A stretch of DNA of 64,000 bases, from the NCBI GenBank assembly GCA_017549505.1, contig JAFYUS010000043.1:1-64000 (forward strand), given 5' to 3'. Under the pieces are notes generated by a model that ran no database searches, was not told the origin of the DNA, and saw only the letters and a list, made by a program, of their open reading frames with translations. Numbering within the stretch: position 1 is the first letter of the stretch; each line of letters begins with the position of its first letter. This DNA is from Bacteroidales bacterium. GTDB taxonomy: Bacteria > Bacteroidota > Bacteroidia > Bacteroidales > UBA932. The translations under genes and the position numbers were made by a program. Positions 1-64,000 of the stretch are shown one piece after another.

Positions 1-105
1 AATAGATTGGTATATCCTTACCGGATTCCAACCTTCCTTGAACTCTATTCTGTTTGATTCGACCCTATTCTTCTCCAGAAGATCGTTTACATTTATAGGC
101 AACAT
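1..105 (-). CDS. AlbA_2/Schlafen-type ATP-binding protein, N-terminus only
   Basis: Thirty-five codons are open from an ATG at 103-105 to the window edge, so the gene is cut at its 3' end. The translation begins MLPINVNDLLEKNRVESNR and continues IEFKEGWNPVRIYQSI. The ESNRIEFKEGWNP stretch is typical of the N-terminus of Bacteroidota AlbA_2 (AAA_4/Schlafen-like) putative DNA-binding, ATP-binding proteins; this assignment is from memory of the family, not a search. A -7 box lies 19 bp before the start. It follows the integrase in the same direction and so belongs to the integrated element. Such proteins act as regulators, and some have been proposed in defence; the role here is unknown. Confidence 0.7.
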   Translation of the reverse strand, partial: MLPINVNDLLEKNRVESNRIEFKEGWNPVRIYQSI

Positions 106-123
106 AACTTCAATAGTTTTCAG

Positions 124-131
124 CAAATTTA
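124..131 (-). promoter_or_regulatory. -7 promoter box for the AlbA_2 gene
   Basis: The minus strand reads TAAATTTG, a match to the Bacteroidota TAnnTTTG box. Transcription would start about 12 nt before the ATG at 105. No clear -33 element is visible. The rest of 132-325 is AT-rich and shows no other gene, only a weak small hairpin near 258-272. Confidence 0.45.
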
Positions 132-325
132 ATCTTTTCCCTTTGACGAACGATATATCCCGTCAAATTTTGTCGATTAAGACACTTTTCAAACAAAAAT
201 AAGGCATTAAATATACACTTTTCAAATTCCAAAGTCTCTCGATTCCCCCGAGATTTTTGCGAAAAACATTCGCAACTCAGCGGAATCTATCAAAATTTTA
301 CACTTTCCGCCGAGATGCGAGCATT

Positions 326-1759
326 TTAGACATTCTTCACCATAGCAATCAACGCCTTCAACTGCTCTGGAGTAAGTCCCTTGAGTTCCTCCATGATGTC
401 TGCGTCATCATTCAACTTCAGGAGCCTCGAGTTGAACTCCATCTGCTGGGCAAGAGGAAAGGCATCTATATAGCGGTTAGTGATATTGCTGTCTACAGAG
501 TGGCCCATACTCTCGGATATGTAGTTATGAGGAACTCCGGCGTGAGTAAGGTTTGTTGCAAAGGAGTGTCGGCACCAGGTGCAGCTTGGCTGGACTTCCC
601 AACCCATACTCTTGACAAGACGGCGGACACGTTTCTTGATGTTCTGGTTTTCCATAGCGACACGTTTTCTCCTGTCGCTAGGAGTCTGAGCGTCACCATA
701 TATGCCAGGAAACACTAATGATCCTTTAATCGGAGGAGCCGCAATCTGATCAAGAATAGTCTGCAATGGAGGAATGATAGGAATCACGACCTCCATGTCA
801 CTCCTGTCCTCTGTCTTCTGACGGACGAAGTGGAATGACTTCTTTCCGCTCTGGAAATAATGATCATTGTATGTCAAGTGTGCTGCATCTGCAAGATTGA
901 ATCCATTGCCTAGATACTGAACAAGGAATAGACCTAGAGAGTAATGAGTATTCTCTTTCCAATCTACATCCCACTCCTCCGGATAACGCTTTTCAAGGAA
1001 ACAGTTATACAACTCGGTCATCTGCTCGACTGTCAGGTAGAACGACTTTCGGGTATTACCCTTTGGTATTGAAACCAGTTCATCATCCTTACCGAAAGGG
1101 TAGTCGGTATGAAGCACGTATCCCAGTTTTTCACAAGCATACCAAGCCACACGGAAAGAGCGCAGATACATTCCGATAGTCGATTTGGATATACCATCCG
1201 CAACCAAGGAATCACACCACTTCTGGATATCAGCAGCTGTGATTCTGAAACCTTTTATTTCACCAAGATATTTCACAAACGAATTCTTGGCTGCACGATA
1301 ATTAGCCTCAGTGCCTATAGACTTCTTCTTACACTCTGCATCCCAGACCTTCAAGAAACTGATTTCATCTCCTACCCCTGTTATCATTGTTTTGATTGCA
1401 GGAATAGTCAATCTCTTTGATCGGCTTAAAGACACCACCATATCGTAGTACTTATCAAACTCCGCTTCAAGTTTAAGCTTGATATCATATGGTCTCTCCC
1501 CTACAAAGTTTGCTGGAACGCGTCCTCGTCCGGTCGCCTTACATACATTTATAAACTCATCACCGGTGAGTTTCATATCCAGATGATAATACCATTTCTT
1601 ACCCTGCTGATGGAAGCAGATAGCTACAGGAAGCTTACCCTCACGGGGAGCATGACGAGTATCCAAAGTCACACGAATAAAGCAATCACCAACTTTTTGT
1701 GACTTCAAAACCGGAAATCGGGAACTTTCATTACCTTTGTTCAATTCAATATCTTTCAT
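326..1759 (-). CDS. tyrosine recombinase (site-specific integrase)
   Basis: A 477-residue phage-type integrase. An N-terminal arm-binding region is followed by a SAM-like core-binding domain (about residues 125-225) and a C-terminal catalytic domain. Visible catalytic residues are K315 in a QKT turn, R397 in WCRHSFAT, H420 in MGHS and Y430 in TNRYID. The first arginine of the usual R-K-H-R-H-Y set is not evident: the box I region reads QYLGNGFNLADAAHL, with Asn where Arg is expected. The box II first His is Thr (TWCRH). An upstream TTG in frame (1775-1777) would add six residues; the ATG at 1759 is preferred. It lies 180 bp from a tRNA 3' fragment, the expected place for an element integrase. 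Confidence 0.93.
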   Translation of the reverse strand: MKDIELNKGNESSRFPVLKSQKVGDCFIRVTLDTRHAPREGKLPVAICFHQQGKKWYYHLDMKLTGDEFINVCKATGRGRVPANFVGERPYDIKLKLEAEFDKYYDMVVSLSRSKRLTIPAIKTMITGVGDEISFLKVWDAECKKKSIGTEANYRAAKNSFVKYLGEIKGFRITAADIQKWCDSLVADGISKSTIGMYLRSFRVAWYACEKLGYVLHTDYPFGKDDELVSIPKGNTRKSFYLTVEQMTELYNCFLEKRYPEEWDVDWKENTHYSLGLFLVQYLGNGFNLADAAHLTYNDHYFQSGKKSFHFVRQKTEDRSDMEVVIPIIPPLQTILDQIAAPPIKGSLVFPGIYGDAQTPSDRRKRVAMENQNIKKRVRRLVKSMGWEVQPSCTWCRHSFATNLTHAGVPHNYISESMGHSVDSNITNRYIDAFPLAQQMEFNSRLLKLNDDADIMEELKGLTPEQLKALIAMVKNV

Positions 1760-1806
1760 AAATCCTATCTCCACCAACTTCTGTACCGCTTTTTTGCGGA
1801 ACTCAT

Positions 1807-1827
1807 AGGGGAACTTTAGGGGAACTT
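1807..1827. repeat. paired direct repeats, possible integrase arm sites
   Basis: AGGGGAACTT occurs twice, at 1807-1816 and 1818-1827, exactly 11 bp apart (about one helical turn), between the integrase start and the tRNA fragment. Arm-type binding sites of tyrosine integrases are often short direct repeats in this location. The function is inferred from position only. Confidence 0.35.
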
Positions 1828-1940
1828 GAAATGTTTTAATTATACGTTTTAACGAGTTTTCAAGATTTCCACAAAGATGCTAAATAATTGATTTACAGCA
1901 GAATATTATTTAGGTAATTTCGCAAATTCCTCCCTATATG

Positions 1941-1985
1941 GATTCATAATCATGAGGTCCCCAGTTCAATCCTGGGTCCCGCTAC
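1941..1985 (+). other. tRNA 3' fragment (anticodon CAT), attachment site of the integrated element
   Basis: The sequence from 1941 matches the 3' half of a tRNA: anticodon loop with CAT at 1945-1947, a T arm (CCCAG, loop TTCAATC, CTGGG at 1960-1976) and an acceptor strand TCCCGCT plus discriminator A. The 5' half is missing: bases 1936-1940 cannot complete the anticodon stem, and no D arm or matching acceptor strand lies upstream. No CCA is encoded. This is the displaced 3' end left when an element enters a tRNA gene; the intact tRNA (Met or lysidine-type Ile) should lie at the other end, left of the window. Confidence 0.8.
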
Positions 1986-1994
1986 AAGAAAATC

Positions 1995-2027
1995 AAGCAC
2001 TTACGAAAGTTTCGTGAGTGCTTTTTT
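1995..2027 (+). terminator. terminator of the original tRNA gene
   Basis: A long stem (arms 1995-2006 and 2012-2023, one G-T pair) is followed by a run of six T. It lies 10 bp after the tRNA fragment and would have ended the intact tRNA transcript, which supports 1986 onward being host chromosome. Confidence 0.85.
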
Positions 2028-2052
2028 GATTCTAGGGGACACTGGATAAGTT

Positions 2053-2352
2053 TTAAGCCTGAATTTCAGGAATGCTGATAGATACCCTATATCTATGCAT
2101 GATTTCTTTACCTGCCTCCTTTGAGGCGACAGGATCTAAGATATCAACAACCGTTACTCCGTTGTCTTTATCAAACACATATGTGTACTCGGAATCTATC
2201 GTACAGCCATTGATGGAACACTCATCAAATAGAGACTGTAAATATTCAGAATACCTACTTTTAGCCTCATCAATATTTTCAAAACCCAACGTTGTGAGTT
2301 CATTTCTTGTGTTATCGTCACTGATAACGGAAATCGTTAAAATCATCTTCAT
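2053..2352 (-). CDS. hypothetical protein, 99 residues
   Basis: I do not recognise this protein. It starts MKMILTISVISDDNTRNEL and has no signal peptide, membrane segment or known motif. It begins two bases after the stop of the deoxynucleotidase gene on the same strand, so the two are very likely co-transcribed. The sequence looks like a small soluble alpha/beta protein with alternating hydrophobic residues. Confidence 0.7.
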   Translation of the reverse strand: MKMILTISVISDDNTRNELTTLGFENIDEAKSRYSEYLQSLFDECSINGCTIDSEYTYVFDKDNGVTVVDILDPVASKEAGKEIMHRYRVSISIPEIQA

Positions 2353-2354
2353 AT

Positions 2355-2807
2355 TTACAAATCACCTATCAGATAATCAAGGACGCTGTCCCAATCAGGA
2401 AATCTTTCCGAACCGAAATGGATCCATTCCCCCTCAAAATCGCGCACTCCGTGCTTGTCACGGTCATCTATAAGAATATCTCCCTTGCAGAGATGCTTGC
2501 AATGGGTAATCACCATCTTCTTGTGAAAAACATCGTCCAGATATCTGGTAATCCATATCACCTTGTCGCTCCATGCCGACGGGTTTCCCCATGGGGCCGT
2601 TGAAAGTATATAGCAATCATAGCGTTCATTCAACTTCCTGACAGCCTCAAGCGCACCCGGCATCGGCTGCATCTGGCTGAAAAGCCCCGGAATCTCATCT
2701 TCTCTTCCTTCATACTCCTTCAGCGTTTCCTCACTCTGAAGTTTCAGGGCTGAGTCAAAATCCACGATGACTCCGTCCATGTCTAAATACAGTCGCTTCT
2801 TACTCAT
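2355..2807 (-). CDS. 5'(3')-deoxyribonucleotidase-like HAD hydrolase
   Basis: A 150-residue HAD-superfamily phosphatase of the NT5C (5' nucleotidase, deoxy) family. Motif I, LYLDMDGVIVDFD, with the nucleophile and acid/base Asp, is at the N-terminus; ILSTAPWGNPSAWSDKVIWI holds motif II Thr/Ser; the C-terminal ILIDDRDKHGV supplies the metal-binding Asp pair. The family removes phosphate from deoxynucleoside monophosphates. I use the ATG at 2807; an upstream TTG (2813) would add two residues. It heads a two-gene unit with the 99-residue hypothetical. The 170 bp upstream, up to 2977, is AT-rich with no obvious -7 box. Confidence 0.85.
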   Translation of the reverse strand: MSKKRLYLDMDGVIVDFDSALKLQSEETLKEYEGREDEIPGLFSQMQPMPGALEAVRKLNERYDCYILSTAPWGNPSAWSDKVIWITRYLDDVFHKKMVITHCKHLCKGDILIDDRDKHGVRDFEGEWIHFGSERFPDWDSVLDYLIGDL

Positions 2808-2977
2808 TTCCAATACTTCCTTTTAGATTTCATATTCATACCCTTTCCATCTCATTTTATTTACTGAAAAATCATAAAAATCACGACCGTCGATTGGTCT
2901 ATACTATAATATAGTAACAAGTGGAAAAAAATTCATATTTTCGGCAAATATTTTTCTTATTTCTTCAGTATTTCAAA

Positions 2978-5086
2978 TTACTCCCATGCCAGGCGAGGGC
3001 ATGAGACGCTGACCTCCTTGCCGTCAACCGTACCTGTCCATGTCCAAGTGTTGTTGAAATTCCACAGATCGGCATACTTCGAGTATGCTTCGCGCATGAA
3101 CGTTGTGATGTCTGTACAGTTGTACATCACGTTACCATCAGAAGAACTTCCGCTAAAAACGGTTGCACAATCGGTTAATCCTCCGTACCTTCCACAGAAA
3201 GGACTATACTGCTGAGATGAACATGATACAGTCGAGTATGACAATTCGACATAGCAAGTCCAAGCATATCCCATAAGGCCGCCAATTTCATCGGCATAAC
3301 GTGGCGCAGAGATATTACCGTCTGCATAACATGCCTGGATCCGTGCCTCTGCACCGCAAATACCTCCAGCCCAATCATCTTCAACTACCATATCTATCTT
3401 TGCCATGCAAGCCTTGATGATGGCATTGTAGTTGGAACTTCCTGCTATTCCTCCCACTTTACTATTACCGCTTATCTTTCCAAAAAATCCACAATTAAGA
3501 GCAGGTTCATTGGCATTTCCAACACCGACGATACCTCCAACAGAGACTCGCCCTCCAATATTGGCGTTTACCATACATCCGTCACAACAACCGCCATAAC
3601 TATAACCGGCTACTCCGCCAACATAATCACGACCGTTTATAACAAATTCAGAAATCTGTGATTCAACGACACAGCCACTGACAAAAGTATCAGAAGAAAG
3701 ACCACCCATAACCAAGCCGGCAACACCTCCGACATAATCTATACCGGATATCTCAGAACCTTCCTTGAAGATTACCTTACAGTTATCTATGCTCGCTCCC
3801 ACGAATGAACCGGCAATCGCACCAACTCTGTTGGACTCTGGAGTATCAATCCTGACACCGCTTATGGTCAGATTCCTGACATTTGCATAATTGGCTTCAG
3901 AGAAGAGTCCCTGATAGTCACCGGTACGTTTGATATAAAGGTTACTGATAACATATCCCTTACCATCGAGGTTTCCGCTGAATTCGAATGGCTTCCAGTT
4001 GATGTTGTTCAGGTCGATGTTGTTTGCAAGTACGAAATGCTTGTCAGGATAATCCTTCATGAGCATAAGCTGGGCACCAGTCGTGATGACATATGGTTTG
4101 GATGAAGTTCCGGAGCCGGATTCGAATGACTGGGCAACCGTTCCATCCCACTGGTCGCTGTATGCTTCCTGGGTAGTCACCACGACCTCATCACTATATG
4201 ATATGCCCTGAGAGTTCACTGCATATGCTCTCACATAGTATTTTGTACCGGTTGTCAATTCAGTTACTTCACTGGTGAATTCACAGAGTGACGCTGTAGT
4301 ACCGATCGAGGTCTTGTAATCATCCACGGTTGGAGACGGATTCAGGCTCCAGCAATGACCATAAGATGTGACCTGCTGACCGCCGGTCTTCACGATTGCT
4401 CCATTTATTGAGAAGGATGTTTCCGTTACATCTTCTGCTGATGCAGCACATGTTACAGAAGGAGCGGATATTTCTACCTTCTCACACTTTACGGCAAGTG
4501 TAACGCTGCCGGAACCGTTTCCGGAATATGAGAAAGTAAGAATCTGAGAATGTCTGCCGTATTCCATCCGGCTTCTGTCTACGGTAACGGTAAGCGCCAG
4601 CTGGCTTCCTGCGGGCACGGTACCTGTCGTACTGTTGAGAGACAACCACTGAGGAATATTGGAAGCTTCATATGCACATCCGGAATCCGTATTGTTATAA
4701 AGATATATGACCTTGTTCGTCTCATAGTCTCCGAAATCAATTTCTGTATGAGACAACGAAAAGGCCGAAAGAGGTTTCAGCATGATGTCAGCCTGAGAAA
4801 CCTGTCCCGGAATCACCTCAACACGTATCGACTCTTCGCTGTAGCCGGCCTTGCTGAAGGTAAGTGTATAGTCGCCGCCTTCAAGGTCCTTGAATTCATA
4901 GATACCTGCAGGAGTGGTCGTAACTGACTTTCCACCTGGTGTTATCGTCACAAGACAATTATTGATCATTCCGCCATGGGAATAATCCTTAACGACTCCC
5001 TGGATATCACCTTCAAGTTCAACGACCAACTGACTGCATGAAATTATAGAAAGCAGACCTAAAACAAATACAAAAAACCTTTTCAT
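2978..5086 (-). CDS. surface lipoprotein with BACON-type and GLUG repeats
   Basis: A 702-residue exported lipoprotein. The signal peptide MKRFFVFVLGLLSIISC ends in a lipobox Cys. Next are a carboxypeptidase-regulatory-like beta sandwich (GVVKDYSHGGMINNCLVTITPGG, read in two parts; about residues 28-85), a BACON-like domain ending IPQWLSLNSTTGTV (about 90-205), a fibronectin-III-like segment (about 210-310), and a long C-terminal region of GLUG-type repeats (GGVAGY, GGIVGVG, GGIAGSS, GGICGAE) that form a beta helix. Such proteins sit on the cell surface and bind glycans or other cells. A TTG at 5098 in the same frame is a less likely start than the ATG at 5086. Confidence 0.85.
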   Translation of the reverse strand: MKRFFVFVLGLLSIISCSQLVVELEGDIQGVVKDYSHGGMINNCLVTITPGGKSVTTTPAGIYEFKDLEGGDYTLTFSKAGYSEESIRVEVIPGQVSQADIMLKPLSAFSLSHTEIDFGDYETNKVIYLYNNTDSGCAYEASNIPQWLSLNSTTGTVPAGSQLALTVTVDRSRMEYGRHSQILTFSYSGNGSGSVTLAVKCEKVEISAPSVTCAASAEDVTETSFSINGAIVKTGGQQVTSYGHCWSLNPSPTVDDYKTSIGTTASLCEFTSEVTELTTGTKYYVRAYAVNSQGISYSDEVVVTTQEAYSDQWDGTVAQSFESGSGTSSKPYVITTGAQLMLMKDYPDKHFVLANNIDLNNINWKPFEFSGNLDGKGYVISNLYIKRTGDYQGLFSEANYANVRNLTISGVRIDTPESNRVGAIAGSFVGASIDNCKVIFKEGSEISGIDYVGGVAGLVMGGLSSDTFVSGCVVESQISEFVINGRDYVGGVAGYSYGGCCDGCMVNANIGGRVSVGGIVGVGNANEPALNCGFFGKISGNSKVGGIAGSSNYNAIIKACMAKIDMVVEDDWAGGICGAEARIQACYADGNISAPRYADEIGGLMGYAWTCYVELSYSTVSCSSQQYSPFCGRYGGLTDCATVFSGSSSDGNVMYNCTDITTFMREAYSKYADLWNFNNTWTWTGTVDGKEVSVSCPRLAWE

Positions 5087-5111
5087 ATATATCTTCAAAC
5101 AATAGAACTTT

Positions 5112-5119
5112 CAAAGTTA
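5112..5119 (-). promoter_or_regulatory. -7 promoter box for the GLUG lipoprotein
   Basis: The minus strand reads TAACTTTG, fitting TAnnTTTG. It predicts a leader of about 20 nt before the ATG at 5086, and would place the alternative TTG at 5098 almost at the transcript start. Confidence 0.5.
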
Positions 5120-5184
5120 TATAATCTGAAATAATTACTGATGCATAAAGACGAAAAACATCTGGTCATAAACTAGTATTTACA

Positions 5185-5192
5185 TATCTTTG
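5185..5192 (+). promoter_or_regulatory. -7 promoter box, leaderless start of the DUF454 gene
   Basis: TATCTTTG lies only four bases before the ATG at 5197. Since transcription in this phylum starts about 4-7 nt after the box, the mRNA would begin at or within a base or two of the start codon. Confidence 0.6.
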
Positions 5193-5196
5193 CACA

Positions 5197-5559
5197 ATGG
5201 CAAAGATAATTCTCAGCATACTAGGACTTATATCATTAGGACTTGGAATATTAGGGGCATTCCTGCCCGTACTTCCCACAACGCCGCTGCTTCTTCTGGC
5301 AGCGGCGTTGTTCCTGCGGAGCAACCGCAGGCTCTATGACTGGCTCATGAACCATCCCCGACTCGGAACATATATATCCAACTTCATGGTCCATAAGTCC
5401 ATACCGCTCAGAATCAAGATAGTAGCCATAACATTCCTATGGCTGACGCTTCTTTACTGCGCGGTCTTCGTTGCCGGACATTGGGCATTCCGGCTCTTCT
5501 TCATATTGCTGGCGGCAGGAGTGACGATCCACATCCTGTCATACAAGACATTGAAATAA
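5197..5559 (+). CDS. DUF454 (YbaN-like) inner-membrane protein
   Basis: A 120-residue membrane protein with two hydrophobic segments near the N-terminus (about residues 3-42, including the family signature GAFLPVLPTTPLLLLAAALF) and two near the C-terminus (about 72-115). RSNRRLYDWLMNHPRLGTYI between them is the conserved polar stretch of DUF454/YbaN. The function of the family is unknown. It is a single gene, convergent with the DUF5009 gene with only four bases between the two stops. Confidence 0.9.
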   Translation: MAKIILSILGLISLGLGILGAFLPVLPTTPLLLLAAALFLRSNRRLYDWLMNHPRLGTYISNFMVHKSIPLRIKIVAITFLWLTLLYCAVFVAGHWAFRLFFILLAAGVTIHILSYKTLK

Positions 5560-5563
5560 GACG

Positions 5564-6757
5564 TCAGATCTTCAGCTTGATGCCTGCTTTTCCCAGAAGC
5601 CCTGCAAGAAAGACGCAGAGAAGGGAGAACAGTACGCATTTGAGCAGACCAGGAACTCCGCTTAGAAATCCGAAAGTATACAATCCGAAGAATGAGAATA
5701 TGCTGTACAGTACGTACGGCATCATGTAGACTGTGAGGGTCGCGGTGCCGGAGGCAGCGACCGAGCGGAACCAGCCCGTAACACCGTATGCTTCAAGGAC
5801 GCGCAACACTGTATAAAGAGCTACGGAAATTGCAGATACATACAGACACCATGGGAGGGTTCCGAGGAGCTTGGAGATTATCCACCAGTGGTGGAGGATG
5901 GTGGCGGCGAGGGTGAGGAGCGCGGCCAGTGCGGCGGCGCAGCCGCAGCGCACTGGGCCGCGCCACTGGAAGCAACGCCTCTCGGCAAGAGACAGAAGCA
6001 TGCCTCCTGCTGCCATGATCGCTCCATATCCGTTACCGATGTGCAATGCACCGGTCATATCTGAAACGAAAGTCCGGTTCGGAAGGATGGTACCGCCCTC
6101 ACGCATCGGTGTAATCAATATGTTCACCAGACATAGTGCAAGCCATATAAAGACGATTCTTACAGGTTGCTTACGAGCCAGCAGATATGTTACAGCAGTA
6201 AAACAGTAAGCCCATCCGATCAGTCCGAGGATACCCCACCAGCCGGCCTTGAAATAGCCTCCTGCAGGGGTTCTGAATGTGAATGCAAGGAATACCAGGA
6301 TTGCGATTCCGAGGGGCTTCAACCACTTCTGAGCCTTGAAATCTGAAGGATAATGGTTCCAGACCATAAAGAAACCGGACACCATAAGTATACGGTATAC
6401 ACCCATATTGTAGCCTAGGGTAGAGGCAATATCGCCTTCACTATTGACAGTAAAGGCTCCCATAAGAAGAAGGGCCAGGGTTCTGTACAATATGTGACCT
6501 AGAGTGGATTCTCCGGAATATCCCTTTGCAAAACGACGCTCGATTGCATAAGGTATCGACATACCCATGGCAAAAAGAAACATAGGAAACACTATATCTG
6601 CAACCCCCATTCCATCTTCCATTCTCTCGAAATGCTCCAGAAAATGAGGTACTCCTCCGACAGTCCACAAGTCATTGACGAAGACCATCAGCAGCATAGT
6701 AAGGCCTCTGAGCATGTCTATCGACATGTTGCGCCTTGCAAAAAGACTGTTTTCCAT
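5564..6757 (-). CDS. DUF5009 / heparan-alpha-glucosaminide acetyltransferase-like membrane protein
   Basis: A 397-residue protein with about ten to eleven membrane segments. The N-terminal signature RNMSIDMLRGLTMLLMVFVND, with Arg and Asp near the first helix, is typical of DUF5009 and related acyltransferase-3/HGSNAT-like proteins, which move acetyl groups across the membrane onto sugars. The Trp-rich segment after IATTLHHWW-like residues is also typical. It is the last gene of the guaB-surA-OstA run, three bases after the preceding stop. Residues coded by 5921-5962 are Ala/Arg-rich and lie in a strong GC-rich palindrome. The substrate is unknown. Confidence 0.82.
   Translation of the reverse strand: MENSLFARRNMSIDMLRGLTMLLMVFVNDLWTVGGVPHFLEHFERMEDGMGVADIVFPMFLFAMGMSIPYAIERRFAKGYSGESTLGHILYRTLALLLMGAFTVNSEGDIASTLGYNMGVYRILMVSGFFMVWNHYPSDFKAQKWLKPLGIAILVFLAFTFRTPAGGYFKAGWWGILGLIGWAYCFTAVTYLLARKQPVRIVFIWLALCLVNILITPMREGGTILPNRTFVSDMTGALHIGNGYGAIMAAGGMLLSLAERRCFQWRGPVRCGCAAALAALLTLAATILHHWWIISKLLGTLPWCLYVSAISVALYTVLRVLEAYGVTGWFRSVAASGTATLTVYMMPYVLYSIFSFFGLYTFGFLSGVPGLLKCVLFSLLCVFLAGLLGKAGIKLKI
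5921..5962. repeat. GC-rich palindrome inside the DUF5009 gene
   Basis: Bases 5921-5933 and 5949-5962 are inverted copies with one base inserted, and between them GCGGC-GCA-GCCGC forms a further perfect hairpin. The whole 42-bp block is coding and much richer in GC than its surroundings. It may be a palindromic insertion, or chance from an Ala-rich helix. Confidence 0.45.
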
Positions 6758-6760
6758 AGA

Positions 6761-9442
6761 TTATTTTTTAGAGCGGCTCTCTTCCTTAGCTTTCTTCTGC
6801 TCGAACTTAAGCCTGTATTTCTCCAATACTGCAGCATCGCGTTCAGCCTGGCGCGCAGCTTTCTCGAGGGCATCCTTCTTTCTCTGGCGTTCCTTTTCCA
6901 GACGCTTCGCCTCCTTTGCGGCAGCCTTCTCAGCATCACGTTTATCCAGCTCTGCCCATCTGGCCTCTCTTTCTTCCTGCTTCTTCTTTCTTGCCGCTTC
7001 CTTGGCAGCCTTCTTTTCTGCCTTTATGCGTGCCTTTTCAGCAGCTGCAATCTCCTTAGGGGTAAGTACCGGCTTGGCAGCCACGCTGTCAACCACAGCA
7101 AGACTGTCGGAAACTGCCAGAGAATCCTTGACTGCAAGGGAATCTCCCAATGAAAGAGAATCCTTTACGTTCAGACTGTCGGAAAGTGACGGAAGGTCCG
7201 CCTTCGACAGACTGTCTGCGAGGGCGAGGCTGTCAAGCCGAGCCCGCTCGGCTGCCTGAGCCTCGGCCATCTTACGCTCACGTTCACGCACAGCCTTGAG
7301 GGAATCCCTCACTTCTATCTGCCTGTAGACATCATTCATGTAACCCGGGAAGTAGATATCTGTCTGCTTGAACGTAGCCTTAGGACGCGCAGAATATGAT
7401 TTTCTTTCGCTTGGACGAAGAGACAGAGGGGTCACTGCATTACGGTCAGCAGGTCTGCGTTCAGGCTGCCAGTTGAAGCCTTTGAGAACCTTCTCGTCGT
7501 CAGCGAGCTGCACGACCGGATAACCGTCATTCTTAGGAGCATCATAATAATAGATGCGCTCTATGTCACCATCCTTGAAGGTCGCCGAGAGCATCTTCGA
7601 ATCAGTCTTGTTCACTGTAGCCAGAGCATCATTCTCCTCGATGAAGAAGAGTGCAGACGCTCCTCCGAGAGCGTCGAACCTCTTCAGACCGCCCTTCTCA
7701 TCGAAGAAGGCGAGCATTTCGGTAGCTCTGATCTGGTCAAAAAGTTCAGCATCTTCCTGAATCGTTATGAATGCCTCTGACATAAGGCTTGCCTTTGTCA
7801 TGGCACCGTCGCTTATAACGACGGTGATGCTGTCTGCCGCATACTGCCTGCGCACCTCCTGCCATATCACAGGTTCATTGAAGAGTCGCGCCAATGAATC
7901 CAGATCGGAATAAACAAGGGAGTCGCATACCACCTGCATGTTCTTCTTGTATATCCTCACATTACGCAGCGCTTCCAGAAAACCTATCCTTGTCGTATCT
8001 GGAGGAATGACCTCAACCGTATCGGAAACCGCCAATGAATCAGTCATCGGAAGGTCCATGGATGGAACCGAATCCTTAGTGGCCAATGAATCCGTCATCG
8101 AAAGGCCCATGCGGGCACCCGGCACCATCGGAGGAATCACGGGACGGGATGTGTCGGCAACTGATGTCGAATCATGCTGCGGCGGAGCCGCAGATGCCCT
8201 GCGGGCCGGAGTCTTGGCCCCTTGCGGGCCAGACTGCGGGCCACCAGGTCCCTGGATCTGAGACGGAGCACCAGCTTTCATGCCCTGGTTCTTACTGGCC
8301 TTCTGAGCTTCCGCTGCCTTCTTTGCACGATAGTTGGGGTCGTTCATGGCCTCTTCCTCAGCAGCTTTTGCAGCTGCTTCGGCCGCTTTCTTCCTGAATT
8401 CTCCAACCGGATCGACATCCAGATCGGAAAGTCTCTTTGCAGAAGCCTCAACTACAGTAGAATCTATATCACACATCCTTACTGTGTAATATACCAGCTT
8501 TTCTGCTCCGAGATATACAGTATCGACCGAGCCGTCCTCTTCTTCAGTCTGGGTGATGACTGCAGGCTTTCTGGTCAGAGTGACTTTTGAAAGGGAATCC
8601 TGATACTGCAGGCGGCCGGCAAGAGCGAAGACGTTTCTTGTTGTATCTGTCATCTGAGCTCGGCCCAGCATCTCCACATCCTGGGTCATCCTGTAGAAAT
8701 AAAGACTGTCGCACCATCCTTCCTGGTCCGGAGTCATCACGTGGACATCATCATTGAAAAGAAAGACTTCCCTGCCCCTGTCATACCATCCTTTTTCCGA
8801 CGAAAGCATATTGTCGTCCTGCCATGCATCCGTACCTTTACCGAAGGTCGCAAGATTCAGGTCGGATTCGTATATGAGGCTGCTTGTCTTTACGAAGATA
8901 GAGTCAGTGAACATGTTCACATCCTTGTCGAATGTGAACCTCTTTATCTTCGAATCATATGTACCTTCGCGGCTCTCGATGATCTGACCGTCCTTGTCCC
9001 TCATGGCTCCGCCATTCTTGAATATGGCCAAAGAGTCCTTGGTATTATAATCCAGATGCCTTGTACGCAAGGTGTTATGGTCCTTATCGGTAAGCTGGAC
9101 CACAGATCCTCTGAACTGGGCAAGGTCATCATCTATGAGATACTTGAGATTGTCGCTGGTGAGGACAGTCTCCTCCTGGAGGATGCTGACATTTCCCCAT
9201 GCATCGATGACCTTTGTCTCAAGGTTCCACAATGCCGTGTCACATATGAGGTATGTACCGTTATGAAGGAACCTTGCCGGACCGACGACCTTCCTGTACC
9301 TGCCGCCCTCCACATCCACCATCTTGGCAGACTTCGCACTCATCAGCCATATAAGGCTGTCCTTCTGCTCCTGATCCTGCTTTTGAGCAGAAAGGGGCAG
9401 ACACATCAACATGGTCAGGAATATATAGGTCAGTCTTTTCAT
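6761..9442 (-). CDS. OstA/LptA-like protein with long low-complexity tail
   Basis: An 893-residue exported protein. The signal peptide is MKRLTYIFLTMLMCLPLSAQ. Residues about 35-330 resemble the OstA-like N-terminal fold (beta-jellyroll of LptA/LptD), with repeated phrases such as DTALWNLETKVIDAWGNVSI. A linker rich in Pro, Gly and DSLA-type repeats follows (about 345-480); OstA-like sequence returns (about 480-690); then comes a tail with repeated DSLAVSDSL-type units and an Arg/Lys/Glu/Ala-rich coiled coil to the C-terminus. It probably helps lipopolysaccharide reach the outer membrane. It follows surA in an operon, which fits envelope assembly. The tail length is unusual. Confidence 0.83.
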   Translation of the reverse strand: MKRLTYIFLTMLMCLPLSAQKQDQEQKDSLIWLMSAKSAKMVDVEGGRYRKVVGPARFLHNGTYLICDTALWNLETKVIDAWGNVSILQEETVLTSDNLKYLIDDDLAQFRGSVVQLTDKDHNTLRTRHLDYNTKDSLAIFKNGGAMRDKDGQIIESREGTYDSKIKRFTFDKDVNMFTDSIFVKTSSLIYESDLNLATFGKGTDAWQDDNMLSSEKGWYDRGREVFLFNDDVHVMTPDQEGWCDSLYFYRMTQDVEMLGRAQMTDTTRNVFALAGRLQYQDSLSKVTLTRKPAVITQTEEEDGSVDTVYLGAEKLVYYTVRMCDIDSTVVEASAKRLSDLDVDPVGEFRKKAAEAAAKAAEEEAMNDPNYRAKKAAEAQKASKNQGMKAGAPSQIQGPGGPQSGPQGAKTPARRASAAPPQHDSTSVADTSRPVIPPMVPGARMGLSMTDSLATKDSVPSMDLPMTDSLAVSDTVEVIPPDTTRIGFLEALRNVRIYKKNMQVVCDSLVYSDLDSLARLFNEPVIWQEVRRQYAADSITVVISDGAMTKASLMSEAFITIQEDAELFDQIRATEMLAFFDEKGGLKRFDALGGASALFFIEENDALATVNKTDSKMLSATFKDGDIERIYYYDAPKNDGYPVVQLADDEKVLKGFNWQPERRPADRNAVTPLSLRPSERKSYSARPKATFKQTDIYFPGYMNDVYRQIEVRDSLKAVRERERKMAEAQAAERARLDSLALADSLSKADLPSLSDSLNVKDSLSLGDSLAVKDSLAVSDSLAVVDSVAAKPVLTPKEIAAAEKARIKAEKKAAKEAARKKKQEEREARWAELDKRDAEKAAAKEAKRLEKERQRKKDALEKAARQAERDAAVLEKYRLKFEQKKAKEESRSKK

Positions 9443-9456
9443 CAGGCCGCTTCCTG

Positions 9457-10842
9457 TTATTCTGTCTTACGGAACTTGGCATACCATCCGTCACGTTCGA
9501 AGACGCAGTCCTCGAACATCGGATCGATGACGATGTATGTTGTTTCGATCTTTGAATCGATGAAGTCATCGATAGCCTTCATCTGAAGCTCCTGCTTTGC
9601 ATTGCCGAGAAGGAGAGTATAGTCATTGCTGAATGATGCCGGATGAGAAGGGATGATCTTGTCTACCTTGATGATCTTGTAGACTGTGTTTCCGTCACGT
9701 CCTTCATTGTCAAGAGACTCGACAGGATCGGATATCTCACCTTCCTTGAGGTCTACGATGGCAGCATAATCCTGAGGCTTGAGCTGGTCGATCTCGAAAT
9801 ACGACGAACCTGTGTTAGGGTCAGCCATCTGACCTCCGTTTGTCCTTGATGCAGGATCCTCGGAATAGAATCTCGCTGCAAGCTGGAAGGTTACGGCCTC
9901 ATTATTGAGTTCGGTCTTGAGACTGTCGAGGACACGGAATGCTTTGCTACGGTCCTCAGCAGTATATTCAGGCTTGAGAAGGATATGGCGTGCATTGAAC
10001 ATGTCACCCTTCTTCTCCAATACTTCGATGATATGGAATCCGTCCGGAGTCTCTACGATCTGCGATACCATACCCGGCTTCAGAGCCATAGCCGCATCAG
10101 AGAATGCAGGCCAGAAGATAGACTTCGATGCCATGCCGAGCTCACCGCCTTTACGTGCACTGCCCGGGTCCTGAGAATAGATTCGTGCAAGAGTAGAGAA
10201 TTTCTCACCATTCATGATTCTTTCACGGATGGCAAGAAGTCTTTCCTTTACTGCAAGGTTGGCAGCTTCGCGGTCAGGATAGATGCAGATCTGGCTGAGC
10301 TGATATTTGACCGGAACCATCGGAAGGTCCTCAGCCTCAGTTGCATCCACATACTTCTGCACGTCATATGGAGTAAGATCCGGAATCTTTCCCGCAATCT
10401 CCTGCTGCATCTGCTGGGTCAGGGTCTGGTCCTCGAGATCCGAACGCCACTCCTGACGGAGGCGGTATATAGGCTTTCCGAACTCCTTCTCAACAGCTTC
10501 CTCGCTGCCGAGATTGGTCTTGAGCATGTCGATTCTGTTTGCAAGCTCGCTCTCGACCATATCGTTGTTCACTACAAGTGAATCCACTCTTGCCTGCATG
10601 AGGAAAAGCTTCGAAGACATCATGTTTTCAAGAAGTTCGCACCTCGCCTTTCTGTCCGACTTCATTCCGTAATTGTACTGCATCATCTGCATTTCGGATT
10701 CTATATCCGAAATCATGATCACTTCATTACCGACAACGGCTACTGTCTTGTCCACTATGCCGCCCTGATATTTCTGGGCTGAAGCGTTTACAGAAGCGGC
10801 TGCAAACAAAAAGACAGCCACACCTTTCAAGATATGCCTCAT
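9457..10842 (-). CDS. surA: SurA-like periplasmic peptidyl-prolyl isomerase
   Basis: A 461-residue periplasmic chaperone. The signal peptide MRHILKGVAVFLFAAASVNASAQ is followed by a SurA N-terminal domain opening GGIVDKTVAVVGNEVIMISD. Two parvulin (rotamase) domains follow: about residues 172-275 (YSQDPGSARKGGELG, HIIEV) and 280-385 (ARHILLK, YSEDPASRTNGGQM), and then a C-terminal helix. SurA helps outer-membrane proteins to fold. The gene lies between a non-catalytic SurA-like lipoprotein and an OstA-like protein, so the operon is an envelope-assembly unit. The gaps to the neighbours are 3 and 14 bp. Confidence 0.92.
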   Translation of the reverse strand: MRHILKGVAVFLFAAASVNASAQKYQGGIVDKTVAVVGNEVIMISDIESEMQMMQYNYGMKSDRKARCELLENMMSSKLFLMQARVDSLVVNNDMVESELANRIDMLKTNLGSEEAVEKEFGKPIYRLRQEWRSDLEDQTLTQQMQQEIAGKIPDLTPYDVQKYVDATEAEDLPMVPVKYQLSQICIYPDREAANLAVKERLLAIRERIMNGEKFSTLARIYSQDPGSARKGGELGMASKSIFWPAFSDAAMALKPGMVSQIVETPDGFHIIEVLEKKGDMFNARHILLKPEYTAEDRSKAFRVLDSLKTELNNEAVTFQLAARFYSEDPASRTNGGQMADPNTGSSYFEIDQLKPQDYAAIVDLKEGEISDPVESLDNEGRDGNTVYKIIKVDKIIPSHPASFSNDYTLLLGNAKQELQMKAIDDFIDSKIETTYIVIDPMFEDCVFERDGWYAKFRKTE

Positions 10843-10845
10843 ATT

Positions 10846-11705
10846 CTAATAAATTACTAGTTTTCCGTTTTCGTGCGCGTCTTTCAGCAAATCCTGTTCC
10901 AAAGAGGAGATCAGGGCCTGCTTGCGCGTGCTTATTATAATATCCTTTATCCTGTCTGACGCATACTCTATCGGAGCATGTTCGCCAGATCTGACCATTG
11001 CAGAAACATAGGCAAGGTTGGTCACTCCGGTCGTATCATCCTGTCTGACCCATCCGTTCTTCAGCTGACCGAGCATGGCATCGTATGGCATTCCCATCTC
11101 TCTTGCCAACACAATGACATCCTGCCACTGATCCTTCCATGTCGTGAACATCATCGCCGACGAGAAAGCCAGACTGTCCGCTTCCAGAAGATCATTTGCA
11201 TCGGAAGAGTTCATCTTCTTCCTTATCGTCTCCAGCATCGGAGACTCTGTATGTATACGGAGGAAACGTGCCTTGACAAGAGGTCTGTCAAGCCGGAAGT
11301 TATCCTTATGAGACTCGTAATACTCCTCTACCTTGTCATCAGAAACCGCCGTATCAAGTCTTTCATTCACATAAAGCTGCTCGTATCTGTACTTGAGCAA
11401 GGATATCCTGTAGTCCTCCAGCTCCCTGGAGACGTCCTTTTCTGCTTTCGAAAGCTGTTCCTCGGCAATCGCCAGATAGATCCTGTCCGAAGCCCATACG
11501 TCGATGATCTGACGGGCAAGAGCAATGCTGTCCTCGACAGAGATTCCCTTAGGCACAATCCCGTCTATGTCGCTGCGGTAAAGCCTCTCCTTGCCTACCT
11601 GAGCAACGACCTCTCCGTTATGCAATAAGTCCGAAATCGCCCTGCACGACGACAAAGTCGGCAGGACGATCCCTATGATTGCTATGATACTGAGCAGTCT
11701 TCTCA

Positions 11706-11706
<1 letters not shown>
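10846..11706 (-). CDS. SurA N-domain-like chaperone lipoprotein lacking a parvulin domain
   Basis: A 286-residue lipoprotein with signal peptide and lipobox (MRRLLSIIAIIGIVLPTLSSC). The sequence after it, GEVVAQVGKERLYRSDIDGIVP, resembles the start of SurA/PpiD-type chaperones, and the body is mostly helical, but no rotamase core is visible. It likely acts as a membrane-anchored partner of the following SurA-like protein. Its ATG overlaps the guaB stop by one base, so translation is probably coupled. Confidence 0.75.
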
Positions 11707-13265
<1,559 letters not shown>

Positions 13266-13296
13266 TCACGATTCTTGCAAATCAACCAAACAACGA

Positions 13297-13400
13297 CGTG
13301 CGCCACAAATATCTAGCTATCTGAAACTTACGTTATTACCCTGCATTTCCATCTATGCAGGACAATCAGATATCTCATTATAAACCAATAACTTACACAG
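13297..13400. repeat. hairpin repeat copy A, at the 3' end of the RAYT gene
   Basis: The copy contains a perfect hairpin, CCTGCAT (13340-13346) with ATGCAGG (13355-13361), then GACAA, and ends in a segment like CAATAACTTACACAGC. Copies B (14533-14640) and C (15774-15840) share the order: CCTGC...GCAG, (G/A)ACAA, about 30 bp, then a CAA(T/C)AA(C/G)TTACA block. Its first 21 bases match copy B at 17 positions. The end overlaps the last codons of the RAYT gene. Confidence 0.55.
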
Positions 13401-14328
13401 CACGCACGATTTTCATATGGAGAAACTTGGATATCTGTATATGGCTTGCCTGCGTATATTTCCTCAGAATCGAAGCCACTTCCATCTTCTGCTCATCAGA
13501 CAACTGAGTTATCATTCTTACCGGGACAATTCCACATTGATTGCTTATAACGTTCAGAATATCATGATATATAGAATCTGAACCGGAATAATACTTTTCA
13601 CGAATATCGTAGTCTGCTCCAGAAGTCGATCTCATTGCATGTAACATCTCATCGGCACTTCCGTAAAATGACAGCAACAATTCCTTATCAAAAGGCCAAT
13701 AAATGTTTATTATATAATCAGTCAGCATTTCCTTTTCATCATTATTCAGATTATTCATAAGACGTCTTAACTGGGCATAAGACAGATAATGGTCAACATC
13801 ATGACATCGTCTGACCTCATGCACGGCCTTCCTGAGTCTTTCGCTACAACTGCTCAATGGTTTCTGAACAGAAAAAGGATGTCTGTCAAGAAGATATGCA
13901 AGAAAATTCCACCTGTATTCTTTAGCCTCACGACAAAGTGATTTTTCAACCGGATTATTGCCGATATACACTATTGCCGACCTTATCTTCTTGCTCCCTT
14001 TCTTAGGTGCACTTCCGAAACTTTTATGAAACAATGGTCCATGACGTCCCACACCAACATTATATTCCTTGACAAACAAGGAAGTATAATGTCGAATAAA
14101 TGCGCTTATCACTTCTAAAGAATCTGATAAAAGAAGAATATGTACATGATCAATCATCAGACATAGTTCCACCACCTTTAAAGCATATTGTTTAGCAACA
14201 ATAGAGAAAATTGTATAGAAAAGCAGAAAATCCTCCCTCTCATAAAAGATATTGAACCCATTTACTGTTCTTTGATACACATGCATGAATTCCCCTGAAA
14301 TAAACTTTCTTTTTCTGTATTTCGTCAT
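13393..14328 (-). CDS. REP-associated tyrosine transposase (Y1/HUH family)
   Basis: A 311-residue single-strand-specific HUH nuclease. The HUH motif is MIDHVHILLL (about residues 58-67); the catalytic Tyr lies in the helix IRHYTSLFVKEYN, followed by the family hallmark GRHGPLFHKSFGS and IVYIGNNPVEKSL. The N-terminal Y1 domain is about 165 residues, and a second helical domain follows, as is common in RAYTs of this phylum. RAYTs cut and join REP palindromes. It is a single gene with related hairpin repeats on both sides and no IS-like ends. Confidence 0.88.
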   Translation of the reverse strand: MTKYRKRKFISGEFMHVYQRTVNGFNIFYEREDFLLFYTIFSIVAKQYALKVVELCLMIDHVHILLLSDSLEVISAFIRHYTSLFVKEYNVGVGRHGPLFHKSFGSAPKKGSKKIRSAIVYIGNNPVEKSLCREAKEYRWNFLAYLLDRHPFSVQKPLSSCSERLRKAVHEVRRCHDVDHYLSYAQLRRLMNNLNNDEKEMLTDYIINIYWPFDKELLLSFYGSADEMLHAMRSTSGADYDIREKYYSGSDSIYHDILNVISNQCGIVPVRMITQLSDEQKMEVASILRKYTQASHIQISKFLHMKIVRAV

Positions 14329-14409
14329 ACTACTTCACATTAATGGTCAGACGTAAAGCGACAGATCGCCACTTGTTTCCACGAATGTAATAGGTATGTT
14401 TCCAAAACA

Positions 14410-14476
14410 TGATAAAAAAAAGAAAAATACATCGAATGTTTTTTATAATTCTGCTGTATTTTTCTTTTTTTTATCA
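14410..14476. repeat. perfect 21-bp inverted repeat upstream of the RAYT gene
   Basis: Bases 14410-14430 and 14456-14476 are exact inverted copies (TGAT, eight A, GAAAAATAC in the left arm) around a 25-base spacer. The block lies 82 bp upstream of the RAYT start in the gene-free stretch 14329-14642. It may be a RAYT substrate, a cruciform or a terminator-like hairpin. No open frame in this stretch looks real. Confidence 0.7.
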
Positions 14477-14532
14477 TTAAGCATATGAACCACGCCGAAA
14501 AATTTTTGCAGATCTGATAACTCCGCACGCAT

Positions 14533-14640
14533 CGTGCGACACAAATCCCTATCAAGTCAAGAGATTACGCAATCCTCCTGCATAGCAGAGACAGCAGAAC
14601 AAACACACAAAAACTTACTACACAACAAGTTACAGCGCAC
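14533..14640. repeat. hairpin repeat copy B
   Basis: This copy lies between the RAYT gene and the yhcC-like gene. It contains CTGC (14578-14581) paired with GCAG (14594-14597), then AACAA, and ends ACAACAAGTTACAGCGCAC, two bases before the next stop codon. A second small hairpin, CGCAC/GTGCG, is at 14524-14538. It corresponds to copies A and C. Confidence 0.55.
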
Positions 14641-14642
14641 AA

Positions 14643-15656
14643 TTATTTGAAACACAGACGTCCCTGCCAGGTCTGGCGCTCTTCAAGCTTCTTGTCAAGC
14701 AGACGGATAAGCTCCACGTTGCGGATCAGCCCCCAAGGCGTCTCGTTGACAAACCGTGGCGGCACCTCTCCGACGAAGCGTTCAATATGAATGTCCGGAC
14801 GTAGTCTTTCCAATATATCGGCAAAGAAATCAAGATACGCCTCCAGACTGAATCTTTCAAAATCTTCAGGACGTTCAGCGAATTCCTTCTCCATGCGGGT
14901 TCCTTTTACAATCTGCAGCTGATGAAACTTGACAGAACGTATCGGAAGGTCATTTATCATGTCGCATGCATCCAGCATCATCTGCCTGGTCTCTCCCGGA
15001 AGACCTAGTATGAAATGCACACCGACATCGATGCCTCTTTCTGCCGTCATCCGTACGGCACGCCGGGCTGTCTCGAAGTCATGACCCCGGTTTATACGGA
15101 GCAATGTAGTGTCGTAACATGACTCGATTCCATATTCAAGTATGACGATAGGGGCTGTACGCACACCCTCTCCGGCCAGAGAGCGAGACCAGCCTTCAAG
15201 GACAGAACCATTTGCCAGAGCCGCCAGATAATCAAGTTTCTCCTCATCGACACAGTCCGGTCTGGTGCCTATGACGATTCCTACAACCTGAGGATGGCTC
15301 AACGCCTCCTCATACAGCGACTTCAGTCGCTCAAGAGGAGCATATGTGTTTGAAAATGCCTGGAAATATGCCAGATAATGCTCGGTCGTACGGTAACGGA
15401 CCTTGTGGAACTCGATGCCTTCGTCCATCTGCTGATGAAGACTCTTTCCTGCAGTGCTGTATGAAGGATGGAAAGCTGCATTGTCGCAATATGTACATCC
15501 GCCGCGCCCCACCTTTCCGTCCCTGTTGGGACAGGTGAAGCCGGCGTCGAGAACTATCTTCTGGAGACGTTCCCCATACTTCCGCTTGAAGTACCCTACG
15601 AAAGAATTGTATCTTTTCCCTTCTGGGAAACATATATTTTCTATTTCTGGCAGCAT
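14643..15656 (-). CDS. YhcC-type radical SAM protein (TIGR01212 family)
   Basis: A 337-residue radical S-adenosylmethionine protein. The cluster site is TCPNRDGKVGRGGCTYC, with CTYC carrying the CxxC pair; EYGIESCYDTTL and GVHFILGLPGET are conserved family blocks. The family's reaction is not settled. An earlier ATG at 15683 is in frame, but a -7 box (15662-15669) lies inside that extension and ends six bases before the ATG at 15656, so I place the start there; the message would be leaderless. The gene is flanked by hairpin repeats B and C. Confidence 0.88.
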   Translation of the reverse strand: MLPEIENICFPEGKRYNSFVGYFKRKYGERLQKIVLDAGFTCPNRDGKVGRGGCTYCDNAAFHPSYSTAGKSLHQQMDEGIEFHKVRYRTTEHYLAYFQAFSNTYAPLERLKSLYEEALSHPQVVGIVIGTRPDCVDEEKLDYLAALANGSVLEGWSRSLAGEGVRTAPIVILEYGIESCYDTTLLRINRGHDFETARRAVRMTAERGIDVGVHFILGLPGETRQMMLDACDMINDLPIRSVKFHQLQIVKGTRMEKEFAERPEDFERFSLEAYLDFFADILERLRPDIHIERFVGEVPPRFVNETPWGLIRNVELIRLLDKKLEERQTWQGRLCFK

Positions 15657-15661
15657 GGACG

Positions 15662-15669
15662 CAAAAATA
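15662..15669 (-). promoter_or_regulatory. -7 promoter box deciding the yhcC-like start
   Basis: The minus strand reads TATTTTTG. Transcription would begin at about 15655-15658, on or next to the ATG at 15656. A possible -33 TTG (15691-15693 on the complement) is 21 bp away. Confidence 0.55.
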
Positions 15670-15682
15670 AGCATAAAATTCA

Positions 15683-15690
15683 TAATTTTG
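15683..15690 (+). promoter_or_regulatory. -7 promoter box for the NlpC/P60 gene
   Basis: TAATTTTG fits TAnnTTTG. It is back to back with the minus-strand box at 15662-15669, 13 bp apart. It predicts a leader of about 150 nt that contains hairpin repeat C. Confidence 0.45.
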
Positions 15691-15773
15691 CAAGGAATGG
15701 ATTAGGCTATAGAGCATTGAAGACTCAAGATATGCGTAATAACTGATTAAGCATCAACAAATTAGTCATTTCC

Positions 15774-15840
15774 CCTGCAGAACTTGGACAGCAGGACAAA
15801 TAAACAATGCATTAATACTCAACAACTTACAACGCATAGA
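15774..15840. repeat. hairpin repeat copy C
   Basis: CCTGC (15774-15778) pairs with GCAGG (15791-15795), followed by ACAAATAAACAA and the closing segment CAACAACTTACAACGCA. It aligns with copy B over most of its length. It lies in the predicted 5' leader of the NlpC/P60 gene. Confidence 0.55.
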
Positions 15841-15843
15841 CAC

Positions 15844-16881
15844 ATGAACACCAAAAAAATTCTATCAGCAATCTGCATGATGGTAATCGCATTTACAGGG
15901 TATGGTCAGACTAAGAGGATGGCAGTTACGGCATTGTCCGAGAATATGATGAGGCTGAATCCGGATTATGAGTCGCCGCTGGAGACGCAGGCGCTGATGG
16001 GAACTATCGTGGAGATTATCGGCGAGGAAAGCTACTGGAGGCAGGTTGTGACACCTGAGCCGTATACGGCCTGGTGCACCAACCTGGGACTTGTGGAGAT
16101 GACTGCAGAGCAGATCAACGAATACAAGGCAGCGCCTAAATATATCTGTACAGTTCAGCATAGCGGAGTTTATGAGACACCTTCAGTGAAGTCAAGACGT
16201 CTCTCAGACCTGTCCATGGGCAATCTGTTAAGAATCGTTTATAAAGAAGGCAAGAAAGTAAAGCCGTCGGTAAAGAAGAAATGGGCTGAGGTCATGCTTC
16301 CTGACGGAAGGAAGGGATGGACACCGGCCACCGATCTCAAACCGTTTGCGGAATGGGCAGGAAAGCAGAAACTCACAGCAGAGAATATCGTCAGCACGGC
16401 CATGCAGTTTGAAGGTACCCCTTACCTTTGGGGAGGCGCATCAAGCAAGGGCCTCGACTGCAGCGGACTGGTAAGGCTTACATTCATGATGAACGGACAT
16501 CTGCTCCCTAGAAACGCTTCGCAGCAGGTCAATCATGGCAGGGAGATCATCATGGAATGTGACCACAGCATCACTCCTGATTCAGACAAGCTGTATCAGG
16601 AAATGCTCAAGAGAACAAAGAACCTGCAGCCAGGAGACCTGGTATTCTTCGGTTCTCCCGAGACCTTCTGGTCAAAGGAAAAGATCACACATGTGGGCAT
16701 CTATATCGGAAACGGAAGAATCATCCATGCGTCGCACAAGGTCCGCGTCAATTCACTGATTCCGGGCGAAAAGGACTATTACGAGAATTCACATCGTCTT
16801 CTTAAAGCACGCCGTTTCATAAACTGGCAAGGCCCCGGTATGATTCCGATCATCCAGAGCCCTGCATATTTCCTTTGGTAG
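15844..16881 (+). CDS. exported NlpC/P60 peptidase with SH3-like domains
   Basis: A 345-residue cell-wall endopeptidase. The signal peptide is MNTKKILSAICMMVIAFTGYGQ. Two SH3b-like segments (about residues 23-95 and 100-175) precede the NlpC/P60 domain (about 185-320). The catalytic Cys is in LDCSGLV, the His in HVGIYIGNGRIIHAS, and PGDLVFFG is a conserved strand. The family cuts D-Glu-to-diamino-acid bonds of peptidoglycan stem peptides. An upstream in-frame ATG at 15784 would put repeat C into the protein before the signal peptide; I reject it. It is convergent with trmB, 3 bp apart. Confidence 0.92.
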   Translation: MNTKKILSAICMMVIAFTGYGQTKRMAVTALSENMMRLNPDYESPLETQALMGTIVEIIGEESYWRQVVTPEPYTAWCTNLGLVEMTAEQINEYKAAPKYICTVQHSGVYETPSVKSRRLSDLSMGNLLRIVYKEGKKVKPSVKKKWAEVMLPDGRKGWTPATDLKPFAEWAGKQKLTAENIVSTAMQFEGTPYLWGGASSKGLDCSGLVRLTFMMNGHLLPRNASQQVNHGREIIMECDHSITPDSDKLYQEMLKRTKNLQPGDLVFFGSPETFWSKEKITHVGIYIGNGRIIHASHKVRVNSLIPGEKDYYENSHRLLKARRFINWQGPGMIPIIQSPAYFLW

Positions 16882-16884
16882 AAC

Positions 16885-17709
16885 TTATCCTTCCGGATAG
16901 AATTTAGATGCAACGGGAAGTCCCGAAGGGATCACGAAGTGATGACCTTCGTCCTTCCATCGGTCCTCATCCCATTCAGGGCTGAGGTATGGTCCTTCAT
17001 GGTCTGCAAGGAATGAAAGATAGGTTATCTCAAAACCCTGCGCCAGATACTGCGATTCATAGAAGGTCTGTACTTCAAACAAAGCATCGACAGCATCGCG
17101 ACCGCAGAGAGACGAGAGTCCGCTTTCATAAAGACGCTCCCTGTCAGCTCCGTAAATATCTGTAGCACAAGCAAGTATCTCAAGTCCATTCTGCTCGGCC
17201 ATCGCACGGGAATACTCATGGAGATAACGGCTGTCTGTCTTGAGATGGACGATTCCGCCAGCTTTAAGGAAGTTGCGGTAGCGGTTCATGAAAAGAGGGG
17301 CTGTAAGACGTTTCTTTTCACGGCCGATCTGAGGATCGGCGAATGTGATCCATATCTCAGCGACTTCCCCCTGGGCAAACAGCGATTCGATGAACTCGAT
17401 GCGCGTACGCAGGAATCCGACATTCTTCAGTCCATGTTCCTCCGCATACTTGGCACCCTTCCATAGACGGGCTCCCTTGATATCTACACCGATATAATTG
17501 AATGAAGGGTTACGTTCGGCAAGGTCCACGGTATAGTCTCCCTTACCACATCCCAGTTCAAGGATTATCGGATTGTCATTCCCGAAGAAGTCACTCCCCC
17601 AGCGTCCTTTCAGCGGATGGTCACAGTTCAGGACCTCGGATGTAGCCGGCTGGACCAGACACCTGAATGTTTCGTTCTCCTTGAATTTTCTTAACTTATC
17701 TTTTCCCAT
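16885..17709 (-). CDS. trmB: tRNA (guanine-N7)-methyltransferase
   Basis: A 274-residue SAM-dependent enzyme that forms m7G46 in tRNA. The SAM site is ILELGCGKGDYTVDLAERN (about residues 50-68), VDIKGARLWKGAKYA is motif II, and WITFADPQIGREKKR replaces the usual FPDPWPK-type loop. TDSRYLHEY is the conserved C-terminal helix. It is longer than E. coli TrmB owing to a C-terminal extension. It is the last gene of the porin-trxA-holB-ricT operon. Confidence 0.95.
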   Translation of the reverse strand: MGKDKLRKFKENETFRCLVQPATSEVLNCDHPLKGRWGSDFFGNDNPIILELGCGKGDYTVDLAERNPSFNYIGVDIKGARLWKGAKYAEEHGLKNVGFLRTRIEFIESLFAQGEVAEIWITFADPQIGREKKRLTAPLFMNRYRNFLKAGGIVHLKTDSRYLHEYSRAMAEQNGLEILACATDIYGADRERLYESGLSSLCGRDAVDALFEVQTFYESQYLAQGFEITYLSFLADHEGPYLSPEWDEDRWKDEGHHFVIPSGLPVASKFYPEG

Positions 17710-17748
17710 ATCGATTACTCAACTCGTTGCATATGCAAGGACCGGCGC

Positions 17749-18951
17749 CTACTCCTTCGGAGCAGATCCTTCGGTCTTCGGGCGGTTGCCACGGCGGTTC
17801 TTGCCTCCTCCCTTCTGTCCTCCGCCGCTGCGCGACTTCTTCTTTTTCTTGCGCTTGCGCGCTTCGTCAAATCGGTTGATGGCATCATCGCCGACAGCTG
17901 TCACGAATTCAGGTGCCACAGGATCTGAATCATCCTTGAGCGAAGCAGGTTTCTCGCCGTTACGGTTCATGCGTATGATATCCCATACATCCTCGGCATA
18001 AAGAGGGTAAAGATTTGCAAGGGACTGAGGATCATAGGAGAAGTACATGATCTCACGAAGAATGTCCGTCTTCATCAGATATGCAAGTCCATCCTCGAAC
18101 TCAAGTGGATTGTGTACCTTAGGAATGCGCGACTGTGCATCCATATATGCCGCTGTCTCATAATTGAGACAGCACTTCAGCTTTCCACACTGACCGGCCA
18201 GCTTCTGAGGATTCAGAGACAGGTCCTGACAACGGGCAGCAGAAGTCGTGATCGACTGGAAACTGGATATATAGTTCGAGCAGCAGAGTTCGCGTCCGCA
18301 TACACCGAGGCCGCCGATAAGGCCGGCCTCCTGGCGTGCTCCGATCTGCTTCATCTCGATCCTGATACGGAATTCTTCTGCAAAGACCTTGATCAGCTGA
18401 CGGAAGTCCACACGCCCGTCAGCGATGTAATAGAATATCGCCTTTGTACCGTCTCCCTGGAACTCTACATCACCAATCTTCATATCCAGACCAAGTTCGG
18501 CTGCAATCTGTCTTGAACGGATCATGGTCTCATGCTCACGTGCGATTGCTTCCTGCCACTTCTCTATATCGAAAAGCTTTGCCTTGCGGTAGATCTTCTT
18601 GAATTCATATGTTTCAGGATTCATTCTCTTGCATTTCATCTGGCGGCCCACAATAGGTCCTTCGAGAGTCACGATACCCAGGTCGTGGCCGTTGGCGGCC
18701 TCGACAATCACCATGTCTCCCATCTTGATGCTCTGTCCTGACGCATTCCTGTAGATACCTTTACGGGTATTCTTGAAGCGCACCTCGAAATAATCCTTGT
18801 ACTGTTCCTGGTTTACCCCCGCGAGCCAGTCATAGACCTCAAGCTTGCAGCAGCCCTGACGATATGTACACTCGACCTCGCCGTTCTCGGTCCTCTCGAC
18901 TATACATCCGCGTGAACAGTCATATTTCTTTGATTCTGATGATGTTGTCAT
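17749..18951 (-). CDS. ricT: PSP1/RicT (YaaT)-like protein
   Basis: A 400-residue cytoplasmic protein with the PSP1 C-terminal domain (about residues 60-280). The conserved Cys sets GVCGRELCCSNY and QCGKLKCCLNYE may hold an iron-sulphur cluster, as in the RicAFT complex that promotes RNA processing in Bacillus. The C-terminal 50 residues are a disordered basic tail (KKKKKKSRSGGGQKGGG), suggesting RNA binding. It overlaps holB by 4 bp, the same order as in many Bacteroidota and Firmicutes. Confidence 0.92.
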   Translation of the reverse strand: MTTSSESKKYDCSRGCIVERTENGEVECTYRQGCCKLEVYDWLAGVNQEQYKDYFEVRFKNTRKGIYRNASGQSIKMGDMVIVEAANGHDLGIVTLEGPIVGRQMKCKRMNPETYEFKKIYRKAKLFDIEKWQEAIAREHETMIRSRQIAAELGLDMKIGDVEFQGDGTKAIFYYIADGRVDFRQLIKVFAEEFRIRIEMKQIGARQEAGLIGGLGVCGRELCCSNYISSFQSITTSAARCQDLSLNPQKLAGQCGKLKCCLNYETAAYMDAQSRIPKVHNPLEFEDGLAYLMKTDILREIMYFSYDPQSLANLYPLYAEDVWDIIRMNRNGEKPASLKDDSDPVAPEFVTAVGDDAINRFDEARKRKKKKKSRSGGGQKGGGKNRRGNRPKTEGSAPKE

Positions 18952-20075
18952 ATACTAAAAAACATACGGTCGACAAGGTCGCAGAACAGAATCTTGGAAT
19001 TTACATTCCTGTCTATCATGTACGAGACCTTCTCTATATTTGTTATTGTCTTCGAACAGAACTTCCTGCCACATTTTCCGGCAATTCCAGTATAAAACGC
19101 CTCTTCCTCCTGAGGAATGGCTGCAATCTGAGGAAGATTCTGCTGAAGCATGAATATCTTTCTGATACATTCCGCCGCAAAGGTACAAAAACCTTTCTGT
19201 TTTTCGCGTGACTCAAGAGCGGCGATCTGTTCCCCACAATCCAGTGCAGAGGAAAGGTCACGCGATATCAAGGCATTCATGAGATCCGAAAACAGTTCCA
19301 TGAACCTGTCATACTCCTCCCTGTCTCCTATCATGCTTAGCGCTGCACCTACGCTGCCGCCTGCGGCGGCAGCCTTCGCCTGCGCCTCTGACGGCGAGAC
19401 ACCCATTCTTTCGACCAGAACCTCTTCTACCTCTTCCTTGCTCAAAGGAAGCACCCTGAGGCTCTGACAGCGCGAGAAGATGGTCTGCAAGACCTTCTCC
19501 GGCGCATGGGTAATGAAAATGAACACCGTATCTGCAGGCGGTTCCTCTACCATCTTCAGGAGTCTGTTCGCAGTCTCCTGATTCATCTTCTCCGGAAGGT
19601 AGAATATGACGGCCTTGTATCCGTCCGCTACAGATGTAAGAGAGAGCTTGCCGATTATGGACTTAGCCTCAGCCACAGCAATCAGGCCGCTCTTGCTTTC
19701 TATTCCTATGGCCTTCTGCAGGTCCGTCTCCATGAAATATGGATTTGCAAGGACCAGCTCGCGCCAATACTTGATGTATGACTCCGATGTCGGCTTATCA
19801 TCGGAAGACTTCGGTCCCTTGTTGACCGGGAATATAAAATGAACGTCAGGATGTATGAGTTTGGACATCTGCCTGCATGACGGGCATTCTCCGCAGGAGT
19901 CCCCGTCATGTGGATTGCTGCAGTTCAGATACTGCACATAAGCAAGGGCAAGAGGAAGCGCCCCACAGCCCTCATTCTCATAAAAGAGCATGGCATGGGC
20001 CACCCTCCGGCTGTCCGCCATAGACCGCAGGGCATCCGCCGCTGCCTTGTTTCCTATGATATCGGCAAATCTCAT
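18948..20075 (-). CDS. holB: DNA polymerase III delta' subunit
   Basis: A 375-residue clamp-loader subunit. It has the AAA+ layout of delta': a degenerate P-loop (ENEGCGALPLALAYVQY), a zinc site (CSNP..CGECPSC, about residues 52-67), and sensor/SRC motif THAPEKVLQTIFSRCQSLR. With DnaX and HolA it loads the beta clamp. Its start overlaps the polyprenyl synthase stop by one base. Confidence 0.92.
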   Translation of the reverse strand: MRFADIIGNKAAADALRSMADSRRVAHAMLFYENEGCGALPLALAYVQYLNCSNPHDGDSCGECPSCRQMSKLIHPDVHFIFPVNKGPKSSDDKPTSESYIKYWRELVLANPYFMETDLQKAIGIESKSGLIAVAEAKSIIGKLSLTSVADGYKAVIFYLPEKMNQETANRLLKMVEEPPADTVFIFITHAPEKVLQTIFSRCQSLRVLPLSKEEVEEVLVERMGVSPSEAQAKAAAAGGSVGAALSMIGDREEYDRFMELFSDLMNALISRDLSSALDCGEQIAALESREKQKGFCTFAAECIRKIFMLQQNLPQIAAIPQEEEAFYTGIAGKCGRKFCSKTITNIEKVSYMIDRNVNSKILFCDLVDRMFFSI

Positions 20076-21058
20076 TACATTATCCTGTCTGCAGTAAAAT
20101 GTGCCAGTTCTATAAGGTTGTTCTTCGCTTCAGACTCAGGGAACATATCCAAAGCCTTGACAGCTGCCTCAACATATGAGTTGAGTTTCGAAACTGCGTA
20201 TTCCAGGCCACCGTTTTCCTTTACGAAAGTTACAATCTCATCGCGGTTTTCCGGATGAGAAACTATATCTGAGACCAGAGTCCTTACATGCACCTCTTTC
20301 TCGCTGCCTGCATTTGCGAATGCACCCAGCAACGGCATTGTGATCTTCTGCTCAAGTATATCTGCTCCTAGAGGTTTGCCTACGGCATCAGTACCGGCAT
20401 AGTCAAGGATGTCATCCTTTATCTGGAAGGCCAGTCCCAAAGCCACGGCATAATCCTTTGCTGACTTTATCATATCCTCTGAGGCACCTGAAGAAATAGC
20501 AGCGGACACACATGCCGCTTCAAACAGCGATGCAGTCTTGTTATATATGATCCTCAGATAATCGTCCTCATCGGTATCTCCCTTCTGCGCCTTCTGAAGC
20601 TGGAGCATCTCCCCTTCGGCCAGGTCGCTGAGAGTCTTTGCAAAGATCTTCATTACCCTCGAAGAATCATCTGAGGCATCTATCACAAGCTCCATGGCCT
20701 TGACAAGCCAGTAGTCACCTACAAGAACCGATACCGAAGGACCCATCAGTGACATTATCGTAGGCACTCCCCTGCGCTTGTCGCTTCCGTCCGCCACGTC
20801 GTCATGCAGAAGAGTCGCATTGTGGAGGAGTTCGGATGCTGCGGCATATTTGATTGCAGATTCGTAAACCTTTCCTCCCGAACACGCCTTCGCCATCAGA
20901 AGAGACAGCATAGGACGCAGCTGCTTTCCTGAATGGGCAAGTATCGAGTCGTTGGTCGAGTTCAGAAGTCCTATATCGCTCTTCAATGAAGATGCAATAC
21001 GGTTCTGAACCGCCAGCCAGTCCACTCCAAGATATTCCTTTATCGCCTTTATATCCAT
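20075..21058 (-). CDS. trans-polyprenyl diphosphate synthase
   Basis: A 327-residue all-helical prenyltransferase that extends allylic diphosphates with isopentenyl diphosphate, probably for the menaquinone side chain. The first Asp-rich motif is LLHDDVADGSDKRRG (about residues 83-97) and the second is FQIKDDILDYAGTDAVGK (about 211-228). GKQLRPML near the N-terminus is the other signature. The exact chain length cannot be read from the sequence. It is tightly packed between the LOG gene and holB. Confidence 0.94.
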   Translation of the reverse strand: MDIKAIKEYLGVDWLAVQNRIASSLKSDIGLLNSTNDSILAHSGKQLRPMLSLLMAKACSGGKVYESAIKYAAASELLHNATLLHDDVADGSDKRRGVPTIMSLMGPSVSVLVGDYWLVKAMELVIDASDDSSRVMKIFAKTLSDLAEGEMLQLQKAQKGDTDEDDYLRIIYNKTASLFEAACVSAAISSGASEDMIKSAKDYAVALGLAFQIKDDILDYAGTDAVGKPLGADILEQKITMPLLGAFANAGSEKEVHVRTLVSDIVSHPENRDEIVTFVKENGGLEYAVSKLNSYVEAAVKALDMFPESEAKNNLIELAHFTADRIM

Positions 21059-21061
21059 TTT

Positions 21062-21595
21062 CTATTTCTGTAACATTTCCAGAAGCTGCTCAGTCGTGTC
21101 TGCAAAGCCGATCTTATCCATGGTCTGCTGACTGAGCATCTTCTCGTCAACATAGTGCTGAAGAAGATTTCTCAAAGGCTCATAAAAGCCTTCATGATTC
21201 AGGACGAATATCCTACCGTCATACTGCTTCAGATGGATACATGCAAACGTATCCATTATCTCATCCAAAGTACCGATGCCGCCGGGGAGAGCCACTACTG
21301 CGGTCGTTCCCTCCCTCAGCAGGATCTTTCTCTCGGCCATGGTATCCGTCCATATGACTTCCGTAAGGTCCGGATAAACATATTCCTTCATGAAGCGGGG
21401 GATGACTCCACGATGATAGCCACCGACAGCAACCAGTTCATCTGAAATTTCACCCATAGTTCCCTTTATCGTACCTCCGGAAACGATCCCGTATCCACAC
21501 AACGAAGCCGCCCTGACGAATTCGCGGGCGACTTTGTTGTACTTGGGATCTATTTCAAAACTTGCCGAACAGAATACGGCTATCTTTCCCTTCAT
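21062..21595 (-). CDS. LOG family protein (nucleotide 5'-monophosphate phosphoribohydrolase)
   Basis: A 177-residue Rossmann-fold protein of the TIGR00730/LOG family, known to release the base from cytokinin-type or AMP-type ribotides. The phosphate site GGTIKGTMGEISD and the catalytic motif ALPGGIGTLDEIMDTF are present. I use the ATG at 21595; an upstream TTG at 21619 would overlap the porin gene by 17 bp. It is co-transcribed with the porin upstream. Confidence 0.9.
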   Translation of the reverse strand: MKGKIAVFCSASFEIDPKYNKVAREFVRAASLCGYGIVSGGTIKGTMGEISDELVAVGGYHRGVIPRFMKEYVYPDLTEVIWTDTMAERKILLREGTTAVVALPGGIGTLDEIMDTFACIHLKQYDGRIFVLNHEGFYEPLRNLLQHYVDEKMLSQQTMDKIGFADTTEQLLEMLQK

Positions 21596-21602
21596 CTTGA
21601 TT

Positions 21603-22235
21603 CTAGAAGAAGTATGCAACAGAGAGGGTAAGACCTCCGAAGTTACCTCCCTTGATCATCTTATACTTGTCGAGGACATTTCCGTTCTCGACAGTATCCA
21701 CTGACTTCATCAGGTTACCGAAGTTCCAGTTGTATCGGCATACGACCTGAAGCTTCCAGACGTCAAGACCAGCACCAAGTCCGATACCATAGTCAAGCTT
21801 GTTTACAGCATCAGATGTCCAGATGTCCTTGATAGCTCCGCCACCGTTGAGGGCGTAGCCTACAAATGGAGAAACATCGAGGAACGGTCTTGCAACGATG
21901 AGGTCAAGTCCCCACTGAACTGAAGTCATGAACTCAAGATATCCCATTGAGACCTGCTCCATTGTAAGGTTGTCCAGAGCGCTGACTCCTGTATCAACTC
22001 CGATGGCAGACTGCTTGAGGCTGTACTGAAGAGCCGGCTGGATGGAAAGTCCCACCAACGGAATGTTGAGATTATATGCAACACCAAGATGATAGCTTGC
22101 AGGAGATACCTCCTTTATGTCCTTGATGCTGCTGGTAGGGAAATTGACTCCCGCCTTCACACCGAAGCCGCCTTTGGCTTCTGCTGCTGTCAATCCAGCA
22201 AAGAGGATGGCAGCAATCAATAAAATCCTTTTCAT
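21603..22235 (-). CDS. outer-membrane beta-barrel protein (PorT/OMP_b-brl type)
   Basis: A 210-residue exported protein with signal peptide MKRILLIAAILFAGLTAAEAK, then GGFGVKAGVNFPTSS and alternating hydrophobic strands to the C-terminal Phe. This is typical of eight-stranded outer-membrane barrels of this phylum. It is a paralogue of the protein at 22569-23225 (shared RYNWNFGN/QYNWNFGN and GxGLGAGxxVW blocks), with trxA between them. Confidence 0.85.
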   Translation of the reverse strand: MKRILLIAAILFAGLTAAEAKGGFGVKAGVNFPTSSIKDIKEVSPASYHLGVAYNLNIPLVGLSIQPALQYSLKQSAIGVDTGVSALDNLTMEQVSMGYLEFMTSVQWGLDLIVARPFLDVSPFVGYALNGGGAIKDIWTSDAVNKLDYGIGLGAGLDVWKLQVVCRYNWNFGNLMKSVDTVENGNVLDKYKMIKGGNFGGLTLSVAYFF

Positions 22236-22247
22236 GATAAATCAGAT

Positions 22248-22562
22248 TTAGACAAGGGCGTCGAGCTTTGCTGCAAGTTCTGCCTTTGTGATGACACCTA
22301 CATGTCTGTCCACAAGTTCACCGTTCTTGAAGAAGAGAAGAGTAGGGATGCTTCTGATATTATAATTCATAGGAGCATCATCGCACTCGTCAACATTGCA
22401 CTTGCATACGAGAGCCTTACCCTCATATTCGGTCGCAACTTCATCAATGATTGGAGAGATGGCCTTGCATGGTCCGCACCATGTTGCCCAAAAATCAACA
22501 AGCACAGGCTTGTCCGTGTTCAATGTCTCCGCGAAATTCGCGTCTGTAATTACATGTGCCAT
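22248..22562 (-). CDS. trxA: thioredoxin
   Basis: A 104-residue cytoplasmic thioredoxin. The active site WCGPC is at residues 28-32 in VDFWATWCGPCKAISP; the cis-proline loop is IRSIPTLLFFKNGE. There is no signal peptide. It reduces protein disulphides. It sits between two paralogous outer-membrane barrels in one operon, with gaps of 6 and 12 bp. Confidence 0.97.
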   Translation of the reverse strand: MAHVITDANFAETLNTDKPVLVDFWATWCGPCKAISPIIDEVATEYEGKALVCKCNVDECDDAPMNYNIRSIPTLLFFKNGELVDRHVGVITKAELAAKLDALV

Positions 22563-22568
22563 AATAAT

Positions 22569-23225
22569 TTATTTTCTTTTACCGCCAAACATGAACGCAA
22601 GGGAAACAGTATATCCTCCGAAGTTGGACTTGTTGAAGAGAGAATCGAAATCCTCACCCTTGATGCTGTTTCCGAAGTTCCAGTTGTACTGTGCGGTAAG
22701 CTGTAGGAATCCAAACTGGACACCTGCACCGAGTCCTGCACCGTAAGAGAACCTGTTCACGTTTGCCCATTTGTCAAAATCACTTGTATCTACGCCAAGG
22801 TTGCCAAGAGCGTCTGCAAGCTCACCGCCGAGGATTGATTCGGTATCACCGGTCTGAGCGACAGCATAACCCACAAAAGGAGACGCCTGAGCAAAGATAC
22901 GTACCTTTCTATCTGCAAGTCTCAGGCCCCACTGGATGTTTACAGGAACTTCCACATAGCCGAAGCCGAGCTGAGATTCCACCTGATCGAACTTTGTAGC
23001 CTTCACATGATAAAGGATGTCCGGCTGGATAGCGAATCCGAGCGGAAGGTCGAACTGCCATGAAATACCTGCCTGATATCCGAGAGCACCTACAGATTCG
23101 ACATTTTCAACATTTAGGTCAGTTACATTGACACCAGCCTTGATACCGAAGCGCTTCGCATCAGCATCTGTAGAGAGCAACGCTGCCATGAGTATTGCTG
23201 CAGAAATTGCAATAAGTTTCTTCAT
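22569..23225 (-). CDS. outer-membrane beta-barrel protein, first gene of operon
   Basis: A 218-residue barrel with signal peptide MKKLIAISAAILMAALLSTDADA, then KRFGIKAGVNVTDL. It is related to the second barrel two genes downstream, so a duplication around trxA is likely. It starts the eight-gene operon that runs to trmB. Its promoter lies in the terminator of the preceding pump operon. The ligand is unknown. Confidence 0.85.
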   Translation of the reverse strand: MKKLIAISAAILMAALLSTDADAKRFGIKAGVNVTDLNVENVESVGALGYQAGISWQFDLPLGFAIQPDILYHVKATKFDQVESQLGFGYVEVPVNIQWGLRLADRKVRIFAQASPFVGYAVAQTGDTESILGGELADALGNLGVDTSDFDKWANVNRFSYGAGLGAGVQFGFLQLTAQYNWNFGNSIKGEDFDSLFNKSNFGGYTVSLAFMFGGKRK

Positions 23226-23245
23226 ATCTATGGGTTTTTAAAAAC

Positions 23246-23282
23246 ATTAGACCCGCAAATATAAAAAATTCGCGGGTCTAAT
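23246..23282 (-). terminator. terminator of the RND pump operon, overlapping the next promoter
   Basis: Perfect 11-bp arms at 23246-23256 and 23272-23282 are followed on the minus strand by GTTTTT. It starts 8 bp after the PII-like gene's stop. The loop and proximal arm hold the -7 box of the porin operon. Confidence 0.8.
23256..23263 (-). promoter_or_regulatory. -7 promoter box for the porin-trxA-trmB operon
   Basis: The minus strand reads TATATTTG within the terminator hairpin. Transcripts would start at about 23250, inside the second arm, so they cannot form the terminator. The leader is about 25 nt. Confidence 0.6.
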
Positions 23283-23289
23283 ACAACAG

Positions 23290-23583
23290 CTAGTATGATT
23301 TTTCAACATTCCATACAAAGGCTCGGACTCCGAGATCCGGTGTCTCCTCGTCCTTGCTTCGAAGCATTGCGAGGATGTCGTCAACCTTCTCGTCCGGCAC
23401 AAATGTCAGGATAGCATTGTTCATAACAGGCCATGCATGGTTGCCGAGATGCGGCTCACCATCAATCCCTCCGCGACCTGCGATATCCTGCCACATCGTG
23501 AATCCTCTGCAGCCTAGTTCCTCCAGAGCATCAACAATCTCCATGTTATATGCCTGGTCGTATGCTATGAATATACCTTTCAT
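23290..23583 (-). CDS. PII-like pump-associated protein (PG0541 type)
   Basis: A 97-residue protein with the ferredoxin-like layout of PII proteins: MKGIFIAYDQAYNMEIVDALEELGCRGFT, read in parts, then AILTFVPDEKVDDILAMLR. It resembles the PG0541 transporter-associated family found beside RND pumps in Bacteroidota. It is the last gene of the TolC-MFP-RND operon, 11 bp after the pump. A sensing or modulating role on the pump is inferred from context. Confidence 0.8.
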   Translation of the reverse strand: MKGIFIAYDQAYNMEIVDALEELGCRGFTMWQDIAGRGGIDGEPHLGNHAWPVMNNAILTFVPDEKVDDILAMLRSKDEETPDLGVRAFVWNVEKSY

Positions 23584-23594
23584 GATTATTCCTT

Positions 23595-26500
23595 TTAATT
23601 GTTTCTAGCAAGTTTGCGTGCACGACGACGTTCCTGCCATGAGGACAGCGAAGCGTAGACGGTCGGGATGATGACGAGGGTCACGAGCGTCGATACAGAA
23701 AGACCCCATGCCACAACGACACCGAGCGAGCGCCACATTTCCGATCCTTCTCCCCTTCCCAGGGCCATCGGAATCATACCGAGGACTGTAGTAAGGGTTG
23801 TCATGAGGATAGGACGCAGACGCGACTTGGCTGCAATCACAGAAGCTTCTGCCACGCTCTTTCCTCTTTCCTGCATGAGGATCGTGTAGTCGATGAGCAC
23901 GATACCGTTCTTCACTACCACACCCATAAGAATGAGGATACCGACCATTCCCATCGCACCAAGAGGCATATCCGCAATCCATAGTCCGAGAAGCACTCCG
24001 ACGAATGCAAATGGGATCGAGAACATGATCACGAACGGACTCATGAACGATTCGAACTGCGAAGCCATCACGATATACACGAGTATGATGATCATCGCCA
24101 GGAGCATGAGCAGGTCGCCGAACATTTCCTGCTGATCCTCGTACGAACCTCCGATTTCGATTGAAAGCTCAGAAGGTATGTCAGTGGTCTCGAGGATCAC
24201 GTCGGTAGTCGCTACCGCGTCAGAAAGCGCTACACCATTGGCAACCACGCCTGAGACAGTGATGAGACGTTCACGGTTCTTTCTCGAGATCGAAGGAGGG
24301 GTAAGCGACTCGACTACGGTACCGAGGTCCTTGATGCGGACCCCCTTGCCCATATTGTTGTAGATTATGATATTCTCAATATCCTCAACGCTGGTACGGA
24401 ATTCCGGAGCATAGCGCACACGGATATCATACTCGTCACCATCCTCGCGGTAGAATGACATTGTCGATCCGTTGATTGCAGAGCTTAGGAAGGACGATGC
24501 AGTCGTACTGTTAAGTCCGTTGACCGCAAGTTTCTCACGGTCGAAATCAACCTGATACTCAGGAATATACTCATCACGGCTCACAAGGACCTGAGCGAAA
24601 TCGTCTGTTGCGAGCATCTTGGTCTGGATTTCCTTTGCAAGAGCGTCTGTGCTCTCGAAATCATATCCGTAGATCTCGACGTCTACGATAGAAGCACCTC
24701 CCATTCCGCCGCCACCTTCTGTCACACGAACCTTCTTGAACTCCGGATAGTCGGCAAGAATTCCACGGATCACATCAGCGATATCAGCAGATGAACGCAC
24801 ACGGTCCTCCATACTGCCGACGTTCATGTTGTATGACATCACATGGGTTCCGTTGGTCTGCATTGAAGCGAACGAGTTGTCTGAATCCGCCTGACCGAGA
24901 GTATATGAACAGTTTACGATCTCAGGGATAGCTGCATCGAACTTTGCATAGATTTCATGAGCAAGACCTCTTGTGATATCCTGTCCTGTACCTGCAGGAA
25001 GTTCAAGCTGGATGGTTATACGTCCGTCGTCAGACTTAGGCATGAACTCTGTCTTGAGCGTAGGAGCGATGAAGCCTACTGTCGCAAAGAACACGACAAG
25101 AGAAATCAGGACTACGGTCTTTCTATGTCCCACACACCAGTTGATAAGACGGCCGTAACCTCTTGAGATAAGGTCGATGAACTTATTGAAGTTTCCGAAG
25201 ATCAAGTCATGCAATCTTCCATGCTTCGGTTTGAAGCGCAGGAACTGCGAACAAAGCATCGGGATGAGCGTAAGGGCTCCGATTGTCGAGACGATCATGA
25301 TGATGCTGACAATCCATCCGAGCTGCTTGAACATCAGACCTGCCATACCCTTGATCATTGTAAGAGGAAGGAACACGGCGAGCATCGTCAATGTCGAAGC
25401 GATTACTGAGATACCCACTTCCTGTGTCGCATGAACCGCTGCTTCCTTTGGTTTTGCACCTCTCTCCAGGTGGGTAGAGATGTTCTCGAGCACCACGATC
25501 GCGTCGTCCACGACCATACCGATGGCGATGGAGAGCGAGGCCATGGAAACGATGTTCAATGTGTTTCCGGTAGCCCAGAGGTACATCAGTGATGCAAGAA
25601 GTGAAATCGGAATCGAGAGTACGATGATGAATGTGGCACGCCATCTTCCAAGGAAGAGGTAAACCACCACCATTACGATGAGGAAGGTTACGAGAATTGT
25701 CTCCTTCAACGAATTGAGGGTATTGATGATATTGTCCGAACCGTCCACTACAGTTCTTATCTCGATATCTGACGGAAGACCCTTCTCGATGTGCTTCATG
25801 GCCTTCTTTATACCCTTGATCACATTGACGGTGTTTGCATCAGCCTGCTTCTGGATGACGATCTGGGCACTCTGGGTACCGTTCAGATACGACTCCTGAT
25901 ACCTTTCCTCCACACCATCAATGACACGTGCGACATCACGAAGATAGATTGTCTTGCCGCCTACATGACCGACAACGACATTAAGCATCTCTTCTGCAGC
26001 GTTGAACTCCTTCTCTACACGAAGAGAGTATGAATTCGATCCGATATCGATGGTACCTGAAGGGACATTCCTGTTCTCCGATGCGATGATCTGAGAGATC
26101 CCGGCGACAGTAAGTCCGTAAGCCTCGAGCTTGTTAGGATCGCAGTATACCTGGATCTCACGTTGAGGAGCACCCGCGATGGATACTGTACCCACACCTG
26201 AAACTCTTGCAAGAGGAGTCGCGACCTTCTCGTCAAGAATCTTGTCAAGAGCCTGATAACTCTGGTCGGCTGTGGCCGACATGATCATGATAGGCATGTC
26301 GTCGGCGCTGAACTTGAAGATGACAGGGAGTGAGGCTCCGTCAGGAAGTACTGAATTCACCATGTCGAGCTTGTCACGGACGTCGTTTGTAGCGACGTCA
26401 ATGTCGACTCCTTCAATGAATTCCAATGTTATGAGCGAGATGTTCTCCTTCGAAGTCGAAGTCATGTCCTTGAGGTCGCTCACACCGTTGAGGGAGTTCT

Positions 26501-26702
26501 CGAGAACCTTGGTAAGGTTGGTCTCGATATCCTCCGCACTGGCTCCCGGATACGAAGACATGACCATGACCACGTTCGCATCGAACTTAGGGAACCTGTC
26601 CAAAGATATGTTTACCAGCGAGAATACTCCGAAGATCGCCAACGCTATGAATACAAGCGAGGTGGTCACCGGGTTATTGACCGCTTTTCTGTATATGCTC
26701 AT
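23595..26702 (-). CDS. RND-family efflux pump, inner-membrane permease
   Basis: A 1035-residue HAE1/AcrB-class permease, full length. The first membrane segment (VTTSLVFIALAIFGVFSLV) is followed by a large periplasmic domain, six membrane helices, a second periplasmic domain and five further helices. Helix IV carries SIAIGMVVDDAIVVLENI, with the two Asp of the proton relay. The C-terminus ends in an Arg/Lys-rich tail. It exports drugs, bile acids or other amphiphiles by proton antiport; the substrate cannot be told. Confidence 0.96.
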   Translation of the reverse strand: MSIYRKAVNNPVTTSLVFIALAIFGVFSLVNISLDRFPKFDANVVMVMSSYPGASAEDIETNLTKVLENSLNGVSDLKDMTSTSKENISLITLEFIEGVDIDVATNDVRDKLDMVNSVLPDGASLPVIFKFSADDMPIMIMSATADQSYQALDKILDEKVATPLARVSGVGTVSIAGAPQREIQVYCDPNKLEAYGLTVAGISQIIASENRNVPSGTIDIGSNSYSLRVEKEFNAAEEMLNVVVGHVGGKTIYLRDVARVIDGVEERYQESYLNGTQSAQIVIQKQADANTVNVIKGIKKAMKHIEKGLPSDIEIRTVVDGSDNIINTLNSLKETILVTFLIVMVVVYLFLGRWRATFIIVLSIPISLLASLMYLWATGNTLNIVSMASLSIAIGMVVDDAIVVLENISTHLERGAKPKEAAVHATQEVGISVIASTLTMLAVFLPLTMIKGMAGLMFKQLGWIVSIIMIVSTIGALTLIPMLCSQFLRFKPKHGRLHDLIFGNFNKFIDLISRGYGRLINWCVGHRKTVVLISLVVFFATVGFIAPTLKTEFMPKSDDGRITIQLELPAGTGQDITRGLAHEIYAKFDAAIPEIVNCSYTLGQADSDNSFASMQTNGTHVMSYNMNVGSMEDRVRSSADIADVIRGILADYPEFKKVRVTEGGGGMGGASIVDVEIYGYDFESTDALAKEIQTKMLATDDFAQVLVSRDEYIPEYQVDFDREKLAVNGLNSTTASSFLSSAINGSTMSFYREDGDEYDIRVRYAPEFRTSVEDIENIIIYNNMGKGVRIKDLGTVVESLTPPSISRKNRERLITVSGVVANGVALSDAVATTDVILETTDIPSELSIEIGGSYEDQQEMFGDLLMLLAMIIILVYIVMASQFESFMSPFVIMFSIPFAFVGVLLGLWIADMPLGAMGMVGILILMGVVVKNGIVLIDYTILMQERGKSVAEASVIAAKSRLRPILMTTLTTVLGMIPMALGRGEGSEMWRSLGVVVAWGLSVSTLVTLVIIPTVYASLSSWQERRRARKLARNN

Positions 26703-26709
26703 ATTATCC

Positions 26710-27741
26710 TTACTCGTTTACTGTAACCTTAATACCATCCTTGAGACGGATCTGACCTCCGGTCACGATCCTGTCACCGTCCGAAAGGCCTTCGAGGACC
26801 TCATACTCGGTTCCCATGCGGCGGCCGAGAACGACCTTGGTGTATGTAACGGTACCGTCTGCATTGAGAACATATACGAATCTCTCGCCTGAACCCTGCT
26901 GCTTCACTACAGCAACGTCTGGAATGACTACATTATTGTTCGAACCGAAATCCACGATCACGCGTGCGAACATTCCCGGACGGAGTGTGCTGTAGTTGTT
27001 GTCCACTACCACCTCAACTGTGAATGTACGGGTTGCAGGGTCGATCGTAGGGTAGATCTTTCCTACCTTTCCATAAAATTTTGTTCCCGGAAGCGCATCA
27101 GCAGCGATCTCCACTGAATCGCCTTTCTTCACCTTTGTGTAATCTGATTCTGAAATCGCGACAAGAAGCTTCACAGGCTTGATCTGCTCGACGGTATAGA
27201 TAGGGGCGCTCATGGCATACATGTCACCTGCATCATAGTTTCTTGCTGTCACGACACCGTTTACAGGGCTGCGGAGAACAGTGTTCTCTTCAAGGTTCTC
27301 CACCTGAGTCTTTGCCACCTTCACTGCAAGCTCCACTGCATCAAAGTCAGACTTCGAGATTCCGCCTGCCTCGTAAAGAGCCTTGAGACGCTCGAGTTCC
27401 ACTTCCTGGTTCTGGAGCTGGAGCTGTGCCTGGAGAAGGGATGACTTGTCCATCTCTGCAAGGACCTGGCCCTTGGTCACGTTGTCTCCGATCTCTACGT
27501 TTATCTTTGTTATACGGCCTGCCATCTGAGGGGCGATGTTGTTCTTTACAAACGCCTGCACTGTCGATGTATATGTAGCTGTCTGAGGAACTTCCCTCAC
27601 GGAAACCTGCTCCACTGAAACGGTAGGAGCGACATCAGCCAAGACTTCTGTCTGCTGAGCACCTTTGCTTGCACTGTTACCGCATGATGCAGCCAGGATG
27701 ACAGCAAGGGCAGCAACTGTTGATCTGAAAATAGTCTTCAT
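26710..27741 (-). CDS. RND pump periplasmic adaptor (membrane fusion protein)
   Basis: A 343-residue lipoprotein: signal peptide ending AVILAASC, then a HlyD-type adaptor with beta-barrel, lipoyl (GRITKINVEIGDNVTKGQVLAEMD; VLRSPVNGVVTARNYDAGD) and alpha-hairpin domains (about residues 100-140). It joins the permease to the outer-membrane channel. It is the second gene of the operon. Confidence 0.95.
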   Translation of the reverse strand: MKTIFRSTVAALAVILAASCGNSASKGAQQTEVLADVAPTVSVEQVSVREVPQTATYTSTVQAFVKNNIAPQMAGRITKINVEIGDNVTKGQVLAEMDKSSLLQAQLQLQNQEVELERLKALYEAGGISKSDFDAVELAVKVAKTQVENLEENTVLRSPVNGVVTARNYDAGDMYAMSAPIYTVEQIKPVKLLVAISESDYTKVKKGDSVEIAADALPGTKFYGKVGKIYPTIDPATRTFTVEVVVDNNYSTLRPGMFARVIVDFGSNNNVVIPDVAVVKQQGSGERFVYVLNADGTVTYTKVVLGRRMGTEYEVLEGLSDGDRIVTGGQIRLKDGIKVTVNE

Positions 27742-27757
27742 ATTATCTTTTTATTTT

Positions 27758-29281
27758 TTATTCTTCAATAAAGTCCTGACCGAGAGTCTGTTCAAGCTGT
27801 GTCTTGGCTGTCAGGAAGTTGAGGATTGCCTGCGACTCCGCAAGGCGGGACTGAGTAAGGGCGAGCTGGGCATCGTTGAGCTCGATGAGAGTGCTGCGGC
27901 CCACCTTGTATGACGCCTCTGTGATGTCATAACCCTTCTGAGCGGAAGCGACAGCATCCTGGGCAGCATAGTAGCTCTTCATGCTTGTCTCCATGGTTGC
28001 AAGGTTCGACCGGATCGCGATCTTGAGCTGACGTTCTGTATTGAGGGTCTGGAGCTGCACCTGATCGTACTGGTTCTGCGCCTGACGGATCTGATGGTAA
28101 CGCTTTCCGCCCGCGAAGATAGGAATGCTGAGACTGAAGCCGACAACTGAATAAGGTGTCCAACGATACTCGCTGAAATTAAAGTCGTTGGTCATGGCGT
28201 TCATGCTGTAGTTGAACATCATGGCAAGCGAAGGAATGTTGGCATACTTCTGGACCTTGATGGTCTCTGCGAGCATCTCAGCCTGGATAGCCAGCTGCTT
28301 CATCGTAGTATTGCGGTCAAGGGTGACGTCTTCATTCTCCTTGATGTCGTAAAGCATCTGCTCGGCATGATCCGAGAGCTTGCCGGCAACATCGAGGTTC
28401 ATGTCAAGGTCAACACCGAGAACGGCCTTCAGCTGCCACAAAGCAAGGATTACAGAGCTTTCTGCATTATATACGTTAGGAATTGCATTGGCTACAGTAG
28501 TCTTTGCACGGATGAGTTCCATTTCGGAAGCCTTCTGCACGTCATACTTCTTCTGGGTCTCTGCAAGGTTCTGCATCGCATTCTCATAAACCTGCTTGTA
28601 GACATCGAAAGCCTCTTTAGCCATGAGGGCGGAATAGAATGCATTCTTTACCTGTGTCACCATATCAAGACGTGACGAACGTGCCTTCTCTACGGCAAGT
28701 TCCACATCAAGGCCTGAAATCTTCAGACTCTGCCACAGCTGGGCATTCACCAACGGCATTGATGCCGAAAGACCTGCGCTGAAGTTGTTCCAACGTCCGA
28801 CTTCGAATCCGCCTCCGTTTGATGAAGCACCGGCATCCGGGGTACCTTCCGGCATCTGTACTCCATCCGGAAGGGTCGTACCTTCACCGCCTTCAGGAGC
28901 GCCTTCGCCACCGGCGGCACCGCCGCCCATTGCGCCACCGAGCGCACTCATATCAAAGTCCATGTACATCACCTGCTTCTTGATGGTTCTCTGGAACGAT
29001 CCGGATGCATCAATCTGCGGGAAAAGGGACGCGTATGTGCCTTTCTTGGCAAATCCGGTCCTTTCAATCTCCATGTCAGCTACCTTTACTGACACATTTT
29101 CGCTCAAGCCGATCTTGAGCGCCTGTTCCAAAGTGATCACTACAGGAGTTTCTGCTGAATCTGCAGCCTCCAGTATAGCCTGGACTTCAGATTCATCCAC
29201 CCTATACTGCGCAGAGGCAGAAAGGGAAGCAGCAAGGAAACCTGCAATGACCGCTGTTGTTACCGCTAATTTTTTCATCAT
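27758..29281 (-). CDS. TolC-like outer-membrane efflux channel
   Basis: A 507-residue outer-membrane factor. The signal peptide is MMKKLAVTTAVIAGFLAASLSASAQ. Two repeated coiled-coil/strand units are seen, with the conserved EQALKIGLSENVSVKVADME and QSRLAESQAILNFLTAKTQLEQTLG. About residues 120-165 form an extra loop very rich in Gly, Ala, Glu and Pro, placed between barrel strands and probably exposed to the outside. It heads the pump operon. Confidence 0.94.
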   Translation of the reverse strand: MMKKLAVTTAVIAGFLAASLSASAQYRVDESEVQAILEAADSAETPVVITLEQALKIGLSENVSVKVADMEIERTGFAKKGTYASLFPQIDASGSFQRTIKKQVMYMDFDMSALGGAMGGGAAGGEGAPEGGEGTTLPDGVQMPEGTPDAGASSNGGGFEVGRWNNFSAGLSASMPLVNAQLWQSLKISGLDVELAVEKARSSRLDMVTQVKNAFYSALMAKEAFDVYKQVYENAMQNLAETQKKYDVQKASEMELIRAKTTVANAIPNVYNAESSVILALWQLKAVLGVDLDMNLDVAGKLSDHAEQMLYDIKENEDVTLDRNTTMKQLAIQAEMLAETIKVQKYANIPSLAMMFNYSMNAMTNDFNFSEYRWTPYSVVGFSLSIPIFAGGKRYHQIRQAQNQYDQVQLQTLNTERQLKIAIRSNLATMETSMKSYYAAQDAVASAQKGYDITEASYKVGRSTLIELNDAQLALTQSRLAESQAILNFLTAKTQLEQTLGQDFIEE

Positions 29282-29320
29282 CTTTTAAAAATATACACTA
29301 TTTTATTCGTTTTCAGGGCG

Positions 29321-29328
29321 CAAATTTA
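29321..29328 (-). promoter_or_regulatory. -7 promoter box for the RND pump operon
   Basis: The minus strand reads TAAATTTG, with a possible -33 TTG 21 bp upstream (complement of 29350-29352). The leader is about 35 nt. Confidence 0.5.
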
Positions 29329-29339
29329 CTGCAAATTTC

Positions 29340-29367
29340 AAGCCGGAAGCAACTTGATTTCTGGCTT
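29340..29367 (-). terminator. imperfect hairpin after the ProXp/YbaK-like gene
   Basis: AAGCC...GGCTT arms with one mismatch and an inner GAA/TTC pair form a hairpin about 30 bp after the stop at 29396. No strong T run follows, so termination is uncertain. It also overlaps the -33 region of the pump promoter. Confidence 0.3.
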
Positions 29368-29395
29368 AAAATGACATTGTTTTGGTATGAATATC

Positions 29396-29941
29396 CTAAA
29401 CTTCTGCCGTAATGTCAAGCCACTCGTATTCTCCGCCCCAGATTTCAAGGAATTTCATGAAATCTCCATTCGAGAGGACAACACTCGCCGTGTTGTCGCA
29501 GGGGTGGAAACTGATGCGCTCAGCGGTCTGAAGGTCCTTGTCAAGGAAAAGCTTCACCCTATGTCCGTTAGGGAAATGTTCTTTGGTAAGATCCTGTGTT
29601 TCAGGATCATGAATCAGACCAAGAGGAGATACTGAACCCGGGAGGAGGCCAAGGCAGCGTTCCATGCGCTCGGCAGAGGCAAATGATAATTTGCCCTGCC
29701 GGAGCATATGTTCGAGGGAATGGATCGCCAGTTCCTTATGACACTCGAAAACCACCAGATAATGGCGGTTTCCTTTATGGTTTCTGAAGAAGAGGTTCTT
29801 GCAGTGGACGGAATCTATATCCTTCCAGTATTCAAGAGCCAGCTCGATCGTGGGGAGAGGCGGATGGGTATGGAGTTCATATTCCAGACCGTGCTCCTCA
29901 AGATGGCGGAGGACTTCATCTATTCTGGCTATTCCTGTCAT
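29396..29941 (-). CDS. prolyl-tRNA editing (ProXp/YbaK-type) deacylase
   Basis: A 181-residue free-standing editing domain. The conserved Lys stretch is HCKNLFFRNHKGNRHYLVVF (about residues 46-65), and GLLPGSVSPLGLIHD is the typical GxxxP loop region. Such proteins remove Ala or other wrong amino acids from tRNA-Pro. It resembles the prolyl-tRNA synthetase-associated domain proteins; substrate preference cannot be read. Its start overlaps the lgt stop by 4 bp. Confidence 0.88.
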   Translation of the reverse strand: MTGIARIDEVLRHLEEHGLEYELHTHPPLPTIELALEYWKDIDSVHCKNLFFRNHKGNRHYLVVFECHKELAIHSLEHMLRQGKLSFASAERMERCLGLLPGSVSPLGLIHDPETQDLTKEHFPNGHRVKLFLDKDLQTAERISFHPCDNTASVVLSNGDFMKFLEIWGGEYEWLDITAEV

Positions 29942-30819
29942 TTGTTCAGACTTTTAGCATAGTGGGTAGGAGCAGACTTCTTCTTTTCAGGATGAACTAT
30001 CATTGCCGGCTGCTTCTTCACATGGCTGTAGATAAGGAATCCGATTCCGAGAAGTATGAACGGAATGCTGAGCAGCTGTCCCATGTTAAGGATCATATCC
30101 TGCTCGAAACCTACCTGAGGCTCCTTGATGAACTCGATGAGGAAACGCATTCCGAAACAGCCGATGAAGAACGTTCCGATGAAGAATCCCCTATGGAGCT
30201 TAGGAAGCCTGTACTTATACATCAGTATCTGGAAGATTCCCAGAAGGAAATAGCTGAGGGCTTCGTAAAGCTGGGTAGGATGCTTTGGCTCTGTCTCTCC
30301 TCTGAGTTCGAAGACGAATCCCCATGGAAGACTTGTGACATCTCCGTAAATCTCTGAATTGCAGAGGTTTCCAAGACGGATGAATGTCGCAGCGAAGCAT
30401 ACTGCTATTGCAAGATGGTCAAGGATCCATACGAAATCGAAGTCGTATTTCCTTCCATAATGCTTCGCGAACCACCACATGGCTATGAAGAGGGCTATCG
30501 TACCTCCATGGCTCGCAAGACCGCCTTTCCATGGCATGAAGATCTCCCAGAATCCCTGCCAGCTTCCAAGGTAATAATCAGGCTGATAGAAGAGGCAATG
30601 TCCGAGACGTGCACCGACGATGGTACCGATAAGGAGTGTATAAAGAAGGGGATCAAGAAGAGTCTCAGGAACTCCCTCTCTTCTGAAGAATCCTCTGAAG
30701 ATAAACCATCCGAGAATGAATCCCGAGATGAAAAGAAGCGAATACCACCTTATCGAAACCGGACCGAGACCGATCAGTTCCGGATTCATGCTCCAATGTA
30801 TTGCCAACGTCTCAAACAT
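29938..30819 (-). CDS. lgt: prolipoprotein diacylglyceryl transferase
   Basis: A 293-residue membrane enzyme with about seven helices that adds diacylglycerol to lipobox Cys. Signature elements are IGTIVGARLGHCLFYQPDYY, with the conserved Arg and His (about residues 93-112), RLGNLCNSEIYGDVT in place of the usual GRxGNFxNxE block, and HPTQLYEAL. It leads a two-gene unit with the deacylase. Confidence 0.95.
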   Translation of the reverse strand: MFETLAIHWSMNPELIGLGPVSIRWYSLLFISGFILGWFIFRGFFRREGVPETLLDPLLYTLLIGTIVGARLGHCLFYQPDYYLGSWQGFWEIFMPWKGGLASHGGTIALFIAMWWFAKHYGRKYDFDFVWILDHLAIAVCFAATFIRLGNLCNSEIYGDVTSLPWGFVFELRGETEPKHPTQLYEALSYFLLGIFQILMYKYRLPKLHRGFFIGTFFIGCFGMRFLIEFIKEPQVGFEQDMILNMGQLLSIPFILLGIGFLIYSHVKKQPAMIVHPEKKKSAPTHYAKSLNK

Positions 30820-30843
30820 ATACTTTCATTTAATTACAATCTG

Positions 30844-30851
30844 CAAATATA
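30844..30851 (-). promoter_or_regulatory. -7 promoter box for lgt
   Basis: The minus strand reads TATATTTG, about 25 bp before the lgt ATG, giving a leader of about 20 nt. Confidence 0.55.
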
Positions 30852-30895
30852 ACCATTAGACTGAAAACTCCGTCATAAACTGCATTAAAAAGGCG

Positions 30896-30941
30896 CCCCA
30901 GAGCCTAAGCCCCTCGGAGCTGTCGCCACAGGCGACTGGGG
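30896..30941. repeat. multi-stem palindromic element between pgk and lgt
   Basis: CCCCAG (30896-30901) pairs with CTGGGG (30936-30941). Inside is a perfect hairpin, GTCGCC-ACA-GGCGAC (30922-30936 region), and a weaker AGC...GCT stem. It can fold as a small three-way structure. It lies between the pgk terminator and the lgt promoter and codes for nothing. Confidence 0.5.
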
Positions 30942-30946
30942 GTAAA

Positions 30947-30976
30947 CGAAAAGAGGACGTTCTAGGACGTCCTCTT
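30947..30976 (-). terminator. pgk terminator
   Basis: Perfect 10-bp arms, 30951-30960 and 30967-30976, with a 6-base loop are followed on the minus strand by TTTTCG. It lies 30 bp after the pgk stop. Confidence 0.85.
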
Positions 30977-31006
30977 ACCAAATGTATGTTAAGTGTTACT
31001 TATTAC

Positions 31007-32257
31007 TTACGCTCTGATTGCTGCGATACCTGGAAGCTCCTTACCCTCAAGATACTCAAGCATAGCGCCACCACCAGTAGAAACGTAGCTTACCTTGTCA
31101 GCATAACCCATCTGAGTTACAGCTGCAACTGAGTCACCACCACCTACGAGTGTGAATGCACCGTTCTCTGCAGTAGCCTTTGCAAGGATCTCAGCGATAC
31201 GGTTTGTACCCTTTGCGAATGCAGGGATCTCGAATACGCCTACAGGACCGTTCCAGAGGATTGTCTTTGAGTTCATGAGAACCTCCTCCCACATAGCGAG
31301 AGTGCTTGGAGCTGCGTCCATACCTTCCCAACCGTCAGGAATCTCTGAGTTGAGACAGATCTTTGTATTGGCGTCGTTAGAGAAATCGTCAGCGATTACA
31401 ACCTCCTTTGAGAGATAGATCTTCACGCCCTTCTCCTCTGCCTTCTTGAGAGTATCGAGTGCGAGCTGCATCTGGTCGTCCTCACAGAGTGAACGTCCGA
31501 TCTGACCGCCCTGAGCCTTCTTGAATGTGTATACCATACCACCACCGATGATCATGTTGTCGACTGCGTCGAAGAGCTTCTCGATGATAGTGATCTTTGA
31601 AGATACCTTTGCACCACCTACGATAGCGGTCACAGGGTGCTCTGGAGTCTTGAGAACGTGGTCGATAGCCTTGATCTCACCTTCCATCACATAACCGAAC
31701 ATCTTGTCGTTAGGGAAGTACTCTGCGATAAGAGCTGTAGAAGCATGTGCACGGTGTGCTGTACCGAATGCGTCGTTGATGTAGCAGTCAGCGTAAGAAG
31801 CGAGCTTCTTCACGAATGCCTTCTGGTTCTCCTTGACTACAGCCTTTGCTGCCTTCTTCTCCTCGTCGGTAGCGAACTCGCCTCTTGGCTTGCCCTCTTC
31901 CTCAGCGTAGAAACGGAGGTTCTCGAGAACGAGAACTTCACCCATCTTGAGAGCAGCGACCTGCTCATCAGCAGCCTGGCAGTCATCAGCGAACTTTACA
32001 GGGGCACCGAGGAGTTCCTGAACACGGCCGAGGATGTGCTTGAGAGAGAACTTCTCAGTTACGCCCTTCGGACGGCCGAGGTGTGACATGACGATAACTG
32101 CACCACCCTTCTCAAGAACCTTCTTAAGGGTAGGGATAGCGGCACGGATACGTGTGTCGTCAGTGATTTCCATCTTCTCGTTGAGTGGAACGTTGAAGTC
32201 AACGCGTACAATCGCCTTCTTGCCGGCGAAATCGTAAGTGTCAATAAACTGTTGCAT
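31007..32257 (-). CDS. pgk: phosphoglycerate kinase
   Basis: A 416-residue glycolytic enzyme making ATP and 3-phosphoglycerate. The N-terminal block [17 protein letters not shown], the Arg-rich site [19 protein letters not shown], and the C-terminal GGGDSVAAV nucleotide site are all present. It is a single gene with its own promoter and terminator. Near 150 residues a slightly long charged insertion ([20 protein letters not shown]) is common in this phylum. Confidence 0.98.
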
Positions 32258-32300
32258 AATTGTATAGGATGTATTAGTTAAATTTTCGTCTAAAACCGAG

Positions 32301-32308
32301 CAAATTTA
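32301..32308 (-). promoter_or_regulatory. -7 promoter box for pgk
   Basis: The minus strand reads TAAATTTG, 44 bp before the pgk ATG. It is back to back with the plus-strand box at 32329-32336. Confidence 0.5.
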
Positions 32309-32328
32309 GTAATTTTCGTGGAAATACC

Positions 32329-32336
32329 TATCTTTG
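32329..32336 (+). promoter_or_regulatory. -7 promoter box for the rRNA methyltransferase gene
   Basis: TATCTTTG lies 50 bp before the ATG. The leader contains a small GC hairpin (CCGCG/CGCGG near 32353-32367). Confidence 0.55.
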
Positions 32337-32386
32337 CGTACAGAAAAATCAGCCGCGCCTAGTCGCGGCATTAACATTACCCCATT

Positions 32387-33322
32387 ATGATGACGATTGA
32401 AAGCCCAGGCGCATTCTGGAAAGACTACGAACTCATTGATTCCGGCAACTTCGAGAAACTCGAAAGATTCGGGCCGTTCATCATGGCCCGTCCTGAGCCT
32501 AAGGCTCTGTGGGACAAGTCATTGTCTGATGGAGAATGGAATAAGATGATCCATACCCGCTTCAAGACCGGAGCAGGATTCGGCAAGGCCGGAAAGGAAG
32601 ACAGCGGCACATGGGAGCGCAAGAAGAAGATGGATGACCAGTGGTACATCCGCTACAACGGCGCGCAGGAAGGTCTGAACTTCTCGCTGCGCCTGGGTCT
32701 GACTTCCTTCAAGCATGTGGGAGTCTTCCCTGAACAGTCATCCAACTGGGAGTATATCTACAGGCAGACCAGGGAGTTGGTAGGAAAGGCCGAGGCAGAA
32801 GGAAAGCCGAAGCCTAAGGTCCTCAACCTCTTCGCATACACCGGAGCGGCGTCGCTCGCAGCCAAGGCTGCAGGAGCCGACGTGACCCACCTGGACTCTG
32901 TACGTCAGGTAGTTACATGGGCTCGCGGTAACATGGAGGCGAGCCGCATGGACAACATCAGATGGATTGTCGAGGATGCATTGAAATTCGCACGTCGCGA
33001 GGCCAAGAGAGGCAACACATACCAGGGAATCATCCTTGATCCTCCGGCATACGGACATGGTCCGGACGGAGAGAAATGGAAGCTGGACGAATGCCTCAAC
33101 GAGATGCTACAGTGCGTTGCGGCAATCCTTGCTCCGCAGGACAGCTTCATGGTCCTCAACCTTTATTCAAACGGTTATTCCGCTGTGCTTGGTGAGACAA
33201 TAGTGAAACAGGCCTTCTGTCTCAAGAACGCATACAAGTCCCTTGACTTCGGAGAGCTCGTCCTCCGCGACTCATACGGCAAGAACCTCCCTTTGAGCGT
33301 CTTCGTCCGTCTCGCCCGATAA
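32387..33322 (+). CDS. class I SAM-dependent rRNA methyltransferase (RlmI/RlmK-like)
   Basis: A 311-residue enzyme of the Methyltrans_SAM (PF10672) group. The SAM site is VLNLFAYTGAASLAAKAAGAD (about residues 145-165), the acidic loop is THLDSVRQVVTWARGN, and ILDPPAYGHG is the catalytic motif IV typical of base methyltransferases. It lacks the PUA domain of E. coli RlmI. It probably methylates a cytosine or guanine in 23S rRNA; the exact site is unknown. It is convergent with yidD, 3 bp apart. Confidence 0.88.
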   Translation: MMTIESPGAFWKDYELIDSGNFEKLERFGPFIMARPEPKALWDKSLSDGEWNKMIHTRFKTGAGFGKAGKEDSGTWERKKKMDDQWYIRYNGAQEGLNFSLRLGLTSFKHVGVFPEQSSNWEYIYRQTRELVGKAEAEGKPKPKVLNLFAYTGAASLAAKAAGADVTHLDSVRQVVTWARGNMEASRMDNIRWIVEDALKFARREAKRGNTYQGIILDPPAYGHGPDGEKWKLDECLNEMLQCVAAILAPQDSFMVLNLYSNGYSAVLGETIVKQAFCLKNAYKSLDFGELVLRDSYGKNLPLSVFVRLAR

Positions 33323-33325
33323 TCA

Positions 33326-33592
33326 TTACGGTACAGGGTCGTAGCCGTGGCCGCCCCAAGGGTGGCAACGGAGCAGACGGCGTACCGAGAGCCATAGGCC
33401 CTTGAATGGACCGTGCTTGCGGAATGCTTCCAGGGCATACTGGGAACATGTCGGGGTGAAGCGGCATGAAGGACCGCCTTTCAGAGGCGACAGGCAGACC
33501 TGATAGAATCTTATCAGAAAAACGAACGGCGCTATGGCGACCTTTTTCAAAGTCGCCTTGAAACCTTTTGAGTTCTGACGGTCTTTATCCAT
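33326..33592 (-). CDS. yidD: membrane protein insertion efficiency factor
   Basis: An 88-residue protein with the YidD hallmark: [20 protein letters not shown], then [13 protein letters not shown] and [13 protein letters not shown]. It assists YidC-mediated insertion at the membrane. It follows rnpA by 2 bp, the usual rnpA-yidD order; yidC and dnaA are not nearby. Confidence 0.95.
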
Positions 33593-33594
33593 GA

Positions 33595-34008
33595 TTATTC
33601 GACAGAAGAAACTTCGGGAACCTCTGCAGTCTGCTTCGGACCATACTTCGCATTCAAAGCATCTATCACTTGTCCGATGGATGAATAAATTTCCTCATAG
33701 GAAAGGATTTCCTTTACAGAATATATGAGGAGTATATCGAAATTTCCTTCGAGGGTCAGCATATGCTTCTGCTTGCGCCAGCTTTCTCTGATACGACGTT
33801 TGAGAAGATTACGCTTGACTGCTCTCTTGAAGAATTTCTTGGATACGGATACCACAATACGGTTTGACCCGCTGTCCGTTCCATACAGACACTGCCAGCG
33901 GATGCCCGGCACACTGCCGTGCTTGCCTCTGGCAAGAAGCTTCGAGATGGCCATCTTGCCGCACAATCTTTCTTTCTTAGGAAGAGTATTACGGATCTCC
34001 CCTTCCAC
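33595..34008 (-). CDS. rnpA: ribonuclease P protein component
   Basis: A 137-residue basic protein. The RNR motif region [20 protein letters not shown] (about residues 60-79) is diagnostic. With the RNase P RNA it trims tRNA 5' ends. The C-terminal 25 residues are an acidic extension. It is two bases after hemD and two before yidD. Confidence 0.94.
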
Positions 34009-34010
34009 GG

Positions 34011-34751
34011 CTAGTTCTTGGAAAGGTAAAGTTCAAGAGCCTTGGCAACAGACGGTGCCTCGGGAGTAGGAGCTGATATCTCTATGGTAAGTCCAGCTTC
34101 TTCCATTGCAGGGACCACCGATTTTCCGTATGACACGAACTTGATGTCACCCTGCTGGAAATCAGGATAGTTCTCATAGAGAGATTTCACGTCTGCGGGG
34201 TTGAAGAACACGACCATATCGTATGAGTGAAGGTCCATATCCTTGATATCCTGAGCTACAGGCTTCACGAATACTGCTGTCTCGAATGCGTATTTCTGAG
34301 TTTCGAATATCTTTGTCACCGCATCCTTAGAAGAAGACTCTGCTGTAGCGATAAGGAAGTTCTCACCCTTGTGCTTGGTACCTATAAGGCCTATGATCGA
34401 CTGCGGAGTACCGTCTCCGAAGAAGATCTTCCTTTTCCTGTACACGATATGCTTCTGAAGATAGTTCGCAACCGCCTCTGTAGTACAGAAATACTTCATT
34501 GTCTCAGGGACCTTTACACGCAGCTCCTCACACAACTGAAAGAAAGCATCAATCGTGGTACGTGCAGAAAAGACTACTGCAGTATGGTCAAGTATGTTGA
34601 TTCTCTGGGCGCGGAACTCTCTGGAAGTCAGAGGTTCCATCTTAAAGAACTGTCTGAAGTCAAACTCCACTCCAAACTTTTCTGCAATGCTGGTATAAGG
34701 AGAAGCCGTCTTCGGCTGCTGCTGTGAAATCAATATCTTCTTTACGCTCAT
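34011..34751 (-). CDS. hemD: uroporphyrinogen-III synthase family protein
   Basis: A 246-residue two-domain protein of the HemD fold: KKILISQQQPKTASPYTSIAEKFGVE, read in parts, at the N-terminus, VVFSARTTIDAFFQL, and the C-terminal block VVFFNPADVKSLYENYPDF. It closes hydroxymethylbilane to uroporphyrinogen III if fully active. No other haem genes are adjacent, so a divergent role is possible. It lies in the SUI1-DUF4271-hemD-rnpA-yidD operon, an order seen in other Bacteroidota. Confidence 0.85.
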   Translation of the reverse strand: MSVKKILISQQQPKTASPYTSIAEKFGVEFDFRQFFKMEPLTSREFRAQRINILDHTAVVFSARTTIDAFFQLCEELRVKVPETMKYFCTTEAVANYLQKHIVYRKRKIFFGDGTPQSIIGLIGTKHKGENFLIATAESSSKDAVTKIFETQKYAFETAVFVKPVAQDIKDMDLHSYDMVVFFNPADVKSLYENYPDFQQGDIKFVSYGKSVVPAMEEAGLTIEISAPTPEAPSVAKALELYLSKN

Positions 34752-34757
34752 TCCTGT

Positions 34758-35378
34758 CTAAAAAATAATAGCCGAAACAACTAGAATTCCGGTGGGTATC
34801 ATTTCGAGGGCGCAAAGGTACAAAAAACCTGCGAATACCGAGCAAGAAGTAGAAAAAATTTGTGTTTTCCTTAAGAGAAACAGAAGATACATGAACGCTG
34901 ATACCCAAAGCATTGCATCCCTCGATACAGCGTCCTGCACGTCTGCAAGGCCGAAAATGCCTCCCATTGCAAGAAGCAGCAAAGTATATACAATGAAGAA
35001 ACTACGGGACGCCTTATCGGCAGCCACATAGGTCTTCTTCGGCAGTTTCTGCGGACGGAAAAGCCAGGTCATCATGAAGCGGAGCAAGAGATATGATGCA
35101 AAGACAGCGAAATACACTCCCAACACGGAATCATCCGCCATTTCTTCAATGAAACCCGGAGAATAAAGCCTGTATCGGAAAGATACAAGGCAGAATGGAA
35201 TGATCATTGCAAGCGCCAGGGCGTCCCTGTCGAGGCTGAGCTTGACGCTCGCCTCAAGATTCAGGCTTTCCTTTCCTCTGATCATGCACGCCATCAGAGA
35301 CGGCATTATGTTGACCAGCCGCCTCAGAAGAAGCAGCACGATCAGAAATGAAAACAATACCAGCAGTTTGAACAGCAT
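34758..35378 (-). CDS. DUF4271 membrane protein
   Basis: A 206-residue protein with about six to seven membrane helices; the C-terminal part (CSVFAGFLYLCALEMIPTGIL) fits the DUF4271 family of Bacteroidota. No function is known. It sits between the SUI1-like and hemD-like genes, with gaps of 1 and 6 bp. Confidence 0.85.
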   Translation of the reverse strand: MLFKLLVLFSFLIVLLLLRRLVNIMPSLMACMIRGKESLNLEASVKLSLDRDALALAMIIPFCLVSFRYRLYSPGFIEEMADDSVLGVYFAVFASYLLLRFMMTWLFRPQKLPKKTYVAADKASRSFFIVYTLLLLAMGGIFGLADVQDAVSRDAMLWVSAFMYLLFLLRKTQIFSTSCSVFAGFLYLCALEMIPTGILVVSAIIF

Positions 35379-35379
35379 G

Positions 35380-35724
35380 TCAATTTCCTCTTTTTGCCCT
35401 GTAACCCATGTCCTTGAGCAGGGCTACAACCCTATCTCTGAAATCGCCCTGGATGGTGATTTCTCCGTCCTTGGCACTGCCTCCGACTCCGCACTTCACC
35501 TTAAGCGTGCGGCCAAGCTCCGCAAGGTCATCGGATGTACCGACAAACCCGGTCACGAGGGTAACCTGCTTTCCGCCCCTGCCCTTTCTGTCAATGGATA
35601 CTATAAGGTTCTGTCTGGAGGGTTCCAGAGTCTGAGGTTCTTCCTCCGACTCTTCTTCATAATTAAAGTCAGGATTTGTCGAAAAAACCACTCCGAGACG
35701 TTTCTTCCAATCGTTATCTGCCAT
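35380..35724 (-). CDS. SUI1/eIF1-like translation factor
   Basis: A 114-residue protein with a short acidic N-terminus (NYEEESEEEPQTLEP) and the SUI1 fold: LIVSIDRKGRGGKQVTLVTG, then LKVKCGVGGSAKDGEITIQG and VVALLKDMGY. It is the bacterial YciH type. I use the ATG at 35724: it begins MADNDWKKRLG, and a -7 box lies 18 bp upstream; a longer frame (35793) would span that promoter. It heads the operon to yidD. Confidence 0.92.
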   Translation of the reverse strand: MADNDWKKRLGVVFSTNPDFNYEEESEEEPQTLEPSRQNLIVSIDRKGRGGKQVTLVTGFVGTSDDLAELGRTLKVKCGVGGSAKDGEITIQGDFRDRVVALLKDMGYRAKRGN

Positions 35725-35741
35725 CTGTAAAAATGTTTTTG

Positions 35742-35749
35742 CAAATATA
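35742..35749 (-). promoter_or_regulatory. -7 promoter box for the SUI1-yidD operon
   Basis: The minus strand reads TATATTTG. It predicts a leader of about 12 nt to the ATG at 35724. It is back to back with the plus box at 35763, 13 bp away. Confidence 0.6.
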
Positions 35750-35762
35750 GCGATAATAGTCG

Positions 35763-35770
35763 TATATTTG
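35763..35770 (+). promoter_or_regulatory. -7 promoter box for the DUF2723 gene
   Basis: TATATTTG on the plus strand. A TTTG at 35738-35741, 21 bp upstream, may be its -33 element and abuts the opposite -7 box. The leader to the ATG at 35835 is about 60 nt. Confidence 0.55.
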
Positions 35771-35834
35771 TCAGTTTTGACAGAGATCCTCATATCGGAT
35801 CTTCGTGATATATAAAGGAAACAGCATTATAGAA

Positions 35835-38800
35835 ATGAACAATAAGAAATTCACATTCTGGAACAGGCTGACGGCAGTAATCGTCTTCGCGATATCCGCC
35901 ATCACCTACCTCCTTACCATCGAACCGACCGCATCATTCTGGGACTGCGGAGAATTCATCGCATCATCATACAAGCTTGAAGTGGGACACCCGCCGGGAA
36001 ACCCCGTATTCCAGCTTTTCGCAAGATTCTTCACGATGTTCACTGACAACATGCATGCAGCAGTCGCAGTCAATGCCATGAGCGCGATATGCTCGGCATT
36101 GACCGTATTCTTCCTTTACCTGACCATCGTATTCCTCGCCAGAAGGATCATCAAGCCGTCTGAAGACGGCTCATATGCGACCGGCAGGGCCGTCGCGATC
36201 TTCGGAGCGGGAGCGGTCGGAGCTCTCGCATACACATTCAGCGACACATTCTGGTTCTCGGCCGTGGAGGGAGAGGTATACGCAATGTCATCCCTGGTGA
36301 CCGCACTTGTATTCTGGGCCATGACCAAATGGTACGAGCAGGCAGATACCCCATATGCGAACAGATGGATCGTACTCATATCGTTCATCATGGGCCTGTC
36401 CATCGGAATCCACCTTCTGAACCTTCTTGCAATCCCGGCCCTCGTCTTCATGTTCTATTACAAGAAGCGCGAAGACGGACACTACACATTCAAGGAATAC
36501 ATCAAGATATTCGCTGTTTCCGTAGTGATCCTGGCAATCATCCTTTTCGGAATCATACCTTATCTTCCTAAGATAGCCGCATACTTCGACCTGTTCTTCG
36601 TAAACAGACTCGGCATGGCATTCAACAGCGGTGCAGTATTCTTCATGTTCGCTCTCCTTGGACTGTGCTTCTGGGGACTTTTCAGGACAATGAAGAACCA
36701 GCAGGTCTTCGCCAACACAGTACTTCTCTGCTTCACGATGATCGTGATCGGCTTCTCGCTGTTCTCGATTGTGGTCATCCGTTCGGCAGCGAAGACCCCG
36801 ACGAACGAGTACCAGCCGGACAATCCGTTCACTCTGGTAAGATATCTCGGACGCGAACAGTACGGTAGCAATCCTCTCATTTACGGAGAATACTTCGATG
36901 CTCCATACGAAATCGAGACAACAGAATACTGGGCTCCTCTCGGTGACAAGTACATAAAGACCGAAGGACCCGGAAAGATCACATACAAGTCTGAAGGCAA
37001 GATGCTATTCCCAAGAATGTGGAGCGGCACCGACCCCCGTCATATCGCTTTCTATCAGGCATATATAGGCAAGAACGGCAAGACGGTCCGTGGAGCGGAG
37101 CACAAGAAGCCTACATTCCTCCAGAACCTGGTATTCTTCTTCGACTACCAGATGAACTGGATGTACTGGAGATATTTCATGTGGAATTTCGCAGGACGAC
37201 AGAACGACATCCACAGCCCTAGCCCGGGCGACAAGTTCACAGGAAACTGGGAAAGCGGTATTCCGCTTATCGACGGAATGTTGCTCGGAGACCAGTCCGA
37301 TGCACCGGGATATCTAAAGGACAACAAGGGAAAGAACCATTATTACATGCTTCCTCTCCTTCTGGGAATCCTCGGAATCTTCTTCCAGTTCTCCAAAGAC
37401 GGCAGAGGATGCTGGCTGACCTTCCTCATGTTCTTCATGACAGGTATCGCCATCGTGATATACCTCAACCAGCCGCCTCTCCAGGTACGTGAGCGTGACT
37501 ATGCATATGCCGGTTCGTTCTATTCATTCTGCATATGGATCGGACTAGGAGTAACCGCCCTGTACTCATGGATATCCGACAAGCTGAGAGGCCGCAGCGG
37601 CAGTGATACTGCCGTAGCTGCGGCAGTCACGGTACTCGCTCTCGGAGTACCGGCGCTCATGGCAGCCGAGAACTGGGATGACCATGACAGAAGCAACAGG
37701 TATACAGCTGTGGAGATGGCAAAGAACTACCTGAATTCGGTAGGAGAAAACGGTATCCTCGTGACACACGGAGACAACGACACCTTCCCTCTCTGGTATG
37801 CCCAGGAGGTAGAGAACGTAAGGACTGATGTGCGTATCGCAAACACCTCCCTCCTCGGTACGGACTGGCACATCGACCAGATGAAGTGGGCGATGAACGA
37901 GTCGGCTCCGCTGGATCTCTCGGTGAAGCCGGAACAATATCTTTACGGAACGAACGAATTCGTATATATATATGACACGCGCGACACAGTACTTCCGCTT
38001 GCGGATGTGATGCGTGTATTCAGACATCCGGATGCCAAGATTCCACTTTCAAGCGGAAAGATGGTTGACTACATAGTCTCAAGAAGATTCAGCATCCCTG
38101 TAAACAAGGAGAACGTGCTGAAGTACGGTATCCTTGACGAGAAGTATGCGGACCTCATACCTGAGCAGATAACCCTTACAATACCTAAGGACAAGGACTA
38201 TCTGACCAAGCCTGAGCTCTTCATGCTCGACCTTCTTTCCAACTATCAGTGGGACCGCCCTATCAGCCTCCTGAGCATGGGCGGAGACATCAACGTCGGA
38301 ATCAAGGAATATCTTCAGTATGACGGATTCTCGTACAGGTTCGTTCCTGTCAAGAACAGGATGAAGAGCACAGACATCGGATTTGCTGATGCCGAAGACC
38401 TGTATCACAAGATAAAGAATGTATACTCATGGGATGCCCTCAAGAGGACTGACTACTTCGTGGACTACCAGCACTACTACACATTCTGCGGCGTTCTTTC
38501 TCAGCGAGGCTTCTTCGTCAATGCAGCTAAGGAAATGCTCAAGATCGGCGACACTGAAAGAGCCATCGAACTCCTCGACATGTGCCAGGAATGTGTGCCG
38601 GAAGAGAACTTCCCGCTTGACATGACTTATCTCGGATTCTCTAACGAGTATATGGTCATCGACATGATCGAGACCTATTACGATGCAGGCGCGGGCGAAA
38701 AGGCTCTCGACCTTGCAGGCAGATTCATCGACGAGATATTCGTATCGACTGAATTCTTCCTCAACTGGTATGACCTTGCCAAGGATGAATTTGAGAGTTG

Positions 38801-38909
38801 TTACAACTGTATCTCATATGTAGCGGAACTTACAGACCACTACGGAGACACAGGATTCGCTGATGAGATCCGGAACAGGTTCAACTCTCTGCTTGACATC
38901 GAAGAATAA
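35835..38909 (+). CDS. DUF2723 membrane protein, GT-C glycosyltransferase-like
   Basis: A 1024-residue protein. The N-terminal half has about ten membrane helices with the DUF2723 signature TIEPTASFWDCGEFIASSYK and LEVGHPPGNPVFQL; Asp/Glu in the first outer loop (FWDCGEF) match the catalytic pattern of GT-C O-mannosyltransferases. A second set of helices lies near residues 530-620, and the C-terminal 400 residues are soluble, with a helical repeat end. The family is proposed to glycosylate exported proteins using a lipid donor. An in-frame ATG at 35805 is less likely. Confidence 0.88.
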   Translation: MNNKKFTFWNRLTAVIVFAISAITYLLTIEPTASFWDCGEFIASSYKLEVGHPPGNPVFQLFARFFTMFTDNMHAAVAVNAMSAICSALTVFFLYLTIVFLARRIIKPSEDGSYATGRAVAIFGAGAVGALAYTFSDTFWFSAVEGEVYAMSSLVTALVFWAMTKWYEQADTPYANRWIVLISFIMGLSIGIHLLNLLAIPALVFMFYYKKREDGHYTFKEYIKIFAVSVVILAIILFGIIPYLPKIAAYFDLFFVNRLGMAFNSGAVFFMFALLGLCFWGLFRTMKNQQVFANTVLLCFTMIVIGFSLFSIVVIRSAAKTPTNEYQPDNPFTLVRYLGREQYGSNPLIYGEYFDAPYEIETTEYWAPLGDKYIKTEGPGKITYKSEGKMLFPRMWSGTDPRHIAFYQAYIGKNGKTVRGAEHKKPTFLQNLVFFFDYQMNWMYWRYFMWNFAGRQNDIHSPSPGDKFTGNWESGIPLIDGMLLGDQSDAPGYLKDNKGKNHYYMLPLLLGILGIFFQFSKDGRGCWLTFLMFFMTGIAIVIYLNQPPLQVRERDYAYAGSFYSFCIWIGLGVTALYSWISDKLRGRSGSDTAVAAAVTVLALGVPALMAAENWDDHDRSNRYTAVEMAKNYLNSVGENGILVTHGDNDTFPLWYAQEVENVRTDVRIANTSLLGTDWHIDQMKWAMNESAPLDLSVKPEQYLYGTNEFVYIYDTRDTVLPLADVMRVFRHPDAKIPLSSGKMVDYIVSRRFSIPVNKENVLKYGILDEKYADLIPEQITLTIPKDKDYLTKPELFMLDLLSNYQWDRPISLLSMGGDINVGIKEYLQYDGFSYRFVPVKNRMKSTDIGFADAEDLYHKIKNVYSWDALKRTDYFVDYQHYYTFCGVLSQRGFFVNAAKEMLKIGDTERAIELLDMCQECVPEENFPLDMTYLGFSNEYMVIDMIETYYDAGAGEKALDLAGRFIDEIFVSTEFFLNWYDLAKDEFESCYNCISYVAELTDHYGDTGFADEIRNRFNSLLDIEE

Positions 38910-38934
38910 GCTTTTTCAGCAAAAAGGCATTTAA

Positions 38935-38983
38935 ACAACGCCAGAGGGATAAAACAACGACTAAAACAACGGAGCAGACAACG
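38935..38983. repeat. ACAACG direct repeats
   Basis: ACAACG occurs at 38935, 38954, 38966 and 38978; the last three are 12 bp apart. They lie in the 240-bp gene-free gap after the DUF2723 gene. They look iteron-like, but the role is unknown. Confidence 0.4.
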
Positions 38984-39040
38984 ACAAAGACGAAAAAGAG
39001 GACGATCTTTGCATCGGTTAAGAATCTTATTCGTCTCTTT

Positions 39041-39090
39041 CTGCACTCCTGGATTTTTCAAAAATGTGTGCAATTCCTCCAGGAATGCAG
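39041..39090. repeat. inverted repeat between the DUF2723 gene and lepA
   Basis: Arms 39041-39052 and 39079-39090 match at 11 of 12 bases, with an inner ATTTTT/AAAAAT hairpin. The right arm ends ATGCAG followed by AGGACA, similar to hairpin repeats A-C near the RAYT gene, so it may be a diverged relative. Confidence 0.5.
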
Positions 39091-39096
39091 AGGACA

Positions 39097-39130
39097 TAAA
39101 AAAGGGAAGCCGCGACGGTTTCCCTTTTTC
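39097..39130 (-). terminator. lepA terminator (bidirectional)
   Basis: A strong stem with GGGAA/TTCCC core and GC-rich top has A runs on the left and T runs on the right, so it works in both directions. It lies 20 bp after the lepA stop and may also end the DUF2723 transcript. Confidence 0.85.
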
Positions 39131-39149
39131 TTTTTTATGGAATTTCTGA

Positions 39150-40940
39150 TTAATCCAGTTTAAGCACTGCCATGAAGGCACTCTGCGGGACTTCCACTGT
39201 TCCGATCTGGCGCATCCTCTTCTTACCCTGCTTCTGCTTCTCGAGGAGCTTTCTCTTACGGGAGATGTCACCTCCGTAACACTTCGCAGTCACATCCTTT
39301 CTCACAGCCTTCACTGTCTCTCTTGCGATGATCTTTGCGCCGACTGCCGCCTGGATCGCGATATCGAACTGCTGTCTAGGGATAAGTTCCTTCAGCTTCT
39401 CGCACATCTTGCGTCCGAAATCATATGCATGGTCAGCATGGATAAGGGTCGAAAGAGCATCGGCAGGGTCTCCGTTGAGAAGGATATCAAGCTTGACAAG
39501 CTTGGCCTCCTTGAAACCTACGACATGGTAGTCGAACGATGCATATCCTTTTGAAATCGACTTAAGCTTATCATAGAAGTCGAACACGATTTCAGAAAGC
39601 GGCATCTCGTAGGTAAGTTCAAGACGGTCTGAAGTAAGATAGTGCTGGTTGATGAGCACTCCCCTCTTGTCCAGACAGAGCTTCATGATAGGTCCATAGT
39701 AGTCAGACCTTGAAATCACCTGAGCCCTGATGTATGGCTCTTCAATCCTGTCGATGAGCGTTGCAGCAGGAAGTCCTGACGGATTATGAACATCAAGACA
39801 TTCTCCCTGTGTCGTATATACCTTATATGATACATTCGGAACCGTTGTGATCACATCCATGTTGAATTCCCTGAAGAGACGTTCCTGAACGATCTCAAGG
39901 TGGAGAAGGCCGAGGAATCCGCAGCGGAATCCGAATCCGAGGGCAAGAGATGACTCCGGTTCGAAGACAAGGGATGCGTCATTGAGCTGGAACTTCTCAA
40001 GCGAAGCACGAAGTTCCTCATACTGGTCCGTCTCGACAGGATACATACCTGCGAAGACCATAGGCTTGACCTCTTCAAATCCTTCGATGGCTTCGGTACA
40101 TGCATTAGGACCCACATGGGTGATGGTATCTCCTACCTTTACCTCAACTGCTGTCTTGATTCCGGATATGATGTATCCTACGCTTCCGCACGGGATTTCC
40201 TTGCGCGGATGCATCTTCATCTTGAGGACACCGATCTCATCAGCGACATATTCCTTTCCTGTGCTGACGAACTTGACCTTATCGCCTGGCTTTATCGAGC
40301 CGTTGACAACCTTGAAGTATGCGATGATACCTCTGAAAGAGTTGAAGACCGAGTCAAAGATAAGGGCCTGAAGCGGAGCATCAGGGTCTCCGGTAGGAGC
40401 CGGAATCCTCTCCACGATGGCATCCAGCACCTCCTTCACTCCCTGTCCGGTCTTTCCTGACGCAAGGAGGATCTCTTCCGGCTTGCAGCCGAGGAGATCG
40501 ACAACCTGGTCGGTAACGACGTCTACCATAGCAGACTCCACATCAATCTTGTTCAGGACAGGAATGATCTCAAGGTCATGCTCGATGGCAAGGTAGAGAT
40601 TGGATATGGTCTGGGCCTGGATACCTTGGGTCGCATCTACGATCAGGATCGCGCCCTCGCATGAGGCGATGGCACGTGAGACTTCGTATGAGAAGTCGAC
40701 GTGGCCCGGAGTGTCGATGAGATTGAGTGTATATGTTTCTCCGTTGTGCACATAATCCATCTGGATCGCGTGGCTCTTGATCGTGATGCCCTTCTCCTTC
40801 TCAAGGTCCATTGAATCAAGGACCTGATTTTCCATGTCACGCGCTGTAAGGGTATTCGTTATTTCCAGCATCCTGTCGGCCAGTGTACTCTTGCCGTGGT
40901 CGATATGTGCAATGATGCAAAAGTTTCTTGTATGTTTCAT
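39150..40940 (-). CDS. lepA: elongation factor 4
   Basis: A 596-residue translational GTPase, normal length. G motifs are [14 protein letters not shown] (G1), [14 protein letters not shown] (G3) and NKID (G4). Domains II, III and V are intact, and the C-terminal LepA domain ends [20 protein letters not shown]. It moves tRNAs back on stalled ribosomes. It is a single gene. Confidence 0.98.
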
Positions 40941-40959
40941 CGTCTGTATATAATCGGTG

Positions 40960-40967
40960 CAAAGATA
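40960..40967 (-). promoter_or_regulatory. -7 promoter box for lepA
   Basis: The minus strand reads TATCTTTG, 20 bp before the lepA ATG. Confidence 0.6.
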
Positions 40968-40989
40968 ATAAATATAGAAAAAAATTCGC

Positions 40990-40997
40990 TAATTTTG
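40990..40997 (+). promoter_or_regulatory. -7 promoter box for the ECF sigma operon
   Basis: TAATTTTG lies 37 bp before the GTG start. It is back to back with the lepA box, 22 bp apart. Confidence 0.45.
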
Positions 40998-41033
40998 TTT
41001 AATCCATCCCCTTATAAAGGTGTCTAAAAACAC

Positions 41034-41579
41034 GTGACTGACAATGACATCATACGACTTTTCTCCGACGGACGGCAGGAGGAGGCTTTCAACGGCATCG
41101 TAAATGCCTATACTGAAAGGCTCTACTGGCATGTACGCAGATTCCTGTGCAGTCACGAAGACACCAATGACCTTCTTCAGGACATATTCATCAAGATCTG
41201 GACCGCGCTTCCGACATTCCGCGGAGACGCAAAACTATACACCTGGCTTTACAGGATAGCTACGAACGAAGTACTCAACCACCTGCGCAAGCAGAAGTTC
41301 AAGGCCCTGGTTTCCTTCGAATCTTCATATGCGGTCCTTGAGAAGATGATTGACGATGATGTCCATTTCAACGGCAACCAGCTGCAGAGGGAACTTCACA
41401 AGGCAATCCAGAGACTTCCCGAAAAGCAGAGGATAGTATTCAACCTGAGGTATTTCGATGAGATGAAATACGAAGACATAGCCGAAATCACAGGAACATC
41501 GGTCGGAGCGCTCAAGGCATCATACCACCATGCTTACGGCAAGGTCAAGGAAGACATGCAGAAAGTAATTGAAACATAA
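41034..41579 (+). CDS. ECF RNA polymerase sigma factor
   Basis: A 181-residue sigma-70 family factor with only regions 2 and 4. Region 2 has the core-binding helix DTNDLLQDIFIKIWTALPTF and the -10 helix YTWLYRIATNEVLNHLRKQK; region 4 is RLPEKQRIVFNLRYFDEMKY, then the DNA-binding helix TGTSVGALKASYHHAYGKVK. It starts with GTG, within a small GTGT...ACAC hairpin and without a visible Shine-Dalgarno sequence. It is followed by a single-pass membrane protein and a CpxP-like periplasmic protein, which suggests envelope-stress control. Confidence 0.93.
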   Translation: MTDNDIIRLFSDGRQEEAFNGIVNAYTERLYWHVRRFLCSHEDTNDLLQDIFIKIWTALPTFRGDAKLYTWLYRIATNEVLNHLRKQKFKALVSFESSYAVLEKMIDDDVHFNGNQLQRELHKAIQRLPEKQRIVFNLRYFDEMKYEDIAEITGTSVGALKASYHHAYGKVKEDMQKVIET

Positions 41580-41617
41580 AGAATAAACCTTTTAAGAATA
41601 TAAGTGTCTAATAAGCG

Positions 41618-42013
41618 ATGAAAATGGGAAATGACATATTGAAAGACTGTCCTGAACTCAGGCAGACGCCGTTTACGGTCCCTGAAGGGTACTTTGATTC
41701 CTTCAAGGCTGCGAACGCCGTACCTGTTGCGAGGAAGCTCAGTCTATGGAACAGGGTCGCGCCTTACGCCGCCGTTGCGGCAGTATTCGTGTTCATGGTA
41801 GCGGCCGGCACATTCATTCTTGAACAGTCCGTGCCACAGTACCCTATGACCGAAGAAGACTATGTTATGTTCTCCGACAACATGATGAACACCATAGCAT
41901 ACGAGATGGAATACGGCACACAGCTGGCGGAAGCGGAAGTCAGCGATGAGGATATCATCAATTACCTCATCTACACCGGGGTCTCAGCGGAACATATCGA
42001 ATTATCAAAATAA
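41618..42013 (+). CDS. single-pass membrane protein of the sigma operon, possible anti-sigma factor
   Basis: A 131-residue protein with an N-terminal cytoplasmic part (FTVPEGYFDSFKA), one membrane helix (about residues 50-68, AVAAVFVFMVAAGTFIL) and an acidic outer domain. I do not see a zinc-binding anti-sigma motif. The place right after the sigma gene and the FTVPEGYF motif seen in other Bacteroidota sigma operons make an anti-sigma role likely but not shown. Confidence 0.75.
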   Translation: MKMGNDILKDCPELRQTPFTVPEGYFDSFKAANAVPVARKLSLWNRVAPYAAVAAVFVFMVAAGTFILEQSVPQYPMTEEDYVMFSDNMMNTIAYEMEYGTQLAEAEVSDEDIINYLIYTGVSAEHIELSK

Positions 42014-42023
42014 ACATCAAGCC

Positions 42024-42512
42024 ATGAAAAACAGATTATTTTCAACAATAGCAGCTATTTTCGTCATGGCATCATTTGCCGGCGGAAACGCATTTGCGCA
42101 GCCTGGCCCTCAGGAAGACTGGAAGGAGAAGATGCAGAGCGTAAAGATCGCATTCCTCACCACCGAGATCGGTCTCACACCTACCGAAGCCCAGGACTTC
42201 TGGCCGATATACAACTCAGTAAGCGAAGAGCTTGACAAGGCGATGCGCAGCACATTCTCCTCATACATGGAACTGGAGAAGGCAATAAACGAAAACAAGT
42301 CTGACAAGGAAGTGAGCAGATGCCTTGAAAGATATCTTGACGCGCTGTCAAGTCAGGACGAGATCCGAAGCGATTCCGTAGAGAAATACAGAAAGATCCT
42401 CCCGGACAGAAAGGTCGCAAAGATATTCGTGGCTGAAGAAAAATTCAGAAGACAGCATATCAGGATGCTGCAACACGGACACAGGCCGCCACAGGGTCAG
42501 GCGAACAAATAG
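42024..42512 (+). CDS. periplasmic CpxP/Spy-like protein
   Basis: A 162-residue exported helical protein. The signal peptide is MKNRLFSTIAAIFVMASFAGGNAFAQ. The motif IGLTPTEAQDFWPIYNSVSE resembles the LTxxQ block of CpxP/Spy proteins; the rest is charged amphipathic helix. It is likely the periplasmic stress sensor or chaperone of the sigma operon. Its last 16 bp overlap the end of trmN6 on the other strand. Confidence 0.83.
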   Translation: MKNRLFSTIAAIFVMASFAGGNAFAQPGPQEDWKEKMQSVKIAFLTTEIGLTPTEAQDFWPIYNSVSEELDKAMRSTFSSYMELEKAINENKSDKEVSRCLERYLDALSSQDEIRSDSVEKYRKILPDRKVAKIFVAEEKFRRQHIRMLQHGHRPPQGQANK

Positions 42513-43396
42513 AAATCTCGCATGAGGGAAAGATACTCTTCAGTATACTTTCCCTCATTCTGTATTGTAAGGACAGTATCTTCCGGGGTATCTATACGCG
42601 TCCTGGAAAACTCGGCGATTATCCTGGACGGCTCTTTTCTCGGCACGGTCCTCACACGTACGATACGGAAAAGATGAAGTCCGTTCATGCGGGCGTGGCG
42701 GCAGAGTGCTGCTTCCGTTTCTGCAGGCAACACGAAAGCTACACGGCCGTTATCGGTAAGACTTTGCGATGCAAAGTCAAGTATCTCTCTGTAAGACAGC
42801 CCTGTAGATGTATGGCGGGCATTGTTTCGTCTCTCCTCCGGGGCATTCAATGAATCTTCGAAGTAAGGAGGATTGGAGAATATCAGGTCGTATTTCCGGT
42901 CGCTGGCAAAATCATCCAATGAAGTATGATATGCATGAAGGACTTCCGACCATGGAGAATTCCTGAAGTTTGCCTCAGCCTCTTCTGCGGATGCTTCGTC
43001 TATGTCGATTGCATGAATTGTGATCTGAACGGCATCATCATGCACGGTCCGGCAGCCCGTCTGCCCGGCTTCGCAGGAACGTAGGGAAATGCTTCGCTCG
43101 GACAGACGGTCTGCCGGACCTTCGGACTCAGAAGAGTCCATTGTGGCATCTGCCATGCGGACCGCTCCGCAGAAAACAGGGTAGATGCTACGCTTGTCCG
43201 CATAGCAGATACCACATTGCGAGAAGCGCTGGGCGGCCATCAGGGCGATGGTGCCGGTGCCGGTGCCTATATCAAGGAGAGTGCGGTCTGTGGGAAGTAT
43301 GGTCATCAGGGCGCCCAGAAGGACACCGTCGGTGTTCACCTTCATGGCACTGCGCTCATTCACCACCTCAAATCTCTTGAACTTGAAAACTCCCAT
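42497..43396 (-). CDS. trmN6: tRNA1(Val) (adenine-37-N6)-methyltransferase with a palindromic in-frame insertion
   Basis: A 299-residue enzyme of the TrmN6 (YfiC) family, which normally has about 240 residues. Motif I, LLDIGTGTGTIALMAAQRF, is at about residues 40-58; motif IV, IFSNPPYFEDSL, is at about 172-183. Between motif I and the acidic strand HAIDIDEASAEEA lie about 60 extra residues (58-120), rich in Ser, Cys, Arg and Asp and unlike the family. They are coded by two tandem palindromic elements (43046-43216). The frame stays open, so the protein may still work. I use the ATG at 43396; an in-frame GTG lies at 43411. Confidence 0.88.
   Translation of the reverse strand: MGVFKFKRFEVVNERSAMKVNTDGVLLGALMTILPTDRTLLDIGTGTGTIALMAAQRFSQCGICYADKRSIYPVFCGAVRMADATMDSSESEGPADRLSERSISLRSCEAGQTGCRTVHDDAVQITIHAIDIDEASAEEAEANFRNSPWSEVLHAYHTSLDDFASDRKYDLIFSNPPYFEDSLNAPEERRNNARHTSTGLSYREILDFASQSLTDNGRVAFVLPAETEAALCRHARMNGLHLFRIVRVRTVPRKEPSRIIAEFSRTRIDTPEDTVLTIQNEGKYTEEYLSLMRDFYLFA
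43046..43120. repeat. 75-bp palindromic element P1 inside trmN6
   Basis: Arms 43046-43068 and 43098-43120 match as inverted repeats at 20 of 23 bases around a 29-base loop. The loop resembles that of P2, sharing CGCAG, AGGG, ATGCT and CGCT in order. The element is GC-rich. A small perfect hairpin, GGACTC-AGAA-GAGTCC, follows at 43124-43139. Confidence 0.8.
43142..43216. repeat. 75-bp palindromic element P2 inside trmN6
   Basis: Arms 43142-43162 and 43196-43216 match at 19 of 21 bases around a 33-base loop. It has the same length and loop sequence pattern as P1, but different arm sequences that still pair with each other, as expected if pairing itself is kept. Start points of P1 and P2 differ by 96 bp, a whole number of codons. 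Confidence 0.78.
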
Positions 43397-43507
43397 ATTT
43401 CCACAAAACACCTATTACTCTGATACACAATATATTAAGCACATAAAGGTCGGTAAAAATCACGACCTTAAGATAAGGAAATTATTAATATACAGACAGT
43501 TACGTGA

Positions 43508-44158
43508 TTATACGAATTTTCCGTCTACCATATAGAGCGACCTGTCACACATGGCGGCAAGCTCAGGGTCATGGGTCACTATCACGATTGTCTGCTCATA
43601 CTTGTCCCTCAGCTGGAAAAAGAGACGATGGATTTCTTCCTTTGTTTTGGAATCAAGATTTCCGGAAGGCTCGTCTGCGAAAAGTACAGCCGGTCTGTTT
43701 ATAAGGGCTCTGGCGATCGCCACCCTCTGTTGCTCTCCTCCGGAAAGCTCTGAAGGCTTGTGTTCAAGGCGTTCTCCAAGTCCCAGTTCGGTAAGAAGCT
43801 CGACAGCCGCTGCTGAAGCTTCCTTTCTGGAGCGTCCTGCGATGAATGCAGGTATCATTACATTCTCCAGAGCCGTGAACTCAGGAAGAAGATGGTGGAA
43901 CTGGAAGACGAAGCCCAATCTGCGATTGCGGAACTCCGCAAGCGAGTTCCCGCCTAATCGCAGGACATCGACTCCGTCGATGGTCAGAGAACCGGCATCT
44001 GGAGTGGACAATGAGCCAAGAATCTGAAGGAGGGTGGACTTTCCTGCTCCGGATGCACCCATGATGGACACGACCTCAGCCTTACGGGCGCTGAAATCCA
44101 CTCCCTTAAGCACTTTCAATGTACCGAAAGACTTTTCTATTCCTTTTGCCTGTATCAT
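43508..44158 (-). CDS. lolD: ABC transporter ATP-binding protein, LolD/MacB type
   Basis: A 216-residue ATPase. Walker A is GASGAGKST, Walker B is [10 protein letters not shown], the ABC signature is LSGGEQQR, and VTHDPELA is the H-loop. [15 protein letters not shown] is typical of LolD, which releases lipoproteins from the inner membrane; no LolC/E permease gene is adjacent, so the partner is elsewhere. It has its own promoter. The 95 bp downstream to trmN6 shows no clear promoter or terminator. Confidence 0.9.
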
Positions 44159-44177
44159 GTTCCGCTATCTTTTCAGC

Positions 44178-44185
44178 AAAGATAA
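44178..44185 (-). promoter_or_regulatory. -7 promoter box for lolD
   Basis: The minus strand reads TATCTTTG, 20 bp before the lolD ATG and 9 bp after the stop of the ChaN-like gene. Confidence 0.55.
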
Positions 44186-44194
44186 TAAACCCTG

Positions 44195-45058
44195 TCAAAA
44201 TGTCATCGTCATTTCTTCAGGTACACACACTATAAAATCTGCTCTGTATTGATTTTCCTTATCAAGACGGCTGATTTCTTCTTGACGGACACAGCAGACA
44301 GTAGCAATGTGTTTTCCCGGGAGATAGATATTCAGATATGGAATGATTCCCCCGTTGTTATCAGAATGGAAATTTCCGTTTATATGGATAAACCTTCTCT
44401 CGAAGTTCTTCGCAATGAACCATGCCATGGTTGCATCTTTAAGAGCCTGAGCCTGTGCATAATGACTCTGTGAATCGTGACCGGACATCATATTCATGAA
44501 AGCAAACATTCCGTTATCCTGCATGGATTCGTCATACTCGATAGGAAGAGGAGCCATAAGCGCCTTTGCATCATCCGACAATCCGTTCAGAGCCTCAAGC
44601 CCGTTATCTTTCACATATGATGCATATCTGCGCGGCACGTTGGTCGCGATGAAACGGAGTCCCTTTTCTCTGGCAAGATAAAGAACAGGTGCATAATCGG
44701 TATAATGATTATCCCAAAGCTTAGCCTCGGATTCAAAGCGGTCGGAAGATATCAGTCCTGTGACATATTCATCCACAAGAAGCTGATTATCGGTCTCAAG
44801 CATTTCTGCTCCTATGACAAGTCCCTTGGAGTGCCTGTCGGCAATGTCGGAAATTATCTCATACTCGATCCAATGGGCTATAGGGCAGTTGTGTGTCTCA
44901 CCTATGAACACAACATCTGCCTTTGAAACAGCCTTAAGCATTGTTCCGTAATCAACATTCTCACCTTCTGCCGTAAAAATCCTGTAAGCTGGTTTCTCCT
45001 GGGCATTGGTTATCGGAGCCACAAGGCATATAAGGATTGTCAATAAGGTATTTCTCAT
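44195..45058 (-). CDS. ChaN-like haem-binding protein
   Basis: A 287-residue exported protein (signal peptide MRNTLLTILICLVAPITNAQ; no lipobox Cys). It fits the Cofac_haem_bdg/ChaN family (PF04187): VVFIGETHNCPIAHWIEYEI (about residues 49-68), VIGAEMLETDNQ and HINGNFHSDNNGGIIPYL. ChaN of Campylobacter binds haem. It overlaps the M16 peptidase gene by 4 bp and is the last gene of the SusCD operon, which points to haem or iron use. Confidence 0.85.
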   Translation of the reverse strand: MRNTLLTILICLVAPITNAQEKPAYRIFTAEGENVDYGTMLKAVSKADVVFIGETHNCPIAHWIEYEIISDIADRHSKGLVIGAEMLETDNQLLVDEYVTGLISSDRFESEAKLWDNHYTDYAPVLYLAREKGLRFIATNVPRRYASYVKDNGLEALNGLSDDAKALMAPLPIEYDESMQDNGMFAFMNMMSGHDSQSHYAQAQALKDATMAWFIAKNFERRFIHINGNFHSDNNGGIIPYLNIYLPGKHIATVCCVRQEEISRLDKENQYRADFIVCVPEEMTMTF

Positions 45059-47880
45059 AATTCGAAGTCTCCAAGTGAAAGCAGAAGATGATCGTCTACA
45101 TTGACAAGAGACCTGAATGCATCACGAATCTCTGCGGGGGTGATTGAACCTAATATTTCCTCATAATCCTCAAGGTCAGCAAGAGATTCTCCATTCTTGA
45201 GCTGGCCGACCAGATATGTCTTCCAATCTGATGTCGCATCATTCTGCAGATAGTTTCTCTTGTTCACGATGAATATCTGCTTTAACCTCTCAAGTTCCTT
45301 TACTGATACTTTCTTTTCCTGAAGTTCCCTTATGATATCGTCAAGATAAGCATGGACGAGAGATGTATTTCGACGGTCGACAGATGCATTGATGTCAAAA
45401 TAGAAGATATTGTCGGGAACAGCATTGTAGAAAAGGGATATGTATGGAGAATATACAAGAGAGTTCTCCTCCCTTAAGACAGAAAGAAGACGACCTCGGA
45501 TTATATTCTGCATCAACTTAAGTATCAAACCATTACGAAGAGACGGCTCATATTTTCCGTATAGTACGTAATCGAATGAAGCCTGTGTCTCGTTGGTGTT
45601 TGGCCATGTATGCACGATTCTTCCTTCCGGAAGGGTAAAGTATGAAACGCCATACCTTCCCGGCTCAGTTGAAACCATCTGGCCGAAGACGGGAACTGCA
45701 GTACGGATCATATCTTCCACATCAAAGGCTCCGCATATGACACAAGTCATACCGTCAGGATTACTGTAAAGTCTCTTATAAAAGTCCCCTATGCGGTCAA
45801 GGTCAAGGGCCTCCAGATCGGACCTGGCAGCTGAGAGCCGCCTTCCGTAGACCATGTTTCCCATCAGAGAATCCAGCTTTGCATTCAGCTGACGCTGATA
45901 GTCAGTCCTCATAAGACGCGATATATATGACTCTTCTCCGAAGTCCTCAAGTTCATCGTTCCTAAGTTCATCAAAATCCTCATGATTGAGTCCGGGACGG
46001 AGCATTTTCTCAGCGACAAGATTGATCATGACGCCAGCCTTGTCTGAAGGAGCAGATGCAATCATTCCATGCCACCAGGATTCAAGAGCCACTATAAGAC
46101 CTATTCCATTCTGCGAAAGAATGGAATAATAGTCCTCGTCATCCAATTTCTCTATTCCTCCCAGTTCGATATAACCTGCTGTTCCTTCATATCGTGGATA
46201 ATCATCCTCCGGTGCCTTCGAAAGGCCGCCCGGAGCGAACAGCTGCATCTGTACCTTGCCTTCCTCGTCGTTGGTAGGCCTCATGACAAGCTTGAATCCG
46301 TTGGTCAGTACCAGCTCTGTGATTTCAGTATGTTCATGGTATATCCTCGAGGCAATCATAGACTGATCGAAAGGTTTGTTTTCGCTGAGCCATGACGGTA
46401 CAGGAACATAGGGTTCCTGTGGTTCCTCTTCCTCCGGAACGAATTCATATGGTCCAAGATCCATCGACTTTCCGAGATTCCAAAGAGAGTCAAGTTCTGC
46501 AGGAGTAAATCCTTCACATGAAACAGGGTTCAGACGGCATGCGGCAAGACGGCAGTTATCCGCCGCAAACATCCAACGTACCAATATCTTCTGCAGGTCT
46601 TCCGACAAAGTGGATGCCAGTTCTTCCTTTGCCCACTCGAACTGTTTCGGATCGGTAATATCCTTATCACCGAACATCACATCACTTGCAATGGACTCAC
46701 ATATATATGACGAATTCGAACTGTCGTGAGGAATCCTGAAGCGCTTGAGTTCTTTTTTACGCACGATATCCATCTCTTCAGACGTGAATCCTCTACGACA
46801 GACTCTGCTGATTTCTGCGACAGCTCTCACAAGTTTTTCTGAGATCTCCTGCTTTGTCTTTCCATCCAGAGAAATCGTAAAATGGTCCTTGTCTGCAAGA
46901 TACCAGGTATTTGAAAGAGAAGCTTCATTTCCCGTTCTGTAGAATCTGTCAGAAAGCGCGGAAATAAGCATGTCCTTACGTTCGGAATCAATTGCATCAC
47001 CCACAGTACGCCTCGACGTGCATTCGTGAGGGACCATTATTTCAAGTGTACTGGTCCTCATCAGAGTATCCCTGACCTCGGCATAATTGACTCCAGGATC
47101 GTATGTATGAGGATATTCACGGTAGTCCGGTGATGAGGTCGCCGGAAGAGACCTGAAGATCTTCTCGATCCTTGTCTGCATGTATTCTTTATCAAAGTCA
47201 CCGACAAGGGCCAGGGTTGCCTGGGAGAGTGTATACCACTTTGAATGAAACTCACGGAGAATCTCCGGAGTCATTTTCCGTATATCCTCTTCTGTTCCAA
47301 GAGGTATTCCTTTGCTGTAAAGTCCACTGCCTATCTTAAGGTTGTAGAACTCGTCTCCGACATCATATCCACGGAGTTCCTCTATGATGATGCCTTTCTC
47401 ACCCTCCACCTTCTCTTCGTCCAAAGGAATGTCCACAAGCCAGTCCTTCAGGATGAGGAGGGCATTGTCAATATCCTTGAAATTGTCAGAAGGGATGGCC
47501 AGCTGATATACGGTTCGGTCATATCCGGTATATGCGTTGATGCTGATACCGTACTGGACACCTCTGGATTCCAGCCAGTCCACAAGCTTGTGGCCTGGGA
47601 AATGTCTCGTACCTCCGAAAGCCATGTGCTCCAGAAAATGGGCGGCTCCCCTATTTTCTTCAGTCTCGAGCACAGAACCGGCACGGAATATCAGACGCAT
47701 CTCTATCATCCTGTCCGGAGAATCGTTCTCTACCAGTATATATCTGAGGCCATTATCGAGTTTTTCATCGATAATACCAAGTGGATTCATTATACGGTCA
47801 TTCCAGGACACAGACTGTGCCCTGGAAGCGACCGCAGCAAGAAGCATTACCGCCAAAAGAGGCAGCGTTCTTTTCAGCAT
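45055..47880 (-). CDS. M16 (insulinase-type) zinc metallopeptidase, periplasmic
   Basis: A 941-residue enzyme with signal peptide (MLKRTLPLLAVMLLAAVASRAQ). The N-terminal M16 domain holds the inverted zinc motif HFLEH at residues 81-85 (RGAAHFLEHMAFGGT), with the second ligand Glu in GIIIEELRG. Three further M16-fold domains follow and lack the motif, as in PqqL-type single-chain peptidases. It degrades polypeptides inside a closed chamber. Placed after SusC, SusD and a lipoprotein, it probably processes what they import. Confidence 0.94.
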   Translation of the reverse strand: MLKRTLPLLAVMLLAAVASRAQSVSWNDRIMNPLGIIDEKLDNGLRYILVENDSPDRMIEMRLIFRAGSVLETEENRGAAHFLEHMAFGGTRHFPGHKLVDWLESRGVQYGISINAYTGYDRTVYQLAIPSDNFKDIDNALLILKDWLVDIPLDEEKVEGEKGIIIEELRGYDVGDEFYNLKIGSGLYSKGIPLGTEEDIRKMTPEILREFHSKWYTLSQATLALVGDFDKEYMQTRIEKIFRSLPATSSPDYREYPHTYDPGVNYAEVRDTLMRTSTLEIMVPHECTSRRTVGDAIDSERKDMLISALSDRFYRTGNEASLSNTWYLADKDHFTISLDGKTKQEISEKLVRAVAEISRVCRRGFTSEEMDIVRKKELKRFRIPHDSSNSSYICESIASDVMFGDKDITDPKQFEWAKEELASTLSEDLQKILVRWMFAADNCRLAACRLNPVSCEGFTPAELDSLWNLGKSMDLGPYEFVPEEEEPQEPYVPVPSWLSENKPFDQSMIASRIYHEHTEITELVLTNGFKLVMRPTNDEEGKVQMQLFAPGGLSKAPEDDYPRYEGTAGYIELGGIEKLDDEDYYSILSQNGIGLIVALESWWHGMIASAPSDKAGVMINLVAEKMLRPGLNHEDFDELRNDELEDFGEESYISRLMRTDYQRQLNAKLDSLMGNMVYGRRLSAARSDLEALDLDRIGDFYKRLYSNPDGMTCVICGAFDVEDMIRTAVPVFGQMVSTEPGRYGVSYFTLPEGRIVHTWPNTNETQASFDYVLYGKYEPSLRNGLILKLMQNIIRGRLLSVLREENSLVYSPYISLFYNAVPDNIFYFDINASVDRRNTSLVHAYLDDIIRELQEKKVSVKELERLKQIFIVNKRNYLQNDATSDWKTYLVGQLKNGESLADLEDYEEILGSITPAEIRDAFRSLVNVDDHLLLSLGDFEL

Positions 47881-47902
47881 ATCAGAAATTGTTTATAGTC
47901 AA

Positions 47903-49099
47903 TTAGTTGTTGGGAGTATATGTTGCTACTATACGGGTATAGTCGTAGTCGAGGGAGCATGCATATACGCAGAATGTAAATGTAAGGGCTGTCTCCGAAA
48001 CTGAAGCTGAGGCCTCGATCCAGTTGCCTTCCATCTCAAACCAGTCCTCTGTGATGTCGTCACAGTTAAGGTGATAATATGGGTTTGCTGTCGCGTCATA
48101 CATCCATTCAGGGTCTGCAGAAGGATCGAGCTCACCTGATTCGATTGCTGCAAGCTCTCTGTCATATGCAGTAAAGCTGTAGTCAAAAGGTACGATTGTA
48201 ATCTCATCCTCATACTGGCTCAATCCCTGGCCGAGGAACTCGATAGCACCTTCTGCACCGAATGTAATGCCGTCGAGAGACATCGAGAAAACTTCCTCTG
48301 AGGTCTTGTTCCAGTTTATGGCTGTCATCAAGGCATCATAGCAAGGCATTGTATACTCACCATACCAGTAGTCATCGTTATCTACAGTCACAGAACGAAG
48401 TATCTGATACATGTAATCCTCGATACCCATTGCGTTTGTAGCCATCTTGAGAACAGGAGCCTCGGCTGTAGCTGACTCAGAAAGTTCTATAAGTGTCTTT
48501 CCGTTCACGGTCCTTGGCTCGAGAGGCTCGCCTGAATCAGGGTCTGTACCTGTTATGACTGTGCTCACATTAACGAGACCGATATATTTTGTGAGGTCGA
48601 TGCCTGTAGCTTCCTTGTATGCGTTCAGAAGCGCAGTCTTCTCGTCTGTAGGATCCTGTTCCTCAACTACAACAGGAGTCACCACGAATGCAAGAGCCTC
48701 CTTAAGCTCTACATTCTCAGGAAGGTCTGCATCAGCGGCAAGAGCTACAGTGAAGTTTGCAGAAGCCTCAAGAACACCAGCGTTGTTTGAAACGATATTG
48801 AATGTGCCTGTCTTCTCACCTGCCTTGATTGTCACAGGATTACCCTCGATTGAAACCACACCCTCAGTACCGTTGATGGCGAATGAAAGCACCAGATCTT
48901 CCTGGAGGGCAGCGGTAAGCATCACATCTACAACGATCGGATCTGCATCAGTCTCATAAAGGGTAGTCTTGCCTTCCTGTGTAGAAAGGTAGATGTAGTT
49001 GATACCTTCGTAACCACCGTTGCCGGTGTTGTCATCTTCGCAGGCTGTGAAACCTGCCATGGCTGCAAGCATGCAGCCTAACATCAGAATTTTTTTCAT
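47903..49099 (-). CDS. SusCD-associated surface lipoprotein
   Basis: A 398-residue lipoprotein: signal peptide MKKILMLGCMLAAMAGFTAC with lipobox Cys, then EDDNTGNGGYEGINYIYLS. An N-terminal Calx-beta or Ig-like domain (about residues 35-150) is followed by a mixed domain with many acidic residues. It may belong to the DUF4929 group seen beside SusD genes, but I am not sure. The position after susD is that of SusE-like surface ligand-binding proteins. Confidence 0.78.
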   Translation of the reverse strand: MKKILMLGCMLAAMAGFTACEDDNTGNGGYEGINYIYLSTQEGKTTLYETDADPIVVDVMLTAALQEDLVLSFAINGTEGVVSIEGNPVTIKAGEKTGTFNIVSNNAGVLEASANFTVALAADADLPENVELKEALAFVVTPVVVEEQDPTDEKTALLNAYKEATGIDLTKYIGLVNVSTVITGTDPDSGEPLEPRTVNGKTLIELSESATAEAPVLKMATNAMGIEDYMYQILRSVTVDNDDYWYGEYTMPCYDALMTAINWNKTSEEVFSMSLDGITFGAEGAIEFLGQGLSQYEDEITIVPFDYSFTAYDRELAAIESGELDPSADPEWMYDATANPYYHLNCDDITEDWFEMEGNWIEASASVSETALTFTFCVYACSLDYDYTRIVATYTPNN

Positions 49100-49124
49100 A
49101 ATAGTCTGTTTATTTGTTTTGGGA

Positions 49125-50468
49125 TTATTCTGTCTTTATGAACGGCCATTCCGGATTCTGGTCCATAAGGTCATTATACTTATATTCTGATTCAGGGATC
49201 GGGAAAAGCCATCTGTAATCATCTTCCGCTATCGTAGAGGATACCCCAGACCCCAGATTCCTGTATCTCTTCAGAGGTTTTCCGATTCTCTTGAGATCAA
49301 AATACCTCACACCCTCTCCGACGAATTCCTTATGCTTCTCTTTTAATATAGCCTCGATCAGAGCATCTCCTTCAAGCGATTCGTCCAAAAGCTCCGCTCC
49401 ATATGCACCAAGAAGCCTGTTTACCATCTGCAAAGCCAGCTGAGGCTTTTCACCACGGGCATATGCCTCCGCCGCAGAGAAACATACTCCACTGTAACGC
49501 ATGGTATTGATATATCTGACCGTCGTATTCTCATAGTACATCCTGTTGTATTTTCCTAAAGCCCTGACCTGTCCGGAGGTCATTTCAAAAGGATATTCGC
49601 ACCATGATCTCCTTAGATCAGCATCATCATAGACCACATGATCATTCAGAATGAAATAATCTCCGTTCTCCTTGTCATAACAAAGGTCAGTGTAGAATGA
49701 GTCAAAGATATAAGGGGCGAATATTCTGTCGTCACTTTCATTTCCAGACCACAGATTTTCGAATGAAGACCTGGTCCATCTGCTTTCTGCTCCTTCAAGA
49801 AGTTCAAGAGCAGTCCCGACAGCAGCATCATAATCTCCGCGATAGAGTTCAAACTCCACTCTCAAGGCCTTCACTGCAGCACTTGACATATAAAAGACCT
49901 CTGAATCATTATCCTTCACTTTCTCGGCTTCATCCAGGAGAGCATCAATTTCCTCAAGACACTCCTCCACAGACGACCTTGGAAGAGTTTCAAACTCCAG
50001 ACGGTCCTTGAGTACTATAGGTCCGTACAGTCTTACCAGGTCAAAATAGCACATAGCCTTCAAGGCATATGCCTCACTTCTGATCCTATCCATCTCGACC
50101 TGATCTTCTTCACTCACAGGTTCAAGAAGGTCCAGACGCGGCAACAGGGCATTGATGACAGCCACAGTCATATAATACCCGTTCCACACATTCGATGAGA
50201 AATCATTGATTGCCTTTTCCTGCCAATTGTAAAGATTGAGCATCTCCGCATATTTCTGCGACAGATTTGTAGGAAAGAAGTCATCAGACAGAATCGAGAA
50301 TTCCATCTGGAATCTCGGAAGGGAATTATATGCAGACGCCAGAAGTTCCCTTGCAGTCTCCGTATCTGTGATTGCATAAGGATCAGAAAACTGGTCTTCC
50401 AGACGAATGTCAAGATTACATCCGACAGAAACCAGGACCGCACATACATATATATATAATTTCTTCAT
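49125..50468 (-). CDS. susD: RagB/SusD family outer-membrane lipoprotein
   Basis: A 447-residue surface lipoprotein with signal peptide and lipobox (KLYIYVCAVLVSVGC), the TPR-like helical body with RSEAYALKAMCYFDLVRLYG, and the C-terminal block REEKHKEFVGEGVRYFDLKR-like (coded as ILKEKHKEFVGEGVRYFDLK). SusD forms a hinged lid on its SusC. It starts right after susC, a normal pair. Short for the family, but complete. Confidence 0.95.
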   Translation of the reverse strand: MKKLYIYVCAVLVSVGCNLDIRLEDQFSDPYAITDTETARELLASAYNSLPRFQMEFSILSDDFFPTNLSQKYAEMLNLYNWQEKAINDFSSNVWNGYYMTVAVINALLPRLDLLEPVSEEDQVEMDRIRSEAYALKAMCYFDLVRLYGPIVLKDRLEFETLPRSSVEECLEEIDALLDEAEKVKDNDSEVFYMSSAAVKALRVEFELYRGDYDAAVGTALELLEGAESRWTRSSFENLWSGNESDDRIFAPYIFDSFYTDLCYDKENGDYFILNDHVVYDDADLRRSWCEYPFEMTSGQVRALGKYNRMYYENTTVRYINTMRYSGVCFSAAEAYARGEKPQLALQMVNRLLGAYGAELLDESLEGDALIEAILKEKHKEFVGEGVRYFDLKRIGKPLKRYRNLGSGVSSTIAEDDYRWLFPIPESEYKYNDLMDQNPEWPFIKTE

Positions 50469-50469
50469 T

Positions 50470-53400
50470 CTAGAACGACATGCTTAAACTCATTGTAACT
50501 ACCGGCTGCTGAACTCCGATAAAGGATCCGGACTCAGGATCTGACTCCTTGTACCTTGTAAAGGTGTATATATTCGACGCCTGAAGGGCAACGTTTCCAT
50601 ACTTGATGATTCCTCCCAATCTCCTGATGAACTTCTGCGGGAAACGATACCTTAAAGACAGCATCTGCAGTCTCAGATAATCACTGCTTCCGATAGACTT
50701 GCTGTTAGGCCACCTTGTAAGATTCTCAATCGCTGAAGAAGAATAGAACGGAGTATGATATATCTTGTTCTCGTCACCTTTCTGGAACCACATATTCCCG
50801 ACCTGTCCCATTGCAGCATTCCTATGGGCATCATCATAATCTCTGACATAGGAATATGCATAGGCCTTGATTCCGCCAAGAACATAATAGAAGTCAGCAT
50901 CAAATTCGAGTTGTCTGTATGTGAAGCTCAGATTGATGGTACCGTTGTAGGGTGGCGATCCATGGCCGAGAGGGACCATATCCTCCCTCTTGAGCTTCTC
51001 AGTTGCCTGAATCTCTCTTCCATAGGCGCCCTTGAACACTGGAAGACCGGTCATAGGGTTAAGTCCAAGCGACACAGGACCGTAGATCATGTCATATGCC
51101 TGGCCGACCTCATAATCAGGAATGACTGAATCCTCACTCACATAAAGCCTGTCACCATCATAAAGGTCTACTACGACATTGCGGTTGTATGCCAATGATG
51201 CCCTGACATTCAGTCTGACTTCATCCATATCTATGATCTTTCCGTTCGCTGAAATCTCCACGCCGGAATTACTCAGGACACCGATATTCCTCTTCAGCGT
51301 GCTGAATCCGTTGGAAGCAGGAATCGGCACATCGAGGAGCGCGTCTTCCGTGCGTCTGTCATACCAGCCGAGATCAAGATCAAGCCTGTTCCAGAATCCC
51401 ATAGACACGCCCACTTCCGTTGAAACGGTCTGTTCAGGCTTCAGCTTGTCATTGTAAAGGGACATAAGTTCAAGAAGTCTCTGGTCGCCATAACTATCTT
51501 CCAGATATGCGAAAGTGGCGACCGTAAGTGCCGGAGATACTCCGGCAAGACTGGCCGTACGGCCATATGAACCCTTGAAACGCAGGGATGATATCGGATC
51601 GAAATCCGTCAGGAATCCATATTCCTTTATATTCCAACCCGCACCCACAGCCCATGCAGCATTCCATCTTTTGCTTTTGGGAAGAATCGACGAGGCGTCG
51701 GCCTTGTATGTGCCGAACACATCATATATTCCGTCAAAGCAGTAGCCACCGAGGAAACCGATTCCAAGTTGGGCTGTCTGCTCATTGAAATTGGATGTCC
51801 TGACCTTTCGGTTACCTTCGATGGACTGGTTGATTGCTGAAGGAGTCTTCAACTTTCCGACGCCATAGCCTGTGATACCCATATTATCCATATCGTCCCA
51901 ATAATAGTCGGTATTTGCTCCCAGGGTAACATCGTGTTTTCCGAATGTCCTGTTCCATGTGACACGGACGTTTGTAGTCACATTGGTGCTGACATTCTTG
52001 GATTTGGAGAGTTTGCCAAGCTCATTGGAAGGCGCTCCGCTATGTTGTTCTTCGTATGCGGTGGATGGTGTGAACTCCAAAGACTCCGAAAGTACCAGAT
52101 CAAGACCTGCCACAGCAGCCACTGTAAGTCCTTTCAGAGGTTCCCAGTTCACACTACCCGTCGTTCCGAAACGCTTATCTTCTGAAGTACGCTCAAACTG
52201 ATATACAAGATCGTCATACCTTCTGCCGGGATACGACCAGAGTTCGCCGCTTGTCTTGCTCTCGTAAGGGTTCAGCTCATATATAAGAGATGTAGGGGAA
52301 TAAGTCGAACCGTTGGGACTGTTGGACTTGGAATAACCTCCGCTGACACTCAACGAAACATATCCCTTCTTCCCCATCGCCTGGTCAAGACTCAGACGTC
52401 CGGAAAAACGTCTGACGTCATTTCCTGGAATCTGTCCGCCCTGATAATTGTAATTAGCTGAGGCATAATAAGATGTCTGATCATTTCCACCTCGTACACT
52501 GAGATTGTGACGCTGATAGAAATCGTTTCTGAGAAGTTCATTGAACCAGTCGGTATTGACCTTCCTGAGTTCGTCAAGAACAGACTTACCGTATGCAATC
52601 ATATCGTTCAGATTCGGATCGGAACCATAATACCTCCTATAATAATCCTCACTGTAACGGTAGCCCGGAGCTTCAGGGTTCTTAAGTCTGCGCTCAAGTT
52701 CAAGCTTTTCGTCAGTCTCCATCATAGGTACTCCCCTACGGCCACGGAAAGTCACACCACCGTTGAAATCGTAAGTGACCATGGTGTTTCCGTTAGTTCC
52801 TCGTACTGATGTAATCTCCAGCACACCGTTTGCTGCCTTGGTTCCATAAAGGGCACAAGCGACAGCATCCTTAAGGACTTTGATATCTGCAATGTCAAGC
52901 GGGTTAAGAGTCATGAATGCATCAGAAGAAATCACCTGACCATCAAGCACATACAGAGGCTCATTCGCAGTATCGCCCTTTCTGAAGGAAGTATTTCCAC
53001 GAATTCTGATCTCCGGTTTGGTTCCAAGGTCTCCCCTATTGGTCACGATAAGTCCGGGAGCTGAGCCTTGCAGGGACAATGATAGATCCACTACAGGCTT
53101 ATCCTGGAGACGATTCATGTCCACCATATTGATGACTCCCGCCTTCGCTCTGATATCAAGGTCGTTGATGTTCTGCTTTCCCATCACCACCGCACTTTCC
53201 ATCATATTAAGATCATCTTCCATTATGATCACTACCTCCTTCTGTCCGTCATAATTCAGGACATACTGCTTCATACCTATGAATGAAGCCTCGATCACTA
53301 TCTTTCGCTCATCGGGAAGTTTCAAAGAAAAATATCCTTCGGAATCCGTAGATGTTCCGTTGTATGCATCTCCACGTACAAAGACACTGGCACCGGCAAG

Positions 53401-53526
53401 AGGCTCATCATGACTATCCAAGACGCGTCCTGCCAAAATTCTCCAGTTGCTCTGTGAATAAAGACTGCCCGTAGCCATCATCAGAACTGCGATGACCACG
53501 AATATGTACACTACTAACTTTTTCAT
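50470..53526 (-). CDS. susC: SusC/RagA family TonB-dependent transporter
   Basis: A 1018-residue outer-membrane transporter. A signal peptide (MKKLVVYIFVVIAVLMMATG) is followed by a carboxypeptidase-regulatory-like domain (ILAGRVLDSHDEPLAGASVF, about residues 30-110), a plug domain with the SusC box PEIRIRGNTSFRKG and LKDAVACALYGTKAANGVLE, and a 22-strand barrel ending TMSLSMSF. It brings bulky oligomers across the outer membrane with SusD. A TTG at 53532 is in frame, but the promoter box puts the transcript start there, so I use the ATG at 53526. Confidence 0.96.
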   Translation of the reverse strand: MKKLVVYIFVVIAVLMMATGSLYSQSNWRILAGRVLDSHDEPLAGASVFVRGDAYNGTSTDSEGYFSLKLPDERKIVIEASFIGMKQYVLNYDGQKEVVIIMEDDLNMMESAVVMGKQNINDLDIRAKAGVINMVDMNRLQDKPVVDLSLSLQGSAPGLIVTNRGDLGTKPEIRIRGNTSFRKGDTANEPLYVLDGQVISSDAFMTLNPLDIADIKVLKDAVACALYGTKAANGVLEITSVRGTNGNTMVTYDFNGGVTFRGRRGVPMMETDEKLELERRLKNPEAPGYRYSEDYYRRYYGSDPNLNDMIAYGKSVLDELRKVNTDWFNELLRNDFYQRHNLSVRGGNDQTSYYASANYNYQGGQIPGNDVRRFSGRLSLDQAMGKKGYVSLSVSGGYSKSNSPNGSTYSPTSLIYELNPYESKTSGELWSYPGRRYDDLVYQFERTSEDKRFGTTGSVNWEPLKGLTVAAVAGLDLVLSESLEFTPSTAYEEQHSGAPSNELGKLSKSKNVSTNVTTNVRVTWNRTFGKHDVTLGANTDYYWDDMDNMGITGYGVGKLKTPSAINQSIEGNRKVRTSNFNEQTAQLGIGFLGGYCFDGIYDVFGTYKADASSILPKSKRWNAAWAVGAGWNIKEYGFLTDFDPISSLRFKGSYGRTASLAGVSPALTVATFAYLEDSYGDQRLLELMSLYNDKLKPEQTVSTEVGVSMGFWNRLDLDLGWYDRRTEDALLDVPIPASNGFSTLKRNIGVLSNSGVEISANGKIIDMDEVRLNVRASLAYNRNVVVDLYDGDRLYVSEDSVIPDYEVGQAYDMIYGPVSLGLNPMTGLPVFKGAYGREIQATEKLKREDMVPLGHGSPPYNGTINLSFTYRQLEFDADFYYVLGGIKAYAYSYVRDYDDAHRNAAMGQVGNMWFQKGDENKIYHTPFYSSSAIENLTRWPNSKSIGSSDYLRLQMLSLRYRFPQKFIRRLGGIIKYGNVALQASNIYTFTRYKESDPESGSFIGVQQPVVTMSLSMSF

Positions 53527-53541
53527 AGTCAAACAAGGTCA

Positions 53542-53549
53542 CAAATGTA
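53542..53549 (-). promoter_or_regulatory. -7 promoter box for the susCD-M16-ChaN operon
   Basis: The minus strand reads TACATTTG, 16 bp before the ATG at 53526. The leader is about 10 nt. No sigma or anti-sigma gene is next to this SusCD pair. Confidence 0.5.
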
Positions 53550-53569
53550 TGACTTATTTTTCATTGTAC

Positions 53570-53608
53570 AAAAAAAAGCAACCACTTGTGTATAAAGTGG
53601 TTGCTTTT
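53570..53608 (-). terminator. tRNA-Pro terminator
   Basis: Arms 53575-53587 and 53595-53607 (AAAGCAACCACTT and its complement) are followed on the minus strand by a run of eight T. It lies 9 bp after the tRNA 3' end. Confidence 0.9.
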
Positions 53609-53616
53609 GAATTTTG

Positions 53617-53690
53617 TCGGGGTACTGTGACTCGAACACAGGACCCTCTGGTCCCAAACCAGATGCGCTAGCCAACTGCGCCACACCCCG
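53617..53690 (-). tRNA. tRNA-Pro (anticodon TGG)
   Basis: A 74-base cloverleaf on the minus strand. The acceptor is CGGGGTG paired with TACCCCG plus discriminator A; the D arm is GCGC...GCGC; the anticodon loop TTTGGGA (53652-53658) gives TGG; the T loop is GTTCGAGTC-like with stem CTGTG/CACAG. CCA is not encoded. It has its own promoter and terminator. Confidence 0.97.
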
Positions 53691-53719
53691 ATTATTTGGT
53701 TCCCTTTGTTTTGGGACTG

Positions 53720-53727
53720 CAAATATA
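53720..53727 (-). promoter_or_regulatory. -7 promoter box for tRNA-Pro
   Basis: The minus strand reads TATATTTG, 30 bp before the tRNA 5' end. Confidence 0.55.
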
Positions 53728-53739
53728 GACACAAAAAAT

Positions 53740-53779
53740 AAAAGTGCAAAACTTTTTTGAAAAATTTTGCACTTTTTTT
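53740..53779 (-). terminator. mdh terminator
   Basis: Arms 53740-53751 and 53765-53776 (AAAAGTGCAAAA and its complement) are followed on the minus strand by TTTTATTTTTT. It lies about 100 bp after the mdh stop, beyond a palindromic repeat. Confidence 0.75.
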
Positions 53780-53800
53780 CGTTTTTAGGGCCTCTTCAGG

Positions 53801-53880
53801 GGATTGCCACGTCGCTTCGCTCCTCGCAATGACATGCGGATGTCATCCTGAGGCTTCGCAGAAGCCGTGAGGATCTCCTT
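53801..53880. repeat. REP-like palindromic repeat after mdh
   Basis: Three hairpins in a row: ATTGC/GCAAT (53803-53807, 53826-53830), ATGACA/TGTCAT (53829-53834, 53841-53846) and GGCTTC-GCA-GAAGCC (53852-53866). The first part, GATTGCCACG...CTTCGCTC...AATGACA, also appears in shorter form at 62123-62149. It abuts the mdh stop codon. Confidence 0.65.
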
Positions 53881-53881
53881 A

Positions 53882-54868
53882 TTAAAGGTTAGGATTGATA
53901 GTCTTCCACTCCTCTACTGGCGGGATGATGCCGAGGGAGATGATCTCGTCACGCATAACCTGAAGGTGTGCGTATGATGCATCGAGAGCAGCGATTTCCT
54001 CTGGAGTACCTGTAACTTCTCCGAAGTGAACACCTGTTGCGTCGATTGTTGTAGGCATAGCCATGAGAACGTTGTGGTACTTCTCATTGTTTACATAGCA
54101 ACCTGCAGGCCATGTGAACTCAGGACCACCCATTGCAGCCTGGATCATGAGAACTGACTGGTATGACGGGCTCTGGAATGAAGAACGGCCACGCAGCTTG
54201 ATGATGTTTGAACCACCCTGGATAGTAGCGTGCTTGATCTCTGCCCACTTGTCCTCAGGGATGTTGTACTCTGCGAGCGGCTTGCCGTCAACAGTGATCT
54301 TAGATGCGAACACTGCCATTGCCTCACCGTGACCGCCGTAAGTACGTGCGTTCTCAACCTTGTACTGAGGTACGCCGAGTTCCTTTGCGATTGCTGACTG
54401 GAGACGTGTAGAGTCGAGGGCAGCGAGCGAAGTGAGCTGGTTTGGCTTGAGACCTGAACGGATGAGAGCTGTAAGAGCTGTAACGTCAGCTGGGTTGAAG
54501 ATCACAACAACGTGGTTTACATCAGGGCAATACTTCTTGATGTTGTCACCGAACTCAGCAGCGATCTGGCAGTTACCCTTGAGAAGGTCCTCACGGGTCA
54601 TACCCTCCTTACGAGGAGCTCCACCTGAAGAGATGATGTACTTTGCACCTGTGAAGGCTACTTCAGGATCAGTTGTCCATGTGATGTTAGCGCCCTCGAA
54701 TGCACAGTGATAAAGTTCCTCTGCAACACCGTTTACGCCTGGACCATAGATGTCATAAAGGCAGATGTTTGGAGTAAGGCCGAGCATGAGAGCTGTCTGA
54801 GCCATGTTAGATCCGATAGCGCCACCGGCACCTACGATCACGAGCTTGTCGTTTGTCAAAAATTCCAT
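53882..54868 (-). CDS. mdh: malate dehydrogenase
   Basis: A 328-residue NAD-dependent enzyme of the LDH/MDH fold. The nucleotide site is LVIVGAGGAIGSNMAQTALM (residues about 9-28), the substrate loop is SSGGAPRKEGMTR, LDSTRLQSAIAKEL carries the conserved Arg, and ARTYGGHGEAMAVF has the catalytic His. It links malate and oxaloacetate. It is a single gene. Confidence 0.95.
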   Translation of the reverse strand: MEFLTNDKLVIVGAGGAIGSNMAQTALMLGLTPNICLYDIYGPGVNGVAEELYHCAFEGANITWTTDPEVAFTGAKYIISSGGAPRKEGMTREDLLKGNCQIAAEFGDNIKKYCPDVNHVVVIFNPADVTALTALIRSGLKPNQLTSLAALDSTRLQSAIAKELGVPQYKVENARTYGGHGEAMAVFASKITVDGKPLAEYNIPEDKWAEIKHATIQGGSNIIKLRGRSSFQSPSYQSVLMIQAAMGGPEFTWPAGCYVNNEKYHNVLMAMPTTIDATGVHFGEVTGTPEEIAALDASYAHLQVMRDEIISLGIIPPVEEWKTINPNL

Positions 54869-54908
54869 AATTATTCTATAATGTTAAGTATTTGTAATCA
54901 AATCTTGG

Positions 54909-54916
54909 CAAATATA
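54909..54916 (-). promoter_or_regulatory. -7 promoter box for mdh
   Basis: The minus strand reads TATATTTG, 41 bp before the mdh ATG. Confidence 0.55.
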
Positions 54917-54960
54917 ATAAAACATATCCTGCAAACAAGCGAGTTTCAGAAATTTCACAC

Positions 54961-56154
54961 CTACTTGACAAGCTTTCCGGATACCAGTACATGCTGGATA
55001 TCTATATCTTTATCGAAAACTATGATGTCGGCGTCATATTCTTTCTGAAGAAAACCTTTTCTGTCGTCTATGCGCATCAGACGGGCCGGGGTCTGGGTTG
55101 CGCTTTTCACGACTTCCGCCAGAGGCAGTCCGGTCAGCTTCCACACAGTCCTTACTACCTGGTCCATTGTCGCAACGCTTCCAGCCAGCGTCTGACTGCC
55201 TGTCAGGCGGGCCATTCCCTCACCCACCGTAATCCTCAGGCCGCCTTCACCCAGTTCATATTCTCCATCCGGAAGGCCGGAGGCACGGATGGAGTCTGTG
55301 ATCAAGGCTATCCTGTCAGCACCTTTTATCTTATATACCATCTTAAGTAAAGATGCAGGGACATGTATTCCATCCCCTATCAACTCTACCGTGACATCAT
55401 CATTATAATAGGCATACTCAACCGCTCCTGCTATTTTCTCAACCCCTTTTCTGGACACCGTGCTCATGCATGAGAAGAAATGGGTCATATGGGTAAAACC
55501 CGCTTCGAAGGCCGCTTCGCATTCTTCGAAGGTGGCGTCAGTATGGCCAAAGGCCATCTGAACCCCTTTCGCCTTCAGCGAAAGGGCCATGGCATGGGCG
55601 CCTGGAAGTTCAGGCGCAAGGCTCCATCTGGCAACGCTGCCGCCAGTCCGCTCCCATATATCCATATATTCCTTCGGGTCTGGATCTCTCATGTAGCGCG
55701 AGTCCTGGGCACCTCTTTTGGTAGGAGAGAAGTATGGACCTTCCATATGCCATCCGCCCATTGCAGCGCCTTCGATATCCGAAGCGCTGACATCCTTATA
55801 TGTCTGAATCGCCCTATGGAGCGATTCGACAGATCCTGTCATATATGTAGGGAAAAGCAACGTCGTACCATGGGAACCATGGAATGCAAGTATCTTGCGG
55901 AAGGCTTCGAAGGTTCCGTCGCTGAAGTCAGCGCCTGCTCCGCCATGGGCATGAAGGTCTATGAATCCAGGGGAGACATATTTTCCGGCGGCATCGATGA
56001 CATGGACCGGATCACCCCGGAGTCCGGACTCTCCGTCCGGACCAACATATGAAATCCGTCCGGCACGGACGATTACATCCGCATGGAATTCCTTACCGCC
56101 GGTAAGGACGGTTCCTCCTTTTATAAGTATCGTATCGTTATTCTTATCTTTCAT
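54961..56154 (-). CDS. nagA: N-acetylglucosamine-6-phosphate deacetylase
   Basis: A 397-residue amidohydrolase that removes acetate from GlcNAc-6-phosphate in amino-sugar recycling. Visible sites are the metal motif GFIDLHAHGGAGADFSDG (about residues 58-75), HMEGPYFSPTKRGAQ with the metal Glu, AFGHTDATFEE with a metal His, and the catalytic Asp in LITDSIRASG. nagB is not nearby. No clear -7 box is seen in the gap to 56202. Confidence 0.95.
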   Translation of the reverse strand: MKDKNNDTILIKGGTVLTGGKEFHADVIVRAGRISYVGPDGESGLRGDPVHVIDAAGKYVSPGFIDLHAHGGAGADFSDGTFEAFRKILAFHGSHGTTLLFPTYMTGSVESLHRAIQTYKDVSASDIEGAAMGGWHMEGPYFSPTKRGAQDSRYMRDPDPKEYMDIWERTGGSVARWSLAPELPGAHAMALSLKAKGVQMAFGHTDATFEECEAAFEAGFTHMTHFFSCMSTVSRKGVEKIAGAVEYAYYNDDVTVELIGDGIHVPASLLKMVYKIKGADRIALITDSIRASGLPDGEYELGEGGLRITVGEGMARLTGSQTLAGSVATMDQVVRTVWKLTGLPLAEVVKSATQTPARLMRIDDRKGFLQKEYDADIIVFDKDIDIQHVLVSGKLVK

Positions 56155-56202
56155 ATGGCACGCAAGTTAGCAATAATTATTTTCAGATATCAAAACATTT
56201 AG

Positions 56203-56210
56203 TATCTTTG
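56203..56210 (+). promoter_or_regulatory. -7 promoter box for the structured leader and phosphopantetheinyl transferase
   Basis: TATCTTTG, with transcription expected near 56216, about 200 nt before the ATG at 56415. That leader is much longer than those of most genes here. Confidence 0.55.
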
Positions 56211-56215
56211 CCGCT

Positions 56216-56414
56216 GAAATTTAACAAGATAAGACAAGTGGAACCTCCCAGTCCTATAGGTAACAATCTCAGTATCATGGCGGATCAGACTTCTGACGAT
56301 CCGTTGTCCCGCAACGTAAGCATGATTTGTCGTGTGTGTACATGGAATGTACGCACAGGATTGTCGTATACAGACACCTCAGATTCCACCATTTCATAGA
56401 ACATTATATTTTAT
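56216..56414 (+). ncRNA. candidate structured leader RNA (unclassified)
   Basis: A closing stem GTGGAA (56238-56243) with TTCCAC (56384-56389) encloses a stem ATCATG/CATGAT (56274-56279, 56321-56326), which holds two hairpins: CGGATC...GATCCG (56281-56303) and CGTTG-TCCCG-CAACG (56302-56316). A further strong hairpin has 11-bp arms with one mismatch (56335-56345, 56349-56359). There is no T run after it, so it reads into the gene. I know no riboswitch or 6S consensus that it matches. It may regulate the gene or be a separate RNA. Confidence 0.45.
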
Positions 56415-57053
56415 ATGGCACTATATCTTAGAAAAAGACTTGACAACAAAGCCGAAATCGCCGTATGGCAGATAACGGAGACGGAAGAGGAACTGATGAA
56501 CATCACTTCCGTACCGACCGACGAACTTGAAGAGATCATGCTGTTCCGCAGCGAAAGCCAGAGAAGACAGAAGCTGGCTGTAAGAGCGCTTATCAACGAG
56601 GTGTTCGAGGAGAAGATGTACCTCAACCACCACGACAACGGCAAGCCTTACCTCGAGAACTGCGCTACTACAATCAGCATCACCCACACAGAAAAATATG
56701 TAGCGATAATCATCCACGACGATGAAGAGGTCGGAATCGACATCGAGTCTCTTGACAGGAACTTTGCAGCCGTAGAGAAGAAGGCTCTTTCAGAAGACGA
56801 GATCGAGGACCTCGAAGATGACGACAAGAAGAATGAGCAGCTCGCCATCTACTGGTGCGCAAAGGAGGCCATCTTCAAGAGAATGTCACAGAACAGGGTG
56901 GACTTCGCAGAGCAGATCGAGGTCGAGAAGTTCAATGTAAGGAAGGAGGGAGAGCTCGAAGCTACCTTCATCCACAAGGACGAGTACGAAGAGGAGTTCG
57001 AACTCGAATACATGATATTCGACCGTCACGTCCTCGTATGGCTTGTCGGATAA
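56415..57053 (+). CDS. 4'-phosphopantetheinyl transferase superfamily protein
   Basis: A 212-residue Sfp/AcpT-type enzyme that attaches phosphopantetheine to carrier proteins. The magnesium and CoA site EVGIDIESLDRNF (about residues 109-121) and the second motif YWCAKEAIFKRM (about 153-164) are present. ITHTEKYVAIII is the preceding strand. The N-terminal and C-terminal parts are very acidic. It is a single gene with a long structured leader and a strong terminator. Confidence 0.92.
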   Translation: MALYLRKRLDNKAEIAVWQITETEEELMNITSVPTDELEEIMLFRSESQRRQKLAVRALINEVFEEKMYLNHHDNGKPYLENCATTISITHTEKYVAIIIHDDEEVGIDIESLDRNFAAVEKKALSEDEIEDLEDDDKKNEQLAIYWCAKEAIFKRMSQNRVDFAEQIEVEKFNVRKEGELEATFIHKDEYEEEFELEYMIFDRHVLVWLVG

Positions 57054-57107
57054 GCAAAGAAACAGACCTGTTACACATAATTTAGATTTATTAAATTTTA
57101 CATATTT

Positions 57108-57152
57108 TATTATCGCCTGTTAATCAACGCATTAACAGGCGATAATATTTTT
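57108..57152 (+). terminator. terminator of the phosphopantetheinyl transferase gene
   Basis: A perfect 17-bp stem (57108-57124 with 57131-57147) with a 6-base loop is followed by TTTTTG. It is the strongest terminator in the window. Confidence 0.9.
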
Positions 57153-57179
57153 GTTGATAACTTTTTCTTCAAAAACCCC

Positions 57180-57209
57180 TTGCGTTTTTCGCTTTGCTGA
57201 TTATCTTTG
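57180..57209 (+). promoter_or_regulatory. nrdD promoter with both elements
   Basis: TTG at 57180-57182 and TATCTTTG at 57202-57209 are 19 bp apart, the best match in the window to the Bacteroidota -33/-7 pattern. Transcription would start near 57215, giving a leader of about 90 nt. Confidence 0.65.
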
Positions 57210-57274
57210 TCTTCCGGTTCTTACACCAGATTCCGGTAATACATATTCCTACATAAAGATAAACCTTTTTACAG

Positions 57275-57294
57275 CCCGATACAGACGGGTTTTT
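57275..57294 (+). promoter_or_regulatory. terminator-like hairpin in the nrdD leader
   Basis: CCCG (57275-57278) pairs with CGGG (57286-57289) and is followed by five T, ten bases before the nrdD ATG. The stem is short. TTCCGGT occurs twice earlier in the leader (57213-57239 region). It could act in attenuation or just limit translation. Confidence 0.35.
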
Positions 57295-57303
57295 GACGAT
57301 TAT

Positions 57304-59511
57304 ATGGTAAAGCATGTAGTAAAACGCGACGGCAGAGTCGTCATTTTCGACAACAGGAAGATTGTCGACGCCATCCTCAAGGCGATGAATGTGACAGATG
57401 AAGGCGAAGACATCGTACTTGCAGCCGAGATTGCATCTGCAATATCGAAGATCAACGTGGACAACATGAGCGTGGAGGACATCCAGGACCAGGTGGAGAA
57501 CGAGCTCATGAACAGTCCCCGCAAGGAGGTTGCAAAGAAGTACATCGCATACAGAAACCAGCGTAACCTTGCCCGCAAGGCCAAGTCTCGTGAAATCTTC
57601 CAGGAGATCATCGACGCCCAGGCGACAGAGATCACCAGGGAGAACGCAAACATGAACGCGGACACCCCTGCAGGAATGATGATGAAGTTCGCTTCGGAGT
57701 CTACGAAGTCATATGTGGACGAGTGCCTGCTTTCCGAAGATGTCAAGGAGGCCGTAAAGAACAACTACATCCATATCCACGACAAGGACTACTACCCTAC
57801 CAAGAGCCTTACCTGTATCCAGCATCCTCTCGACAAGATCCTCGAGGAGGGCTTCTTCGCCGGACACGGCGAATCCCGTCCGGCTAAGAGAATCGAGACA
57901 GCCAGCATCCTCGGATGCATCTCGATGGAGACGGTGCAGAACGAGATGCACGGTGGCCAGGCCATCCCGGCATTCGACTTCTATATGGCACCGTTCGTGC
58001 GCCGCACATTCCAGGAGGAGCTCGACAAGATCGGCGAGATCAATGGTGAGGATTATTCAAGACTCTATAATGTTGCCATCGACGACTACCTCAAGCGTAA
58101 TCTTGTAGGTATCCAGGGAGATGACCGTGTCATCCAGCACGCCATCAACATGACCGTAAGCCGCGTACACCAGTCTATGGAAGCTTTCGTACACAACATG
58201 AACTCAATCCACTCGCGTGGAGGAAACCAGGTTGTGTTCAGCTCGATCAACTACGGAACCGACACATCTGCCGAAGGCCGATGTGTGATCCGTGAGATCC
58301 TCAACACAACATACGAAGGCGTCGGAAACGGCTCGACCGCAATCTTCCCTATCCAGATCTGGAAGAAGAAGCGCGGGGTCAGCTACCTGCCTGAAGACCG
58401 CAACTACGACCTTTACAAGTTTGCCTGCAAGGTGTCTGCAAGACGCTTCTTCCCTAACTTCGTGAACCTCGACGCTCCGTTCAACCACCATGAACTCTGG
58501 AGAGCGGACGATCCGAAGAGATACCAGTGGGAGGTTGCGACAATGGGATGCCGCACACGAGTGTTCGAGAACAGGTTCGGACCAAAGACATCGATCGGTC
58601 GCGGAAACCTCTCGTTCACGACCATCAATATCGTGAAGCTGGCGATCGAGTGCATGGGTATCGAGAATCAGGAAGACAGGATCCACGAGTTCTTCCAGAA
58701 GCTTGATTCCGTACTTGAGGTTGCAGCAAAGCAGCTCAACGAGAGGTTCAACTTCCAGAAGACAGCTCTCAAGAAGCAGTTCCCTCTTCTGATGGGCGCC
58801 CTTTGGATGGACAGCGAGAAGCTCGGCGACAACGACACTATCGAGGCTGTGATCAACCATGGTACCCTCGGTATCGGTTTCATAGGATTGGCAGAAACCC
58901 TCATCGCCCTTATCGGAAAGCATCATGGAGAGTCGGCCGAGGCTCAGGAGCTCGGCCTCCGCATCGTGACCTTCATGCGCAGCAAGGTCAACAAGTTCTG
59001 CGAGACATACAAGCATAACTACAGCGTGCTCGCTACCCCTGCAGAGGGTCTTGCCGGACGTTTCACCCGTGGCGACAGAAAGAAGTTCGGAGTCATCCCG
59101 GGAGTAACTGACAAGGACTATTATACCAACTCGAACCATGTGCCTGTATATTTCAAATGTACTCCTAAGCACAAGGCAGAGATCGAAGGACCATACCATG
59201 CACTCACCGGTGGCGGACACATCTTCTATGTCGAGATCGACGGAGATGCAACCCACAATCCTGAGGCAATCATGAAGATCGTCGACCTGATGGACAAATA
59301 CGATATCGGATACTGCTCAGTGAACCACAACCGCAACCGCTGCATGGACTGCGGTTTCGAGAACGCTGAAAAGGGACTTGAAAAATGTCCTCACTGCGGC
59401 GGCACCAACATCGACAAGCTCCAGAGAATCACCGGTTACCTCGTCGGCACCACCAGCCGCTGGAACAGCGGCAAGCTCGCCGAGCTGAAGGACCGCGTAG
59501 TACATGAATAA
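57304..59511 (+). CDS. nrdD: anaerobic ribonucleoside-triphosphate reductase
   Basis: A 735-residue class III ribonucleotide reductase making dNTPs without oxygen. An ATP-cone (KRDGRVVIFDNRKIVDAIL) is at the N-terminus; active-site Cys lie in ILGCISMET and MGCRTRVFENRFG; the C-terminal zinc site is CMDCGFENAEKGLEKCPHCGG; and the glycyl-radical site is QRITGYLVG. I use the ATG at 57304, which begins MVKHVVKRDG; an upstream ATG at 57151 would run through the promoter. The activase nrdG is on the other strand 0.8 kb away. Confidence 0.97.
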   Translation: MVKHVVKRDGRVVIFDNRKIVDAILKAMNVTDEGEDIVLAAEIASAISKINVDNMSVEDIQDQVENELMNSPRKEVAKKYIAYRNQRNLARKAKSREIFQEIIDAQATEITRENANMNADTPAGMMMKFASESTKSYVDECLLSEDVKEAVKNNYIHIHDKDYYPTKSLTCIQHPLDKILEEGFFAGHGESRPAKRIETASILGCISMETVQNEMHGGQAIPAFDFYMAPFVRRTFQEELDKIGEINGEDYSRLYNVAIDDYLKRNLVGIQGDDRVIQHAINMTVSRVHQSMEAFVHNMNSIHSRGGNQVVFSSINYGTDTSAEGRCVIREILNTTYEGVGNGSTAIFPIQIWKKKRGVSYLPEDRNYDLYKFACKVSARRFFPNFVNLDAPFNHHELWRADDPKRYQWEVATMGCRTRVFENRFGPKTSIGRGNLSFTTINIVKLAIECMGIENQEDRIHEFFQKLDSVLEVAAKQLNERFNFQKTALKKQFPLLMGALWMDSEKLGDNDTIEAVINHGTLGIGFIGLAETLIALIGKHHGESAEAQELGLRIVTFMRSKVNKFCETYKHNYSVLATPAEGLAGRFTRGDRKKFGVIPGVTDKDYYTNSNHVPVYFKCTPKHKAEIEGPYHALTGGGHIFYVEIDGDATHNPEAIMKIVDLMDKYDIGYCSVNHNRNRCMDCGFENAEKGLEKCPHCGGTNIDKLQRITGYLVGTTSRWNSGKLAELKDRVVHE

Positions 59512-59513
59512 TC

Positions 59514-60341
59514 ATGAGAAGACTGATATTTACCATACTTATCATAGGTCTGGCTGCGTTCGGATCGGCGCCTGAATCAAAAGCGCAGGCGGCAGATCCG
59601 GACGGTTATCCTGGAAATTATGCCAAGGCTCCCAGGTTCAAGGCCATAGTGTTCTACTCTACAACTGCAGAGGAAGCTCATGTTCAGTTCGGAGAACAGA
59701 CTGTCGATTTCTTCAAGCGTCTCAACTACGGTGAAGGCTATTATCTTGACATTGCAACTGACTTTTCCGGATATGACTATGAAAAACTGAAAGAGTACAA
59801 TACAGTAGTATGGGTGAACACTTCGCCATATTCAAAGGCCGACAGAGAAGCATTCCAGAAATATATGGAAAACGGCGGCGGATGGGTAGGATTCCATGCA
59901 GCTGCATACAATGATGTAAGGACAAACTGGCCATGGTTCAATGAGTTCCTCGGATGCGGAAAATTCCTTTGCAACAACTGGCCTCCACAGCCTGCACTTC
60001 TTGATGTAGAGATCACCGACCACCCTGTGACAAGAAATCTTCCCGAATCATTCGTCGCTCCTGCAAGCGAGTGGTACATGTGGGATAAGAGTCCTAGACT
60101 TGACAAGAACGTCGATGTTCTCCTTTCGCTTTCTCCAAAGAACTACCCTATCGGTATCAAGGATGTGGTAAGTTTCGGTGACTTCCCTGTAGTCTGGACA
60201 AACAACAGATACAGGATGATTTACCTCAACATGGGTCACGGTGACGTCGAGTACCTTGACGCTGAGCAGAATCTCCTCTTTGTAAATGCATTCAGATGGA
60301 TCGTAAGCAGAGACCCTGCAGGTGATCCTTTCCTTAAGTAA
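59514..60341 (+). CDS. exported ThuA-domain protein
   Basis: A 275-residue protein with signal peptide (MRRLIFTILIIGLAAFGSAP, cleaved near ESKAQA) and a ThuA/trehalose-utilisation domain of the class I amidotransferase fold: KAIVFYSTTAEEAHVQF, YNTVVWVNTSPYSKADREAF, GGGWVGFHAAAYND and IYLNMGHGDVEYL. The family is linked to sugar breakdown, but no reaction is proven. It begins two bases after nrdD, so it is probably co-transcribed. Confidence 0.88.
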   Translation: MRRLIFTILIIGLAAFGSAPESKAQAADPDGYPGNYAKAPRFKAIVFYSTTAEEAHVQFGEQTVDFFKRLNYGEGYYLDIATDFSGYDYEKLKEYNTVVWVNTSPYSKADREAFQKYMENGGGWVGFHAAAYNDVRTNWPWFNEFLGCGKFLCNNWPPQPALLDVEITDHPVTRNLPESFVAPASEWYMWDKSPRLDKNVDVLLSLSPKNYPIGIKDVVSFGDFPVVWTNNRYRMIYLNMGHGDVEYLDAEQNLLFVNAFRWIVSRDPAGDPFLK

Positions 60342-60845
60342 TCAGATATAAGGTATAGTGGAGACGGTGCCAGGAATGGCATCGTCTTCTTTCTTGTTAA
60401 GATGGATGATGCGTTGGTTTGAGCTGCCTCTGAAATGGAGGTCCGGGTCGCGAAGCTCCCGGACAAACGGGCCATCGACCAACGTGTCGATGTAGGGAAG
60501 AATCTGGCTCAGACGTTCGTCTGCCATGATTTCCTCGTATGTGAATCCGGTATAGCACCAGATGTTCTTTCCGGTCTCCTCCTTTATGCGGCGTGCCAGC
60601 TCCGTAAATGCTTCGACTTGATAGAGCGGGTCACCTCCGGAGAAGGTGACATCCGCGAACTCGTCGGTCTTCACGATCTCAAGGAGATCGTCGACCGACA
60701 CCTCCCTTCCCCCCTGGAAATCCCATGACTGAGGGTTATGACACCCCGGGCAATGGTGCGCGCAGCCCGCACAGTATATGGATGTACGCAGACCCGGCCC
60801 GTCAGCCATCGTTTCTTCCAATATGTCCAGAATCCTTATCTTCAT
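60342..60845 (-). CDS. nrdG: anaerobic ribonucleotide reductase activating protein
   Basis: A 167-residue radical SAM activase that creates the glycyl radical on NrdD. The cluster motif is CAGCAHHCPGC (about residues 23-33, Cx3Cx2C), followed by HNPQSWDFQGG; DVTFSGGDPLYQ is the SAM-binding block. I use the ATG at 60845, MKIRILDILEETMADGPG; a longer frame to 60899 is unlikely. Its stop is directly next to the ThuA stop on the other strand. Confidence 0.95.
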   Translation of the reverse strand: MKIRILDILEETMADGPGLRTSIYCAGCAHHCPGCHNPQSWDFQGGREVSVDDLLEIVKTDEFADVTFSGGDPLYQVEAFTELARRIKEETGKNIWCYTGFTYEEIMADERLSQILPYIDTLVDGPFVRELRDPDLHFRGSSNQRIIHLNKKEDDAIPGTVSTIPYI

Positions 60846-60888
60846 CGTATCACCTATCTTATTAATTATCAGTGCTTTACCTGTATAT

Positions 60889-60911
60889 GCCTGCTGCAAA
60901 ACGCAGCAGGC
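60889..60911. terminator. perfect hairpin between the epimerase gene and nrdG
   Basis: GCCTGCTGC and GCAGCAGGC form a perfect 9-bp stem with a 5-base loop. No T run follows on either strand, so it may be a pause, processing or repeat structure rather than a true terminator. No -7 box is visible for nrdG, which may depend on read-through. Confidence 0.4.
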
Positions 60912-60929
60912 GTTTACGTTAAATCATTA

Positions 60930-62084
60930 TCAGTCAGCAGGTTGAGTGCCATCAGCTTTATCCAGCGGAGCGGGACGGATGTCGTCCCATGAGCGGATGG
61001 CGTCGTAGGCTTCGCGGGAGCCGTAGTATGCTTCGAATCGTTCAGGGTCATTTGCGACCCACCACTGGGTTCCGAGTCCTTCTGCGAAGGCGAAAGGCTT
61101 CATGAACATCTTGACTGCCCATGCGGGGGCGAGGGATGCAAGGGAGTAGAACCATGGGAGCTTCGACTTCATCGTCGCAAAATATTCATCGACAGGGACG
61201 TTGGCTCTGAAATGGAGAACATCTTCCAGGACGTCAGCATCCTTGTACCACATTCCGTGGAAATTCTTCAGTGCGAACCACTGCGGTTCGAAGACCTTTT
61301 CGGGAGACGGGAGACCGAGAGTGCCCAGCATACGGTTCATGAACTCATAGTTGGTCATACGGTACTGTGCGCCGCTGCTGATGTTGTATGCCTTGTTCCA
61401 GAAGCTTTCAGGCACCCAGTCCTCGCAGACCTGAGCCAGCAGACGGCCTGAGTCTTCGATGGTAGCCCATTCGAGCACTCCTCCCATAGGGACATGGAAG
61501 GCAGTAGGATTCAATACGCTGAGGATGCCGGGATAAAGGATGCCGCTCTGGCGCAATGAAACGAAGTGCTCAAAACCGGCAGATGCAAAGACCTGTTCCG
61601 CACAGATTTTCGAAAGGGCGTACATGTCGAACTTCGCAGGAACCTGCGGTTCGGAAGCACAACCCCAGTGATGAGGCGGGTTCCTGTCACCGTACTGGGC
61701 TACGGAACCTATGTAGACCACCTTGATTTCAGATGCATCCGGCTGCGCCAGAACAGCCTTGACCACATTCTCTGCAGATCCGACGTTGACCTGCAGGGTC
61801 TTTTCCGGATAATAATCGGCAGCAGGAGATACCATACCTCCTACATGGAGGACATAGTCCGCTCCGGCAACGCCGGAGAGGACGTCCTCATATCGCATGA
61901 GGTCACCCCAGACAACAGTTACCGAGGGATCCGCAAGATATGGCTTAAGCATCTTGCGGTTCTTTCTGCTGTCTCGCGCAAGCACCCTTATATCGAAACG
62001 GTCCTTTCTGGCATATAGCTCCTGAAAGCCGGCCCAGCCCATGTTTCCGGTAGCTCCGGTCAGGAAAACGGTCTTTTTACCCAT
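60930..62084 (-). CDS. NAD-dependent epimerase/dehydratase family protein
   Basis: A 384-residue extended short-chain dehydrogenase. The NAD site is VFLTGATGNMGWAGFQEL (GxxGxxG, about residues 5-22); the catalytic YALSKICAEQ (YxxxK) is at about 156-165; VYIGSVAQYGDRN supplies the catalytic Ser region. It acts on a nucleotide sugar or similar; the substrate is unknown. Its leader has a perfect palindrome. Confidence 0.88.
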   Translation of the reverse strand: MGKKTVFLTGATGNMGWAGFQELYARKDRFDIRVLARDSRKNRKMLKPYLADPSVTVVWGDLMRYEDVLSGVAGADYVLHVGGMVSPAADYYPEKTLQVNVGSAENVVKAVLAQPDASEIKVVYIGSVAQYGDRNPPHHWGCASEPQVPAKFDMYALSKICAEQVFASAGFEHFVSLRQSGILYPGILSVLNPTAFHVPMGGVLEWATIEDSGRLLAQVCEDWVPESFWNKAYNISSGAQYRMTNYEFMNRMLGTLGLPSPEKVFEPQWFALKNFHGMWYKDADVLEDVLHFRANVPVDEYFATMKSKLPWFYSLASLAPAWAVKMFMKPFAFAEGLGTQWWVANDPERFEAYYGSREAYDAIRSWDDIRPAPLDKADGTQPAD

Positions 62085-62112
62085 AAAAAATGCAGTCTGA
62101 ATTCAGACTGCA
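62085..62112 (-). terminator. perfect palindrome plus T6, GH43 terminator overlapping the epimerase promoter
   Basis: Bases 62091-62112 are a perfect 22-bp palindrome (TGCAGTCTGA and its complement). On the minus strand six T follow and then the epimerase ATG at 62084. It would end the GH43 transcript. The epimerase -7 box touches its far end. Confidence 0.75.
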
Positions 62113-62118
62113 AATATA
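62111..62118 (-). promoter_or_regulatory. -7 promoter box for the epimerase gene
   Basis: The minus strand reads TATATTTG. Transcription would start at about 62105, inside the palindrome, so the new RNA has only part of it and cannot form the terminator. Confidence 0.55.
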
Positions 62119-62122
62119 ATAA

Positions 62123-62149
62123 GATTCCTCGACTTCGCTCGGAATGACA
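62123..62149. repeat. short REP-like repeat after the GH43 gene
   Basis: The sequence GATTCCTCGACTTCGCTCGG then AATGACA lies directly next to the GH43 stop. It is a shorter relative of the repeat at 53801-53880. Confidence 0.5.
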
Positions 62150-63184
62150 TTACAGGACCACGACAGGCCATCCGTCGTCAGACCACTTCAGTTCGCGTAC
62201 AAGAAGTTTCGAACGATAGTCCTGATCCTTGTCGTAACCGTGCATGAAGATATAGTCCTTATCACCGAATGTGTATACAGAACAATGTCCTACACCGGCG
62301 AACTGCTCATTTCCTTTGGCGACTGTTGTTCCGCCGCTGTTCATCATGGACACGCCGTCCTTGTCGTAATATGGACCGGTAACTGTCTTCGAACGACCTA
62401 CAACTACGTTGTAAGTACTCTTTTCTCCACGGCAGCAGAGATCATACGAAACGAAGAGATAGTACCATCCGTCATGCCTGAAGATGAACGGAGCCTCAAC
62501 TGCGCCGTTTCCTGCATCGAAGTCCTTTCCACGTGGGTCAGCCGTTACTGCTGTATCGGTCTTTGAAGTGTCCTCTGCCGTACCTTCCGGTCTGCGTGAT
62601 ATAGGGAACCATACCTGCGGCTGTGCCATCCTTGTGAGGGTCTCATCCAGCTTGAACATCTTTAGTCCACGCCAGAAAGATCCGAATGCAAGCCATGCAT
62701 CACCATTTTCGTCCATGATGACGTTGGCATCGATGGCATTCCATTCGTCACGTCCGGGAACCGATTCCACTATCATTCCCTGATCCTCCCATTTATAGTC
62801 TGGAGATTCAGGATTGAGAGTCTTGTTTGTAACGACTCCTATTGCTGACTGGTTCTTGCCGAAATGTGAATATGAATAATACACATAGTATGTACCGTCA
62901 TGATAGAAGACATCCGGTGCCCAAGGCATTCCTCTGAATCCTTTTGCCTCCGCCCATTCAGGAATCTTGTCAAGTACCCGGCCTTCAAAACGCCATTTCA
63001 CAAGGTCCTCAGAAGACATTATACCCATTCCTGTAGTGAATACGTAATAACGTCCGTCACAGAATGCCGCTACAGGATCATGGGCATCAGGATATTCGAA
63101 TTCCATTCCTCTCTGCGGGCCTCGAGGCTGGGCAGAAAGAGCAAGAGACATAAAAATGAAAAGCGATATGAGAATCTGTTTCAT
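62150..63184 (-). CDS. GH43 family glycoside hydrolase, arabinanase-like
   Basis: A 344-residue exported five-bladed beta-propeller. The signal peptide is MKQILISLFIFMSLALSAQ. The three catalytic acids of family 43 are visible: Asp in YPDAHDPVAAF (base), Asp in NAIDANVIMDENG (pKa modulator), and Glu in GNGAVEAPFIF (acid). It most resembles endo-1,5-alpha-L-arabinanases. A loop of about 25 residues (ISRRPEGTAEDTSKTDTAVT) precedes the acid. It follows another GH43 gene by 26 bp. Confidence 0.92.
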   Translation of the reverse strand: MKQILISLFIFMSLALSAQPRGPQRGMEFEYPDAHDPVAAFCDGRYYVFTTGMGIMSSEDLVKWRFEGRVLDKIPEWAEAKGFRGMPWAPDVFYHDGTYYVYYSYSHFGKNQSAIGVVTNKTLNPESPDYKWEDQGMIVESVPGRDEWNAIDANVIMDENGDAWLAFGSFWRGLKMFKLDETLTRMAQPQVWFPISRRPEGTAEDTSKTDTAVTADPRGKDFDAGNGAVEAPFIFRHDGWYYLFVSYDLCCRGEKSTYNVVVGRSKTVTGPYYDKDGVSMMNSGGTTVAKGNEQFAGVGHCSVYTFGDKDYIFMHGYDKDQDYRSKLLVRELKWSDDGWPVVVL

Positions 63185-63210
63185 AGTTTACAAAATAAAA
63201 AATAAGGTTA

Positions 63211-64000
63211 TTACTCGACCTTCTTACCCCACCATGTGGCATTGAGGCTCTTTTGAGTTCCTGCGTATACGATGGTCGCACGGCGTGGAGAAGCTTCCCA
63301 ATCGGCTTCACGCTCCACACATACGACAACCTTCTTTCCATCGACATCGAAGGTCAGCCACTTTTTGGCCGGGTCATAAGTCCAGGTTCCTTTCAAGGCA
63401 CCTGCCATGGTTCCGTCTGCCTTGAGGACCAATTCCTTCGAGAGACGCTGCTTGGCATACTCATAGGCCAGGTCTATGTGCTCCCACCTTCCTACAAGAT
63501 CTTCTTTCTTAATCTCGGTATCAGGAATGCCGGCATAACGCTCCGGAAGAGCGATAGGCCAGAGGTTCGAAGGTTCGTCGGCAGATGCAGGACACCATAC
63601 GAGACGGCGCACATGACCCATCATGATGGCGTTGCTGTACATGTTTCCACCAACCTTTTCAGGAAGTCTTCCCTGAGAGCTGTAGAACCAGTCATCTCCC
63701 GTATGCTCCTGGAAAACACAGCAATGTGAGATGCCGACCCATCCGTATCCCTCGCTGAATCTGTAAGGATGTGTCACGATAGGATAGCAGTCACCGCGGC
63801 CGTTCGTGAAGTTTCGGCCGGTTATGTCATAGTAAGGTCCTTCTATCTTGTCACTGCGCACAACACGGGTATTGTACGGGATGTCAAGTCCGTCATAAGC
63901 CATGAACAGGTAATAATAACCGTCCTTGTATATGACTTCCGGAGCTTCACTTCCCTGCCAGCGGCTGCCAGCGGTACGGGTACCGACACGGATGCCATAA
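63211..64000 (-). CDS. GH43 arabinanase with C-terminal GH43_C2-type domain, 5' end missing
   Basis: The frame is open to the window edge, so the N-terminus and first catalytic Asp are beyond it. The visible 262 residues include the catalytic-acid region GSRWQGSEAPEVIYKDGYYY (Glu in SEAPEV), LFMAYDGLDIPYNTRVVRS, and a C-terminal beta domain (from about EDLVGRWEHIDLAYE to KSLNATWWGKKVE) like the GH43_C2 domain of Bacteroidota endo-arabinanases. With the neighbour it suggests an arabinan utilisation locus extending right. Confidence 0.9.
   Translation of the reverse strand, partial: YGIRVGTRTAGSRWQGSEAPEVIYKDGYYYLFMAYDGLDIPYNTRVVRSDKIEGPYYDITGRNFTNGRGDCYPIVTHPYRFSEGYGWVGISHCCVFQEHTGDDWFYSSQGRLPEKVGGNMYSNAIMMGHVRRLVWCPASADEPSNLWPIALPERYAGIPDTEIKKEDLVGRWEHIDLAYEYAKQRLSKELVLKADGTMAGALKGTWTYDPAKKWLTFDVDGKKVVVCVEREADWEASPRRATIVYAGTQKSLNATWWGKKVE

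Follow-up and report, generated by a model that had tools for sequence, protein, structure and literature searches.

The window, as we call the whole 64,000-nucleotide stretch of Bacteroidales DNA that was analyzed, contains a gene for a tRNA m6A methyltransferase-like protein that carries an in-frame insert composed of two palindromic elements, P1 and P2. The features at the locus are as follows.

42497..43396, minus strand: trmN6 (tRNA m6A methyltransferase-like), carrier of the insert; open reading frame 42497-43411; Pfam MTS domain, 2.6e-11
43046..43120, plus strand (antisense to trmN6): palindromic element P1; arms 43046-43067 and 43099-43120
43068..43100, plus strand: conserved apex of P1, defined by the seed alignment and by blastn apex matches elsewhere; its antisense reads ERSISLRSCEA in trmN6
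43142..43216, plus strand (orientation of P1): palindromic element P2; arms 43142-43161 and 43197-43216, 18/20 paired
43164..43196, plus strand: apex of P2, further from the consensus, defined by the seed alignment

The gene name is taken over from the preliminary description of this DNA. The minus-strand frame that runs from a GTG at 43411 to 42497 is free of stop codons across both P1 and P2, with the ATG at 43396 being a likelier start than the GTG. An alignment of the protein with those of 32 relatives (9 of 42 relatives' loci could not be parsed) places the insert after motif I, with the AQR helix on one side and the AIDIDE strand on the other. The segment between these landmarks has 69 residues here versus 4-41 in the 30 aligned relatives that have no match to the element family. 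The nearest solved relatives of TrmN6 in a profile alignment are 7wm6 and 7wm5, both of which have four residues fewer than the profile at this segment, while a single-sequence search for solved relatives gave no match. Judged from the profile alignment to these solved chains, the insert appears to sit at a loop position.

That the reading frame is open across the entire insert would also be expected if the 60 residues were an ordinary conserved TrmN6 domain with the palindromes as a by-product. We find this barely credible, as 24 of the 27 relatives' trmN6 loci searched with covariance model R1 (E<=1) have no unit, and the same DNA occurs elsewhere between genes and, in other proteins, in other reading frames. 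These 24 loci are also the insert-free relatives that the preliminary description had proposed to look for. The three loci with units belong to G227 (RGIG1649), G225 and G233. The trmN6 gene of G227, a close relative, has five cores, four of them within a 54-bp tandem array of 3.7 copies, and those of G225 and G233 have a single R1 match apiece. With the two units of the window, the core count across species is 0, 1, 2 or 5, and units have multiplied in tandem. The same site in L140 (G224), L142 (G234), L143 (G231) and L141 (G232) bears other repeat-like peptides, either PGQAGDD repeats or VILNEVKNL, which raises the possibility that unrelated repeats use this site for landing.

A repeat finder at default settings reported only P1, with arms of 22 nt that are 91% complementary. 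When aligned, P2 pairs in the register of P1, and each has 18 of its innermost 20 arm positions paired. Searching the genome by blastn with the P1-P2 stretch matched the apex at ten other places with E <= 0.004 and at one further place with E of 0.18. P1, P2 and these 11 places share a pairing register in a gap-free alignment of 81 columns, in which standard pairs make up 89.4% of the paired positions versus 66.7% upon shuffling and at most 45.7% with the partners slid. The number of cells that are changed on both sides is 92 versus 27 in the control. The preliminary description had portrayed P1 and P2 as homologous palindromes inserted in frame, with a conserved apex and with arms that differ yet still match. 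The open frame and the shared pairing register bear out the first part, and the proportion of standard pairs together with the excess of two-sided changes bears out the second. P1 and P2 are among the 13 seeds of R1, so their R1 scores are not independent, and the independent support for their family membership is the set of blastn apex matches. The general layout of an element is a conserved apex of ~35 nt, which in the consensus reads roughly TCGCTTCGCAGAAGCATAGGNAAATGCTTCGCTCG, flanked by two arms of 18-25 bp. The inner arms are often like CCCCGGATGTGG and the outer arms are variable. A differently paired apex is present in L072, L073, L076 and L077, and L074 has lost its apex. P1 and P2 belong to a family of such palindromes, ~75 bp in length, that is confined to one lineage and is dispersed and patchy in its occurrence.

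A covariance-model search for further copies of P1 and P2, as suggested in the preliminary description, was productive. Of the 679 first-look candidates in the window's genome, 150 were scored, and R1 matches at least 35 places at E<=1, including 23 with E<1e-11. At least 14 of 200 genomes of the same genus, which we take to be Cryptobacteroides, have matches at E<=1e-3 (own genome included; 23 candidates scored per genome). The three richest have at least 23, 22 and 17 matches and the remaining ones 1-5. With strict filters R1 matched none of 60 other relatives at 1e-6, and among 294 other genomes of the order there were no matches at 1e-5 with 15 candidates scored per genome. An exact apex pattern was found in 28 stretches from 13 metagenome-assembled genomes (MAGs; all named genomes compared here are MAGs) titled Bacteroidales bacterium, with a ruminant host named for 11 of the 13, and R1 detects 1-21 copies in every one of these 13 at 1e-3. 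The same pattern has no match in viral contigs, hence no phage carrier is seen, and Rfam holds no family for these elements. A second model, R2, was seeded with eight GC-rich copies, most of them coding, and matches at least 8 of the 200 same-genus genomes at 1e-4, including 16 places in G086 and 17 in G097. R2 also finds again members of the first set in the window's genome, P1 and a dnaX unit among them. An alignment that mixed the two length classes was out of register, so no model was built from it.

Several local observations accompany this survey. Four family matches lie within 1.4 kb in SIG153 (L126:125-1532). Copies L223 and L224 of G186 have a longer right flank in common (GGTGGAACACAGACACACCCGACGAAA), as if they belonged to a larger repeated module. 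A coding subfamily in G156 and G100 (L242, L245, L246, L259, L275, L280, L240) encodes APSVAxKKADAPSG or something close to it in several enzymes. L066 (G000:C13:1-2512) is identical over 2,512 bases, from the first base onward, to L104 on a contig of MAG RGIG7207, and the L066 contig may represent a strain shared with RGIG7207 or be misbinned in the window's assembly.

The genomic positions of the elements were analyzed for 137 copies with flanks in hand, namely 30 of the 35 matches in this genome and selected copies of ten relatives, a set that includes orthologues so that the copies are not independent. A whole-ORF codon test, with a threshold picked by the analyst and supplemented by Pfam-named hosts, places 38 of the 137 inside scored ORFs, with L264, L278, L267 and L234 among the weak members of these assignments. 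This test replaced a strict local codon-usage test under which 11 of the 137 copies counted as coding and both trmN6 and dnaX were missed. Pfam-confirmed hosts are trmN6, dnaX, rsmH/mraW, cysS, murB, a hisD-hisC fusion and a DPPIV-like S9 peptidase, and murE, murC, ileS, purH, fmt and an ABC-F gene look like further hosts. The coding copies are a minority and occupy linkers or loops of housekeeping proteins. For example, the insert lies between the two domains of the hisD-hisC fusion and between the catalytic and DALR domains of cysS. The element has the orientation of the gene in 24 of the 38 and the opposite orientation in 14, and several reading frames are in use. A stop codon is missing from five of the six frames in which the consensus apex can be read, so both insertions and inversions should often be tolerated in frame.

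The remaining 99 copies lie outside scored ORFs. Both neighboring genes were called for 62 of these (37 were not classed), and the two neighbors are convergent for 43 of the 62, co-directional for 18 and divergent for 1. The distance from the element to the facing stop codon (n=121) is 8-20 nt in 50 cases and <=30 nt in 71, and the 4-mer that occurs most often at the 3' end of the stem is TTTT. In many non-ORF copies a stop codon is closely followed by the hairpin and a T tract; this does not apply to the coding copies. Intergenic copies thus probably act as bidirectional intrinsic terminators, as far as their sequence and placement indicate. These same features raise the possibility that the hairpin itself is selected, as a bidirectional terminator between genes and in some RNA role inside genes, with single changes being compensated afterward. 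Such stepwise compensation accounts well for the intergenic copies. It is also in keeping with the situation at the L059 site, which is occupied by the element in three relatives and by a plain hairpin in L111 (G229). As a general explanation we nonetheless regard selection of the hairpin as rather doubtful, given that coding copies, in which the hairpin is translated and has no evident use as a terminator, pair equally well. In a best-of-scan over 18 arm positions, coding copies have a mean of 16.2 paired and the other copies 16.3. The mean for all 137 copies is 16.3, versus 10.7 (largest 14) for neighboring stretches and 10.6 (largest 14) for shuffles. Copies from G186 pair less well, with a mean of 13.1 of 18 and with bulges in several of them.

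How the arms change together can be followed by comparing elements that occupy the same site in different species. In 22 such pairings at 16 sites, 60 changes are mirrored, 32 are one-sided, 11 are of the wobble type and 9 are unpaired double ones. A further four pairings (L063/L201, L056/L204, L068/L083, L050/L173), which bring the total to 19 sites, add 18 mirrored, 6 one-sided, 1 wobble and 2 unpaired double changes. Over all 26 pairings, which were chosen by hand rather than sampled and are not independent, mirrored changes outnumber wobble ones by 78 to 12. Stepwise compensation does have these 12 wobble cells on its side, but the ratio argues against it. Same-site status was defined by flanking BLAST, except for L127/L122, L112/L125, L121/L085, hisDC and L220/L222, for which shared edges or a shared gene were used. 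At sites with poor flank alignments (L061/L113, L050/L173 and the right flank of L062), we relied on the BLAST flanks and on the elements themselves. In trmN6, 3 mirrored changes and 2 one-sided ones separate P1 from the matching G227 unit. The corresponding counts are 7 and 2 between P2 and its G227 counterpart, and 8 and 2, with 1 unpaired change, between P2 and the G225 unit. The dnaX pair has 5 mirrored and 2 one-sided changes, and among intergenic sites the counts are 3 and 0 for L048/L192 and 7 and 1 for L067/L195. In 12 pairings, 15-20 of 17-20 positions are paired when an arm is set against its own partner, compared with 8-16 when it is set against the arm of the other species.

Not every site follows this trend. 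One-sided changes exceed mirrored ones in DPPIV (5 versus 3), L121/L085 (5 versus 0), L119/L116 (3 versus 1), L059/L116 (2 versus 1), L062/L198 (2 versus 0) and L056/L204 (4 versus 3), as well as in L127/L122 and L112/L125 (each 1 versus 0). An A.C mismatch in CGTCAGTGG/CCACCGACG persists across L059, L119 and L116. Near-identical cores in G186 have outer arms that differ, mostly in step (CGCACCCAGG/CCTGGGTGCG, CGCAAACCGG/CCGGTTTGCG), and one G186 copy combines a left arm of one type with a right arm of another. Left outside the sums are L060/L123, L061/L113, L066/L179 and L074/L106/L182, whose arms are too different to align (L074 also lacks its apex).

The apex itself changes orientation. 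It is inverted between species at 4 of the 19 shared sites, these being rsmH (L086/L087; G086 versus G097) and three sites between genes (L048, L062 and L067). At the rsmH site the arms differ, one-sidedly, at a single position, and both apex orientations are in frame, so that the apex is read as SFAETREYALS in one species and as ERAYSLVSANE in the other. A protein-level alignment of cysS from G100 and G156 suggests a further inversion. Apex inversion is not predicted if the hairpin is maintained by selection.

Taking these observations together, we think it probable, from sequence and the comparison of MAGs, that the elements are mobile palindromes whose arms are kept matched mainly by template switching during replication. 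We prefer template switching because coding copies are equally well paired, wobble steps are few and apices invert, and at least inside genes it fits better than selection for the fold. A trans-acting enzyme would spread the copies, and template switching inside the palindrome would then copy one arm onto the other and homogenize them, and would invert the apex when the switch goes to the opposite strand. Purifying selection would remove those insertions and inversions that are not tolerated, and at intergenic copies a terminator role would add selection for the hairpin. More tentatively, the amino acids of the insert may well be set by this DNA-level maintenance of the hairpin, in which template switching rewrites the arms together and flips the apex, rather than by selection on protein or RNA. 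Processes of this type have been described. According to the available portions of the respective reports, template switching homogenizes the arms of inverted repeats and inverts their spacers, coding DNA included (PMC8604942), and it creates and maintains hairpins (PMC8794818). Those cases concern yeast genes and RNA genes, whereas here a dispersed bacterial repeat family is involved. Counting against template switching are the lasting mismatches, the bulges and the mixed-type copy of G186, and the pairs rich in one-sided changes. As to the selection for the fold that the preliminary description had read from the covarying arms, terminator-shaped intergenic copies speak for it, while the equally paired coding copies, the few wobbles and the apex inversions speak against it, at least inside genes.

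At L061/L113, L060/L123 and L074/L106/L182 the arms are unalignable, and for this reason re-insertion or arm capture fits better there than template switching. Arm identity is 0.47 at the first of these sites and 0.44 at the second. Such sites could mean that the apex alone is mobile and that arms are captured or made with each insertion, through entry of the apex into a pre-existing hairpin at its tip or through inverted copying of the flank. A conserved apex with arms that differ widely among copies is what this would produce, and inner arms are indeed more alike than outer ones. We nevertheless judge it unlikely, since arms are shared by copies at different sites (ACACCnnACCCCGGATGTGG types, CAAGCCTGCTGTGG in three MAGs, and the G186 copies) and only a few mirrored steps separate the arms at several shared sites. 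The sharing of arms among sites indicates that it is whole elements that seem to move. Besides the SIG153 cluster of four matches, RGIG4555 (L120) and RGIG4217 (L123) also contain CAAGCCTGCTGTGG, or an arm close to it, at other places.

In-frame palindromes as such are already known, both as Rickettsia palindromic elements (RPEs) and as intragenic REPs. RPEs are short repeated palindromes that occupy in-frame positions in unrelated genes, often ones with housekeeping roles (PMC10969869, from its available text). The preliminary description had drawn this parallel, and it holds insofar as the present elements are likewise inserted in frame in unrelated genes. Set against descriptions of RPEs, the elements reported here are ~75 rather than ~150 bp in length, belong to a different phylum with Bacteroidales rather than Rickettsia or its kin as hosts, combine variable arms with a conserved apex and have this apex inverted at some shared coding sites. 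They also differ from MITEs, which have conserved terminal inverted repeats, as their outer arms vary among copies. SPRITE is a dispersed terminator-shaped repeat with an 18-bp stem that is enriched near gene 3' ends (PMC3049150), and is similar to the present family in being dispersed, terminator-shaped and near gene 3' ends. In the available part of PMC3049150 it is described by one sequence profile and in-frame insertions go unmentioned, whereas in-frame copies occur here. Additionally, perfect coding palindromes are reported in worm mitochondria in the accessible text of PMC6649704. Among open-licence papers we found no description of the present family, or of arm turnover or apex inversion in such elements.

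Compensatory change is usually taken as proof of a selected RNA fold. Matched arms inside coding genes, together with inversions of the spacer, constitute natural replicates in which selection and replication-driven copying of arms become separable in bacteria. The in-frame insertion of palindromes, best known in Rickettsia, recurs in uncultured gut Bacteroidales, where it has reached core genes such as rsmH, cysS, dnaX and murB. If our interpretation is true, then a single site can encode peptides from either DNA strand, as do the two apex peptides of rsmH.

The final issue concerns what moves these elements. GTAG/CGTC REPs are small palindromes that in the genomes described mostly lie next to convergent genes, <20 bp from their 3' ends; some intragenic REPs encode 20-30 residues, and CGTC-tagged palindrome families are known from Bacteroidetes (all from the available sections of PMC3733652). 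The earlier statement that no such coding element is known to be described in Bacteroidota is consequently to be narrowed: it stands for the present family, for which no description was found, but not for palindromes generally, given the CGTC families. The present elements differ from these REPs in being longer, in having variable arms, in having no clear tag at the stem end and in not being tracked by the type of RAYT present in the window. At distances of up to 6 nt from the ends of the 137 copies, GTAG occurs 7 times, CTAC 6, CGTC 9 and GACG 20 versus an expectation of ~10 each at equal base frequencies, with GACG being somewhat above this value and the other three not. The preliminary description had proposed that the RAYT encoded at 13393-14328 moves the elements, which would make them REP-type. 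The gene does have a Y1 transposase domain in Pfam, and relatives at 44-61% identity are present in 9 of 15 other carrier genomes searched. Presence of the gene does not track the family across carriers, however, as G186 (22 copies), G225 (15) and G226 (12) have no relative, and G227 (21 copies), G229 (12) and G233 (16) have matches of <=28% identity only, whereas ten genomes without an R1 match have a relative at 31-52%. The gene is also flanked by no family copy, and the absence of a clear GTAG or CGTC tag is a further point against it. We therefore consider mobilization by this RAYT very improbable. Neither a mover nor a target-site duplication was found in our comparisons, the cysS linkers being too divergent between species to define insertion points. 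Just upstream of the RAYT-like gene, positions 14409-14477 of the window hold an inverted repeat whose 23-bp arms match perfectly around a spacer of 23 nt. We rejected this repeat as a family member, its spacer being unconvincing and R1 not finding it. Its arms contain AAAAAAAAGAAAAA.
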